IMG/VR virus record: IMGVR_UViG_3300023082_000020
Span: 1 to 41,666 of that record
Source of the DNA: a virus
Reading direction: 5' to 3' (one strand)
DNA length: 41,666 bases
In this document: positions 1 to 41,666 of the stretch, one piece after another
Numbering within the stretch: the first letter of the stretch is position 1
Layout: every line of letters starts with the position of its first letter
Notes under the pieces: generated by a model
Told to the model about the DNA's origin: nothing
The model's input: only the letters and a program-made list of their open reading frames with translations
Databases searched by the model: none
Position numbers and translations under genes: made by a program

Positions 1-378
1 GAGAAAGCGTGGGTCGCTCATACCCCGCTCCCCGCTTCTGATTTTGAAGAGGGTGGCCTCAAGGTCAGTCAGCCGGATTGGCATCCAGTCCCTGCCCCAC
101 TCGCGATGTTTGCGCGCCGATGCCTCCAGTTCGGCAAACTGCCCTCGCTCCACAGGACGTTCGGGTGAGGCGAGGGATGCTAGGCGGTGGCCGTCGCTGG
201 AAATCTGTGCAGCCGCCTGTCGCAACAGATCGTAGGCCACGTCGCCCAAATCTCCCGCAAGGGGCGTTTGGCAGGACAGATCAGCGATTGTGCCGATGCG
301 TTCGACCAAGGCAGCGCGACGGCGTTGCTGATCCTCCGTCACCACAGCAGGGCTTAAGGTCGGGGTGGCGTCGGTCAT
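1..378 (-). CDS. Conserved phage hypothetical protein, 3' end cut by window edge
   Basis: An open frame begins at an ATG at 378 and runs leftward off the window without a stop, giving at least 126 residues. The start overlaps the stop of the upstream gene as ATGA, the coupling used throughout this operon. The protein begins MTDATPTLSP, is charged and mostly helical in character, and shows no motif I recognise, no signal peptide and no membrane segment. If the two window ends are joined, the frame would close after three more codons (G, M, I, stop). Function unknown; reality of the frame is well supported by the coupling and codon usage. Confidence 0.75.
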   Translation of the reverse strand, partial: MTDATPTLSPAVVTEDQQRRRAALVERIGTIADLSCQTPLAGDLGDVAYDLLRQAAAQISSDGHRLASLASPERPVERGQFAELEASARKHREWGRDWMPIRLTDLEATLFKIRSGERGMSDPRFL

Positions 379-683
379 GCGGGATTCTCCGGCTTGTCGC
401 TCGAAAGCGCGCGGGACATGATTTCCTGAAGCTCGCGGTGGGCCTTAGCCTCGCGCTCTAGCTGTCCTGGCGCTGGGATGAACTCGCCCTGTCCTCCGCA
501 GCGCGGACAATCGCGCTCGCCGCCATTGGCGCAGACGCATAAGTCGCCACCGCAATTGCAGTCGACTGAGCCGGTCCCCTGGCAGCGATCGCACCAGATC
601 GCCTCGGAATCGTCGTAGCAAACGCATGAACTCAGACCGCAATCCGGGCACGACGCCGCTATCTCTTCCGCTTGGAGGGTCAT
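375..683 (-). CDS. Cysteine-rich DnaJ-type zinc-motif protein
   Basis: A 102-residue protein with about twelve cysteines in CxxC-like pairs. Two stretches, CDRCQGTG and CPRCGGQG, match the CxxCxGxG repeats of DnaJ-type zinc fingers, and further Cys pairs lie near residues 14-21 and 43-50. It probably binds one or two zinc ions; a role in binding host or phage proteins or RNA is only a guess. It overlaps its upstream neighbour by four bases and its downstream neighbour by ATGA, so it is a coupled member of the leftward operon. The C-terminal third is a charged helix without cysteines. Confidence 0.8.
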   Translation of the reverse strand: MTLQAEEIAASCPDCGLSSCVCYDDSEAIWCDRCQGTGSVDCNCGGDLCVCANGGERDCPRCGGQGEFIPAPGQLEREAKAHRELQEIMSRALSSDKPENPA

Positions 684-1306
684 GCTGCGAGGCCTTCGAC
701 GCGAGCAAGCCGATGCGCGTCCCAGTGCGGCTTCAGGATCTCATTGGCGAATGGCGTCCAGACCTCATCCCAAAAGCGGCGCATGCCGGGGTGATCGACC
801 ATTACAGAGGGGTCCGAATAGTCGAGCCGGCCTGACCAATCGCCCTCGTAGAGGCGACGTATCATCTCTTCCGTGTTACCCTGGTCGGCGTCTTCCAAAT
901 CGGCCCAGAACTCGCGGGCTTCAGCCTTCTCTAACGAGCCGTCGCGACGATCACGCAGGATCTCGTGACGAAGGCTTCGGAGGGTCGCCTCATGGTCTGC
1001 AACCCGGTACGGCTGCTTGGACGCCTTGCCCATGAAATAGCCGAAATCCACGTCGTAGAGGAAGGCGTGGAGGCTTTCCTTGCCCCGGCTGGGCGACGGC
1101 CAGCAGTAGCTGAACGTGCCGTATCCGCCTTCGCAGGTGAAATGCCCAGTGTGCTCGTTGAGCGTGATTATGTGTCGCTCGCCCCAGCTACGCGCCTCAC
1201 CGTTTTCCAAGGAGCCGTGCAGCCACCATTCGCCCGACCGCACCTCGTATGTCGCCGGCGCCGGGATGGCCGTGATCCGCTGATAAGCATGTGAAAAGGC
1301 CATCAC
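680..1306 (-). CDS. Conserved phage hypothetical protein (YFMGKA type)
   Basis: A 208-residue protein (GTG at 1306, or ATG at 1303). It has a beta-rich N-terminal half with many aromatic residues, then a block around residues 92-130 with DFGYFMGKA and YRV followed by a charged helical stretch ending DRRDGSLEKAEAREFW. I recognise this arrangement from unannotated proteins of many phages and prophages, but no function is known to me. The C-terminal half is rich in Asp and Trp. It is followed by an ATGA-type junction to the cysteine-rich gene. No signal peptide or membrane segment. Confidence 0.8.
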   Translation of the reverse strand: MMAFSHAYQRITAIPAPATYEVRSGEWWLHGSLENGEARSWGERHIITLNEHTGHFTCEGGYGTFSYCWPSPSRGKESLHAFLYDVDFGYFMGKASKQPYRVADHEATLRSLRHEILRDRRDGSLEKAEAREFWADLEDADQGNTEEMIRRLYEGDWSGRLDYSDPSVMVDHPGMRRFWDEVWTPFANEILKPHWDAHRLARVEGLAA

Positions 1307-1337
1307 GCTTCCCTCTCTGCTCGAGCGCTTTGGGGGG

Positions 1338-1502
1338 TCATGACCAAAACACCATAACCATCATCGCGATGCAGACGAACGTGCCGACCACGATCCGGCC
1401 AATTCCAAGGCTCTCCGGTTGTCGTGTTGGGTTGCTCATCGCCATTCTCTCAGCCTGACGCCGCGCTACATGGCCATTGGTGTAATTGTGAAGGTCGATC
1501 AT
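1338..1502 (-). CDS. Small single-pass membrane protein, 54 aa
   Basis: A 54-residue frame starting MIDLHNYTNG at an ATG at 1502 that overlaps the stop of the upstream gene as ATGA. A basic middle (HVARRQAERM) precedes one hydrophobic segment of about 20 residues at the very C-terminus (IGRIVVGTFVCIAMMVMVFW). An internal in-frame ATG at 1439 has a GAGAG motif eight bases upstream and could give a 33-residue form. The position fills an otherwise empty gap between two coupled genes. Probable inner-membrane protein, function unknown. Confidence 0.65.
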   Translation of the reverse strand: MIDLHNYTNGHVARRQAERMAMSNPTRQPESLGIGRIVVGTFVCIAMMVMVFWS

Positions 1503-1681
1503 TTCGGATCTTTCTTGGCAAAGAATGAATGAATTTCGCCCAAGCGATCAAGCTCCTGCTCGATCCTGCGTTTTCCGTATCCGTCCATATCGAACAGTGC
1601 GGGGTGACGAATGTTGCTGGCGGCGAGCGCTACAGCCATCAGGGCGCTATGCTCAGCCTTGGAAATGGTTACGGTGTTCAT
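1499..1681 (-). CDS. Small hypothetical protein, 60 aa
   Basis: The start is placed at the ATG at 1681, because it overlaps the upstream stop as ATGA; a longer frame from 1717 would run deep into the upstream gene. The protein begins MNTVTISKAE and has an alanine-rich helix (HSALMAVALAASN), then a charged helix ending FFAKKDPK. Soluble, no motif recognised. It ends in an ATGA overlap with the small membrane protein downstream, so both are likely translated together. Confidence 0.7.
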   Translation of the reverse strand: MNTVTISKAEHSALMAVALAASNIRHPALFDMDGYGKRRIEQELDRLGEIHSFFAKKDPK

Positions 1682-2004
1682 CCGACATGAACCTTTTTGC
1701 GGGGGTTCGAATAGCAAGCCGCCATAATGTTAGCCAGAAACATCAGGCCTCCGATGGGAGATCCCCACCCGTTGGGAGCGTCGTATTTGGCCGAAAACTT
1801 CGGTTCACCCACAGCATCCACAACCCACAAGTCTTGGCGAGTTCGGTCTAGGCGCGTAAAAGCCTCTGCAATCTTATCGCCAGCCTGTTTTCCGGTAAGA
1901 CCGTTCAAGCCGGAAATTCCGCCGTCCATGTGATCGTAAAACAGCGCAGAGACGTTGTAGGTGTAGTTAAACCACGCCGACCCAATAGAGACATCGTAGC
2001 TCAT
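1678..2004 (-). CDS. Conserved phage protein, paralogue of the protein at 10263-10607
   Basis: A 108-residue protein with an N-terminal FNYTYN block (residues 12-17), a middle GLTGKQAGDK helix and a C-terminal YDAPNGWGSPIGGL block (74-87) followed by MAACYSNPRKKV. All three blocks recur in the same order in the rightward gene at 10263-10607, so the genome carries two diverged copies on opposite strands. The FNYT / APNGWGS pattern is familiar from uncharacterised phage proteins. It overlaps both neighbours by four bases. No catalytic motif is evident; function unknown. Confidence 0.8.
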   Translation of the reverse strand: MSYDVSIGSAWFNYTYNVSALFYDHMDGGISGLNGLTGKQAGDKIAEAFTRLDRTRQDLWVVDAVGEPKFSAKYDAPNGWGSPIGGLMFLANIMAACYSNPRKKVHVG

Positions 2005-2180
2005 GCCAGAAACCCCGTAGGCGAAACCCGCTCACCAACCGCATACACGGCAGGAGCGTTGATCTCGAAAAGATAGGTCAGCATCTCGTCATCGCAGGAT
2101 GCACAATAGGCCATGCGGCTTTCCGTGGGCGTGTCCAACGGTGTGTCGCATCCGTGGCAGAGGCTTTCCATCTCAGGCAT
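2001..2180 (-). CDS. Small zinc-ribbon-like protein, first gene of the leftward operon
   Basis: The start is set at the ATG at 2180 (59 aa) because GAGGAG lies seven bases upstream and because the proposed promoter would start transcription near 2196, downstream of the alternative ATG at 2201. Two pairs, CHGC near residue 8 and CASC near residue 25, form a likely four-Cys zinc site; the rest is hydrophobic and acidic. Such small zinc proteins in early phage operons often bind host proteins, but nothing here shows the partner. Confidence 0.75.
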   Translation of the reverse strand: MPEMESLCHGCDTPLDTPTESRMAYCASCDDEMLTYLFEINAPAVYAVGERVSPTGFLA

Positions 2181-2202
2181 CTCGTATCTCCTCGTTGGCA
2201 TA

Positions 2203-2231
2203 CTTAAACCACAGAAAATTTATGACGTCAA
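2203..2231 (-). promoter_or_regulatory. Leftward early promoter
   Basis: On the minus strand TTGACG (2226-2231) is followed after 17 bases by TTTAAG (2203-2208), five and four matches to the sigma-70 boxes. Transcription would begin near 2196, 16 bases before the zinc-ribbon gene. The perfect palindrome TGACGTCA (2223-2230) covers the -35 box and could serve as an operator half. Confidence 0.55.
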
Positions 2232-2247
2232 GCACCTTTCCCGCTTG
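2229..2247. promoter_or_regulatory. Candidate operator dyad CAAGC-N9-GCTTG
   Basis: Perfect five-base arms CAAGC (2229-2233) and GCTTG (2243-2247) separated by nine bases give a 19-bp dyad, a usual size for a phage repressor or Cro operator. It lies between the leftward promoter and the Cro-like gene at 2280 and touches the left -35 box, so its binder could be the product of that gene. This is inferred from symmetry and position only. Confidence 0.4.
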
Positions 2248-2273
2248 CCTGATTAAATGTGTCGTGATAGCTT
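2245..2273 (+). promoter_or_regulatory. Weak candidate rightward promoter, possibly leaderless
   Basis: TTGCCT (2245-2250), 17 bases, then TAGCTT (2268-2273) is a weak sigma-70 match. Transcription would start at about 2280, the A of the HTH gene's ATG, and no ribosome binding site precedes that ATG. A leaderless transcript is known for lambda cI, but here the boxes are poor, so this is tentative. Confidence 0.25.
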
Positions 2274-2279
2274 ACATGA

Positions 2280-2468
2280 ATGAAAGAGCTTCACCCACAC
2301 GCGAAAGCGATAGAGCGGATCGGACGCAAGCGCGTTCAGGATCATTTTAGCATTTCCAGGCAGTCGCTGCATACGTGGAGAACGACAGGTATTCCGCCTC
2401 GTTATCATGCGTCCGTAGATTTGCTGGCTAGGTTGCATGGCGTCTCGGCAAGGGAATTAGACGCATGA
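2280..2468 (+). CDS. Cro/YdaS-like helix-turn-helix regulator
   Basis: A 62-residue protein with a small HTH: KAIERIGRKRVQDHF forms the first helices, SISRQSLHTWRTTGIPPRY the turn and recognition helix, and VDLLARLHGVSARELDA the tail. The IPPRY...LA pattern is typical of Cro-like proteins of the YdaS kind. It is divergent from the leftward operon and is the obvious candidate to bind the dyad upstream. Its stop overlaps the next start as ATGA. No partner CI repressor with a peptidase domain is visible nearby. Confidence 0.75.
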   Translation: MKELHPHAKAIERIGRKRVQDHFSISRQSLHTWRTTGIPPRYHASVDLLARLHGVSARELDA

Positions 2469-2689
2469 TCCCTTACTTTCTCGCCTACGGTGGCCTCGCG
2501 ATCATAGCCGCCTTCATAGCCGTAACCATAGGCTACAGGATCGAGCTTAACCGCAAGCAGGGTGCCGTCAATCTCTGGCGCAACCGTGCCATAGACCTAT
2601 CCGTGGAGAAGTCGGACGCAGCTAGGCTTAGGTCTGAGCGCGCCCGTCATGCCCGCCGTTGCCAAATCGAACAGAGGAAAATCGGATGA
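2465..2689 (+). CDS. Small membrane-anchored protein
   Basis: A 74-residue protein with one N-terminal hydrophobic segment (about residues 4-24) followed by a basic, charged cytoplasmic tail rich in Arg (residues 25-74). Starts by ATGA overlap with the HTH gene and ends by ATGA overlap with the next. The topology suggests a membrane anchor carrying a helical, nucleic-acid- or protein-contacting tail, but the sequence shows no known domain. Confidence 0.65.
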   Translation: MIPYFLAYGGLAIIAAFIAVTIGYRIELNRKQGAVNLWRNRAIDLSVEKSDAARLRSERARHARRCQIEQRKIG

Positions 2690-3252
2690 CCGCACGCTTT
2701 TGGACGCCTGAAAAGATTGACCGCCTGCGTGAGCTATTCGACCAAGGGCTGACATATCAGGCCATCGGAGACGAGTTTGGCAAAACCGAGAAGGTGATAT
2801 GCGAGGTCTGTCGCCAGAACGGTTTGCAGCGAGCCCTCCGCAATCGCCCCGTTCCTGATGATTTCGCAGAGCTAAGCCCAACGATGTTTATCCGCGAGGC
2901 TTCCCGGTTCTGGAAAGCGGACGTTCCCACGATTGCCCGCTGGCACACAATGGCCGGAACCACGCCCAAGACCCGCGCCAAGCAGATTGCCGAAAAGCCC
3001 ACCAAGCCTGTAGAGCCACGCAGCCACAAGGCCAAACGCCCACATGGCGGTACTCCCTGGGTACGCGCTACCGTGTTGATTGTGGACGATAGCCGGGCTG
3101 GTGAGGCTCAGAGAGCGCTCCAAAAGTACGGCCCCGTTTTCAAGGTCAAGACGGTTCATGCAAGAGACGAGACAGGGGATTATTTCGTCTACGGCAAGCG
3201 CATGACGGCTCAGCAGATGATCGATATGGCTGAGCAGAAGGTGGCTGCGTGA
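2686..3252 (+). CDS. GcrA/Myb-like helix-turn-helix DNA-binding protein
   Basis: A 188-residue protein, start chosen at 2686 by ATGA overlap. The N-terminus (FWTPEKIDRLRELFDQG, then LTYQAIGDEFGKTEKVI) has the W-x-E...L..L...G-T-YQ-IG.....T...V pattern of GcrA and Myb/SANT-like HTH domains. A basic Lys/Pro-rich linker (about residues 95-125) leads to a C-terminal domain of unknown type (PWVRATVLIVDDSRAG onward). GcrA-like regulators are characteristic of alphaproteobacteria, which hints at the host. It probably regulates phage or host genes. Confidence 0.65.
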   Translation: MTARFWTPEKIDRLRELFDQGLTYQAIGDEFGKTEKVICEVCRQNGLQRALRNRPVPDDFAELSPTMFIREASRFWKADVPTIARWHTMAGTTPKTRAKQIAEKPTKPVEPRSHKAKRPHGGTPWVRATVLIVDDSRAGEAQRALQKYGPVFKVKTVHARDETGDYFVYGKRMTAQQMIDMAEQKVAA

Positions 3253-3614
3253 TCTACACCGCTACCATTCCTGTCGGCCCGTCCACAAACCAGATGTACA
3301 TTCAAGCGCACCGCAACAGCAAGTTCGGCAAAACCCTATCGCCTACGTTCAAGGCATGGACGAAACTGGTTGCGCCGATGCTGCTAGAGGCGTGGGAGGA
3401 TCAAGACAGACCGTCCATCGGCAAGCCTTGGTCCCTCTACCTCCGTCTAGGCGTCAATCATCAGTCCGACATCGCCAACCGTGAGAAAGCCATAACCGAC
3501 ATGCTGGTGAAGGCTATTCCTGGCTTCCCCGATGACGCATGGATGAACCGGCTTGTAATCGAGCGCGGTGGTGAGGCTGGCATGGCTGAGATAGAGGTTT
3601 GCACGCTGCCATGA
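3249..3614 (+). CDS. rusA: RusA-family Holliday junction resolvase
   Basis: A 121-residue protein starting at a GTG that overlaps the upstream stop as GTGA. The N-terminus TIPVGPSTNQMY and the acidic residues D74 (HQSDIANREKAITDML), D84 and D95-D96 match the RusA pattern, in which conserved aspartates bind the metal that cuts four-way junctions. RusA acts as a dimer. In phages it resolves branched replication and recombination intermediates before packaging, which suits the neighbouring recombination module. Length is normal for the family. A Gly-rich stretch near the C-terminus also fits. Confidence 0.85.
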   Translation: MIYTATIPVGPSTNQMYIQAHRNSKFGKTLSPTFKAWTKLVAPMLLEAWEDQDRPSIGKPWSLYLRLGVNHQSDIANREKAITDMLVKAIPGFPDDAWMNRLVIERGGEAGMAEIEVCTLP

Positions 3615-3799
3615 TTCGCAAGCATGATGGTGGCCCCTGCCCTGTAGACGGGGAAACGCTGGTCGTTACCAAGCTACGGGGTGGGTGGGTACGCAAAGCC
3701 CATGAAGCGCGTAAGGCTGTGTGGGAGTGGTCTTCTGGTCCGAAGGTTGGACAAATAACCCACTGGAGGCCAGCGACGGTTATCGATCTGAAAGAGTAG
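3611..3799 (+). CDS. Small conserved phage protein (IRKHDGGP type)
   Basis: Start set at 3611 by ATGA overlap with the RusA gene (62 aa). It begins MIRKHDGGPCPVDGETLV and is beta-rich with many Trp residues (WVRK, VWEW, THW). Small proteins with this IRKHDGGP...PV opening occur next to recombination genes in other phages; no function is known to me. Its 3' end overlaps that of the convergent ninB gene by 20 bases, with no terminator between the two operons. Confidence 0.7.
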   Translation: MIRKHDGGPCPVDGETLVVTKLRGGWVRKAHEARKAVWEWSSGPKVGQITHWRPATVIDLKE

Positions 3800-4175
3800 C
3801 ATCCCTGAACGTTACGCCATTACGCGAGCCCCACGCCTGGATGAGTTCGCATAGCCCGCTAAACTGAGCAACCGTAAGCGTGGAAGAGCGGAAGCCAACG
3901 GGGAACATGCCAGACCCTTCAAGCTCGGGCAGAAAGCGCATTTCGGCTCCCAGCGCGTGCATGAAGCGGTTTTTCACATCCTCCTTGCTGAATGCTGCCA
4001 TGTCAGGGCATTGCGATCGCACATCCTCTATCAAGCTCCAGAGCAACCGATTTTGAGCATCCCGGCGTGTCTCAGCGCCTATCTTGACCGTGTAGCCCAG
4101 CGGGCAGGTGTCAATAAGTTGCTTTGCGTAGGAGCGCTGACGATCGCCAACAATGCGGACAGTTTCGGCTTTCAT
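3780..4175 (-). CDS. ninB: NinB-like recombination protein
   Basis: A 131-residue protein. The start at 4175 has GGAGG six bases upstream and an ATGA overlap with the upstream gene. Features of the NinB/Orf family are visible: YAKQLIDTCPLGYTVKI, then a polar TRRDAQNRLLWSLIEDV helix, then FMHALGAEMRFLPELEG and the C-terminal LTVAQFSGLCELIQAWGS. Lambda NinB (Orf) is a recombination mediator that binds ssDNA and works with annealing proteins. Here it sits in one operon with SSB-like, Ref-like and annealing proteins, which fits that role. Confidence 0.8.
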   Translation of the reverse strand: MKAETVRIVGDRQRSYAKQLIDTCPLGYTVKIGAETRRDAQNRLLWSLIEDVRSQCPDMAAFSKEDVKNRFMHALGAEMRFLPELEGSGMFPVGFRSSTLTVAQFSGLCELIQAWGSRNGVTFRDATLSDR

Positions 4176-4516
4176 ATTTCCTCCATCGCCCCTCGGCTGT
4201 TTTCCCATTGCCAATCCGCCCACGCCAGCAAATTAATCCCGTACATACGGTAGAACCCGCGATGGCCTAGCGCCTCGACAGACTCTTTCGGCCCGTAGAT
4301 GATCTGGTGGTGCTTCGGGCAGAGTGGAGCTACCCGGCTGTGTTTGCGCGTCACACGTCCACCATGCGGGCTACCTGTGACGTGGTGAATGGTAGCTTGA
4401 TCTGAGCAAACCAGACAGCCCATGCGAGCTATCCGGTCCCAATGCTTACGCTCCTCCGCTGTGGGTGCTGCACCCGCTTTCGGCTTGATGCGTGTATGCG
4501 GGCGCAGCTTGCTCAT
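4172..4516 (-). CDS. Ref-like HNH nuclease (recombination enhancement)
   Basis: A 114-residue protein; start taken as the ATG at 4516, just after the upstream stop, rather than 4543 inside that gene. Zinc and catalytic residues are visible: C34-x2-C37, HH at 44-45, C66 and HH at 69-70, followed by EALGHRGFYRMYGINLLAWA, a tail typical of the Ref family from phage P1 and of related prophage proteins. P1 Ref cuts DNA within RecA filaments. Linked to ninB by ATGA, so a recombination role is likely. It is distinct from the homing-type HNH genes elsewhere in this window. Confidence 0.7.
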   Translation of the reverse strand: MSKLRPHTRIKPKAGAAPTAEERKHWDRIARMGCLVCSDQATIHHVTGSPHGGRVTRKHSRVAPLCPKHHQIIYGPKESVEALGHRGFYRMYGINLLAWADWQWENSRGAMEEI

Positions 4517-4517
4517 C

Positions 4518-4772
4518 CTAGAACGGCGCCCCGAAATCGTCATCGTCCGACGCGCTCTGGCGTGCCTGCTGACGCGGTGCGCTACGGTTGTCGTCGCGAG
4601 GCTTCGGGACCATCGCCGTCAGCTTGAATTGCCCGTCCTGCGGGGCTGGCATGGCATCCAGCATAAGCGTGAAGCCTTCCCCGTTACGGTTGGGGAACAT
4701 GGCTCCCAGCTTCGTCCAGTAGGTTTTGCCGTTGCTCTCGCGAGCGGTCAGCACATCGTAACGATCAGCCAT
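4518..4772 (-). CDS. Small single-stranded-DNA-binding-like protein with acidic tail
   Basis: An 84-residue protein with a beta-rich front (TYWTKLGAMFPN, GFTLMLDAMP), a Gln/Arg/Ser-rich linker and an acidic hydrophobic tip, SDDDDFGAPF, resembling the DDDIPF tail by which SSB proteins recruit partners. The front is shorter than a full OB fold, so I cannot assign it to the classical SSB family; similar short proteins occur in alphaproteobacterial phages. Its position beside an annealing protein and NinB supports an ssDNA role. Its start overlaps the stop of the HNH gene as ATGA. Confidence 0.55.
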   Translation of the reverse strand: MADRYDVLTARESNGKTYWTKLGAMFPNRNGEGFTLMLDAMPAPQDGQFKLTAMVPKPRDDNRSAPRQQARQSASDDDDFGAPF

Positions 4773-5407
4773 CAGTTGTATTCCTTCACTGCGATCCGGT
4801 CTTTTGCCAGATCAATTTCCGCCTTCACATCAGGCCACCAGACGCCGCGTTTGATTGCGCCTATTTGTGTATGGCTCACCCCATAATCGGCAGCTATCGC
4901 TCTATGCGGCCTATTATCGCCATGTATCATTACGACCTCCTCCCTTGTTAGTTTTGATGACCCGCACCTTTCGCCGGTGGCGCGCCCACGTCTGCCGCCA
5001 GCTTGCTGAATGTATTTCTCAGCCCTAATGCGTTCACACGTCAGGCACTCTCGTTTGCCTTTTGTTGTTCTTGTGTTTTCCGAAGAAAACTCGTGACCAC
5101 GTTTGCAATGCGTAGCGGTCGCATGGTGGTGCCTGCCTCGACTGAGCTTGTCAGCATTGTTGTCCGCTTGGCTTCCCCAACGAAGGTGAGCAGGGTTGCA
5201 GCAAGGTGGATTATCACAGGAATGAAGGGCGAAAGGCTTGTCAGTGGGGGCTGGCCCACTCTTCTCATAAAGAGCCAACCTATGCGCCCTTATTTGTTTG
5301 CCATTGTGCTGGTGAAGGCCGTATCCAAATGAATTGCAGTGCCCGATATATGGCCAGCAATCATCAGCCCCTCTGATTGCCACTTTATTCCAAACGGAAT
5401 GACTCAT
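4772..5407 (-). CDS. Free-standing HNH homing endonuclease
   Basis: A 211-residue protein. The HNH core reads FALHSCDNPPCCNPAHLRWG (H62, N71, H74), the HNH_3 pattern. A second Cys/His module follows (C101, H105, C121, C124; HCKRGHE), and a C-terminal HTH (SKLTREEVVMIHGD, then IAADYGVSHTQIG) probably recognises DNA. It lies between the annealing-protein and SSB-like genes, which belong together functionally, so it is best read as a mobile gene inserted into a recombination operon. It shares the Cys/His module with the HNH protein at 33483-34067. Confidence 0.85.
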   Translation of the reverse strand: MSHSVWNKVAIRGADDCWPYIGHCNSFGYGLHQHNGKQIRAHRLALYEKSGPAPTDKPFALHSCDNPPCCNPAHLRWGSQADNNADKLSRGRHHHATATHCKRGHEFSSENTRTTKGKRECLTCERIRAEKYIQQAGGRRGRATGERCGSSKLTREEVVMIHGDNRPHRAIAADYGVSHTQIGAIKRGVWWPDVKAEIDLAKDRIAVKEYN

Positions 5408-5440
5408 TGGAATTGCCTCGATCTTGCTACGTCGGAGTTT

Positions 5441-6178
5441 TTACCATTCCTGTTGTGGGTTAGCAATTCTGTTTTTTGCGTCCTCGATTTCAGCGCGCAT
5501 CCCCCGAAAGTCCTGTCCGTCGCCATTCCAGGCATCCGGCAATTCCGCCTCATATTGGTCTAGTGTGGGCTTCATGGTGGTAAGGTATGCGTCTAGTGTG
5601 CTGCTATCCTCGCAGCCGTGAAGCTCCCGAACGATCTCACCGTAAGTGGTGCGGGCTTCAGCGCGGGTTTTCATCGGACCCTTGCTGAGCGGTTCGGCAC
5701 GCTTGGGCTTGTTGGTTGGCTCGGGCATGGGGGCAAACTCCGCTGCTACAGCCTGCACATATTTGCTATCTTCGAACTGCCCCAGATGCACGTCAGCACC
5801 TACACCGATGAACTTGAAGGCGTTACCCACAGCGTCCGTGAAAGCCTTTTTGAAAGCCTCGTCATCGTTAAACGAGCCCGACGAGCGCTTGGTTGTGACC
5901 TTATCGCCGCCGACGCCCCACAGAACGTTGCTCTCGCGGGTGTGCCAGCAAGAGACGGTGCAATAGACCATCAACTCCCCCTCGGCAGGAACAACCTGAA
6001 ACGAAGGCTGGCCAATTCCCCAACCTGAACCGCACGGCCCGAAATACTCGGTTAGCCTCTTTACGATCCACATGGGCTTGAGCGCGGTTCCCTTGAAGCC
6101 CCCAGCTCGGCTAAACTGCTTGGTATGCGCGGGATCAGTCTTTCCTAGCGCCTCCCATACGGCCGTGTTAATGGTCAT
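5441..6178 (-). CDS. Rad52/Sak-like single-strand annealing protein candidate
   Basis: A 245-residue protein. The N-terminal half has TDPAHTKQFSRAGGF (residues 14-28), EYFGPCGSGWG (44-54), a strand VYCTVSCWH and GGDKV, then DDEAFKKAFTDAVGNAFKF (105-123) and GADVHLG. This order is shared by a large group of phage recombination proteins that I associate with the Rad52/Sak superfamily. The C-terminal third is charged and helical. Neighbours (SSB-like, NinB, Ref-like, RusA) support annealing of ssDNA during recombination. A profile search would settle the family. It is separated from its natural partners by the HNH gene. Confidence 0.6.
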   Translation of the reverse strand: MTINTAVWEALGKTDPAHTKQFSRAGGFKGTALKPMWIVKRLTEYFGPCGSGWGIGQPSFQVVPAEGELMVYCTVSCWHTRESNVLWGVGGDKVTTKRSSGSFNDDEAFKKAFTDAVGNAFKFIGVGADVHLGQFEDSKYVQAVAAEFAPMPEPTNKPKRAEPLSKGPMKTRAEARTTYGEIVRELHGCEDSSTLDAYLTTMKPTLDQYEAELPDAWNGDGQDFRGMRAEIEDAKNRIANPQQEW

Positions 6179-6207
6179 GGTGTCTCATCTCCATTTATGA
6201 TTGGGTG

Positions 6208-6474
6208 TTAGGCTTCGACGGCGCCCACAATCGAAACATCGGAAACTGCGGCGTACAGGTTAGACCCGCCCCACATATCCTCTGCGTTTTCGACAGCGTA
6301 AGCAGCCATTTCCGCCATATCGTGAGCGGACACCTCGTCTAGATCCTCTTGCCCTCCCGTTGGCTGGCAATCCTCGTCCAGAGCGTCTGATCCACTCCGG
6401 GAAATCTCATCATCCGTCAAAGGGCGGATCGCCACGGCAAGGGTGATGTGGAAAATCTTGGTCACTTCAGTCAT
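6208..6474 (-). CDS. Small acidic hypothetical protein, first gene of the recombination operon
   Basis: An 88-residue acidic protein (many Asp, Glu and Ala) starting MTEVTKIFHITLAVAIRP, with GAGGAG eight bases before the ATG. The middle is Gly/Asp/Glu-rich (SGSDALDEDCQPTGGQEDLD) and likely flexible; the rest is helical. No motif recognised. As the first gene behind the divergent promoter it would be the earliest product of this operon, a usual place for small host-interaction proteins, but no partner can be named. Confidence 0.6.
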   Translation of the reverse strand: MTEVTKIFHITLAVAIRPLTDDEISRSGSDALDEDCQPTGGQEDLDEVSAHDMAEMAAYAVENAEDMWGGSNLYAAVSDVSIVGAVEA

Positions 6475-6501
6475 CTCGCTATCTCCTCAGTTAGCCCGAT
6501 C

Positions 6502-6529
6502 ACTTTAGCACTTGTCATTGCCAATGCAA
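6502..6529 (-). promoter_or_regulatory. Leftward promoter of the recombination operon
   Basis: On the minus strand TTGCAT (6524-6529), 16 bases, TAAAGT (6502-6507): four matches in each sigma-70 box, one base short of ideal spacing. It leads directly into the gene starting at 6474. The -35 box overlaps the imperfect dyad at 6511-6530. Confidence 0.45.
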
Positions 6530-6530
6530 G
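6511..6530. promoter_or_regulatory. Candidate operator between divergent promoters
   Basis: Twenty bases with outer arms CTTG / CAAG and inner arms CATTG-C-CAATG form an imperfect dyad. It overlaps the -35 boxes of both the leftward and rightward promoters, so one bound protein could block both. The HTH protein encoded immediately to the right (6565) is the natural candidate. The inner and outer symmetry centres differ by half a base, so the call is tentative. Confidence 0.4.
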
Positions 6531-6544
6531 CGGTTATTTATGAT
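6512..6544 (+). promoter_or_regulatory. Rightward promoter for the HTH gene and replication block
   Basis: TTGTCA (6512-6517), 17 bases, TATTTA (6535-6540) is one reading; TTGCCA (6518-6523), 15 bases, TATGAT (6539-6544) is the alternative with a better -10. Either would start transcription near 6547-6551, just ahead of the GGAGG at 6556-6560 that serves the ATG at 6565. Confidence 0.45.
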
Positions 6545-6564
6545 CCGACACTAACGGAGGCGCT

Positions 6565-6759
6565 ATGTTAAGCGAGGTTGAAATGCGGCAGCGGCTTCGA
6601 ATGGCCATGACCGAATACGGGGGGCAGAAGCGCATAGCTGAGAAGGCTGGCGTTACACCGTCTGCTGTATCCCAGATGGTAAAGCGGGAGGGCTCTGTCA
6701 GCGATGATGTGGCTAGGGCTCTCGGCTACCGAAAGGCTGTCGTGTACTTCCCGGCTTAA
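6565..6759 (+). CDS. Cro-like helix-turn-helix regulator
   Basis: A 64-residue protein that is essentially one HTH: GGQKRIAEKAGVTPSAVSQ is helix-turn-helix with the typical A..AGVT..AVSQ pattern, followed by VSDDVARALGYRK, the last helix of Cro-like domains, and a short VVYFPA tail. It lies directly downstream of a divergent promoter pair with a dyad and has a strong GGAGG site. It likely represses one or both promoters. It is immediately followed by a leftward-reading terminator. Confidence 0.8.
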   Translation: MLSEVEMRQRLRMAMTEYGGQKRIAEKAGVTPSAVSQMVKREGSVSDDVARALGYRKAVVYFPA

Positions 6760-6795
6760 AAAAAGGCCCGCTGCGGGTTGTTGGCGCAGCGGGCC
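6758..6795 (-). terminator. Strong intrinsic terminator for leftward transcription
   Basis: A perfect 11-bp GC-rich stem (6765-6775 with 6785-6795) and a nine-base loop. The run of seven A at 6758-6764 becomes a U tract after the stem only on the minus strand, so full intrinsic termination acts on leftward transcripts. Rightward transcripts meet the stem without a U tract. No leftward gene lies just to the right, so it appears to shield the HTH gene and the divergent promoters from antisense transcription. Confidence 0.75.
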
Positions 6796-6847
6796 GATAT
6801 GGAGCCACCGAGGAGATGGTTGCGTAACCCCGTCAAGGATTAAGCAC

Positions 6848-7012
6848 ATGGATTATACCGAAAACGCTAGGTTGCGGCAAGCCGTCGTTATGGCGGTGGA
6901 GCGGGCACGCTTAGCCCTGAGCCTCGCAGCGTCGGCAGACAGCCCGGTTAAGGTGATAATTTCTCACCTTAATGGAGAAATCACGTTCAGCGTGAAGCTG
7001 GACGATGCCTGA
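6848..7012 (+). CDS. Small hypothetical protein, 54 aa
   Basis: Starts MDYTENARLRQ at 6848, with AAGGA about nine bases upstream. A long Ala/Leu/Arg helix (QAVVMAVERARLALSLAAS) is followed by a strand pair (VKVIISHLNGEITFSVKL). No motif recognised. Its stop TGA overlaps the next start as TGATG, so it is coupled to the initiator-like gene. Confidence 0.65.
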   Translation: MDYTENARLRQAVVMAVERARLALSLAASADSPVKVIISHLNGEITFSVKLDDA

Positions 7013-7353
7013 TGCAATGGCTTCGGTTGTATCTGACGGTTCCCGATGATCCCAAGGTTCAAGGTCTGAGCGATCGTGATTTTCGCCATTGGATCAATCT
7101 GCTGTGCCTCGCCGGACGCGATAAAGGCCGTTTGCCTCCGATCCAGGACATCGCTTTCACGCTGCGGATCAAGCAGAATGAGGTCGTCCAGATCCTTAGG
7201 CGAATGGAGGATCGGGGTTTGTTTCGAGAGGAGGCAGACGAGCATGGAATTGTCGCTGTCAGGCCGAATAATTGGCAAAATCGACAGTACAAGTCGGACA
7301 CGTCAGCTGAACGAATGCGGCGTCTCAGAGAGCGGAAACGCGACAGTGAGTGA
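7012..7353 (+). CDS. Phage replication initiator-like winged-helix protein, shortened C-terminus
   Basis: A 113-residue protein opening MQWLRLYLTVPDDPKVQ and containing NLLCLAGRDKGRLPPIQDIAF and a winged-helix region (KQNEVVQILRRMEDRGLF). It ends with NWQNRQYKSDTSAERMRRLRERK. This is the N-terminal layout of many phage replisome-organiser/initiator proteins, placed here just upstream of a helicase. The frame stops at a TGA; 18 further sense codons follow in the same frame to a TAA at 7408-7410, ending GPDTETDTDK, the kind of Asp-Thr tail expected in relatives. So the gene may be truncated by a recent stop or shift. Confidence 0.65.
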   Translation: MQWLRLYLTVPDDPKVQGLSDRDFRHWINLLCLAGRDKGRLPPIQDIAFTLRIKQNEVVQILRRMEDRGLFREEADEHGIVAVRPNNWQNRQYKSDTSAERMRRLRERKRDSE

Positions 7354-7424
7354 CGTCACAGTGACGGCCTTGGTGACGGACCAGATACAGAGACAGATAC
7401 AGACAAGTAAGAAAGGGGCTTAGC

Positions 7425-7598
7425 GTGGAAGGAAGTGAGAATCAGATTCCAGAGGATGCTTTGACGGCATGGACGAATTACGAGCCGCCTGAGATTCACC
7501 CGCCGTTTCGAGACATGCACCTCGCGGTCATGCAGAGACATGCGTTCATCTCGGGCTACCTAGCGGCAAAGCGCAACACACCTCCAAGCCAACCTTAA
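7425..7598 (+). CDS. Small hypothetical protein with GTG start, 57 aa
   Basis: A frame from the GTG at 7425, preceded by AAAGGGG seven bases upstream, to TAA at 7598. It begins VEGSENQIPED and contains a Pro-rich section (NYEPPEIHPPFRDMH) and a helix ending YLAAKRN. It fills the space between the initiator gene and the next gene, with codon usage like its neighbours. No motif recognised. Confidence 0.55.
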   Translation: MEGSENQIPEDALTAWTNYEPPEIHPPFRDMHLAVMQRHAFISGYLAAKRNTPPSQP

Positions 7599-7622
7599 AA
7601 CCTTGAGACAGGAGGATTAGAG

Positions 7623-7994
7623 ATGAGGATTATTCTGGACATCAATGACATACAGGACGCTCAGAAATGCCTCTCGCTTGCCCTTGAGCAACAGAGGAGG
7701 GATAGTGAGGCAGATTTTGGGTACTGGTCTCCGGTTGATCCTACTTTCGATGCTTACATCCGCTCGACAAAAAACGGCGTGTCCGTTCGTGGCCGTAGAA
7801 CCGCCAAGCAACCGAGAAAGACAATGGATAAGCCAAGAGACGATGAGCTAGAGGCTATTTCGAGATTCAAGGCATTCCAAGCTCTGGAGGAATTGAAGCG
7901 ACGCAACCCAGACGCCGATTGGAACCGCGATCCCCCTTGCCCTGATTGTGGATCTATGGCTCATTTCGAGTGTGATGGATCAGGGAAGGCGTGA
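7623..7994 (+). CDS. Hypothetical protein with C-terminal Cys cluster
   Basis: A 123-residue protein with GGAGG ahead of the ATG. The N-terminal part begins MRIILDINDIQDAQKCL, with a Gln/Arg-rich helix; the middle is basic (GRRTAKQPRKTMDKPR); the C-terminus ends CPDCGSMAHFECDGSG, a CxxC-x6-C arrangement that could hold a metal. No family assigned. It overlaps the next gene by a few bases. Confidence 0.6.
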   Translation: MRIILDINDIQDAQKCLSLALEQQRRDSEADFGYWSPVDPTFDAYIRSTKNGVSVRGRRTAKQPRKTMDKPRDDELEAISRFKAFQALEELKRRNPDADWNRDPPCPDCGSMAHFECDGSGKA

Positions 7995-7996
7995 CA

Positions 7997-8245
7997 ATGG
8001 ATAAAAACCTAGAGGGCTGGCAACCGATCGAGAGCGAGATTTTAGAGGCTGCCATCGATCGGATGGGATGGCCTGAGATACGAGCATTCCAACACGAGTT
8101 GCGGCGGGGGCAAGGCATTCGAGAGGATGCAGGCGGCTTCATGCTGAGAGCGATCAAAGCGCTGTTCGGTATCCATCCTAGCGAGGGTATAGAAACCTAC
8201 CAGGAAGCATGTAGGAGGATGGTGGAGGCTTATGGGAAGGATTGA
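7997..8245 (+). CDS. Hypothetical protein, 82 aa
   Basis: Start chosen at the ATG at 7997, seven bases after an AAGG motif; a GTG at 7991 that overlaps the upstream stop is also possible. The protein begins MDKNLEGWQPIESEILE and is helical and charged, with an Arg/Gly-rich turn (LRRGQGIREDAGG). No motif recognised. Its end overlaps the next gene by 14 bases. Confidence 0.6.
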   Translation: MDKNLEGWQPIESEILEAAIDRMGWPEIRAFQHELRRGQGIREDAGGFMLRAIKALFGIHPSEGIETYQEACRRMVEAYGKD

Positions 8246-8483
8246 ACTTCAGCCGCGAGCGCTACACGGATCGCCCGCAATCCCCCGCGCCCCTAACGGG
8301 TTTGGTCGTATGAAGCTGACGCCGGATGAGCGAGACTGTATAGAGCGGCAGGCTCTCTCGATATTCTCCGCGATGTCTAACAGCGGGCATGGATTTCGTG
8401 AGGCGCTGACGGCGGTATATCTCACTGGACTCCGCGATGCTTACGAACTCGCTAAGCCCACCACAGAGAGAGAAGGGCAATGA
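8232..8483 (+). CDS. Hypothetical protein, 83 aa
   Basis: Starts at ATG 8232 behind GGTGGAGG; an internal ATG at 8310 (MKLTPDERDC) has no ribosome site, so the longer form is preferred. The C-terminal part is helical (ERQALSIFSAMSN, then AVYLTGLRDAYELAK). It overlaps the helicase start by four bases. No family recognised. Confidence 0.55.
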   Translation: MGRIELQPRALHGSPAIPRAPNGFGRMKLTPDERDCIERQALSIFSAMSNSGHGFREALTAVYLTGLRDAYELAKPTTEREGQ

Positions 8484-9946
8484 AGGAACTACGGCCGCAT
8501 CAACGGGACGCAGTGGTCCTTTTGCGTAACAGTCTTCGCTCTGGCCACCGCAAACCCATGTTACAGCTCAGTGTAGCCGCTGGTAAGACCATGATAGCCG
8601 CCACGATCGTTCGCAATGCCCTGGCAAAGGGCAAGCGCGTGATTTTCGCGGCAGACGCAATCTCCCTGATCGACCAGACGGTAAGCGCATTCTGGAGCGA
8701 GGGCATTCGAGACATCGGGGTTATCCAGGCGAACCACCCTATGACGGATTATGCCCAGCCCTGTCAGGTAGCATCCGTACAAACTCTCTCCCGCAGAGCA
8801 TGCCCCAAGTTTGATATATTCATTCAGGACGAAGCCCATATGTCCTTCAAGGTCATAGGCGAGTTGATGGAGGATAACCCTGACGCGGTGTTTATCGGCC
8901 TGTCCGCTACGCCGTGGAGCAAGGGGCTTGGAAATACCTGGGATGACCTGATCAAGCCCATCGCCATGCAAGGTTTGGTGGATCTGGGCTATGTCATGCC
9001 TGTGATAGCCTATGCGCCCACGTCGCCGGATTGGAGCAAGACCAAGATCAAGGCGGGCGATCTGGATGAGGACGCCGTTGCCCATGTGATGGGAGGCGAA
9101 AAGATCGTTGCGGACGCAATCGCTTCGTGGAGGGAGTTGGGGGACAATCGGCCCACCTTCGCATTCGACGTGAATTGCGCGACGGCTCAGAACACATGTG
9201 ATCGGTTCAACGAGGCTGGTATTCCGTGGGGCTACATCGATGGAAAGACCGAAGCGGCAGACCGGAAGCGGATTTTCGAGCAGCTAGACCGAGGTGAGAT
9301 TATGGGTATCTCGTCGGTTGCGGCACTCATCAAGGGCGTTGATCGGCGCGTTGCCTGCATCTTGTGGCGCGCCGCTACGAAAAGCCCGATCAAGCTCGTT
9401 CAGGGCATCGGCAGGGGGCTTAGGGACAACCCACCGTGGAAAGATTGCATTGTGATCGACCAAACTGGCAGCCTGCTTACGTTGGGCTTGCCGGTGGACA
9501 TCGATCGCCCATCGCTTTGCACGAAGGTCAAGGGCGAGAAGTCGGAGGGTGAAGCGCAGGCGGCTAGGCTTCCATCGCCTTGTCCGAAATGCGGAAGGCT
9601 CAAGACGGCAAAGATTTGCGTTTGTGGGTTTGAAAGCAAGCGCGAGACGGATGTTGTCGAGGGTGCCGGGCGTCTTGGCCTGCTGAATGGGGCTAGAACC
9701 GGCCCTACAAAGCCGAAAGCATCTGATGCGGATAAAATCCTCTTCTTCCGAGAATGCCTCTCCTACGCCCGTTTAAAGGGAAAACAGGATGGGTGGGCTT
9801 CTCACTTGCATCGCCAACGGTTCGGAGAATTTCCTACGCATCGGCCAAGCGAGGTGCAGCCGGTCAACCCATCGCCGGGCACGTTGAGCTATATCCGCGC
9901 CCAAAACATTCGCAGAGCAAAGGGACAGGCCAAACATGCCCGTTGA
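8480..9946 (+). CDS. Superfamily 2 DEAD/DEAH helicase
   Basis: A 488-residue SF2 ATPase. Visible motifs: Q-type start RPHQRDAV, Walker A LSVAAGKT (30-37), Walker B DEAH (117-120), motif III SAT (142-144), a second RecA-like domain with DGKTEAADRKRIF and motif VI QGIGRGLR (307-314). A C-terminal zinc ribbon (C367, C370, C379, C381) follows. The P-loop is unusual: the common PTGSGKT is replaced by SVAAGKT, though GKT is kept. Such helicases (resembling UvsW and RecQ-like restriction helicases) unwind branched DNA in phage replication and recombination. Downstream of the initiator-like gene, it is probably a replication helicase. Confidence 0.85.
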   Translation: MKELRPHQRDAVVLLRNSLRSGHRKPMLQLSVAAGKTMIAATIVRNALAKGKRVIFAADAISLIDQTVSAFWSEGIRDIGVIQANHPMTDYAQPCQVASVQTLSRRACPKFDIFIQDEAHMSFKVIGELMEDNPDAVFIGLSATPWSKGLGNTWDDLIKPIAMQGLVDLGYVMPVIAYAPTSPDWSKTKIKAGDLDEDAVAHVMGGEKIVADAIASWRELGDNRPTFAFDVNCATAQNTCDRFNEAGIPWGYIDGKTEAADRKRIFEQLDRGEIMGISSVAALIKGVDRRVACILWRAATKSPIKLVQGIGRGLRDNPPWKDCIVIDQTGSLLTLGLPVDIDRPSLCTKVKGEKSEGEAQAARLPSPCPKCGRLKTAKICVCGFESKRETDVVEGAGRLGLLNGARTGPTKPKASDADKILFFRECLSYARLKGKQDGWASHLHRQRFGEFPTHRPSEVQPVNPSPGTLSYIRAQNIRRAKGQAKHAR

Positions 9947-10238
9947 ACCCGCCTGGACACGCTACCGCACTGGCATGATAGCCATACTCCCCAGTGCCCA
10001 AGGTGATGAACTACGGTATCGGTGTGGGATATGCCTGTTACGAGACAATGCATCCGCTGCTCTGGCTAAGGCGAACGACATCGCCATACCCCTGCTTGTG
10101 GAGGTTCAGCGCATGGGTATCGACTACGCCCACAGCAACGAGAAGCACCTCCTGAAACCTGTGTGGAGCGCGATGCTGGGAATGTTTAGCTCAGCGCGGC
10201 GGTTGAATGAGGCTTGCAATGCGGTTCGGAACGTGTAG
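9936..10238 (+). CDS. Hypothetical protein, 100 aa
   Basis: Starts MPVEPAWTRYRTG, overlapping the end of the helicase gene by 11 bases. One CGIC pair near residue 30, then a helical region (NDIAIPLLVEVQRMG) and a basic C-terminus. No family recognised; the frame is supported by position and by codon usage. Confidence 0.55.
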   Translation: MPVEPAWTRYRTGMIAILPSAQGDELRYRCGICLLRDNASAALAKANDIAIPLLVEVQRMGIDYAHSNEKHLLKPVWSAMLGMFSSARRLNEACNAVRNV

Positions 10239-10262
10239 TGTTCGTGACATAGGAGATGAGAG

Positions 10263-10607
10263 ATGAGCACGGACATTTGGATCGGGGAAAAGAGTTTCAA
10301 CTACACGCACAATTGCTCTGCGGTGTGGTACGACCATATCCCAGATACCGGTAAGGGCGGGGGCTTCCGAGAGATTGCCGGGATGACCGGAAAGCAAGCG
10401 TTTCCCATCCTGTCTGCCGCTTTTGATCGCTTGGACCAAACTCGGCATGGTCTGTGGGTAAGCGGTGCTGTGGGTGAGCCGCGCATGTCAGCTCGCTATG
10501 ACGCTCCCAATGGATGGGGATCCTTGATTGGAGCGCTGATTTTCATGGCTTGCATAATGGCCGCTTGTGCCGAAAACCCTCGGAAAAAAGTTGGGCTGTC
10601 GATATGA
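10263..10607 (+). CDS. Conserved phage protein, paralogue of the protein at 1678-2004
   Basis: A 114-residue protein with the same ordered blocks as the leftward gene at 1678-2004: FNYTHN (12-17), GMTGKQAF, an ARYDAPNGWGS block (about 80-90), then IMAAC and NPRKKV at the C-terminus. GGAG precedes the ATG. The two copies differ throughout, so the duplication is old or one copy was acquired from a related phage. The conserved Asn/Trp/Gly blocks suggest a compact fold but show no catalytic signature. Stop overlaps the next start as ATGA. Confidence 0.75.
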   Translation: MSTDIWIGEKSFNYTHNCSAVWYDHIPDTGKGGGFREIAGMTGKQAFPILSAAFDRLDQTRHGLWVSGAVGEPRMSARYDAPNGWGSLIGALIFMACIMAACAENPRKKVGLSI

Positions 10608-10804
10608 CCAACTCTACCAACCGCACACGCCTACACCGCCAACGCCAGCGAGAGAAGCTAGAAACGATGGAGAGTGCTTTGAAGCGGCTGGGAACATATG
10701 AGGCTTTCAGCATAGAGGCTCTTGGCCGCTCGGCTAGTGCGGAAGTTGTGGCTCGTGTGGCTTATGCCCGCCAAGCCCTCTCACAAGGAAAGACAGGGAT
10801 ATGA
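10604..10804 (+). CDS. Small basic helical protein, 66 aa
   Basis: Start set at 10604 by ATGA overlap with the previous gene. It begins MTNSTNRTRLHRQRQREKLE, a strongly basic helix that could contact nucleic acid, then an alanine-rich helical end (SASAEVVARVAYARQALSQ). No family recognised. Its stop overlaps the next gene as ATGA. Confidence 0.65.
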   Translation: MTNSTNRTRLHRQRQREKLETMESALKRLGTYEAFSIEALGRSASAEVVARVAYARQALSQGKTGI

Positions 10805-11010
10805 TCCGGTTTTACCGCGATGGTTGGGCGATGAGCCTGTCGATCGTCGTTCGCTACGGCACCGCTGAGCGTGAGCCGCTTGGGTTGATGGTAAAATGGT
10901 TGCGGAAGACCAACGGGCAGATGTTCAGCGAGCGTGAGGGGTTATACCGGCACTCCGTAAAACTCGGGCCGCTCTACGTGCGCACCTTCGCTCGAAAGAA
11001 AGCCGCATGA
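10801..11010 (+). CDS. Small hypothetical protein, 69 aa
   Basis: ATGA-coupled on both sides. A beta-rich, basic protein (IVVRYGTAEREPLGLMVKW, then LYVRTFARKKAA). No motif recognised. Confidence 0.6.
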   Translation: MIRFYRDGWAMSLSIVVRYGTAEREPLGLMVKWLRKTNGQMFSEREGLYRHSVKLGPLYVRTFARKKAA

Positions 11011-11159
11011 CCCTCATAACCCGCCAGATCCCCACGTCAGACAGCTACCCCGGCTTAATCGCTCACGACATGGGAGAAGGCCGAGAGATCGTTGTTATGG
11101 CAACAGGACCGGAGGCTGAGGAGGTGTTGCGGCTTGCGGTAGAGGAGAGACGGAAGTGA
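11007..11159 (+). CDS. Small hypothetical protein, 50 aa
   Basis: An ATG at 11007 overlaps the previous stop, and the frame ends at 11159 in a GTGA overlap with the next gene. The protein begins MTLITRQIPTSDS and ends with an acidic helix (EAEEVLRLAVEERRK). Its exact fit at both junctions is the main support. Confidence 0.65.
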   Translation: MTLITRQIPTSDSYPGLIAHDMGEGREIVVMATGPEAEEVLRLAVEERRK

Positions 11160-11440
11160 GCAAGTTTCCGGATTTTGACCATGAAGCAGCTGATGCGATT
11201 GATGCATCAAAACGCGAGGCTGCGAGATGGGAAATTAGAGAAATGTCTCAGGGCGATGTGATGCTTATCCGTTTCCCGGAGGTTAATTTAGATGATTTCG
11301 CAAGCGACGTATCAGAAAGCTTGTCTTATGAGTGGTGGATGTGTGGCATCGACACTGCTCATAGCGTTGTTAAACAAGCGTGTATGAGGGCTGCGCTGAA
11401 CACAGCGCCAAGCCTTGCGGTAGAGGCTAAACAGGAGTAA
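11156..11440 (+). CDS. Hypothetical acidic protein, 94 aa
   Basis: GTG start overlapping the previous stop as GTGA. Begins VSKFPDFDHEAADAIDASK; a strand (DVMLIRFPEVNLDDF) and a Trp/Cys-containing segment (YEWWMCGIDTAHS) follow, then an Ala-rich tail. No family recognised. Confidence 0.6.
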   Translation: MSKFPDFDHEAADAIDASKREAARWEIREMSQGDVMLIRFPEVNLDDFASDVSESLSYEWWMCGIDTAHSVVKQACMRAALNTAPSLAVEAKQE

Positions 11441-11449
11441 ATTGAAGCC

Positions 11450-11611
11450 ATGAACCTTTTGCTAAATTCGCTGCTGATCCTCGTAGTGGTCGGCTTGTGC
11501 ATATGGGCTCTCCAGGAGTTCAGCCCTGACGCCAAGCTCACTCGTATCGGTTCGGTGATTCTGATCCTCATCGGTGTGTTTGTGATCGCGCGGCAAGCTG
11601 GCGTCCTGTAG
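11450..11611 (+). CDS. Two-pass small membrane protein, 53 aa
   Basis: Begins MNLLLNSLLILVVVG: one hydrophobic segment at residues 3-21, a short polar loop (LQEFSPDAKLTRI), then a second at 34-48 (IGSVILILIGVFVIA). It occupies an otherwise empty gap between two genes. Compact two-helix proteins like this can be membrane toxins, exclusion proteins or small holin-like proteins; nothing decides among them. Confidence 0.6.
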   Translation: MNLLLNSLLILVVVGLCIWALQEFSPDAKLTRIGSVILILIGVFVIARQAGVL

Positions 11612-11614
11612 ACC

Positions 11615-11857
11615 ATGAGCAAGCTCGATACAGCACGCGACCTAGGATACGGTGAAGACGTAGCCACGATGGATCTTGAGCATGACGCTCTCCACGGCGC
11701 TCTCTGCCATTTCCTCGCTGTGCCAAGCTACTCGCTGAAGGACGCACGCGGGGAAACCATGACCGACTGGCAGAAAGCTCTCGCTGACCTGGAGGAGGTA
11801 GCTGTGCTGGCGTGCCAAAAGCTGCGACAGATGCATAAGGTTGCCGCGCGTGCCTGA
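11615..11857 (+). CDS. Hypothetical protein, 80 aa
   Basis: Starts MSKLDTARDLGYGED, an acidic front, then a helical region (WQKALADLEEVAVLACQKL). No strong ribosome site before the ATG. It overlaps the terminase small subunit gene by eight bases at its end, and the AAGG inside it serves that gene. No family recognised. Confidence 0.55.
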   Translation: MSKLDTARDLGYGEDVATMDLEHDALHGALCHFLAVPSYSLKDARGETMTDWQKALADLEEVAVLACQKLRQMHKVAARA

Positions 11858-12275
11858 TTCACGCTGGTCAGAGGATCAGATAGAGGAGATGCTCCAGCGT
11901 ATGGCTAGGGGCGAAGCTATCTCACACATCGAGCTAGAGCCCAATATGCCTAGTGCTGACAGCATGGAGCGTTGGGAAGCTGCTGGAGATGATCTGGCGG
12001 GACGTATCACGCGCGCACGCACGCGAGGTTACGACTACCTCGCTGCACAGATGCGAGTAGAGGCCAGACAAGCCGAGGATGCTGCTCTAGGGCGCCTGAA
12101 ATTCGACGCAGACCGCTGGTATCTCTCCAAAATCGCCTCTCGCAAATACGGTGACAAAACCCTCATAGGCTCTGATCCCGCCAACCCGCTCCCCGCTACC
12201 ACAGTCCTAGACCTCTCCGGTGTGTCCACGGAAGCGCTGCGAGAGATTGCCGCTGCTGGGGTGAAGAAGGGCTAA
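11850..12275 (+). CDS. terS: Terminase small subunit
   Basis: A 141-residue protein; start chosen at GTG 11850, nine bases after AAGG, over the TTG at 11841 that lacks a spaced site. The N-terminal HTH (WSEDQIEEMLQRMARGEAIS, then MPSADSMERWEAAGDD) and the central Arg-rich helix with YDYLAAQMR, followed by DADRWYLSKIASRKYGDKT, match the small terminase family related to Sf6. It would recognise the packaging site and load the large subunit. Eight small genes separate it from the large subunit, which is unusual. Confidence 0.8.
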   Translation: MPDSRWSEDQIEEMLQRMARGEAISHIELEPNMPSADSMERWEAAGDDLAGRITRARTRGYDYLAAQMRVEARQAEDAALGRLKFDADRWYLSKIASRKYGDKTLIGSDPANPLPATTVLDLSGVSTEALREIAAAGVKKG

Positions 12276-12306
12276 CAAATAAATTAGCGCCGTCTAACAT
12301 TTCCGG

Positions 12307-12334
12307 TTGACACCTAACGCAATACGTTTACAAG
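12307..12334 (+). promoter_or_regulatory. Candidate promoter after the terminase small subunit
   Basis: TTGACA (12307-12312, perfect -35), 16 bases, TACAAG (12329-12334). It lies in the 83-base gap between terS and the next gene, the only clear gap in this stretch, and could drive the late block starting at 12359. Confidence 0.5.
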
Positions 12335-12358
12335 GGTGGTCAGACGAGGAGATAGACG

Positions 12359-12577
12359 ATGGCAACCCGTACCGCCGCACAGAAGCTGATTGACGATTGC
12401 TGGGGCCATGGCTGCGATGACGCGCTGGACGGCCTGCCTAACAGAAATCCCTACACGGTGTTTGCTGCGCATGATGCCTACGAGAACGGCTATCGGGTTG
12501 GTAATGATCCAACGATCGGCGGCAGTGAAGATTCGATGGCAGAGCGACGTGCTCTTGGAGAAACGGCTTGTGACTGA
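12359..12577 (+). CDS. Hypothetical protein, 72 aa
   Basis: GAGGAG ahead of the ATG. Begins MATRTAAQKLIDDCWGHGCD; two Cys and one His lie in the first 20 residues, then aromatic (YENGYRVGN) and acidic stretches. No family recognised. Overlaps the next gene by eight bases. Confidence 0.55.
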   Translation: MATRTAAQKLIDDCWGHGCDDALDGLPNRNPYTVFAAHDAYENGYRVGNDPTIGGSEDSMAERRALGETACD

Positions 12578-12767
12578 GCCCAAAAACACCCGAGGCCGCA
12601 ACGCCTACATGGCTCAGTACATGGCAAAGCGCCGTGGCCCGTCATGGAAAGCCAAGGCTGAGAAGCGAGAGGCAGGGCTTAACGCTATCCTCACTCGCCT
12701 AGCTGGCAACGACAAACCCTTAGCTGTAGAGCTAAGGAAGATTGCGGAAGGTGCGTTAGATGGTTGA
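12570..12767 (+). CDS. Small basic phage protein with RNAYM motif, 65 aa
   Basis: A GTG at 12570, nine bases after GGAG, gives VTEPKNTRGRNAYMAQYMAK followed by a basic stretch and a helical tail ending LRKIAEGALDG. The RNAYMxxYMxxRR pattern recurs in small phage proteins, sometimes thought to bind nucleic acid; I know of no proven role. A shorter start at the ATG at 12609 is possible. Confidence 0.6.
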   Translation: MTEPKNTRGRNAYMAQYMAKRRGPSWKAKAEKREAGLNAILTRLAGNDKPLAVELRKIAEGALDG

Positions 12768-12948
12768 TGCTCAGTTCGTTTACCGCAACCTCTGGGATCT
12801 GGATGGCCACCCTTATCTGGGGATTCACTTTGCGTCGCGAGAAATTGCCGACAAGCAGGCTTTTGCTCAGGCAAGTCATACCGTCCTCAGGCGCAGGGTT
12901 GCATGTGTCAAAGTGATGCGCAAGACAGCAGAGGAGGCGTTAGGATGA
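12760..12948 (+). CDS. Small hypothetical protein, 62 aa
   Basis: Begins MVDAQFVYRNLWDLDGHPYL, with a beta-rich aromatic start, then a helical, basic end (TVLRRRVACVKVMRKTAEEA). Overlaps the previous gene by eight bases and the next by ATGA. No family recognised. Confidence 0.55.
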   Translation: MVDAQFVYRNLWDLDGHPYLGIHFASREIADKQAFAQASHTVLRRRVACVKVMRKTAEEALG

Positions 12949-13235
12949 GCGTTCGCAAACGATTGGCCGCATGGCTTGATCCCGAAACTGCACGCGATGC
13001 CCGGAGGCATTGGTATCTCCGCAACAGGCTGTCTGAGGCGGCGGATTGGCTCGGCGTAGACTTTCCCGTGGTCGATGCCGTTATACACTGGGCGAAGGTC
13101 AGCGAGGTCATCCACTTCTCATCGCCGGGCGACAAGTTACCTGAGCATGTTCCCGGCAAGCCCTGGATACACGGCATTTACGACTTCCGCGAACATCTTC
13201 GCAAACTTTATTCGGCGGCTGGAAAAGGTCAATGA
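12945..13235 (+). CDS. Hypothetical protein, 96 aa
   Basis: Start at 12945 by ATGA overlap. Begins MSVRKRLAAWLDPETARDAR, a basic amphipathic helix, followed by WYLRNRLSEAADWLGVDF and a C-terminal segment rich in His and Pro. No family recognised. The stop overlaps the tiny gene that follows as ATGA. Confidence 0.6.
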   Translation: MSVRKRLAAWLDPETARDARRHWYLRNRLSEAADWLGVDFPVVDAVIHWAKVSEVIHFSSPGDKLPEHVPGKPWIHGIYDFREHLRKLYSAAGKGQ

Positions 13236-13312
13236 TCCGCACCTTCCTCCGCACCGCATTCTGGCAATGGGGTAAAGACATGGCTAGGGCTGTTGAGAGG
13301 ATGTTTAGGTGA
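13232..13312 (+). CDS. Tiny coupled protein, 26 aa
   Basis: A 26-codon frame (MIRTFLRTAFWQWGKDMARA and six more residues). Its ATG overlaps the previous stop as ATGA, and its stop overlaps the next start as GTGA, so it precisely bridges two genes. The peptide is a basic amphipathic helix with Trp residues, which could sit on a membrane surface. It may be a real micro-protein or simply a translational bridge. Confidence 0.45.
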   Translation: MIRTFLRTAFWQWGKDMARAVERMFR

Positions 13313-13728
13313 TTGCCTTGATTTTCGCGCTTCCTGTCATCTTTGCGATAGCTTTCCTACCGTTATGGCTTGGCCCGCTCATCGGTTGGCTCAAGATCCC
13401 CTCGCAGAAGCGCGACCCCAACGGCACCATCGTTCGCATGGTGATAAACCTGTTTGATCATAAGGGTTGGACCAATGACGGCTTCGTGTACAGGCACGTG
13501 ACAGGCGTTTCGATTTGGGTGGCCAATGACGATTATGGATTGGCGATAAACCTCGACGGTACTGATCCAAAACCAAGCAAGGGTCAGGTTGACCTAAACC
13601 CATATTGGCGAGGCAAGCTGTATGAGGCGATCCAGGCAGACAAAGCTAGATACAAGGCTGAGAAGCTGAGCGCTGGGATGGCGGAGTTCGCTGATAATGT
13701 TATCAAATTCGTTAGCAAGGGGTCTTGA
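13309..13728 (+). CDS. Membrane-anchored hypothetical protein
   Basis: GTG start in a GTGA overlap. A 139-residue protein with a hydrophobic N-terminus (residues 2-27, IALIFALPVIFAIAFLPLWL onward) and a long soluble part containing TIVRMVINLFDHKGW and VSIWVANDDYGLAINL, ending in a charged helix. It is probably anchored in the inner membrane with the remainder in the cytoplasm. No family recognised. Confidence 0.6.
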   Translation: MIALIFALPVIFAIAFLPLWLGPLIGWLKIPSQKRDPNGTIVRMVINLFDHKGWTNDGFVYRHVTGVSIWVANDDYGLAINLDGTDPKPSKGQVDLNPYWRGKLYEAIQADKARYKAEKLSAGMAEFADNVIKFVSKGS

Positions 13729-13729
13729 G

Positions 13730-13918
13730 ATGAGCGAATGGCAACCGATCGAAACTGCCACACCCAAGGACGACGAAGAGTTGCTGGTTTGGGCTAACGG
13801 GCAGGTGTATGTTGCCAACTTCTGGAACGGCATGAAGCCCAACAAGGAATGGTGGGTTCTAAACGAGTTCACCATTCAGCCGACACACTGGATGCCTCTC
13901 CCATCTCCTCCCCAATGA
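13730..13918 (+). CDS. DUF551-type small protein
   Basis: A 62-residue protein beginning MSEWQPIETATPKDDEELLV and ending THWMPLPSPP. The opening W-P-I..A.P and the closing THWMPLPxPP are the signature ends of DUF551, a family of small phage and prophage proteins with no known function. Length is normal. The stop overlaps the terminase large subunit start as ATGA. Confidence 0.8.
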   Translation: MSEWQPIETATPKDDEELLVWANGQVYVANFWNGMKPNKEWWVLNEFTIQPTHWMPLPSPPQ

Positions 13919-15450
13919 TCCTAACCACCGATCACATAAAGGCTGCAAGGGCTGAGTTGGCTAGGCGTAGCATGGTGGACTACGCCCGCTTCATAGAGGT
14001 TCCCGGCGCTCCTGTTGTCGAGGATGATGAGACTGAGAGCTTCCGGCCTGTCGAGACAGAACTAGCCCAGCATCATCGATTGATCCTTGAGGCCACAGAA
14101 CGTTGCATCAACCGCCACAGAGGGCGGACGATGCTGTTTCTGCCCCCAGGCTCAGCCAAGTCCACATATGCGACGGTGGTAGCTCCTACGCAGGCTATGG
14201 GCCGCATTCCCGGCTTCAAGGTGATTGTAGCGAGCTATGCAACGGACCTCGCCCGCAAGTTCGGCAGGCGGATGCGATCGATCGTCAAGCAACCAGCTTA
14301 TCGGGAGTTGTTCGGCACTGGCCTGAGTGACGATAGCAAAGCAGCGGAGGAATGGGCGCTTACCAACGGCTCGGAGTTCATGGGCGGCGGTATCTTGTCG
14401 GGTATCACGGGCAATCGTGCTGACTTCGTCGCCATTGATGATCCGGTTAAGGGCAGACAAGAGGCTGATTCCGCAGCGACACAGACCAGCACTATCAGTG
14501 CGTATCAGGAGGACATTCTAACCCGCCTGAAGCCCGGCGCCTCCTTGATGCTGACAATGACCCGCTGGAACGAGGCGGATCTAGCAGGGAGCATCCTGCC
14601 TGAAGGCTGGTCTGGTGAGAGCGGGATGATCGAGTGCCGCGATGGCGAGACGTGGGAAATCCTGTGCGTACCGGCCAAGGCCACACGACTAGACGATCCG
14701 CTTGGCCGCAAGCCCGGTGAGTATATCTGGCCTGAGTGGTTCGGCAGGGATCATTGGGCCACATTCGAACGCCTGCCTCGCACGTGGAGCGCACTCTATC
14801 AGCAACAGCCTTCGCCGGACACAGGCGACTATTTCAAGCGTGAGTGGCTAATTCCCGTCGAAACCCAGCACATTCCCCCGCTGGAAACGATGATGGTCTA
14901 TGGAGGATCGGACTATGCGGTTACGGCTGATGGAGGAGACTACACGGTCCATTCAGTGGTGGGTGTGGCTAACGATGGGCGCATGTATCTTCTGGACCTT
15001 TGGCGGGCTCAGGCCAGTTCAGACGTTTGGGTGGATAGTTTCTGCAATTTGGTGAGAAAATGGAAGCCTATTGGCTGGGCGGAGGAAACAGGGCAGATCA
15101 AATCAGGCGTAGGCCCGTTCCTCGTCAAGCGCATGATTGAGAGCGAGAGTTTCGTAGCGCGTGAGCAGTTCCCCACCAGAGGGGACAAGGCAATCCGTGC
15201 ACAGGCTATTCGGGGCAGGATGGCACAACAGGGGCTTCACTACCCACGCGATGCACCTTGGGCTAGCGACTTCATCAGTGAGCTTATGAGCTTCCCGGTC
15301 GGGGTTCACGACGATCAGGTTGACGCGGTTGGATTGTGTGGCCAGCTCATGGATCGAATGTCCTCTGGTAATGCCCCCAAGGAACGTGCTAGGGTAGTTC
15401 CGCGTGGTGCGATTGTGCCGCCTCCGATTGCACAGGGACGTAGGCGTTGA
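13915..15450 (+). CDS. terL: Terminase large subunit
   Basis: A 511-residue packaging motor; start at 13915 by ATGA overlap with the DUF551 gene. ATPase domain: Walker A FLPPGSAKST (75-84), Walker B FVAIDDP with D175-D176, and a coupling stretch near TMTRWNEADLAG. Nuclease domain: GGSDYAVTADGGD (D333), WAEET (E390) and GVHDDQVDAVG (D466, D470). It pumps DNA into the prohead through the portal and cuts the concatemer. The P-loop with Ala before Lys (GSAKST) is seen in P22-like and related terminases. Portal follows immediately. Confidence 0.95.
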   Translation: MILTTDHIKAARAELARRSMVDYARFIEVPGAPVVEDDETESFRPVETELAQHHRLILEATERCINRHRGRTMLFLPPGSAKSTYATVVAPTQAMGRIPGFKVIVASYATDLARKFGRRMRSIVKQPAYRELFGTGLSDDSKAAEEWALTNGSEFMGGGILSGITGNRADFVAIDDPVKGRQEADSAATQTSTISAYQEDILTRLKPGASLMLTMTRWNEADLAGSILPEGWSGESGMIECRDGETWEILCVPAKATRLDDPLGRKPGEYIWPEWFGRDHWATFERLPRTWSALYQQQPSPDTGDYFKREWLIPVETQHIPPLETMMVYGGSDYAVTADGGDYTVHSVVGVANDGRMYLLDLWRAQASSDVWVDSFCNLVRKWKPIGWAEETGQIKSGVGPFLVKRMIESESFVAREQFPTRGDKAIRAQAIRGRMAQQGLHYPRDAPWASDFISELMSFPVGVHDDQVDAVGLCGQLMDRMSSGNAPKERARVVPRGAIVPPPIAQGRRR

Positions 15451-17843
15451 ACGAAGGCGATCAGCATCAAGCCTCGGATGGCCTAATTGACCCCGCCAAG
15501 CCCAAAGACTCGTCTGTCATTCTGGACGCCATCTCGCACGCCGAGAAAGAGTTTCGCGACTACAACGAGATGTGCCGCAGGGTAGACAACATCTACTCCG
15601 CACGCGAGGCTCTGTCATCGTCCGTAACGGGCATGTTCACGGATCAGGACTACGACACGTTCTGGGCGTCGATGGAGATCCTGAAGCCCGCGATCTACGC
15701 CAAGGCGCCACAGGTCATCGCCAAGCCACGTTTCTCCGACGCTACGGCTACAGACAAGGTTGTGGCTGAGCTTATCGAGAGAGTTGTTAACAGCGAGTTC
15801 GAACGCAACGGCATCGACATGCATCTACGTGAGGTGCGTGATGACCTAGCCCTCAACAATCGCGGGGTGCTGCGGGTCACTTACGAAGCGGAAGGGGGTG
15901 AGAAGCGGATTTGCGTCGATCACGTTGACCGTCTGGACTTTCTACACGAACCAGTAAGGTACTGGCCTGAGTTGGGCTGGGAGGCTGTCCGTGCGTGGAT
16001 GACCGAAAAGCAGATGGCCAAGCGGTTCAAGAAGCTTGATCCTGCCGTGATCCGTCGCGCTGGTTTCGTCACCAGACAGGACCGTGAGGATGACGAGCCA
16101 ACGGACAGCGCCAAGGCTCCTGTATGGGAAGTGTGGAGCAAGACGGACAACAAAGTATATTGGGTAACTGAGGGCATCGATGTCATACTCGACGAGGTTG
16201 AGCCCCACCTGAGTCTCCGTGACTTTTTCCCCTGTCCGCGCCCTGCCTACGGGACGACACGCCGCCGCACGCTTATCCCCATTCCAGATTATGTTCGGTA
16301 TGCATCTCACCTAGACCAGATCAACGTCCTAACGTCGCGCATATACACTCTGCTTGATCGGTGTCGGGTTCAGGGGCTTGTCCCTGCCGGTGGGGATATC
16401 TCCGAAGCTATCCAGACTGCGATGGCATCCACCGATGACATGATGCTCATTCCCGTTCCTGGCGCTGCCATGCAGAACGGGGGTGAGTTCGTTCAGTGGC
16501 TCCCGATCGACGTTATCGCCAATACCATCACCGGGCTCATCACAGCACGGACACAGCTATTCTCCGACTTCGATCGTCTGTCTGGCATTTCGGACATCAT
16601 GCGTGGTGAGACTGAGGCACAGGAAACCCTAGGCGCCCAGCGGATCAAGACGCAGTACGGGTCTGTACGGGTCAAGGATAAGACGGAGGAGATCGTTCGT
16701 CTCGCTCGCGACGTGGCTCGGGTCGCAGTAGAGATTATCTGCGACAAGTTCGATAAAGACACTCTGCTTGAAATAAGCCAGATGACCATTCCCTCTAAGC
16801 GGGACGTGGAAAAGGATCTGGCGGGGATCAAGAAAGCGGCCGGCGAGGAGCTTAAGGCTCTGACCGAGAAGGCCAAGGAAGCTGCACAACAGGCTCAACA
16901 GTCGGGGCAACAGGTCGATCCGGCACAGGCTCAGCAGATGTTCCAACAGGGGCAACAGCAGATTGCCGAGAAGTATGCACCTGACCTTCAGCGGCTAGCT
17001 AACACGGTCGTTATCGAAGACGTGATGGACATTATCAAGGATAAGCGGGATCGCGCCTTGGTCGTGGATATCGAGACGGATTCTACCGTGATGGTGGACG
17101 AGATGGCTGAGAAGCAGGCAAGCTCCGAGATGCTTCAGGCGGTTACAGGCGCGTTTTCTGCCTTTCCGCAGTTTGCTGTGATGGGTGAGCAAGGGGTTAA
17201 ATTCTTCGGCGCCGTCGTCAATCATGCCCTCCTGCCATTCACGCGGGGTAATCGTGTCATTCAGTCCCATCTAGACGAGCTTATCGAGAACGCACCCGAG
17301 ATTGCCGAGAAGATGCAGGCACAGCAGGGCGATCAGGGTACGGAGGAGCTAGCTAAGGCACAGCAGACCCTCGCGGACGCTGAAATGGCCAAAGCCCAAG
17401 CGGCTATGAAAGGTGTTGAGGCCAAGGCTCAGCTCGACCAAGCCACTAGCCAGATCAAGATTGCCGAGTTGCAGGGCAAGCAGCAAGACGCGCAGACCAA
17501 GGCTCAACAGGAGAATGACAAGCTCCAGCTTCAGCTAGCCGACGCGACCACCAAGGCGCAGATGGCACAGGAGAAGCAGCAGGCTGATATTGATTATCTG
17601 ACGGCCCAAACAGCCAAGATCCTCAACTCCATCGGGCTTGATGAACGCAAGCAGCAGTTGAGCGAGTATCAGGCGGCTAGCAATGAGCAGGCGCGTGTGG
17701 TAGATCAGCAGCAGCAAGCCGTCTCGTCCGATAGAGACGCGGTTCGGGCTGATCGTAGCGAAGACAGGGCAGACAGGGGGCAGCAGCACTCGGAGGCCAC
17801 GTCGGAGCGTGATTTCGAATTGCGGTCTAAGGAACCTGAGTGA
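15447..17843 (+). CDS. Portal protein, P22-like, with TTG start
   Basis: A 798-residue protein starting at TTG 15447, which overlaps the terminase stop as TTGA. The N-terminal two thirds contain the P22/podovirus portal-type core (FRDYNEMCRRVDNIYSAREA; DYDTFWASMEILKPAIYAK; LSGISDIMRGETEAQETLGA with the following QRIKTQYGS). From about residue 450 on it is coiled coil, very rich in Gln, Ala, Lys and Glu, corresponding to the long portal barrel of P22-type phages. It forms the dodecameric ring for DNA entry. The Gln-rich end is unusually long and repetitive. Confidence 0.85.
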   Translation: MNEGDQHQASDGLIDPAKPKDSSVILDAISHAEKEFRDYNEMCRRVDNIYSAREALSSSVTGMFTDQDYDTFWASMEILKPAIYAKAPQVIAKPRFSDATATDKVVAELIERVVNSEFERNGIDMHLREVRDDLALNNRGVLRVTYEAEGGEKRICVDHVDRLDFLHEPVRYWPELGWEAVRAWMTEKQMAKRFKKLDPAVIRRAGFVTRQDREDDEPTDSAKAPVWEVWSKTDNKVYWVTEGIDVILDEVEPHLSLRDFFPCPRPAYGTTRRRTLIPIPDYVRYASHLDQINVLTSRIYTLLDRCRVQGLVPAGGDISEAIQTAMASTDDMMLIPVPGAAMQNGGEFVQWLPIDVIANTITGLITARTQLFSDFDRLSGISDIMRGETEAQETLGAQRIKTQYGSVRVKDKTEEIVRLARDVARVAVEIICDKFDKDTLLEISQMTIPSKRDVEKDLAGIKKAAGEELKALTEKAKEAAQQAQQSGQQVDPAQAQQMFQQGQQQIAEKYAPDLQRLANTVVIEDVMDIIKDKRDRALVVDIETDSTVMVDEMAEKQASSEMLQAVTGAFSAFPQFAVMGEQGVKFFGAVVNHALLPFTRGNRVIQSHLDELIENAPEIAEKMQAQQGDQGTEELAKAQQTLADAEMAKAQAAMKGVEAKAQLDQATSQIKIAELQGKQQDAQTKAQQENDKLQLQLADATTKAQMAQEKQQADIDYLTAQTAKILNSIGLDERKQQLSEYQAASNEQARVVDQQQQAVSSDRDAVRADRSEDRADRGQQHSEATSERDFELRSKEPE

Positions 17844-18265
17844 TGGCATATCCCGGTGGCGCACCTGTAACGATTGTAGGCGGACAGGCTGGTGGCGCTT
17901 CGGCTGGATCGACAGCTAACCCTTTCGTAACCAGCGGGACTACGGGCGGAACATCGTCTGCCCCTACGTTTCAACGTGAGGTCGGCGCTCCCACGATTGC
18001 CACTCAGCAGGCCGCTACTTCGATTTCCCCAGCAGCCGCAACCCTGATCGTTCCCGCCCGCGCTGGCCGTAGGGCTGTCACGATTTCCAACATCACCGGC
18101 ACGCAGCCTTGCTACCTTGTGGCTTCTGCGATCACGACGGGCACCACGACGGGTTTCTTCGTTGCCGGCACAGTTGGCGCTACGACCTCGATCGGCACGG
18201 CGGCAGCTATCTACGCCACCTCGCCTACCGCAGCACAGACCCTCTCGTACATCGAGACGTTCTAA
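17843..18265 (+). CDS. Small Gly/Ala/Thr-rich structural protein
   Basis: A 140-residue low-complexity protein; ATG 17843 preferred, with AAGGA upstream (GTG 17840 is possible). The first half is Gly/Ser/Thr-rich (VGGQAGGASAGSTANPF); the second half is beta-rich (RAGRRAVTISNITGTQPCYL, TGFFVAGTVGATTSIG) and resembles small phage head or tail decoration proteins. It is coupled to the portal in front and to the tail protein behind. Probably a virion component; the exact place is unknown. Confidence 0.55.
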   Translation: MAYPGGAPVTIVGGQAGGASAGSTANPFVTSGTTGGTSSAPTFQREVGAPTIATQQAATSISPAAATLIVPARAGRRAVTISNITGTQPCYLVASAITTGTTTGFFVAGTVGATTSIGTAAAIYATSPTAAQTLSYIETF

Positions 18266-18726
18266 TGGTAGATAGTGTCTCCTACGCACCGCCGCCCATC
18301 AATCAGCCGCTCTACACGATGGCGACGATACCGCCTGCGGCTGACTATAAGCAGCAGTTCGTGCAAGTGAGTGATGCTCCGGGCGTTGGCGCTGGCCTGA
18401 TGTATTCGGACGGGAATGTCTGGCGTGGCATCTCGTTCTCGGCACAGAAGGTCCGGGTACAGACGGCTGCTGACGGAACCTATACGTGGGTATATCCAAC
18501 TCCTTTTGCGACGGGCAATATCCCTAAGATTTTCGTCGTGGCTGAAGGTGGCGCAGGCGTTACCGATGTCATCAATGCTCAGACGGATGGCCCTCCTACC
18601 GCTACGCAATGCAAGATCCGGGTGACTCGTACTCAGCAATCCGCTGTTGCCCTCCTTGGTCTGACCATCCTTTCCGTTCCCGCTAGCGTTGGTGCGACGT
18701 GGGTTAGCATAGTGGCGCTTCAGTAA
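18265..18726 (+). CDS. Virion protein with fibre-like C-terminal domain
   Basis: A 153-residue protein starting at 18265 by TAATG overlap. After a Pro-rich front comes a beta-rich C-terminal part (VRVQTAADGTYTWVYPTPF, IPKIFVVAEGG, then KIRVTRTQQSAVALLG) of the kind found at the tips of phage fibres and in small receptor-binding domains, where YTWxYPTPF-like strands recur. It ends with VGATWVSIVALQ. Together with the next two genes it forms a host-recognition block between portal and scaffold. Role inferred. Confidence 0.55.
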   Translation: MVDSVSYAPPPINQPLYTMATIPPAADYKQQFVQVSDAPGVGAGLMYSDGNVWRGISFSAQKVRVQTAADGTYTWVYPTPFATGNIPKIFVVAEGGAGVTDVINAQTDGPPTATQCKIRVTRTQQSAVALLGLTILSVPASVGATWVSIVALQ

Positions 18727-18974
18727 TGGCAACAGGCAACGCAAAGCGACTGGTTGAGATGGGCGTACCCCCGCGCCTTGCGGTTGAGATTGCCGGCCAG
18801 ATCACTGCCAGCACCGGCAACAAGCGGCGGTTGGTGGAGTTAGGATCTATGGAAGGGCAGGCGGGCATAATGGCGGCGGCTGTGGTTTCACACACCGTTA
18901 ACCGCACAAAACTGGTTGAGTCTGGCATGATCCCGCGTGTAGCCCGTGAGTTCGCCACGCAAATCGCATCGTAG
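18726..18974 (+). CDS. 82-aa protein made of three LVExG repeats
   Basis: The whole protein consists of three repeats of about 26 residues beginning near residues 7, 33 and 60: KRLVEMGVPPRLAVEIAGQI, then KRRLVELGSMEGQAGIMAAA, then TKLVESGMIPRVAREFATQI. The same three-repeat unit forms the first 81 residues of the next gene product. It may be a free copy of the domain that docks the esterase to the virion, or a partner that assembles with it. Starts by TAATG overlap. The repeat has no function known to me. Confidence 0.7.
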   Translation: MATGNAKRLVEMGVPPRLAVEIAGQITASTGNKRRLVELGSMEGQAGIMAAAVVSHTVNRTKLVESGMIPRVAREFATQIAS

Positions 18975-18982
18975 GAACTGAT

Positions 18983-21496
18983 ATGGCCGCTGTAGCAAAA
19001 CGCTTCGTTGAGATGGGGGTTGTTCCCCGGCTAGCGGTTGAGCTTAGCGCGCAGATTAACTCTGGCGTTGGCAACCGGCGTCGGTTGGTGGAGCTTGGCG
19101 TGCCAGGGATTGCCGCCAAGCTGATCGTTGCGGGCATCACGGCGGGTAGTGTCAGTCGTGGCAAGCTGGTAGAGGCTGGGATTGTCCCCCGCGTTGCTCG
19201 CGAGATTATGGCAGCCATAGGCGGGGTGGCGCCGGTCGTTCCCAACATCCTCCCAACGGCTGCCATAAACGATTTCGCCCTAACGAGTGCCGCTTCCTCA
19301 CCGGGCAACATCGATCTTGGCACGCTAGCATTGCCCGCTGGCGATTGGGTGATGGGTTTGGCGTTATTTATGCCGACAGCCGGCCTAACGATCGACCGTC
19401 CCATTCTTTCGCTGGGAACGGCGTCAGACACCATTACTAGCAGTGCTGGCAATCTGCACATAATGTTCCCAAAGACGAGTTCTACGGGAGTGGGTGTTGC
19501 CGACGCCACTACTAATTCGCTTGTCCTGTCGGGGCGAGATGACGCCAATGTGTGGCTTCCCACCTCGACGGCGACGAACCGGAGAGCTAACACGTATTTT
19601 GGCGGCACCAATGTTCCGTATATCCAAGGCCCCAGCAACGAGCCTCGCAATGTAAAGACATTGGTTGTGGTTCAGAAAATCAACAATGTCATTCAGTTTT
19701 GGGCTGTCACCCCCGGCCGCACGGCGCTGCTCCACGACTATATCGGGTCCACCTTCGGCGCGGTTGCTGCCAAGCAGTTGTTCCTCAACAAGCTGAACCG
19801 CGTCACGACGGCCACCTATCCGAACAGCGACAGCACGACCTATCAAAGGTTCTTTTTCGCGGGCGGCAAGACTCTGACGGCGCTTCAGATGGAGGCCATT
19901 CACGCTGGCGTTGATCCACGTCAGTATATCGCGTTTGACGCCTCGAATGGCGATCGTCTGGTGGCCTTTCAGGGCGCAACCGGAACCGCAGTCCCCGATC
20001 TCGTCGGAAATGGCAGCTACACGATCAACGGCACGTGGACGGCTGCTGCTGGCGGCATCATTCCAACGACCGTCATTGCCGACCAACCCCGCGTGCAGCT
20101 TGAAGGGCGTGGCCAACTGATCCAGCGTACAGGTGTTAGCTCCGACCTGACGTTGCGTGGCACTATGACCGGTGTGGACGATGATGTTTATATCCGCATC
20201 ACAGATACGACAGAAACCACAGTCTACAAAGATTACACGAAAATCGCGGCTTCCTCTGGGGGCTTGTGGTCTGGCACGATCACGGGTGCCCCCGGTGCTG
20301 CGCTTGCTAACTTGCGCATTACGGGTCGTAAAGGGTTGGCCGGTACGCCATTCCCAATCGATAATTTCGTTTTGATTGGTGAATTTATCGATCTTGTAGG
20401 ACAGTCCATCTCGGAACAGATGCGCGTTCCTGGTGATACGCCCAGCACTCGCACAGCATCTGGCCCCAACGCAGCGTTTCTCTCTTTCTTCTCACGTTCG
20501 CGGAGCCTTGGCGGAAGCGTACAGAGCCTTCAGCGGCGTGGGTGGAACAAGTCTGCCACGGGCGGGCCGGGTGAGGTTTACATGGCTGATGCCTTGGCAA
20601 CCGCGCTTAACTGTCCAGTGGGAATCAGCGTCTCGGCTGTTTCCGGTAGCCCGACAAGTGTATGGTCGCCGGGCTCATCGGTGTGGGCTGACTTCGTTGA
20701 CACATGGCAGCGGCAAAAGCCGGGCTACCTCGTTTGGCAGCAAGGCCAAGGCGATCTCGGCACGTTGTACGCCACTTATCAGACGTTCCTTGACGGGTTC
20801 TATGCCAACACGAAGGCAGCGTTTGATGCATCCAGCCCGAACTGGAAACTCATCATTGGGCCGCTCAACTCGTCTGGCGACAACACGGCTGGTGCGGTTG
20901 CATGGCAGAACATCCGCACGGCACAGCGCGATTGGGCAGACGCAAAGTCGCTCGTCGATCCTCGGGTGCTGATGGGCGGCAATCTCACCTTCATGACGCT
21001 GGTGGATACCATCCACGAAACGTCTAGCGTGACGGGCTCGGGTTTCCTTGGTGGTATGCTGGCGCAGGACATCGTATTCCTAGCCACTGGCGGCTTCTCT
21101 GCGGCAGGTCCGAAGGCGGTAAGCTCCGTCTGGGACAACACGGCGAAGACGCTGACGGTCACGTGGGCGCAGAACGGCGGAACGGGTCTGACCACGCGGA
21201 AGGCGGGCGACATCACCGGTTTTACCTACAGCGTCAACGGGTTCGCGAATGCCATCACCGCAGACAGCGCCGTTGTCGGGACGGGGAATACGACGGTCCA
21301 CACGTTCACGACCGCCGCCCCCTCGACCAAGCCAACCCTGCGCTATCAGTACGGGTTCCCAGGCGGCGCCGTCACTCCGCTTACGTCAGACGGGTACACA
21401 CCATCGGTAGACAATCCGCTACTTGATAACCGTGCGCGGCTCGTCACACCTGCGCAGGGCTATCCGGCGATGTTTACCAGCGTGGATCTGACGTGA
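18983..21496 (+). CDS. Tail-associated SGNH esterase (deacetylase-type depolymerase)
   Basis: An 837-residue protein. Residues 6-81 are three LVExG repeats like those of the preceding gene. A beta-rich middle (about 85-465) resembles a lectin or jelly-roll section. From residue 468 an SGNH hydrolase domain is visible: block I DLVGQSIS with nucleophile S475, block III WQQGQGD (D591), and the C-terminal D675-x2-H678 (DTIHE). A C-terminal beta domain follows. SGNH proteins on phage tails remove acetyl groups from surface polysaccharides. The location between portal and scaffold is unusual for such a gene. Confidence 0.75.
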   Translation: MAAVAKRFVEMGVVPRLAVELSAQINSGVGNRRRLVELGVPGIAAKLIVAGITAGSVSRGKLVEAGIVPRVAREIMAAIGGVAPVVPNILPTAAINDFALTSAASSPGNIDLGTLALPAGDWVMGLALFMPTAGLTIDRPILSLGTASDTITSSAGNLHIMFPKTSSTGVGVADATTNSLVLSGRDDANVWLPTSTATNRRANTYFGGTNVPYIQGPSNEPRNVKTLVVVQKINNVIQFWAVTPGRTALLHDYIGSTFGAVAAKQLFLNKLNRVTTATYPNSDSTTYQRFFFAGGKTLTALQMEAIHAGVDPRQYIAFDASNGDRLVAFQGATGTAVPDLVGNGSYTINGTWTAAAGGIIPTTVIADQPRVQLEGRGQLIQRTGVSSDLTLRGTMTGVDDDVYIRITDTTETTVYKDYTKIAASSGGLWSGTITGAPGAALANLRITGRKGLAGTPFPIDNFVLIGEFIDLVGQSISEQMRVPGDTPSTRTASGPNAAFLSFFSRSRSLGGSVQSLQRRGWNKSATGGPGEVYMADALATALNCPVGISVSAVSGSPTSVWSPGSSVWADFVDTWQRQKPGYLVWQQGQGDLGTLYATYQTFLDGFYANTKAAFDASSPNWKLIIGPLNSSGDNTAGAVAWQNIRTAQRDWADAKSLVDPRVLMGGNLTFMTLVDTIHETSSVTGSGFLGGMLAQDIVFLATGGFSAAGPKAVSSVWDNTAKTLTVTWAQNGGTGLTTRKAGDITGFTYSVNGFANAITADSAVVGTGNTTVHTFTTAAPSTKPTLRYQYGFPGGAVTPLTSDGYTPSVDNPLLDNRARLVTPAQGYPAMFTSVDLT

Positions 21497-21569
21497 GGAT
21501 GGAGCGTGGTGGTATTCGGCACTAGCCTTGCATTGAAGCGTTTAACCAATTCCTGTAAGGAGAGTAGAC

Positions 21570-21854
21570 ATGACCAAGCACAAACAGACCAGCACGTCGG
21601 ACGCCATCCAGAAGCTTCAAGAAAAGGATGCTGAGCCCAACAATGAGAGCGCACGGACGAATGAGATCCTTGCCGCTCGCGATGGTGGTTCGGACGTCGA
21701 TCCTGTGAAGCTGTCCCTGGAGGCCAACGATCCTTCCAAGTCGCGTTCGGCCTATACCAGCGAAGACAGCGGGTTCAACGAGGATCTGGACCGTGACGAC
21801 ACGCCTATCCCGACCAAGGACGGCGGCGGTCAGACCAAGGCGGTAAACAAGTAA
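21570..21854 (+). CDS. Small acidic, probably disordered protein
   Basis: A 94-residue protein with AAGGAGAG ahead of the ATG, made largely of Asp, Glu, Ser, Thr, Lys and Asn (MTKHKQTSTSDAIQKLQEKD, and near the end EDLDRDDTPIPTKDGGG). Likely unfolded. It lies just before the scaffold, so it may be a minor capsid or scaffold-associated protein. The 73 bases upstream hold only its ribosome site; I see no convincing promoter. Its stop and the next start overlap as TAATG. Confidence 0.6.
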   Translation: MTKHKQTSTSDAIQKLQEKDAEPNNESARTNEILAARDGGSDVDPVKLSLEANDPSKSRSAYTSEDSGFNEDLDRDDTPIPTKDGGGQTKAVNK

Positions 21855-22189
21855 TGGCGATGGCGCGCGACGAATGGCTTGCCCTGTGGTCGATCCCTCC
21901 AGAAATGGCGGATGATGCATGGGCTGAAAAGCAGGATTTCGACGCGCGCCACATCACCTCGGCAATGGTTATCTCGGATTACATAGATCCGGTGTTGAGC
22001 CACGCTAACGGCAAGATGTACGACAGCAAGTCTGGCCTGTACGCCTCCTACCTCCCCAGCGGCAACCCACAGGGAGAGCGGTACGAGTGTATCGGTGAAA
22101 AGGTAGCTGCGCCGTTCGAACGCAAGCAATCAAGCAGGGAAGAACGTATGCAAGCAGTCAAGCGCACCCTTGATGGGATGGGGATCTAA
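21854..22189 (+). CDS. Conserved phage hypothetical protein, 111 aa
   Basis: Begins MAMARDEWLALWSIPPEMAD. The middle has SHANGKMYDSKSGLYASYLPS and a following GERYECIGEKV, resembling small conserved phage proteins between portal and scaffold that carry an NGKxYDSKS block. Function unknown; its place beside the scaffold suggests a morphogenesis role. TAATG-coupled to the previous gene. Confidence 0.6.
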   Translation: MAMARDEWLALWSIPPEMADDAWAEKQDFDARHITSAMVISDYIDPVLSHANGKMYDSKSGLYASYLPSGNPQGERYECIGEKVAAPFERKQSSREERMQAVKRTLDGMGI

Positions 22190-22190
22190 C

Positions 22191-23336
22191 ATGACCGAAC
22201 TCAGCACGCAGCTTTCCGAGCCGCAGCCTTACGACGAGTCCACGCAACTGGATGAAGGACGGCCTACCACAGAGGGCCAACCCGCGAAGGAACCAGAGGT
22301 TAAGGAAAGCCGACTTGACGCGATCAAGCGCGCTGCTGAAGACGTTGCCCCGAAAGAGGATGTAAAGGCTGATGAACCCAAGGCGGAGAAGTCTCCCGAT
22401 AAGGTTGAGGCTGAACCGGCCAAGGCGGAAACGAAGCCAGAGGAAAAGCCAGCCCCCGAGTTAAAGGCCGAGACGGATAAGCCCAAGCGCTCTCCCATTG
22501 AAGCGCCTGTCAAGTTCATGCCGCGTGCCAAGGAATTGTGGGCTAACACGCCTCACGAAGTTCGCGCCGACATGCAGCGGGTTATCTCCGAAGCTGAGAC
22601 GGAAGCCGCTACCGCACGTGAGAGCGTGAAGGAATATGAGTCCATCCGTCCCTATGCGGAAATGGCTAAGCAATCCGGCACCACGATCGATCAGGCGCTC
22701 AAGAGCTACATCGGTATCGAGCAGACATTCCGCGCCAATCCGTCAGAGGGGTTTAAGACGCTCCTGTCGAATATGCAGATGAACCCGGTTCAGGCAATCG
22801 GTAGCATCTTGCAGGCCTACGGAGTACGCCCTGAGCAGCTTGCCGAGCATATCGCGCAGAACCCGAACGAATACACCTCGCTTGCTCGCCCGCAGCAACA
22901 GCCTCAGCCTCAGAGCGATCAGCGCGTACAGACCCTTGAGCAGCAGGTTCAGGAGATGAAGGCGCAGCTTGTCCACAGAGACGTGGAAGACAAGATCATT
23001 GCACCGTTTGCACGTGAGAATCCGCGTTATCACGAATTGCAAGACACTATTGCAGCATTTCTAAATTCTGATATGGTGCCAAAGAGCCTTAGTCCACATG
23101 ATCGACTAGCGGCAGCGTATGACATGGCGGTTCGCATTAGTCCGGCCAAGAAAAGCGCTCCTGCTACCGAAGAGGACGAAGGCGAGACGACCGCGCTGGC
23201 AAAAGACTTCGGCGGTGACAAATCCGTAAGAGGCGCTCCTGCATCTGGGGTCGATACGACCAACAAGCGCAGGGGTAAACTGTCACGCGGCGATGCTCTA
23301 AACGCGGCAATGGCCGAATTTGGAATCGCCCATTAA
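22191..23336 (+). CDS. Scaffolding protein
   Basis: A 381-residue protein, start set at 22191, two bases after the upstream stop. The first 120 residues are Pro/Glu/Lys-rich and disordered; the middle is helical (ESVKEYESIRPYAEMAKQSG; FKTLLSNMQMNPVQAIGSIL), then a Gln/Pro-rich linker and a coiled coil (VQTLEQQVQEMKAQLVHRDV). The C-terminus is basic. Charged, helical and located directly before the major capsid gene, this is the usual form and place of a scaffold, which guides procapsid assembly and then leaves. Confidence 0.8.
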   Translation: MTELSTQLSEPQPYDESTQLDEGRPTTEGQPAKEPEVKESRLDAIKRAAEDVAPKEDVKADEPKAEKSPDKVEAEPAKAETKPEEKPAPELKAETDKPKRSPIEAPVKFMPRAKELWANTPHEVRADMQRVISEAETEAATARESVKEYESIRPYAEMAKQSGTTIDQALKSYIGIEQTFRANPSEGFKTLLSNMQMNPVQAIGSILQAYGVRPEQLAEHIAQNPNEYTSLARPQQQPQPQSDQRVQTLEQQVQEMKAQLVHRDVEDKIIAPFARENPRYHELQDTIAAFLNSDMVPKSLSPHDRLAAAYDMAVRISPAKKSAPATEEDEGETTALAKDFGGDKSVRGAPASGVDTTNKRRGKLSRGDALNAAMAEFGIAH

Positions 23337-23349
23337 GGGATAAAAGGCG

Positions 23350-24363
23350 ATGCCCGCAGTCGTAACAGACCGCAATTACCGCCAGGTACTGACGACCGCG
23401 ATGGCTTACCGCACTCGCGAAATTCAGGATCTGGTTTTCAACTCCAACCCCGTTTCCGCCCTGCTCCGTGAGCGCGGGAAGTACAAGACGTACACCGGCC
23501 CGGAAATCCGCGTCACGCTCCAGATCGACAAGCTGGGTGGACAGTGGTTCACTGGCTACGATTACCTGGACATCCAGCCCAAGGAAATCCTGAACGACGC
23601 CGTGTTTACCCCGAAGAATCTGTTTGTTGGCTTCTCGCTGACGGGAACGGAGCTTCTGGCGAACGAGGGCCGTACTCGCATCTATAACCTGATGGACGAG
23701 TATATGCAGACCGCTGAATCCTCGATGCAGGATCTGTGGGAAGTGGCACTTCACGGCAACGGTACGGCAGATGCAGGTCGTCAGATGATTGGCTTCGGCG
23801 GGGCTCTCCCAATCGCTGCCACGACGGGTACGTATGGCGGTATCGACCGTGCAACGAACCCGATCTGGCGCACGACCACGTACAGCGTTCCAGGTGGCGA
23901 CTTCGCTGATCTGGGCACGGTATGGGACAGCACCACGGCGCGTCCGATCATCGAACGCATTGCGGCGCTTCGGTCGAAGGGCCGGCGTCACCCGGGCTTG
24001 GCTGTTGCTGACTTGGCTTCCTATCAGGCGGTTTCCGCTTCGATGGTCGCTCATCAGCGCATCACCAAGCAGGGCGGTGCGGCTTCTCTCGGGTTCGATA
24101 CCCTTGAGATCGTCACGCCTGCCGGTCGCGTGGAAATGGTTTGTGCAACGGGTGTCGGTAACGTCATGCCCGCCAACACGATCTACTTCCTCGATCTGGA
24201 CGGTCTGGATCTGTACTATCATCCGAGCCGCAACATGGTTCCGCTGTTTCCGGGTGATGGCGCACAGCCAATCAATCAGGACGCAGTGGCGCAGGGTCTG
24301 GTGTGGAACGGTGAGTTGGTCATGTCCAACCCGCGTTACAGCGCCCGCCTCATCACGGCCTGA
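23350..24363 (+). CDS. Major capsid protein
   Basis: A 337-residue protein directly after the scaffold, with AAGG before the ATG. Features include an N-terminal helix (AMAYRTREIQDLVFNSNPVS), a Gln/Trp-rich strand (VTLQIDKLGGQWFTGYDYLD), MQDLWEVALHGNGT, and a C-terminal block (YFLDLDGLDLYYHPSRNMVP, then GLVWNGELVMSNPR). The position, length and this C-terminal pattern fit HK97-fold coat proteins of podoviruses. It is the building block of the icosahedral head. No protease gene is near, so maturation probably does not need cleavage. Confidence 0.85.
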   Translation: MPAVVTDRNYRQVLTTAMAYRTREIQDLVFNSNPVSALLRERGKYKTYTGPEIRVTLQIDKLGGQWFTGYDYLDIQPKEILNDAVFTPKNLFVGFSLTGTELLANEGRTRIYNLMDEYMQTAESSMQDLWEVALHGNGTADAGRQMIGFGGALPIAATTGTYGGIDRATNPIWRTTTYSVPGGDFADLGTVWDSTTARPIIERIAALRSKGRRHPGLAVADLASYQAVSASMVAHQRITKQGGAASLGFDTLEIVTPAGRVEMVCATGVGNVMPANTIYFLDLDGLDLYYHPSRNMVPLFPGDGAQPINQDAVAQGLVWNGELVMSNPRYSARLITA

Positions 24364-24381
24364 TAGGAAAGGAATAACACA

Positions 24382-24714
24382 ATGGCTTTCCGTACAACTC
24401 CTTCGCTCGGGCCGGGCATCGAAACTGTCATTCCAGCCGGTCAGGTCTGGTTCGACATTCCAGGTGCTATGTCGCTCATTTCGCCACGTCTCGGTTCCAA
24501 CGTAACCGGGTCGGATGGTCATATCTACGTTCTCTGTCAGGCATCGGCGGCAATTGCTGCTGCGGCTGCACCGGGTACGCAGGTGACGATCACTGAACCA
24601 GCCTTCACGGCTGCGGCTGGTGCTGGCGGTTACTATGCTCCGAACTCCACGATTGCACCTTCTGGTGTACCGATCGGCGGGTTCTTCTGGGCTCGTAGCG
24701 CAGTTATCTCGTAA
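24382..24714 (+). CDS. Probable head decoration protein
   Basis: A 110-residue beta-rich, Ala/Gly-rich protein (ETVIPAGQVWFDIPGAM, then a poly-Ala stretch, then STIAPSGVPIGGFFWARSAV). AAGGA precedes the start. Its place right after the coat gene, small size and beta-rich composition fit a decoration or stabilisation protein on the head surface. Family not identified. Confidence 0.55.
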   Translation: MAFRTTPSLGPGIETVIPAGQVWFDIPGAMSLISPRLGSNVTGSDGHIYVLCQASAAIAAAAAPGTQVTITEPAFTAAAGAGGYYAPNSTIAPSGVPIGGFFWARSAVIS

Positions 24715-24722
24715 ACAGGGTT

Positions 24723-24746
24723 GGGGATGGGTCACGGCTCATCCCC
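24723..24746 (+). other. RNA hairpin after the coat and decoration genes
   Basis: GGGGATG (24723-24729) pairs perfectly with CATCCCC (24740-24746) around a ten-base loop. No T run follows, so it is a weak terminator at best; it could damp downstream transcription or protect the 3' end of the abundant coat mRNA. Confidence 0.4.
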
Positions 24747-24766
24747 TCTCGCATTAAGGACGATTT

Positions 24767-25537
24767 ATGGGCTTGGACGCTTTCTCCCGCGAGGATCTTG
24801 ATCGGGCTGGTTATGCTATTCCCGGCGAGACGAAGAACAAGACTGTCACTCCGTATTTCCGGTATGAAAGCTTGCTTAATGCGCCTCAGAGCGAGATCCA
24901 GAAAAAGCCCATATTCGATTTGAAGGAAGTGGTGGAACTCCGCTTCGCAGCCAACACGCAATACAAGCCGGTTTTTCTTGTTGAGGAGCCTTGCGAGTTG
25001 GACAATCGCGGCGGCGTTCAGATGACATGGGCTGAACGTTTCAAGTCGCAGTACCAGGCATTTCTCGCGGGCTCCGAGCAGGAAGCTGAAGGCACCCCGC
25101 TTGAGGAATTGCTGGTTTACGGAATGTCGCAGGCTCAGCTTTCGCTCTGTCGCGCACTCAACATCTATTCGATCGAAGCCCTTGCTCATATCGAGGGACC
25201 GGGCATCAAAAAGCTCGGGGTTCACGGCAACACGATCAAGCCGATGGCGCAGAAGTATCTTGAGGATCGAGCTGACGGACGGACGCAGCAGAGCGAGATC
25301 AACGAACTCAAGCGCAAGATTGCTGAGCTTACGGCAAATCAGATGGCTGGAATGGGCGAGGAAGTTTCCCTTTCCACCTCGATTCCCATCAATCCTCCGA
25401 TCCTGCCAGATGGCTATGAGGACATGAGCGACGACAAGCTCCGTGAGGAAATTGAGCGGCTAGCGGGTGCCAAGCCTCACCATCGTACCTCACGCGCTAA
25501 CCTCGTCTCCATGTATGAGCAGGCTAAAGCTGCGTGA
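24767..25537 (+). CDS. Structural-region protein with HhH-like and SAP-like segments
   Basis: A 256-residue protein with AAGGA before the ATG. A beta-rich first half is followed by LEELLVYGMSQAQLSLCRALN and IYSIEALAHIEGPGIKKLG, which reads like a helix-hairpin-helix segment. A coiled coil (SEINELKRKIAELTANQ) and a C-terminal helical hook (MSDDKLREEIERLAGAK, with HRTSRANLVSMYEQA) resembling a SAP/HeH fold follow. Such segments bind DNA or subunits. Located between head and adaptor genes, probably a minor head protein. Confidence 0.5.
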   Translation: MGLDAFSREDLDRAGYAIPGETKNKTVTPYFRYESLLNAPQSEIQKKPIFDLKEVVELRFAANTQYKPVFLVEEPCELDNRGGVQMTWAERFKSQYQAFLAGSEQEAEGTPLEELLVYGMSQAQLSLCRALNIYSIEALAHIEGPGIKKLGVHGNTIKPMAQKYLEDRADGRTQQSEINELKRKIAELTANQMAGMGEEVSLSTSIPINPPILPDGYEDMSDDKLREEIERLAGAKPHHRTSRANLVSMYEQAKAA

Positions 25538-26274
25538 CCATCGCTATCGCAGTAACCCCCTCGGGGCCAACGGCGGGGAGCGTTCCTATCTTGGGGGCGC
25601 TTCAGTCGGCTGCGATACGCTTGCTGGGACAGAAGCCCTCGACATTCTTCGGTGCGCCTCAGTCATCCGTGTTTGAGATGGAAATGACCGACCTTGTTAA
25701 CGAGGTTGCTCAGGACATCTGCAAATATCAGGATTGGCAGGCTCTAACCCGCATAGCCTCTCTAACGGGTGACGGCTCCAGCACGACCGCTGAACTCCCA
25801 GAAGACTATGACCGCCAGACCCTTAGCAGCGATCTGCAATCGGCAGCGAATTGGGCTTGGGGCTTCCAGCATGTTACCGACTTAAACCAGTTCATCTACA
25901 ATCGGGACAGCGGGTGGGGGCAATGGCCGGGTGGCTGGATTATCTACGGGGGTCAACTCCAGTTTCAGCCTGCGCCTAGTGGTGAGACGCAGTTTCCCTA
26001 CATATCATCGAACTACGCTTACGGTGCGGATGGTGTGTTGAAGCCTGCTTTCACAGCGGACACCGACATATTTCTCCTGCCTGCACGCCTGCTCACGCTT
26101 GGGTTGGTATGGCGCTGGAGAGAGAATAAGAAGCTGGATGCTACCGGAGATCAGGAAGCGTTTATCAAGGCGCTGGATGAGTATGCAGGTAAGGACAAAG
26201 GCTCCTCCATCATCCGGTTCAACGGCTCGCGGCGTTGGAATACGTCCGTACCTTATACGGGGACTGCTTGGTAA
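25534..26274 (+). CDS. Head-tail adaptor (P22 gp4-like)
   Basis: A 246-residue protein, GTG start in a GTGA overlap. Visible are an N-terminal helical region (SAAIRLLGQKPSTFF; EMTDLVNEVAQDICKYQDWQ), a central beta section with Trp (WGQWPGGWIIYGGQLQFQP) and a basic helical end (LVWRWRENKKLDATGDQEAF). This matches the layout of phage adaptor proteins that bind the portal and close the head, as P22 gp4 does. Followed by a small protein and the gp10-like hub, the same order as in P22-type phages. Confidence 0.7.
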   Translation: MTIAIAVTPSGPTAGSVPILGALQSAAIRLLGQKPSTFFGAPQSSVFEMEMTDLVNEVAQDICKYQDWQALTRIASLTGDGSSTTAELPEDYDRQTLSSDLQSAANWAWGFQHVTDLNQFIYNRDSGWGQWPGGWIIYGGQLQFQPAPSGETQFPYISSNYAYGADGVLKPAFTADTDIFLLPARLLTLGLVWRWRENKKLDATGDQEAFIKALDEYAGKDKGSSIIRFNGSRRWNTSVPYTGTAW

Positions 26275-26588
26275 TGCCGTTTCATCCGACCGGGCCTAGC
26301 TGTCGTGTGACGGTATCCACGCAAACCCCCAAGACAATCAAGCTTGAAGGCTTGCCAGGGGAGAAGAGGGTCATCCGCCTCTTGTCCATGACGTATCCCA
26401 GCCCAGCCACATGCTTTTTCAGCCTTGGCGCTGATTCGGTTACGGTGGACTCGGAAACCGGGATGCCCTTGGATCTGGCTAACGGCAAAGAGCAATTCGT
26501 CAGCGTAGGGGATGAGACGCACCTAGCTCTGATGATGAACAACAATGCGAATTACACGATTGCTGTGACGCCCGGCGAAATCGTGTAA
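26274..26588 (+). CDS. Small virion protein, 104 aa
   Basis: Starts at 26274 by TAATG overlap (MPFHPTGPSCRVTVSTQTPK). Beta-rich, with DSETGMPLDLANGKEQFVSV and a C-terminal NANYTIAVTPGEIV. Likely a small head-tail joining or tail protein from its place between the adaptor and the hub; no family recognised. Confidence 0.5.
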   Translation: MPFHPTGPSCRVTVSTQTPKTIKLEGLPGEKRVIRLLSMTYPSPATCFFSLGADSVTVDSETGMPLDLANGKEQFVSVGDETHLALMMNNNANYTIAVTPGEIV

Positions 26589-26597
26589 GGTGGACCT

Positions 26598-28175
26598 ATG
26601 GTCTACGCACGTCGTCAAACATCGCCAAAGCCGCTTAAGTCTCAGCAAAAGGCTTGGACGGCTCCGATTGCGGGATGGGTGGCAAACAGGGCTCTAGCCA
26701 ACCCGTCAGAACTAGGCGTTAAGCAGGGCGCTGCGATCCTCGATAACTTCTTCCCCAAGTCATCCAGCGTGATCCTGCGGCGGGGCAAGGAGCGTTACGC
26801 CACCCTTCCCTCTGACCCCACAGCCCTCTTCTCATTCAAGGACGGACAGAACCGCTCGTTGTTCGCGGCCACGGAAACCACGATCTACGATATTACGGCT
26901 GCACCTGTAGCAGCCCTAGCTGGTAAGACAGGTGGGGATTGGAGCGTCGTTCAGTTCGCTACGACAGGAGATGTTTACCTGATCGGAGTGAATGGCAAGG
27001 ACACAGGCTTCAATTACGACGGAACCGCCTTCACGCCGCTCGCCGTCACTTTCACAGGTGGGCTGACTACCGCTGATATGTCGTTCGTGTGGATCTACAA
27101 AAACCGTCTGTGGTTTGCTCAGAAAGACAGCATGAACGCATGGTATCTGCCGGTCGATACGATCGCGGGCGCGGCTACCATTTTCCCTCTCGCTGGCATT
27201 TTCGGCAAGGGTGGGACGCTGTTGTTCGGGCAATCGTGGAGCCTCGATAGCGGCGCGGCTGGGGGTTTGTCGGAGCAGAACATCTATTGCTCGTCCGAAG
27301 GGGAGGTGGCTGTTTGGCAGGGTGCAGACCCTAACTCGGCAAGCGATTGGCAGAAGGTGGGCGTCTACCGAATTGGAACGCCGTTGGGTAAAAACGCTTT
27401 CCTTCGTGGCGGTGGTGATCTTGCCATTGCAACGAGCGTAGGTCTTGTTCCCCTGTCCAAAGCTGTGTCTCTAGACATCACCTCTCTCAACGTAGCCACC
27501 ATCTCCTACAACATTTCGGATGCTTGGTCGGATGCCATCAAGCTCCGTGGTGCAGAAGGCTGGAATGTAGAGCTTTGGCCTGAACTCAAGATGGCGTTCG
27601 TCTCTCCGCCTGATCTTATCGGATCGTCTGCACCGGTAGCTTTCGTGTCCAACGTTGAGACGGGCGCGTGGTGCCGCTTCACTAACTGGCGCATGGCATG
27701 CATGGAGGTGTTTGAGGGCGAGATGTATTTCGGCTCTCCAGGTGGTTTCATATATCGCGCTAACGTGTCCGGCTTGGACGATGAGACGCCTTATACCGGT
27801 GTCGTCATGCCGTTGTTTGAAGACATGGGAACGCCGTCCTCTCTAAAGGTTGGCAAGATGGGCCGCACTGTGTTGAGGGCGCTGGGGCCGGTAAACGAGA
27901 TCACCAGCCTCCACGTCGATTTTAATACCAACATGGGGCCGGTCCCTGATGCTAGCTCGGGGGCATCCGGCAACCTGTGGGGCACCGCCGTGTGGGGATC
28001 TTCCGTATGGGGATCGACGCTCCCCGAATTTCTCTCTCAGAAATGGCAATCTTTAGGTGGATCTGGCTACGCTCTGTCCCTGTCGTGTCAGGTAACGAGT
28101 GGTGATATTGCTCCGTTGGACGCAGAGATAATCCGTCAAGAGATGACGACCACTCAGGCCGCTGTCATATCGTGA
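26598..28175 (+). CDS. Tail hub / packaged-DNA stabilisation protein (P22 gp10-like)
   Basis: A 525-residue beta-rich protein with AAGGTGG before the ATG. It shows many short strands and Trp/Gly turns (FVWIYKNRLWFAQKDSMNAW; DWSVVQFATTGDVYLIGVNG; LWGTAVWGSSVWGSTLP). The pattern of repeated blades, with GDVYLIG, NRLWFAQ and GEMYFGSPGG, fits the beta-propeller tail-hub proteins of P22-like phages, which sit on the adaptor and hold the DNA in. Position after the adaptor agrees. Confidence 0.75.
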   Translation: MVYARRQTSPKPLKSQQKAWTAPIAGWVANRALANPSELGVKQGAAILDNFFPKSSSVILRRGKERYATLPSDPTALFSFKDGQNRSLFAATETTIYDITAAPVAALAGKTGGDWSVVQFATTGDVYLIGVNGKDTGFNYDGTAFTPLAVTFTGGLTTADMSFVWIYKNRLWFAQKDSMNAWYLPVDTIAGAATIFPLAGIFGKGGTLLFGQSWSLDSGAAGGLSEQNIYCSSEGEVAVWQGADPNSASDWQKVGVYRIGTPLGKNAFLRGGGDLAIATSVGLVPLSKAVSLDITSLNVATISYNISDAWSDAIKLRGAEGWNVELWPELKMAFVSPPDLIGSSAPVAFVSNVETGAWCRFTNWRMACMEVFEGEMYFGSPGGFIYRANVSGLDDETPYTGVVMPLFEDMGTPSSLKVGKMGRTVLRALGPVNEITSLHVDFNTNMGPVPDASSGASGNLWGTAVWGSSVWGSTLPEFLSQKWQSLGGSGYALSLSCQVTSGDIAPLDAEIIRQEMTTTQAAVIS

Positions 28176-28564
28176 TCGTCTCTGACGAGAGGGTTGCGCG
28201 GTTCGTCAGTGAAAGCCTCGGGTTCGGATTGTGCCCGCCATACGTCAGCCTTGGTATCGAGCGAGACGGCAAGATCATTGCAGGCGTCCTGTTCAATCAT
28301 TTCGAGGGCGCGGACATTCATTTCACGGCAGCGGGTAAGGGGTGGACGCCTGAGTTTATGCGAGCCGTGGGCGATTATGTATTCGGCAGCCTAGAATGCC
28401 AGCGCATGACCTCCATCACCGAGAGCGAAACCGTGGCTAAGCTGGCGGAGAGGCTAGGCGGAAAACGTGAGGGATGCCTCAGGAATCACTTCGGATATGG
28501 CCGGAACGGCATAATCGTAGGGGTGTTGAAGTCGGAGTTTAGGTGGTGTAGGGTGCAACGATAA
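28172..28564 (+). CDS. GNAT-like acetyltransferase fold protein
   Basis: A 130-residue protein starting at GTG 28172 (GTGA overlap). The middle strands and helix (ERDGKIIAGVLFNHFEGADI; HFTAAGKGWTPEFMRAVGDY; VFGSLECQRMTSITES) and the C-terminal LAERLGGKREGCLRNHFG resemble the GNAT proteins often found beside podovirus tail genes, which keep the fold but whose substrate is unknown. Its place among virion genes suggests modification of a virion or host protein. Confidence 0.65.
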   Translation: MIVSDERVARFVSESLGFGLCPPYVSLGIERDGKIIAGVLFNHFEGADIHFTAAGKGWTPEFMRAVGDYVFGSLECQRMTSITESETVAKLAERLGGKREGCLRNHFGYGRNGIIVGVLKSEFRWCRVQR

Positions 28565-28599
28565 ATGGCGCGGCTGGATTGACTCTGCGCTTCCTCTGA

Positions 28600-29562
28600 A
28601 TGTGGAAGCGTATCGAAGTGGTATCGACACCAAAGCCGCCAGACCCGATGCAGACAGCCCAAGCCCAGAGTGGGTTGAATACTAATACTGCCATCACGCA
28701 AAATTTGCTCAACATGACCAATCAGGTTGGCCCGTGGGGATCGACCACGTACAACCCGACCGGGACCCAGAGCTACACTGATTCCAGCGGGAAGACGGTA
28801 ACGCTCCCTCAGTACACCCAGACCACGCAATATAGCCCCGAACAGCAAGCCATCTTCGACAAGACGACGGCAGCGCAGACGAACATCGCTGACATCGCCG
28901 CTCAGCAGTCGGACAGCCTCAAAGGTTATCTGAACAGCGGCTTCAAGTTCGATAACGGCAGCACGTTCAACGCTCCCACGGCTACGGCTCCCACTCCGTT
29001 TTCATTCGATAATGGGGATGCTCAGAATTGGGCTTATGATCTGGGATCGCAGCGCATCCTCCCCCAGCAGCGGGAGGCCCAGGCTGCTCTTGAAACCCAG
29101 CTTACAAACAAGGGTATCCGTCCCGGCACGCAGGCTTGGAATAGTGAAATGGAACGCCTTGGTCGGACCAACACGGACCAGCTTAACCAGCTTGCCTTGA
29201 CCGGCAGACAGCAGGCGTTCGGTGAGGCTCAAGGCACGTGGCAGGGCAATGCTAATACGAGTCTGTCCGCTCAGAATCTCGGGTTTAATCAGGCTTTGCA
29301 GGGTCGTCAGCAGAATTTTCAAGAAGCGGTTACGGGTCGCAATCAACCGCTCAATGAGATTTCAGCCCTTCTCTCGGGTTCGCAGATCGCCAATCCGAAC
29401 AGTGGTTTCTCGGCAACTCCGCAAGCTCAGGTGGGCGGTGTGGATTACACAGGCTTGGTGAACAACAATTACAACCAGAAGGTGGCTAGCTCCAATGCGA
29501 TGCTAGGCGGGTTGTTTGGGTTAGCGGGCTCGGCAGCTACGGCGGGGATTAAGTACGGCTGA
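28600..29562 (+). CDS. Gln/Asn-rich virion (ejection-type) protein
   Basis: A 320-residue protein very rich in Gln, Asn, Thr and Ser. Start is uncertain: ATG 28600 has no clear ribosome site, and the GTG at 28618 (VVSTPKPPDP) has GGAAG about nine bases upstream. TAQAQSGLNTNTAITQNLLN and GWGS-type blocks, then ETQLTNKGIRPGTQAWNSEM with repeated Q-rich helices, resemble proteins encoded just before podovirus ejection proteins. The C-terminal end is Gly-rich and hydrophobic (LGGLFGLAGSAATAG). Probably part of the ejection set. Confidence 0.55.
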   Translation: MWKRIEVVSTPKPPDPMQTAQAQSGLNTNTAITQNLLNMTNQVGPWGSTTYNPTGTQSYTDSSGKTVTLPQYTQTTQYSPEQQAIFDKTTAAQTNIADIAAQQSDSLKGYLNSGFKFDNGSTFNAPTATAPTPFSFDNGDAQNWAYDLGSQRILPQQREAQAALETQLTNKGIRPGTQAWNSEMERLGRTNTDQLNQLALTGRQQAFGEAQGTWQGNANTSLSAQNLGFNQALQGRQQNFQEAVTGRNQPLNEISALLSGSQIANPNSGFSATPQAQVGGVDYTGLVNNNYNQKVASSNAMLGGLFGLAGSAATAGIKYG

Positions 29563-30269
29563 TGGCGCAGAACATGATCTTCTCTGAACCGCAGCGTATG
29601 CCTGAAATGATGGAGTTCGGCACAACGTTTGGCGTTCCTGCTCAGCCTTTCACATGGGGGCAGGGTGGCGCACGTTTGACGCCTGAACAACTGGCGATGC
29701 AGCAAAAACTTGCTCTGTCCAAGCAGCAGGGCGACTATTCCCCGGTATCCAACATCTTTCAGGGGTTGGGCCGTGTGGCCGACAACGTAACCGGCGCACT
29801 GGACGAAAAGTCTCTTAACAAGGAGGCTTTGGCACAGGCTGGTGATCGTCAGAATAGCATCGCTGCCCTGCTTGCTCCGTCGCCTGAATCGGGTCCGCAG
29901 ACATCCAGCATCGCCGCTGCCCTAGCCAGCACGGACCCTGCCCTGCAATCTGTGGGGAAGATGGCCTATGAGCGGGCCAATCCCAAGCCTACGCAACCCA
30001 ACGAATTTCAGCAGTATCTTCTTGCGAGTGGTGTTCAACCGGGCACGCCAGAATGGCAACGTCAGAACTCACTCAGAGCGCAGGCATCCTACGACCCGAT
30101 CGTAAACGTAACCCTTCCTACGGGGGTATTTGCGGGGCCGCGTTCTATGTTGCCTTCAAGTGGCGCGCCACAGACTCAATCGGGGCCGCAGCCCGGGGCT
30201 GTCATGGACGGATATCGCTTCAAAGGCGGCGATCCCGGCAATCAGGCTAATTGGGAGGCTGTGCGCTAA
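29562..30269 (+). CDS. Ejection-type virion protein, 235 aa
   Basis: Starts at an ATG at 29562 overlapping the previous stop. Pro/Gln/Ala-rich: MAQNMIFSEPQRMPEMMEFG, then QLAMQQKLALSKQQGDYS and SIAALLAPSPESGPQTSSIA, with PNEFQQYLLASGVQPGTPEW near residue 150. Low-complexity and mostly helical. It lies between two likely ejection proteins, and is TAATG-coupled to the large one. Family not identified; role inferred from context. Confidence 0.5.
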   Translation: MAQNMIFSEPQRMPEMMEFGTTFGVPAQPFTWGQGGARLTPEQLAMQQKLALSKQQGDYSPVSNIFQGLGRVADNVTGALDEKSLNKEALAQAGDRQNSIAALLAPSPESGPQTSSIAAALASTDPALQSVGKMAYERANPKPTQPNEFQQYLLASGVQPGTPEWQRQNSLRAQASYDPIVNVTLPTGVFAGPRSMLPSSGAPQTQSGPQPGAVMDGYRFKGGDPGNQANWEAVR

Positions 30270-33200
30270 TGCCCGGTCCTTGGGAGAAATTCTCCAAACC
30301 ATCATCTGCGATGTTCAACGATCCCTACAAAGATCGGACGGCCAATCGTGAAGATCAGCAACTAGGGCTAAGCGCCGCACAGGTCGCGATTTCGCAGCGA
30401 CGGTTGGCTATGGATGCTGAACAGCAGACGGCTGGGTCACTCCCTACCGGCTACCGCTGGGCTGATGGCTCGCATACCAAGCAAGAGATCATCCCTGGCG
30501 GGCCTGCTGATACTAGCACTGATTCTGCAACAGGCGGACAGTCGGAAGAGGCTACCGTTAAGGCTCTAGTGGATGGCCGTATGGCTTTCCCCGCTGGAGC
30601 GGCGTTGCGTTCGACTTACTGGCAGAACATGCTTGCCAAGGTCGCCAAGGCAGATCCTAACTTTGACGCCATCAACTACAACGCTCGCGCTGCCACTCGC
30701 AAGGATTTTACGTCGGGTGTTTCTGCGCGAAACATCACCGCTTTTAACACGGCTCTAGGCCATCTCGGTACACTTTATGAAACCAGCAAGGGGCTGAACA
30801 ATGGCAACCTTACGCCTTGGAATTATCTAGGCAACAAGGTTAACAAAACATTTGGCGATCCGGCCGTGGACAAGTTCAACACGGCTGCTCATGCTGCTGT
30901 GGATGAGCTTGAAAAAGCATTTCGTGGCAGTGGGGGGACGCAAGCCGGTATCGAAGAGTGGAAACAGTCTCTCAACTCTTCGCAGAGCCCCGCTCAAACA
31001 CGTGCCGTCATTGGCCAGATGGTTGATCTGCTTGGGTCGCGCATCAATGCGATGGGGGAGCAATACAAGGCAGGAATGGGTCGTTCTATCGATGGCATTA
31101 CGCTTCTCGATCCCCATGCACAGGCTGTGTTCAATGCCCTTGGCCCGAATGGCACTGGCAAAATCGACAAGGAGCCGCCTAACAACAATCCGCTGATGGG
31201 TGGCTCTGGAAAGTTCACACCTCCCGATAGTGGCGGGGGAGGCGGTGCCGCGTCTAATCAGCCTGGGCTTTCTCCGTCTGGGGGCGGTGATAGCACATTC
31301 TACACTGAGCGCGACCAAGCTTTAGCTGATGAAGCTCAAAAGGCTTTTGTTGATGGCGCGTCGAAGGATCAGATCAACGCTATTGCAGCAAAATATGGAC
31401 GTACTCCGTTTGGTCCTGAGCTAGACAAGGCGCTGGCTGGGCGCGGTCAAAATCTCGGGGTACAGTTCACTCCTACGCCCACAGGTCACAGGGAAGCTGG
31501 GCTCACGTCGGGATTGGCTAATGCGCTGCCTGGAGGTGTTGGATCGTTTGCGGCCGGCGTAGGCAACGCAGCTACTTTCGGCCAACTCGGCAACATTGCT
31601 AAGGCTACAGGCGGAAGTGAAGGCGGTACGGACGTAGCTATGCGGATGGCTCGTTCTAATGGCCTCCCGTACTTCGCTGGATCGGCGGTTGGTGATGTTG
31701 GCGGGTTGCTGCTGGGTGGCGCCGGTCTAGCTAAAGCCGCTGGTTCGGTTGCTAGCCCTACAATTGCCTCTTTGCTTGCAAACCCATTGACGGCCGATGT
31801 TGCTTACGGGGCGGCACAAGGTGCGGGGAACGCTGAAGATCCCCTATATGGGGCAGTAGGCGGCGCATTGCTCGCGGGTGCTGGCACCTTAGGTGGCAAG
31901 GCAGCGGGTCAATACATTTCTGGAATGAGAAATCCTAGCGGTGTTTCTCGGTTAAATCCCGGCGAGCAGATGCTTATGGGGGCTGTTGACAAGACGGGTC
32001 GAGATTTCGTTGTGGACGCTCTTAGCCGCGCCCGTGATCTAAATGTGCCTGCTGGATTGGCTGATGTGTCTCCAGAGGTCAACAGCCTTACTGGCGCAGC
32101 AATTCGGCGCTCTCCTACTGCCGCAGGAATGGCGCGCGACACACTCATTCCGCGTGGGCGTGGTCAGTATGATCGCATGGTTAAGGCTCTCAGCACCGAT
32201 CTTGGGCCTATCGAAAATATCCCACAGCGTAGCGAGGATCTGATTAAGGCTGCTAAGCAACGCGCTGGCCCTTTGTATGATGAAGCATTTGCTGCACCGG
32301 GTGCGGGTGCCATATATGATCAGGTTGCGCCTCTTCTTCAGCGCCCATCTATGCAGAAAGCGCTTGGGAATGCTAATAAGCTTGCACAGGAGGAGGGACG
32401 AGATCCCACTTCTCTTGGTTTTGATCTTGACGCTCAAGGCAACACTGTATTGCAGCGCGTCCCTTCCTGGGAAACCCTTCACACCACTAAGGTTGGTCTT
32501 GATGATGTCGTGCAGGCTAACAAAACTGCCAATATGGGGTCTGTCGATAATGAAGGACGCCTTATAAACAATACATTGCAGGATTTCCTTGGAATAATTG
32601 ACAACGCAAATCCCGCATACAAGACAGCACGTCAGGCTTATGCTGGTCCAATTCAGGAGCGTCAGTTCCTTGAGGCAGGACAACAGGCTGTCAACGCATC
32701 GCCGGATCAGTTAGCCGTTGACGTTGCTGGCTTGACTCCTGAACGCCAAGGTCAGATGCAGCTTGGGTTCCAATCTCAAATTGCGGAAAATGCCGGGAAA
32801 CTCAGGTATAGTACTAACCCATTCGAAAGCGTCTTGGGAACTCCAGCCATGGAGCAACGACTCTCCACGCTTTATCCGCAAAGCGAAGGGGTCGGCAATT
32901 TGCTCGCTCGCAGGGATTTGGAAACCCAGCTAGCCGCATCGTCAAATCGTCTTACTGGAAACAGCATGACTGCCGAACGTGGATTGGCCGATGAGGCGTT
33001 TGGAGCGAACCCACTTGTTGAGGCTGGCCTGCACGCTGGGGCCGCTGTGGCGACACATGGAGCATCTCTGCCCGGTACTGCTGCACGGTTGGCCGGGATA
33101 ACGCTGAAAGATCGGGTTGCTCTTGGCCTACGGAGAGGCGCGGAAGAAAGGGCGGATCAAATAGCCCCAATTGCTTTGGATATAGATCCAGCCAGCGCAA

Positions 33201-33343
33201 TTACGCGCCTAGACGATCTTACCCAGCGGCAGAAAGAGTTTCAAATTGCCAAAGCGCTTCTAGCCGCACAAGGCGCTCGTCCTGGATCAATTGCCGGTAC
33301 GTCGGGCGTGGCTGCTCTGCTTTCGACCTATGGGGACAGATGA
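30269..33343 (+). CDS. Large ejection / DNA-transfer protein
   Basis: A 1024-residue protein, start at 30269 by TAATG overlap. An N-terminal helical, Gln-rich region leads to a Ser/Gly-rich linker (around 310-350) and a Gly/Ala-rich hydrophobic stretch (about residues 415-555: GLTSGLANALPGGVGSFAAG, PYFAGSAVGDVGGLLLGGAG, AVGGALLAGAGTLGG) that could cross or line a membrane. A charged helical C-terminal half follows. This is the layout of podovirus internal virion proteins that leave the capsid with the DNA to form a channel. Codon third positions appear AT-richer in its last two thirds. Confidence 0.65.
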   Translation: MPGPWEKFSKPSSAMFNDPYKDRTANREDQQLGLSAAQVAISQRRLAMDAEQQTAGSLPTGYRWADGSHTKQEIIPGGPADTSTDSATGGQSEEATVKALVDGRMAFPAGAALRSTYWQNMLAKVAKADPNFDAINYNARAATRKDFTSGVSARNITAFNTALGHLGTLYETSKGLNNGNLTPWNYLGNKVNKTFGDPAVDKFNTAAHAAVDELEKAFRGSGGTQAGIEEWKQSLNSSQSPAQTRAVIGQMVDLLGSRINAMGEQYKAGMGRSIDGITLLDPHAQAVFNALGPNGTGKIDKEPPNNNPLMGGSGKFTPPDSGGGGGAASNQPGLSPSGGGDSTFYTERDQALADEAQKAFVDGASKDQINAIAAKYGRTPFGPELDKALAGRGQNLGVQFTPTPTGHREAGLTSGLANALPGGVGSFAAGVGNAATFGQLGNIAKATGGSEGGTDVAMRMARSNGLPYFAGSAVGDVGGLLLGGAGLAKAAGSVASPTIASLLANPLTADVAYGAAQGAGNAEDPLYGAVGGALLAGAGTLGGKAAGQYISGMRNPSGVSRLNPGEQMLMGAVDKTGRDFVVDALSRARDLNVPAGLADVSPEVNSLTGAAIRRSPTAAGMARDTLIPRGRGQYDRMVKALSTDLGPIENIPQRSEDLIKAAKQRAGPLYDEAFAAPGAGAIYDQVAPLLQRPSMQKALGNANKLAQEEGRDPTSLGFDLDAQGNTVLQRVPSWETLHTTKVGLDDVVQANKTANMGSVDNEGRLINNTLQDFLGIIDNANPAYKTARQAYAGPIQERQFLEAGQQAVNASPDQLAVDVAGLTPERQGQMQLGFQSQIAENAGKLRYSTNPFESVLGTPAMEQRLSTLYPQSEGVGNLLARRDLETQLAASSNRLTGNSMTAERGLADEAFGANPLVEAGLHAGAAVATHGASLPGTAARLAGITLKDRVALGLRRGAEERADQIAPIALDIDPASAITRLDDLTQRQKEFQIAKALLAAQGARPGSIAGTSGVAALLSTYGDR

Positions 33344-33468
33344 TGGAATTTGCCGCCCTGTTGGTCGCCGTCGTCATCAAGAGTATGATCCTGTTTTATT
33401 GGGAAAAGCGCAAAACCAAACGAGCGAATCCCGGTTTGCAAACCATTGTGATTAGGAAGCCTGTATAA
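33340..33468 (+). CDS. Small membrane protein, 42 aa
   Basis: Starts MMEFAALLVAVVIKSMILFY at 33340, overlapping the previous stop; one hydrophobic segment (residues 4-20), then a basic tail (WEKRKTKRANPGLQ). Its stop forms TAATG with the ancestral-looking fibre start at 33468. Position after the ejection protein suggests a membrane role in DNA entry, without proof. Confidence 0.6.
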   Translation: MMEFAALLVAVVIKSMILFYWEKRKTKRANPGLQTIVIRKPV

Positions 33469-33482
33469 TGGCTCGCGACACG
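33468..33482 (+). pseudogene. Severed 5' end of the tail-fibre gene (MARDT)
   Basis: The ATG at 33468 overlaps the upstream stop as TAATG, the normal junction in this genome, and opens with MARDT, the usual first residues of podovirus fibre proteins. After 14 bases the antisense HNH gene begins to overlap, and the plus frame continues as nonsense to 34118. The rest of the fibre frame resumes after 34130. I read this as the true fibre start, cut off by an insertion. Confidence 0.6.
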
Positions 33483-33487
33483 TCATC
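33474..33487. repeat. Left copy of near-direct repeat flanking the HNH gene
   Basis: CGCGACACGTCATC, matching the right copy at 34130-34143 (CGCGACACAGCATC) at 12 of 14 positions. The distance between equal positions is 656 bp. Both copies lie in the fibre reading register. Confidence 0.6.
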
Positions 33488-34067
33488 TCTTGGCTCGCCT
33501 TTCAGCCTCTCGCTCTCTATGGCAAACTCGGCAGGAACTCCATCCTTCCGGGGTAACTTTGATATTTTTTTCGTTCCGCTCATGGCCGTTCTTGCAGTGG
33601 GTTGCCGCGCGCTGTTTGGCGACTCTGACGGAAATAGCCTTTCGGAACCCGCCTCCTTTGCGCCTAGCAGGGGACAAAACCTCATCGAGCGTCAAGCCAG
33701 CTTCTGCACGCTGGACGATAGCGTCAGTCTTAATGCCGCTTCTGTCGGAAAGTTCGACAGCCTTGTATCTAACCCCCTCAATATTGACAAACCGAGTCCT
33801 TCGTTGGTTTCTCATTTGCTCTTTCCAAGGAGCCCAAAAGCAATTATCTGGAGAATATCCAGCGTCATTGTCTCGGCGTTCGATGGAGTACCCCTCTGGG
33901 CGCGGTCCCATGTCATCCAAAAAGTTCTGAAAAGAACTAGACCACCTCTCGCAAACAGTTATCCCGCGCCCTCCGTAATCTGGAAAAGCCTTAAAGTTTG
34001 GGTTAAGGCACCGTCTTTTTACACCCTGCCATATGTGATAGAGAGGATGCGGGTTCTTGAATGGCAT
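33483..34067 (-). CDS. HNH-type homing endonuclease interrupting the fibre gene
   Basis: A 194-residue protein on the opposite strand to its surroundings, with AAGGA six bases before its ATG. The N-terminal part (PLYHIWQGVKRRCLNPN; YGGRGITVCERW; GYSIERRDNDAGYSPDNCFW) is the familiar phage homing-endonuclease pattern, with the SIERxDNxxGYxPxNC core. A C-terminal Cys/His module (HCKNGHE with C158, H162; C179, C182) matches that of the HNH protein at 4772-5407. Being antisense and bordered by related 14-bp sequences, it is most simply a mobile gene that landed in the fibre start. Confidence 0.85.
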   Translation of the reverse strand: MPFKNPHPLYHIWQGVKRRCLNPNFKAFPDYGGRGITVCERWSSSFQNFLDDMGPRPEGYSIERRDNDAGYSPDNCFWAPWKEQMRNQRRTRFVNIEGVRYKAVELSDRSGIKTDAIVQRAEAGLTLDEVLSPARRKGGGFRKAISVRVAKQRAATHCKNGHERNEKNIKVTPEGWSSCRVCHREREAERRAKR

Positions 34068-34082
34068 AAAGCTTCCTTAGTA

Positions 34083-34106
34083 CGTCGCGTACCATGCCAC
34101 GCGACG
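34083..34106. other. Perfect inverted repeat with the fibre ATG in its loop
   Basis: CGTCGCGT (34083-34090) and ACGCGACG (34099-34106) are perfect eight-base arms around the eight-base loop ACCATGCC, which contains the ATG at 34094. No Shine-Dalgarno sequence precedes this ATG. The hairpin could hide or expose the start codon, or mark the edge of the inserted segment. Confidence 0.5.
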
Positions 34107-34609
34107 CGAGCGGAGTAAAGAACATTCCACGCGACACAGCATCAAACTACAGCCTTCCTCCGGGCACCCTGGTCAACACAGGCGATACGGTACTCCCGTC
34201 TCAGCACAACCCGGCTATGCAGGACATTGCTCAGGCGCTTACACAGTCGCTGGCACGATCTGGCGTCGGAGGTATGCTGGGTGATTTGAACCTTAACGGC
34301 AATGATCTTCTCAATGCCTTCAATGGCGAGTTTGCTGGGGCTGTTACCGTTCAGCAGGACGTGACGGGCGCTAACCTTAACATTCCAAAAGGTAACGTCG
34401 TTAGAGCGGGTGATGACAATTTCGCCCTCCAGTACGTCGGGAACAACCCCCGCATATGGTTGGATCGGGCTAACAACATTTACGTCGAATGGTCGCCAAG
34501 CCTCCAGCGGATCCGGGTGGTGATATTCGGGGCAGTCGTCCTCAACATTCTTCCGGCTAACGGCGGCGTGGTCGGGCTTGGTCCGTATGTTCAGGGGAGC
34601 CCGACGTGA
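34094..34609 (+). CDS. Tail-fibre protein, currently annotated start
   Basis: A 171-residue protein. After MPRDASGVKNI comes PRDTASNYSLPPGTLVNTGD, then PSQHNPAMQDIAQALTQSLA and GGMLGDLNLNGNDLLN, the standard N-terminal block of podovirus tail-fibre proteins that binds the tail. The C-terminal part is beta-rich (NPRIWLDRANNIYVEWS). The ATG at 34094 sits in a hairpin loop without a ribosome site. PRDAS and PRDTAS are a partial tandem duplication 30 bases apart. The natural start was probably the ATG at 33468. It is followed by the tailspike in a GTGA overlap. Confidence 0.7.
   Translation: MPRDASGVKNIPRDTASNYSLPPGTLVNTGDTVLPSQHNPAMQDIAQALTQSLARSGVGGMLGDLNLNGNDLLNAFNGEFAGAVTVQQDVTGANLNIPKGNVVRAGDDNFALQYVGNNPRIWLDRANNIYVEWSPSLQRIRVVIFGAVVLNILPANGGVVGLGPYVQGSPT
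34130..34143. repeat. Right copy of near-direct repeat flanking the HNH gene
   Basis: CGCGACACAGCATC, the partner of 33474-33487. It encodes the R-D-T-A-S of the fibre. If the 656 bp between the two copies were removed, the reading frame would run ATG GCT CGC GAC ACA GCA TCA without a break, giving MARDTASNYSLPPG. Confidence 0.6.
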
Positions 34610-36081
34610 GGAAGTATTTTGATACGGTCATCAATCGAAGCAACGGGGAGCCTGTCAACGGAGCTACGGTGGCTGTCACTACGGAAACGGGCGCGGCTGT
34701 TCAGCTTTATTCCGATAATGGCATCACTCCGATCGCTAACCCTATAAACGCGGTTACGACCAACGGCTACGGCCTTTTCCAGTTTTACGTGGACAGTGGC
34801 GTCTACAATCTTACCTATTCGTTTGGTGGTAAATCCGTATCCGTTTCGTCTGTAGAGATTTACGACGACGCGCAACCCTCTCGTCGGTTCGCTCGCCCTG
34901 TATCCGACAGCACCACAGATTTCCGTGATCGGATCGCTACGGAGAAAACTTCTGGCACTGGATACATCGAAGCACCCGCTGGCAACTATTCTCTAAACCT
35001 GTCGGATGGCCCTCTCGTTCTGGATTTTCCATGTCAGATTCACTTTGGCGCTCAGAACAAGATAACCATAAATAACGCCACGTCCCACGTTTTCCAGATC
35101 AAGCAGGCTATAGACAGCGGCCCTGGCATCCCTGTTATTCTGGACGGCCACGGCGCCCGCATCCAAACGATTGACGGCATGACGAAGACGGCGGGGGCGT
35201 TCGCTATCGTCGGGGGCGTTGGTAGTGAGCCCTACGCTTGGAATACTCGCATACAGAACTTTGAGTTCAAATATATGTATCGCTGGGTAGAGCTTCAGAA
35301 CGCCAAGTTTTTTGACATATCCTCTCTGACAGGCATATCAAACGTTCCGGGCAGGCTTGCGGGAGGCACAGGCGCTATCGCTCTTGGTATTGCTGGCAGA
35401 ACTTCGGAAGGCACAATTCGGGGCATCAAGTTTCAACAGCCCACAGCCGCTACTTGGTGGGACGGATTGGGGCAGACCTTTCCTAGTTTCGGCGTTCGAA
35501 TGCGGTGGTGCGATGCTATCAGATTTGTAGATATGGATCTGATCGCTTCAGGTTCATGCTATCTCATTGATCCGCAGGCAGGACAGGTTGCGGGATTTAT
35601 TGATATTCGTGGTGGAAACATCGATAGCTCCATTCGGGGTTTCGATATTAAACCCGGTGCCGGTGGTATTGTGCAGGATCTAACGGCTGGCGGGGGTGGG
35701 AACGTCACTGTCCATACAGATGCAGGGATCAAACTGGATGGCACAGGTGGCGGCTTGATCCAGCGGGTGGCCTTCTCGGATTATGGGATGAGGCTAAACG
35801 GCATCGGCATTGCCCTTCTGACGGGAGCGGGCACAATCAACGATGTACGGCTGGATTGCGACATCTCCGCTAGCACAAATGAAGCCGTCCTTCTCCAGAA
35901 AGGTACTAACGTTCGCATCAGCAAGGGTCGTTACGGTCCCAGAGGTGACGATGTGGGAAACAATTATGGTCTGAGCGTAAGTTCGGGCGTGACGGGTTAC
36001 TACCAGAACGGCTATGACATAACGGGCAACATCTCCGGGCAGATCGTAAACGCTGCCCCTGGAACGTTCATAGCGAGGTAG
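34606..36081 (+). CDS. Tailspike with beta-helix domain
   Basis: A 491-residue protein with GTG start. The first 75 residues (TVINRSNGEPVNGATVAVTT; TTNGYGLFQFYVDSGVYNLT) form an Ig/transthyretin-like domain. Then RRFARPVSDSTTDFRDRIAT and a long parallel beta-helix region follow, rich in Gly, Asn and Ile (PCQIHFGAQNKITINNATSH; GFIDIRGGNIDSSIRGFDIK; NGIGIALLTGAGTINDVRLD). This is the shape of tailspikes that bind and often degrade surface polysaccharide. Catalytic residues cannot be named from sequence alone. Its neighbour, the fibre, would attach it to the tail. Confidence 0.75.
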   Translation: MRKYFDTVINRSNGEPVNGATVAVTTETGAAVQLYSDNGITPIANPINAVTTNGYGLFQFYVDSGVYNLTYSFGGKSVSVSSVEIYDDAQPSRRFARPVSDSTTDFRDRIATEKTSGTGYIEAPAGNYSLNLSDGPLVLDFPCQIHFGAQNKITINNATSHVFQIKQAIDSGPGIPVILDGHGARIQTIDGMTKTAGAFAIVGGVGSEPYAWNTRIQNFEFKYMYRWVELQNAKFFDISSLTGISNVPGRLAGGTGAIALGIAGRTSEGTIRGIKFQQPTAATWWDGLGQTFPSFGVRMRWCDAIRFVDMDLIASGSCYLIDPQAGQVAGFIDIRGGNIDSSIRGFDIKPGAGGIVQDLTAGGGGNVTVHTDAGIKLDGTGGGLIQRVAFSDYGMRLNGIGIALLTGAGTINDVRLDCDISASTNEAVLLQKGTNVRISKGRYGPRGDDVGNNYGLSVSSGVTGYYQNGYDITGNISGQIVNAAPGTFIAR

Positions 36082-36082
36082 C

Positions 36083-36202
36083 ATGTCGAAAGACGAGATT
36101 ATCGCACTGATCGAAGCCGACGAAATGGTCAAAGCTTGGATCGCGCTGCGTGAATTTATGAAGTCCGATGAACCGATAGGAGGTAACAATGAAACCGACT
36201 AA
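36083..36202 (+). CDS. Small acidic helical protein, 39 aa
   Basis: Begins MSKDEIIALIEADEMVKAWI directly after the tailspike and ends EPIGGNNETD. Single amphipathic helix. Its 3' end contains the AGGAGGT ribosome site of the next gene. Probable real small protein; function unknown. Confidence 0.5.
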   Translation: MSKDEIIALIEADEMVKAWIALREFMKSDEPIGGNNETD

Positions 36203-36275
36203 CAAGCCGAAGCCGAAACCGAGCAATCCGAAGCCTCTCGACGGCGGGTCGGGTCAGGGCGGTCGTCCTAAGTGA
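36189..36275 (+). CDS. Lys/Pro-rich micro-protein, 28 aa
   Basis: A 28-codon frame (MKPTNKPKPKPSNPKPLDGG followed by SGQGGRPK) preceded by a perfect AGGAGGT four bases from the ATG, the strongest ribosome site seen in this region. Its stop overlaps the next start as GTGA. The repeated KP dipeptides make it extended and basic. A strong site for such a small frame argues that it is made. Confidence 0.6.
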   Translation: MKPTNKPKPKPSNPKPLDGGSGQGGRPK

Positions 36276-36769
36276 TTCACGTCACTAAACTGTTTGTGAT
36301 TTACGCAGCCATTGTCCACTTAGCGGTGGTGATGGCTGCGTTTTCCCCTGTCGCCCACCGTAAGGCTGCGTTGGTGTGTTCGTCGGCGTTGCTAGTGTCG
36401 TGGATGCTACACCTGTCGTCTTGGACCGCATACGCACCTGAGAAGGTGTTAGGGATGGAGCCTGAGAGCATGTGGGCTTTGTCGAATACCGTCGTGGCTG
36501 TGATCGTTATGGTGATGGCGCAGTTTACGGTGTGGGGTCCGGTGTTGTTCGGGTTCCTGTTTGCCGCTGTGGTGAACGATGCGATGTCATGGTCTGGGTT
36601 TACAGATTGGAAGTCGTTTAGTCAGACGGCCGATGTTATATTTCTCGCAGAGGAGGCGACCTTTTTCGCCATTGGCGGGGGTCCCATCTATGCCCTTCTT
36701 GTGTCTCGGATTTCTGGCAGCAATTGGTTATCTCGCCTACGCGATAAAGCCGGATTTCTGGCGTCGTAA
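36272..36769 (+). CDS. Multi-pass membrane protein
   Basis: A 165-residue protein (GTG start, GTGA overlap) with about four hydrophobic segments: VIYAAIVHLAVVMAAF (9-24), ALVCSSALLVSWML (33-46), WALSNTVVAVIVMVMAQF and GPVLFGFLFAAVV. The C-terminal part has FFAIGGGPIYALLVS and a basic end. It could be a holin or another membrane protein of the lysis region, but no family is evident. Confidence 0.6.
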   Translation: MIHVTKLFVIYAAIVHLAVVMAAFSPVAHRKAALVCSSALLVSWMLHLSSWTAYAPEKVLGMEPESMWALSNTVVAVIVMVMAQFTVWGPVLFGFLFAAVVNDAMSWSGFTDWKSFSQTADVIFLAEEATFFAIGGGPIYALLVSRISGSNWLSRLRDKAGFLAS

Positions 36770-36776
36770 GCGGTGA
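36690..36776 (+). CDS. Overlapping one-helix membrane micro-protein, 28 aa
   Basis: An ATG at 36690, inside the previous gene in another frame, gives MPFLCLGFLAAIGYLAYAIK followed by PDFWRRKR: one hydrophobic helix and a basic end. Its TGA overlaps the GTG of the next gene as GTGA, while the longer gene stops four bases short, so this frame is what connects to the next start. That exact junction is the main evidence. Confidence 0.45.
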   Translation: MPFLCLGFLAAIGYLAYAIKPDFWRRKR

Positions 36777-37096
36777 ATGACGAGGGGGGCTTCTGGCATT
36801 ACGCCTATATCATCGTTGCCTCTCTTGCGGGTGCGGTAACGGCTCTGTCCATGCGTCCGTGGAAAAACATGACCCCTGGGGAGGTGGGTTTCTCGCTGTT
36901 CGTGGGATCTGCCTTTCCGCTGTTTTTTGCTCCGTGGCTGGCGTTCGACGTGATGCATATCAGCCCTACCAACCTTAGAGCGGTTTGCTTCCTGACCTAC
37001 ATCGTTGGAGCGGGATCCTACTCTTTGCTACCACGTGTCATCCGCCAGATCGGCAAGATGATGGATCGCCTGTTAGGCGGGGGAGACACGGAATGA
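36773..37096 (+). CDS. Membrane protein, holin candidate
   Basis: A 107-residue protein with about three hydrophobic segments (YIIVASLAGAVTALSM; FSLFVGSAFPLFFAPWLAF; AVCFLTYIVGAGSYSLL) and a charged C-terminus. Small phage proteins with ALSMRPWKNMTPGEVGFS-like loops and three helices occur in prophage lysis regions. Size and topology fit a class I holin, but other membrane proteins here could serve instead. GTGA and ATGA overlaps on both sides. Confidence 0.5.
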   Translation: MNDEGGFWHYAYIIVASLAGAVTALSMRPWKNMTPGEVGFSLFVGSAFPLFFAPWLAFDVMHISPTNLRAVCFLTYIVGAGSYSLLPRVIRQIGKMMDRLLGGGDTE

Positions 37097-37416
37097 GTGT
37101 CGTCATCATAAGCAGCCTCCTCCGCTTCGCTCTGGCGTGCGTGATGGCTTACGGGCTCTATCGGTTCGATCACATCCTAAACATTGTCGAGCGGGTCGGA
37201 ATGGGCTTGCTAGGCGGTATGTGCCTTATGACCATCTTTGTCGTGATGGACGTGAAGAAGGAGGGCACCCCGTTCGATGATTGGGCTGGCCTCGGCTATG
37301 TGCTGGGGATGCTCATATTCTTCTCAGGGTTCTTTTACCGGAAGATGCGCCACGATCGGAACAACAAGCTCCAGATCAAGATGTGGGAGGACCACAAGCG
37401 GCAGCAGGGGCGGTAG
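37093..37416 (+). CDS. Membrane protein, three predicted helices
   Basis: A 107-residue protein starting at 37093 by ATGA overlap. Hydrophobic segments: VVIISSLLRFALACVMAYGL, GMGLLGGMCLMTIFVVM and GYVLGMLIFFSGFFY; the C-terminus is strongly basic and charged (RHDRNNKLQIKMWEDHKRQQ). Likely cytoplasmic tail on a three-helix membrane protein. A holin or holin-partner role is possible. It is the last gene before the long gene-free stretch. Confidence 0.55.
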   Translation: MSVVIISSLLRFALACVMAYGLYRFDHILNIVERVGMGLLGGMCLMTIFVVMDVKKEGTPFDDWAGLGYVLGMLIFFSGFFYRKMRHDRNNKLQIKMWEDHKRQQGR

Positions 37417-37734
37417 AGGCTTGACTTTTCCGCGCTACCGCTAGATACAAATTGGGCCGCGCAGGAGCACCATCCCACGCGGCCCGGTTCGTTGACAGGC
37501 CCTCAATACGCCAAGCGACCGGAAGTTGCAAGACGGTTCGAATTGGCGTTTCCCGTTTGGTGCAGAAAAGCTGCCTTGGAGCGGTTGGACAGCGCGGGAC
37601 ATAATAGCCCACATTGCCGAGCCTCCGTTCCACCGGAGCTAGGGCCTCTCGAAAATGCTCTGAAACGCTGGGTGTCTTTTGCCTGCAAGGGACTTTCCGC
37701 ACCCCCGACTGCTTGGGATAAGCTGAGGGATATC

Positions 37735-37762
37735 TGAGCATCGAGTGTCACATAATTATAAG
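37735..37762 (+). promoter_or_regulatory. Candidate promoter for the lysis cassette
   Basis: TGAGCA (37735-37740), 16 bases, TATAAG (37757-37762, five of six matches) in an AT-rich spot within GC-rich DNA. It would give a leader of about 190 bases before the endolysin start. Confidence 0.4.
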
Positions 37763-37885
37763 CGACCACGGCAGGCTGCTCCGGCGTATATCGGAGATCA
37801 CGGCACGGTGGGGAACCCGTCTGGCTCTGACGATATAGGGCAGCTCAGGTAAACGGCGTTTGGGAATCCTCGGTCACACCGCTTC

Positions 37886-37892
37886 CTCCCTT
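37886..37892 (+). promoter_or_regulatory. Anti-Shine-Dalgarno-like element in the endolysin leader
   Basis: CTCCCTT lies in the loop of the 37869-37908 stem and is the exact complement of AAGGGAG (37948-37954), which touches the endolysin start. Pairing would cover that site. Seven bases could match by chance, so this is only a suggestion of translational control. Confidence 0.3.
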
Positions 37893-37955
37893 AGTGGAGT
37901 GAACCGAGCGGAAAGCGGAACTTTGCCTAAAGCAGATTGCATGGTAAAAGGGAGC

Positions 37956-38543
37956 ATGGACCCTAAAACCTTCGCCATAGACTTCATCAAAACCTGGGAG
38001 GGGAAGCTATCCCTCGACAAGGATGATGCGGGAAACTGGTCGGGGGGAAAGAAGGGCGTCGGAGCGCTCATCGGCAGCAACTACGGGGTAACGCCTGCCG
38101 CTCTAGCCAAACACCGCAACGTCTCTGTGGGTGGTATCTCGGCCTCGGCAATGGCTAACCTAACGCTAGACGAAGCCGCCGACATCGCCCTGTCGCTCTA
38201 CTACTACGCACCAAAGCTCAATCTCCTGCCGTGGAACCGCGTCACAGCGAGCCTATTCGACGCAGGGTGGGGAATGGGACCGGCACAGGCTATCAAGCTC
38301 TGGCAGCGGCTTATCGGTGTTTCTGATGACGGCAAGATAGGGCCTGCCACAGCAGCAGCCTCCAGCGCGTATCGTAGCAAGGTCACAGAGGAGGGCGCGG
38401 CGGCTCAGTGGGGAATTGAGCGCATCCTGTTTTATATTTCGATCAGCCAACCTCCTTCCTCAAACATCAAATATCTCAAGGGATGGACCAACCGCACCCG
38501 CTACTTTCTGCCGGGTGGTGAATGGTGGACCAAATTCGCGTGA
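37956..38543 (+). CDS. Endolysin, GH108-type muramidase
   Basis: A 195-residue protein. The start is taken at ATG 37956 (GGGAG is only one base away, so 37941 is an alternative). Near the N-terminus is IKTWEGKLSLDKDDAGNW with the family Glu (E15; relatives have EGG), followed by GGKKGVGALIGSNYGVTPAA and LPWNRVTASLFDAGWGMGPA, both typical of glycosyl hydrolase family 108, and the peptidoglycan-binding-like RLIGVSDDGKIGPAT. It cuts the glycan strand of peptidoglycan at lysis. Without a signal peptide it needs a holin. Length normal. Confidence 0.85.
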   Translation: MDPKTFAIDFIKTWEGKLSLDKDDAGNWSGGKKGVGALIGSNYGVTPAALAKHRNVSVGGISASAMANLTLDEAADIALSLYYYAPKLNLLPWNRVTASLFDAGWGMGPAQAIKLWQRLIGVSDDGKIGPATAAASSAYRSKVTEEGAAAQWGIERILFYISISQPPSSNIKYLKGWTNRTRYFLPGGEWWTKFA

Positions 38544-38842
38544 CAGGCCCGACGCCAGAGATCCCGCATTTGCGTATCGTAGTGGGCGTGTCTGCCTTCG
38601 TGCTTCTCGGCTTTGGCGTTGTCAGTGGATATGTCATTGGCTGGTCGGATGACCTCGTGACCAAGGGAAACATAATCGGCACATGGCAGAACTTCGCCCT
38701 GCTAGCCGTGGGCTTCTGGATCGGGTCTAGCTCAGGCGGAAAGGCCAAGGCTGAACCTGAGCCATCGCCTAAGTCTGCCAAACAAGGCGCTGATGCTGTG
38801 GCCGATGCAGCCGCTGACAAGGCACAGGAGATAAACGGCTGA
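38522..38842 (+). CDS. Two-helix membrane protein, holin candidate
   Basis: A 106-residue protein starting inside the endolysin end (22-base overlap). Hydrophobic segments at about residues 18-41 (LRIVVGVSAFVLLGFGVVSG) and 53-69 (NFALLAVGFWIGSSSG), then a Lys/Glu/Ala/Pro-rich tail. Two helices and a charged tail beside the endolysin and spanins make it a good class II holin candidate. Coupled to the spanin gene through a one-base overlap. Confidence 0.6.
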   Translation: MVDQIRVTGPTPEIPHLRIVVGVSAFVLLGFGVVSGYVIGWSDDLVTKGNIIGTWQNFALLAVGFWIGSSSGGKAKAEPEPSPKSAKQGADAVADAAADKAQEING

Positions 38843-39219
38843 TGCCTGCTTTTCTCACATGGGGGCTAGTCAGAAAGCTCGGTCCCTACATCGCCATAGC
38901 CTTGGCTGTGCTTGCGGCGTGGTGGTACGTTTCCGGCCTTCAGAACAAGGTTGAATCGCAGGCGGCAACGATCATGGCTGTGCAGCGGGATCTGGATGGT
39001 GAGAGGCTTGCCAGGAAGCGTGATGTGGCTGGCCTAACCGCCCTGTCATCTGGCCTCACGAAAGCCGCTGTTGAAACCAAGGCTGACAAGGCCATCATGG
39101 AAAGAGCGATCGATGCGACCAACCCATCTCCTGCCTCTTCTGCCCTTAGCGATCTTTTGCGCCAGTTGCGGGCCTCAGACAGTTCAAAGCCAACTTCCGC
39201 CACCGGAGCTAACCGCTGA
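38842..39219 (+). CDS. Rz: Inner-membrane spanin (Rz-like)
   Basis: A 125-residue protein with a membrane anchor at residues 13-30 (LGPYIAIALAVLAAWWYVSG) and a periplasmic coiled coil (SGLQNKVESQAATIMAVQRD onward). This is the form of i-spanins, which join with a lipoprotein partner to fuse inner and outer membranes in the last step of lysis. The partner gene starts inside it in another frame, as in lambda. Family call rests on architecture and position. Confidence 0.75.
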   Translation: MPAFLTWGLVRKLGPYIAIALAVLAAWWYVSGLQNKVESQAATIMAVQRDLDGERLARKRDVAGLTALSSGLTKAAVETKADKAIMERAIDATNPSPASSALSDLLRQLRASDSSKPTSATGANR

Positions 39220-39355
39220 TCTGCCAGCCTCGCCCGTTGTGCCTGAGACGGCCAACGACGCGACGGTAGCGCAATATATTCTAGATTGGAGAGAGTGGGG
39301 GCGGATTGCTCAAGCTAGGTATGATGCCTTGCGAGCATGGGCGCTAACGAAGTAG
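39113..39355 (+). CDS. Rz1: Outer-membrane spanin lipoprotein (Rz1-like)
   Basis: An 80-residue lipoprotein whose ATG at 39113 lies inside the Rz gene in another frame, behind GGAAAGAG. The signal peptide MRPTHLLPLLPLAIFCASC has its lipid-bearing cysteine at residue 19; the mature part starts Gly-Pro-Gln, is Pro-rich (QLPPPELTADLPASPVVPE), and ends with an alpha-helical stretch. This matches o-spanins, although the C-terminal extension beyond the Rz stop is longer than lambda Rz1. Confidence 0.8.
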   Translation: MRPTHLLPLLPLAIFCASCGPQTVQSQLPPPELTADLPASPVVPETANDATVAQYILDWREWGRIAQARYDALRAWALTK

Positions 39356-39357
39356 GA

Positions 39358-39388
39358 CAGCCCGCCACTCGTTATGAATGACGGGCTG
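39358..39388 (+). terminator. Hairpin at the end of the late operon
   Basis: CAGCCCG (39358-39364) pairs with CGGGCTG (39382-39388) around a 17-base loop. No clear T run follows rightward, and none precedes it for leftward transcripts. It lies between the convergent lysis operon and the leftward operon, so it may be a weak bidirectional terminator. Confidence 0.4.
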
Positions 39389-39392
39389 ATAA

Positions 39393-39569
39393 TCACATCG
39401 ACTGATAATATTTCGAATACTGAAGGCGCCGCGAGGTATCCGACCAATCGGAATACTTCAGGCCAGCAGCGGTTTTCCGAGCAACTTCCTCGTTCTGATC
39501 CTTGCGGAAAGCAGCCTTACCAGCGGCGGAAAGCTTGGCCACCGCAGCTTCTTCGCTCCAACTACCCAT
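39393..39569 (-). CDS. Small conserved-looking protein, last gene of the leftward operon, 58 aa
   Basis: A frame from ATG 39569, eight bases after AGGAG and two bases past the upstream stop, to TGA at 39393. It begins MGSWSEEAAVAKLSAAGKAA and ends DTSRRLQYSKYYQSM; helical and charged, with two aromatic clusters. The ribosome site and position strongly support it. No function known to me. Confidence 0.65.
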   Translation of the reverse strand: MGSWSEEAAVAKLSAAGKAAFRKDQNEEVARKTAAGLKYSDWSDTSRRLQYSKYYQSM

Positions 39570-39570
39570 A

Positions 39571-39888
39571 TCATGTCTCCTGCCGGGCCTGAGATGTATC
39601 CCGCCCTCCCCGGCAAAGGGCGAACCAATAGCGTCCGTCAGCCTCTACAGCGCCCAACAATGAGCCAAGCCGCTGCATAGCCTCGTTATCTAACGATGTC
39701 TCATAGCACACTTTAGCGGGAGCGTGCAGACGGCGAAATTCCACCATGAGGCGGAGGAGAGCAACGGGGGTTGTTACGTGGAGGGTTAGCACCTCAATGT
39801 GGGTGTCATGCTCACGCCACCCGATCATCCCTAGCAGGCTGCCTCCGTCGTGAAGGCTTATGCTGGATGAGAGGGTGGTGAGCTTCAT
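39571..39888 (-). CDS. Hypothetical protein, 105 aa
   Basis: Start set at 39888 by ATGA overlap with the upstream gene (the longer frame from 39975 would overlap it too much). It begins MKLTTLSSSISLHDGGSLLG and is beta-rich, with HDTHIEVLTLHVTTPVALLR and a C-terminal WFALCRGGRD. No family recognised. Confidence 0.6.
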   Translation of the reverse strand: MKLTTLSSSISLHDGGSLLGMIGWREHDTHIEVLTLHVTTPVALLRLMVEFRRLHAPAKVCYETSLDNEAMQRLGSLLGAVEADGRYWFALCRGGRDTSQARQET

Positions 39889-40256
39889 CCCTCCCCACTC
39901 TTCAAGGCCAGGGCTCTCAGGGCGGCGGCGGTTAGCGCTAGGGCTGGGGATGCGGCGCGACTGAAAGCGAGACAAGGCCCGGTGTAATCTTCATTGTCCG
40001 GGAAAATGTGAGCCACACGCTCCTTGCTGAAGACGTTCAAACGCCAGCCCAGCCCTTCCGGCACAAGCGTCATCGCCGCGTCGATTGATGCTGTGTAGTC
40101 GGGACACCAAGCCCACGGGCTACTCGTTTGAGATCCAAGCACCCCGCCATCGTAGCCGATTTCTCTGGCAATCTTGCAAGACAACTCCCGATCCGGCCCG
40201 CTCGCCTTCTCACAGGCAAGTGCCAGCGCGTTAAGCCGATCCTCGGGGAGCGTCAT
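39885..40256 (-). CDS. Phage ABA-sandwich-like conserved protein
   Basis: A 123-residue protein, start at 40256 by ATGA overlap. The core PDYTASIDAAMTLVPEGLGW and the later PALALTAAALRALALK match a common phage family (the phage ABA sandwich domain, as I remember it), with the TxSIDAAMTLVPEG and ALAL.AAALRA marks. No function is known. It lies in the leftward operon of small genes, where such proteins usually occur. Confidence 0.7.
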   Translation of the reverse strand: MTLPEDRLNALALACEKASGPDRELSCKIAREIGYDGGVLGSQTSSPWAWCPDYTASIDAAMTLVPEGLGWRLNVFSKERVAHIFPDNEDYTGPCLAFSRAASPALALTAAALRALALKSGEG

Positions 40257-40471
40257 GGGCGGGCTCCGTGCTGGCTTCTCCATTCGTGATAGGCGGCGTT
40301 ATCCGCATCACGTTGGGAATGGTTCTGGCAGCCTAGGCTTTTGCCGTTAAGGCCGGCTCCGCAAGTAAGGCATGGGAAGCTGTCTAAGACATCCATGCAT
40401 CGGATCGGCGGAGAGCGGTGGCCCTTATAATAGAAGTGCCCGACTGCTTGTGGTTCGCGTTTCTCCCCCAC
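40253..40471 (-). CDS. Small Cys-containing protein, 72 aa
   Basis: Start placed at GTG 40471, just past the upstream stop; an ATG at 40396 is another option. The protein has FPCLTCGAGLNGKSLGCQNH, with CxxC and later Cys and His that could bind zinc, and ends in a basic, polar stretch. ATGA overlap downstream. Start uncertain. Confidence 0.5.
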   Translation of the reverse strand: MGEKREPQAVGHFYYKGHRSPPIRCMDVLDSFPCLTCGAGLNGKSLGCQNHSQRDADNAAYHEWRSQHGARP

Positions 40472-40472
40472 C

Positions 40473-41144
40473 CTACTCGCCCTCCCGCGCTGAGAGAGGT
40501 TCGCTTGCCCTGAACGCGGCAATCGCGGCGGCGTGGTCGTAGGGCCGAACCAACATGCGCGCGTGCGTAATCAGCCCGGCCATGAAGGCGCTCTGGTATG
40601 GCGAGCCATCGTTATCGATGCAGTCCATGATGCCGTTGGGCTTGGCCTCATCGTCCGCCGCAACCAGCATATCGAGAAGCTGCTTGGCGTCCGTCAGTTC
40701 GTCATTGCCGACCCGTTGCCCCTCCCGAACAGGCTCAGGTGCGAGGGCGGCGAGACGGGCCGCAACCGCTTCCATGAATTGCGAGAACTCGGGGTCCAAC
40801 TGCTCACGTGCCTGCATCCGGCACTGACCGGCCAGACTGGCGGTGGACCATTCGGAAAATACCCCCTCCCGCTCGACGGGGGCGGGCGAGGGCTTGGCGA
40901 GGGCTTCTACAGGCGTGACAATGAGATTCTCGCGCTCGTCACGGTTGGATACGCCGCCCCAGAAAGCCTCGCCGCTTTCGACAACGTACACGTCTGAATA
41001 GCGACCGATCGTGAATGTCTGCGTATCAGGCAGCCACTCCGCAGCCCCATATTCGGTTTTGAAGCCGAGCGTTTCGCCGAACCAGAATAGTCCGGGCGGG
41101 CACTCGCTTAGCGGGCACGGCTCCAGCGCCTTCTCCGAGTTCAT
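40473..41144 (-). CDS. Conserved phage hypothetical protein, 223 aa
   Basis: Begins MNSEKALEPCPLSECPPGLF. The first 60 residues are beta-rich with GLFWFGETLGFKTEYG and SDVYVVESGEAFWGG; then comes an Ala/Pro/Glu-rich linker and a helical C-terminal half (DAKQLLDMLVAADDEAKPNG; SAFMAGLITHARMLVRPYDH). No catalytic motif. Its start overlaps the upstream gene as ATGA. Confidence 0.65.
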   Translation of the reverse strand: MNSEKALEPCPLSECPPGLFWFGETLGFKTEYGAAEWLPDTQTFTIGRYSDVYVVESGEAFWGGVSNRDERENLIVTPVEALAKPSPAPVEREGVFSEWSTASLAGQCRMQAREQLDPEFSQFMEAVAARLAALAPEPVREGQRVGNDELTDAKQLLDMLVAADDEAKPNGIMDCIDNDGSPYQSAFMAGLITHARMLVRPYDHAAAIAAFRASEPLSAREGE

Positions 41145-41281
41145 GAGTCACCTTGGGATTTGAGGGAGCGAACAATGCGCTGCCAAAGCGTGGGTTTCGG
41201 GGCGTTCACGGTAATGCCGCACCAACATGCGCCGCAGTCGCACCAATATGGATGCACGCGAGGCTTCTCCCCTCCCTTCAC
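41141..41281 (-). CDS. Small Cys-rich protein, 46 aa
   Basis: GTG at 41281 overlaps the upstream stop as GTGA, and the stop overlaps the next start as ATGA, so the gene fits both junctions exactly. The peptide VKGGEKPRVHPYWCDCGACW continues CGITVNAPKPT and has four cysteines in a CDCGACWC cluster, a likely metal site, and a basic C-terminal helix. Function unknown. Confidence 0.65.
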   Translation of the reverse strand: MKGGEKPRVHPYWCDCGACWCGITVNAPKPTLWQRIVRSLKSQGDS

Positions 41282-41666
41282 CGTCCGCCTCCGTGAGGAG
41301 AGGCGGCTAGGGCTGCAAGCGCTTGACGCATCTGGTTGGTGCGCTGGTCAAGCCCCCAGATAGCCCCTGCCTGTATTTGGAAAGAATGCTCGGTCGAACA
41401 ATGGCCCGGCGCGGGCGTCTTCTTCGGCATCAGGTCCGCGTAAGCGAGCAACTCACGCGCGGCTTCGATCACCTCCCCCACCGCAGGCGCTTGGGCTCCA
41501 CCGCTCTCGGCCGGGGATCGCTTGAGGGCGGTCGTCATGTTGTCGATCTGCGTCAGGACGCCGTACAAATCGGGCAGAGGCTTCCATTGCGGCACGTCTG
41601 GGAAATGCTTCTCGCGCAGACTTTGAGCGAGTGTAACTGCGTATCGATACGCATCTATATCATCCC
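41278..41666 (-). CDS. Conserved phage hypothetical protein, 5' end cut by window edge
   Basis: The frame runs off the right edge. Reading inward it gives DDIDAYRYAVTLAQSLREKH, FPDVPQWKPLPDLYGVLTQI and DNMTTALKR, a pattern I know from many phage proteins of unknown function, where this part is in the N-terminal half and preceded by a short start. The GTG at 41595 is therefore not a good start; the true one lies outside the window. A helical, Ala-rich C-terminus follows. Confidence 0.7.
   Translation of the reverse strand, partial: DDIDAYRYAVTLAQSLREKHFPDVPQWKPLPDLYGVLTQIDNMTTALKRSPAESGGAQAPAVGEVIEAARELLAYADLMPKKTPAPGHCSTEHSFQIQAGAIWGLDQRTNQMRQALAALAASPHGGGR

Follow-up and report, generated by a model that had tools for sequence, protein, structure and literature searches.

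A triple-repeat LVExG module, free and fused to a putative esterase beside a phage portal gene, as a candidate virion anchor

Introduction

Head fibres and decoration proteins of phages diverge fast and can mostly not be named from sequence, their anchors being the least known part. The locus described here raises the question why a phage encodes, in two adjacent genes, the same N-terminal module of three short repeats, once as a protein of its own (P0001) and once as the beginning of a large esterase-type protein (P0002), and what such a module might hold in place. The window, i.e., the whole stretch of 41,666 bases analysed, is a virus record that encodes a large terminase subunit, a portal protein, a virion protein in the position of the scaffold and a major head protein, and the phage is short-tailed. 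The relevant features are:

13849-15450: large terminase subunit (phrog_38)
15447-17843, + strand: portal protein (phrog_12082, 5e-169)
17840-18265, + strand: 141-aa protein, conserved 5' of the fibre slot in several relatives
18265-18726, + strand: 153-aa protein, conserved immediately 5' of the fibre slot in several relatives
18726-18974, + strand: P0001, 82 aa, free form of the triple-repeat protein; repeats at about residues 5-31, 32-58 and 59-80
18983-19225, + strand: triple-repeat module of P0002, residues 1-81 (pLDDT mostly 96-98)
18983-21496, + strand: P0002, 837 aa; module followed by an esterase-type body with Pfam SASA at residues 524-651
21570-21854, + strand: 94-aa protein; directly 3' of the free module in loci L123 and L129, without an intervening esterase
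21854-22189, + strand: conserved 111-aa protein (phrog_21669), 3' of the fibre slot
22170-23336, + strand: scaffold-position protein, virion structural (phrog_25516)
23350-24363, + strand: major head protein (phrog_9953)

Between portal and scaffold the order is thus 141 aa, 153 aa, P0001, P0002, 94 aa and 111 aa. The genes for the 141-, 153- and 82-aa proteins are joined by TAATG stop/start overlaps, the start of P0001 overlapping the stop of the preceding gene, and are therefore probably translated jointly. The 141- and 153-aa proteins, neither of which matched a family, immediately precede the fibre slot in five related loci (L016, L056, L106, L121, L128); the 153-aa protein ends in a beta-rich domain and could be a surface protein of the virion in its own right. 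In almost all relatives the gene for the 111-aa protein is a neighbour of the scaffold gene.

Results

P0001 and residues 1-81 of P0002 are homologous, with 43 identical columns (53%) in an alignment that includes all of P0001, and positions 18726-19231, where the initial annotation had placed a shared three-repeat domain, take in both homologous stretches. Three repeats per module were confirmed, whereas the proposed length of about 26 residues has to be corrected to a period of 27, the best self-alignment offset in P0001 as well as in the P0002 module (73 and 63 BLOSUM62 points, respectively, reached by 0 of 3000 shuffles for each chain). The proposed repeat start (K/R)xLVExG does not apply to the first repeat of the esterase, which reads KRFVEMG. 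With all window sequences left out of its construction, a repeat HMM found all three repeats in P0002 (7e-10, 1.4e-05 and 0.003), and in P0001 the first and third (3.7e-14 and 1.6e-06), with the second appearing as a fragment of 5.8 bits only. Identity between the two modules is 60% at the DNA level and just 32% at third codon positions, so that the pair is an old duplicate under protein-level selection. No further copy of the module occurs elsewhere in the 41,666 bases.

None of the families in Pfam, NCBIfam or PHROGs covers the triple-repeat module, and no head-fibre family (PF11133, head-fibre PHROGs) matched P0001 or P0002. Several candidate relationships were dropped: a match to a minor tail protein of Microbacterium phage Albright (E 0.8), which the family HMMs described below do not detect, matches to a Cronobacter RNA ligase, which are due to chance, a likeness to DUF7409 under the cut-off, and the C-terminal domain of argininosuccinate lyase (PF14698; 15.2 bits vs. 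a cut-off of 27.3, Foldseek E around 1), which we take to be a local helix-turn-helix look-alike.

The AlphaFold2 model of P0001, computed with 12 relatives, consists of three units, each of a short helix, a turn and a long helix (pLDDT 93, pTM 0.81). In the model of full-length P0002, which is reliable in the first 80 residues only, the body being unreliable, the same six helices are found one residue earlier, with pLDDT mostly 96-98; over these helices both models reach a pLDDT of about 95 or more. The predictions thus agree on a common fold, and the lack of fold similarity that would have spoken against a shared domain was not seen. We define the LVExG repeat accordingly as a unit of 27 residues with short helix, turn and long helix and with conserved L, G, A, E and Q/I positions, all of which are found here. 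A predicted viral protein of 84 aa (A0A516LIL0) has the fold of the module (TM-score 0.91), and the PDB yielded neither a significant fold match nor a sequence match to it. A reading of the repeat as the helix-turn-helix stem known from phi29 gp8.5 was therefore not supported; the relation to gp8.5 lies with a separate coil of single-repeat relatives (see below) and not with the repeat.

The body of P0002 is a putative sugar esterase: a SASA/SGNH esterase domain (PF03629) was detected at residues 524-651 with 26.5 bits, just above the curated cut-off of 24.8. A GQS at 473 and a DTIH (DxxH) at 675 were seen by eye, both outside the Pfam stretch and within a body whose model is uncertain. A search for relatives of P0002 found none. 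At L016 the module carries an SGNH esterase of another lineage (phrog_8480), whose family occurs without repeats on proteins of other phages, mostly annotated as tail proteins, so that the repeats appear to be an exchangeable mount. We also looked for this mount on the tail esterases of Gordonia, Mesorhizobium and Rhizobium, where it was not found.

Neither P0001 nor the two-sequence alignment returned anything usable as a direct query against phage, plasmid, viral-contig and genome-contig collections. Relatives surfaced only when 80 loci around relatives of the portal gene were scanned in all frames with the two-sequence profile, and later scans extended the set. The profile search that the initial annotation had proposed thereby led to 57 distinct proteins, nearly all encoded next to a portal gene; with reversed sequences as a control, the family HMMs gave no match under E 0.1. 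Practically all loci of sufficient length show the gene linked to the portal gene: in relatives it lies between portal and the genes for the 111-aa, scaffold and head proteins, and in one sub-lineage (L030, L047, L124, L127, L130-L133) just upstream of the portal. Two members are from the genomes of bacteria, namely Rhizorhapis suberifaciens and Chelativorans multitrophicus, and one, the single-repeat protein XAI95112.1, is from an isolated phage (Microcystis phage Mwe-JY13). We found no description of such a module in open-access papers and take it to be a previously unnamed mount, with one or three repeats, likely of head fibres.

The number of repeats falls into two classes, one in 33 proteins and three in 24, with clearly two in none. 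A C-terminal coil motif (e.g., KVNAIIAALKA) is present in 25 of the 33 single-repeat and in 0 of the 24 triple-repeat proteins. The motif was chosen with the sequences already in view and the proteins share ancestry, so that the Fisher p of 1.6e-9 makes the association look stronger than it is and is descriptive only. Triple-repeat proteins are mostly free. Apart from the L016 esterase, the module is fused to Ig-like domains (L047 and L127), to a large body without assignment (L121, and L132 plus L164) and to a short C-terminal tail (L165), and it behaves as a portable N-terminal unit on unrelated domains in related phages. At L016 the triple-repeat esterase and a single-repeat coil protein are encoded side by side.

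Three loci deserve separate mention. L165 (3749-4069, - strand) encodes a second triple-repeat protein of the L128 record, with the tail LTFSDGSPLQFSDGNYLELAA, and lies among tail-fibre-like and glycosidase-like genes away from the portal. The single-repeat gene of L113 (5980-6090, + strand) ends after 37 residues without a coil, possibly as a broken copy or through a sequence error. An identical stretch of 41 residues is encoded at the L132 and the L164 end of one record of 42,568 bases, which suggests terminal redundancy in a record classed as linear.

What the module is attached to is suggested by the single-repeat relatives. Several of them match the head-fibre families phrog_6994 (8 of 33), phrog_20838 (5) and phrog_14753, the solved crAss001 head fibre gp21 (2.8e-7) and, below the curated cut-off, the phi29 gp8.5 head-fibre family (PF11133); five match phrog_1954. 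A weak likeness to the decoration protein gp45 of phage B2 (E 0.043) concerns the C-terminal half of gp45 and leaves the LVExG region outside the alignment. The trimerising coil that marks the gp8.5/gp21 family is present in single-repeat relatives and absent from P0001 and P0002, while the other mark of that family, a location next to the portal gene within the head module, is found here too. The order of portal gp20 followed by head fibre gp21 in crAss001 likewise corresponds to that of our family. Residues 1-38 of gp21 do not resemble the LVExG repeat, so gp21 and the single-repeat relatives have the coil in common and not the anchor; as the beta-tulip base of gp8.5 is equally unrelated to the repeat, the proposed head location depends on the C-termini of the relatives and on gene order.

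The same data bear on the main rival, in which the module docks to the tail or to the portal collar, P0002 is a second tailspike and the free form fills unused collar sites. It ranks first among the rivals since annotated tail proteins elsewhere carry the L016 esterase family and some members of our family match tail-type PHROGs (tail fibre in three single-repeat relatives, minor tail protein in one). That such esterases are usually tail proteins in other phages, that the gene follows the portal gene and that the second triple-repeat gene of the L128 record stands beside tail-fibre-like genes would all fit a tail or collar site. We nevertheless consider it unlikely, since head-fibre matches predominate among the single-repeat relatives and the closest match in gene order, the portal-gp21 pair of crAss001, ends in a head fibre. 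A separate tailspike-like protein of the window is a mild further argument: a 491-aa protein (34606-36081, + strand) has, by eye, a tailspike-type N-terminus and a beta-helix-like body, and matched no PHROG.

Much less probable still is that the repeats serve folding or assembly, as a unit for multimerisation or as a chaperone, and are not kept as an anchor. A small, helical, N-terminal domain that is common to several cargo proteins and also exists in free form could be such a unit, but against this stand the head-fibre coils to which the LVExG repeat is joined, their type being known from solved virions, and the position of its gene inside the head module.

In a phylogenetic tree the free and fused modules of the window form a clade with the free proteins of L122, L123 and L128 (support 96/94), in which the two window copies are joined at 81/89. 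When four long branches were removed the inner order was not settled, and a grouping of the four free proteins was not rejected (AU p 0.30). The branch of the free copy is short (0.28) compared to that of the fused copy (0.90). In L122, L123 and L128/L129 the corresponding position is occupied by a free 82-aa gene; the next gene is that of the 94-aa protein or its equivalent, and there is no esterase. The free gene is thus the conserved resident and the fused gene the addition. The local tandem duplication suggested by the initial annotation is plausible in view of the clade and the window pair, but the free copy is not the derived one: judging from the sequences, it is plausible that the P0001 gene was duplicated and one copy came to carry the esterase, opposite to the direction first assumed. 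A second tandem pair of free and fused genes was found at L132, which continues across the record ends to the portal gene.

The adjacency of both forms, in the window and again at L132, is also what suggests that the free protein might act specifically on the fused one (as a cap, an adaptor or a competitor) and so set how many esterases a virion carries. As a general role this proposal has lost ground, since most records with a free triple-repeat protein (L122, L123, L019, L028, L057, L124, L130) have no detected fused form, although the records may be incomplete. As the free form is also the better conserved copy, we regard a dedicated role of this kind as improbable; competition in this particular phage could occur as a by-product.

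Discussion

We favour, with a probability of roughly 55%, the reading that the module is a virion anchor, most likely at the capsid surface, which is used either as single repeats trimerised by a coil or as three repeats per chain. The capsid is favoured because the single-repeat relatives match head-fibre families and because of the portal-gp21 gene order of crAss001. In such a scheme the repeat would be a small helix-turn-helix docking unit that holds outward-facing domains on the virion in the position of a head fibre or decoration protein, each repeat making the contact to one docking site and three being needed per fibre. In single-repeat chains a C-terminal coil of the gp21/gp8.5 type would trimerise the protein and bring three docking units to each fibre, whereas in triple-repeat chains the units would be linked covalently and a trimeriser would be unnecessary. 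A triple-repeat chain might then act alone as a minimal decoration (P0001) or with cargo such as an esterase (P0002). The latter could cleave acyl groups from surface polysaccharide during the approach to the cell, for which the capsule-binding capsid fibres of RcGTA offer an analogy (PMC10218006). P0001 and P0002 would compete for the same sites, giving virions with a mixture of both.

More tentatively, the family might be one of decoration proteins with two interchangeable states, the coil-trimerised single repeat and a covalent head-to-tail pseudo-trimer, the latter freeing the C-terminus for monomeric cargo on the head, e.g., an esterase or an Ig domain.

One undescribed anchor unit ties together hypothetical portal-side genes in many environmental phages and in two alphaproteobacterial prophages. 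If the one-or-three rule is true, it represents a natural experiment in which a homotrimer was replaced by a tandem chain; the module could then be a ready-made display tag for such capsids, and a polysaccharide esterase would be placed on the head of a phage instead of its tail.

Several known systems offer partial parallels. The head spike of RcGTA belongs to an alphaproteobacterial particle and is a capsule-binding capsid fibre anchored by its N-terminus, but it differs in its pentameric base protein and ten-residue anchor, and the paper contains no esterase (PMC10218006). In phi29 gp8.5 (PF11133) the C-terminal helical trimer stem is related, below the cut-off, to the coil of the single-repeat relatives, whereas the capsid base is a beta-tulip domain and not made of helical repeats (PMC7602432). 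In Shigella phage B2 the small gp45 forms homotrimers on the capsid at the quasi-sixfold axes (PMC11654681); its C-terminal half has a weak likeness to the single-repeat relatives, but it is without a cargo domain. T4 Hoc, according to a review, is a single monomeric chain at the hexon centre with outward Ig domains and functionally resembles a three-repeat chain with cargo, although its anchor is unrelated and has no repeats of the LVExG type. A further comparison is that with crAss001, which differs in having no triple-repeat or esterase form, and whose coil is missing from the window proteins. Its gp21 is a head-fibre trimer with residues 1-38 seated in a hexon pocket, and gp21 (trimer) and gp29 (dimer) both combine, as is proposed for the module described here, an N-terminal capsid anchor with an exchangeable outward C-terminal domain (PMC10172136). 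The C-terminus of gp29 is Ig-like, as in L047 and L127, and the two fibre types of crAss001 have a counterpart in the two neighbouring fibre-type genes of L016.
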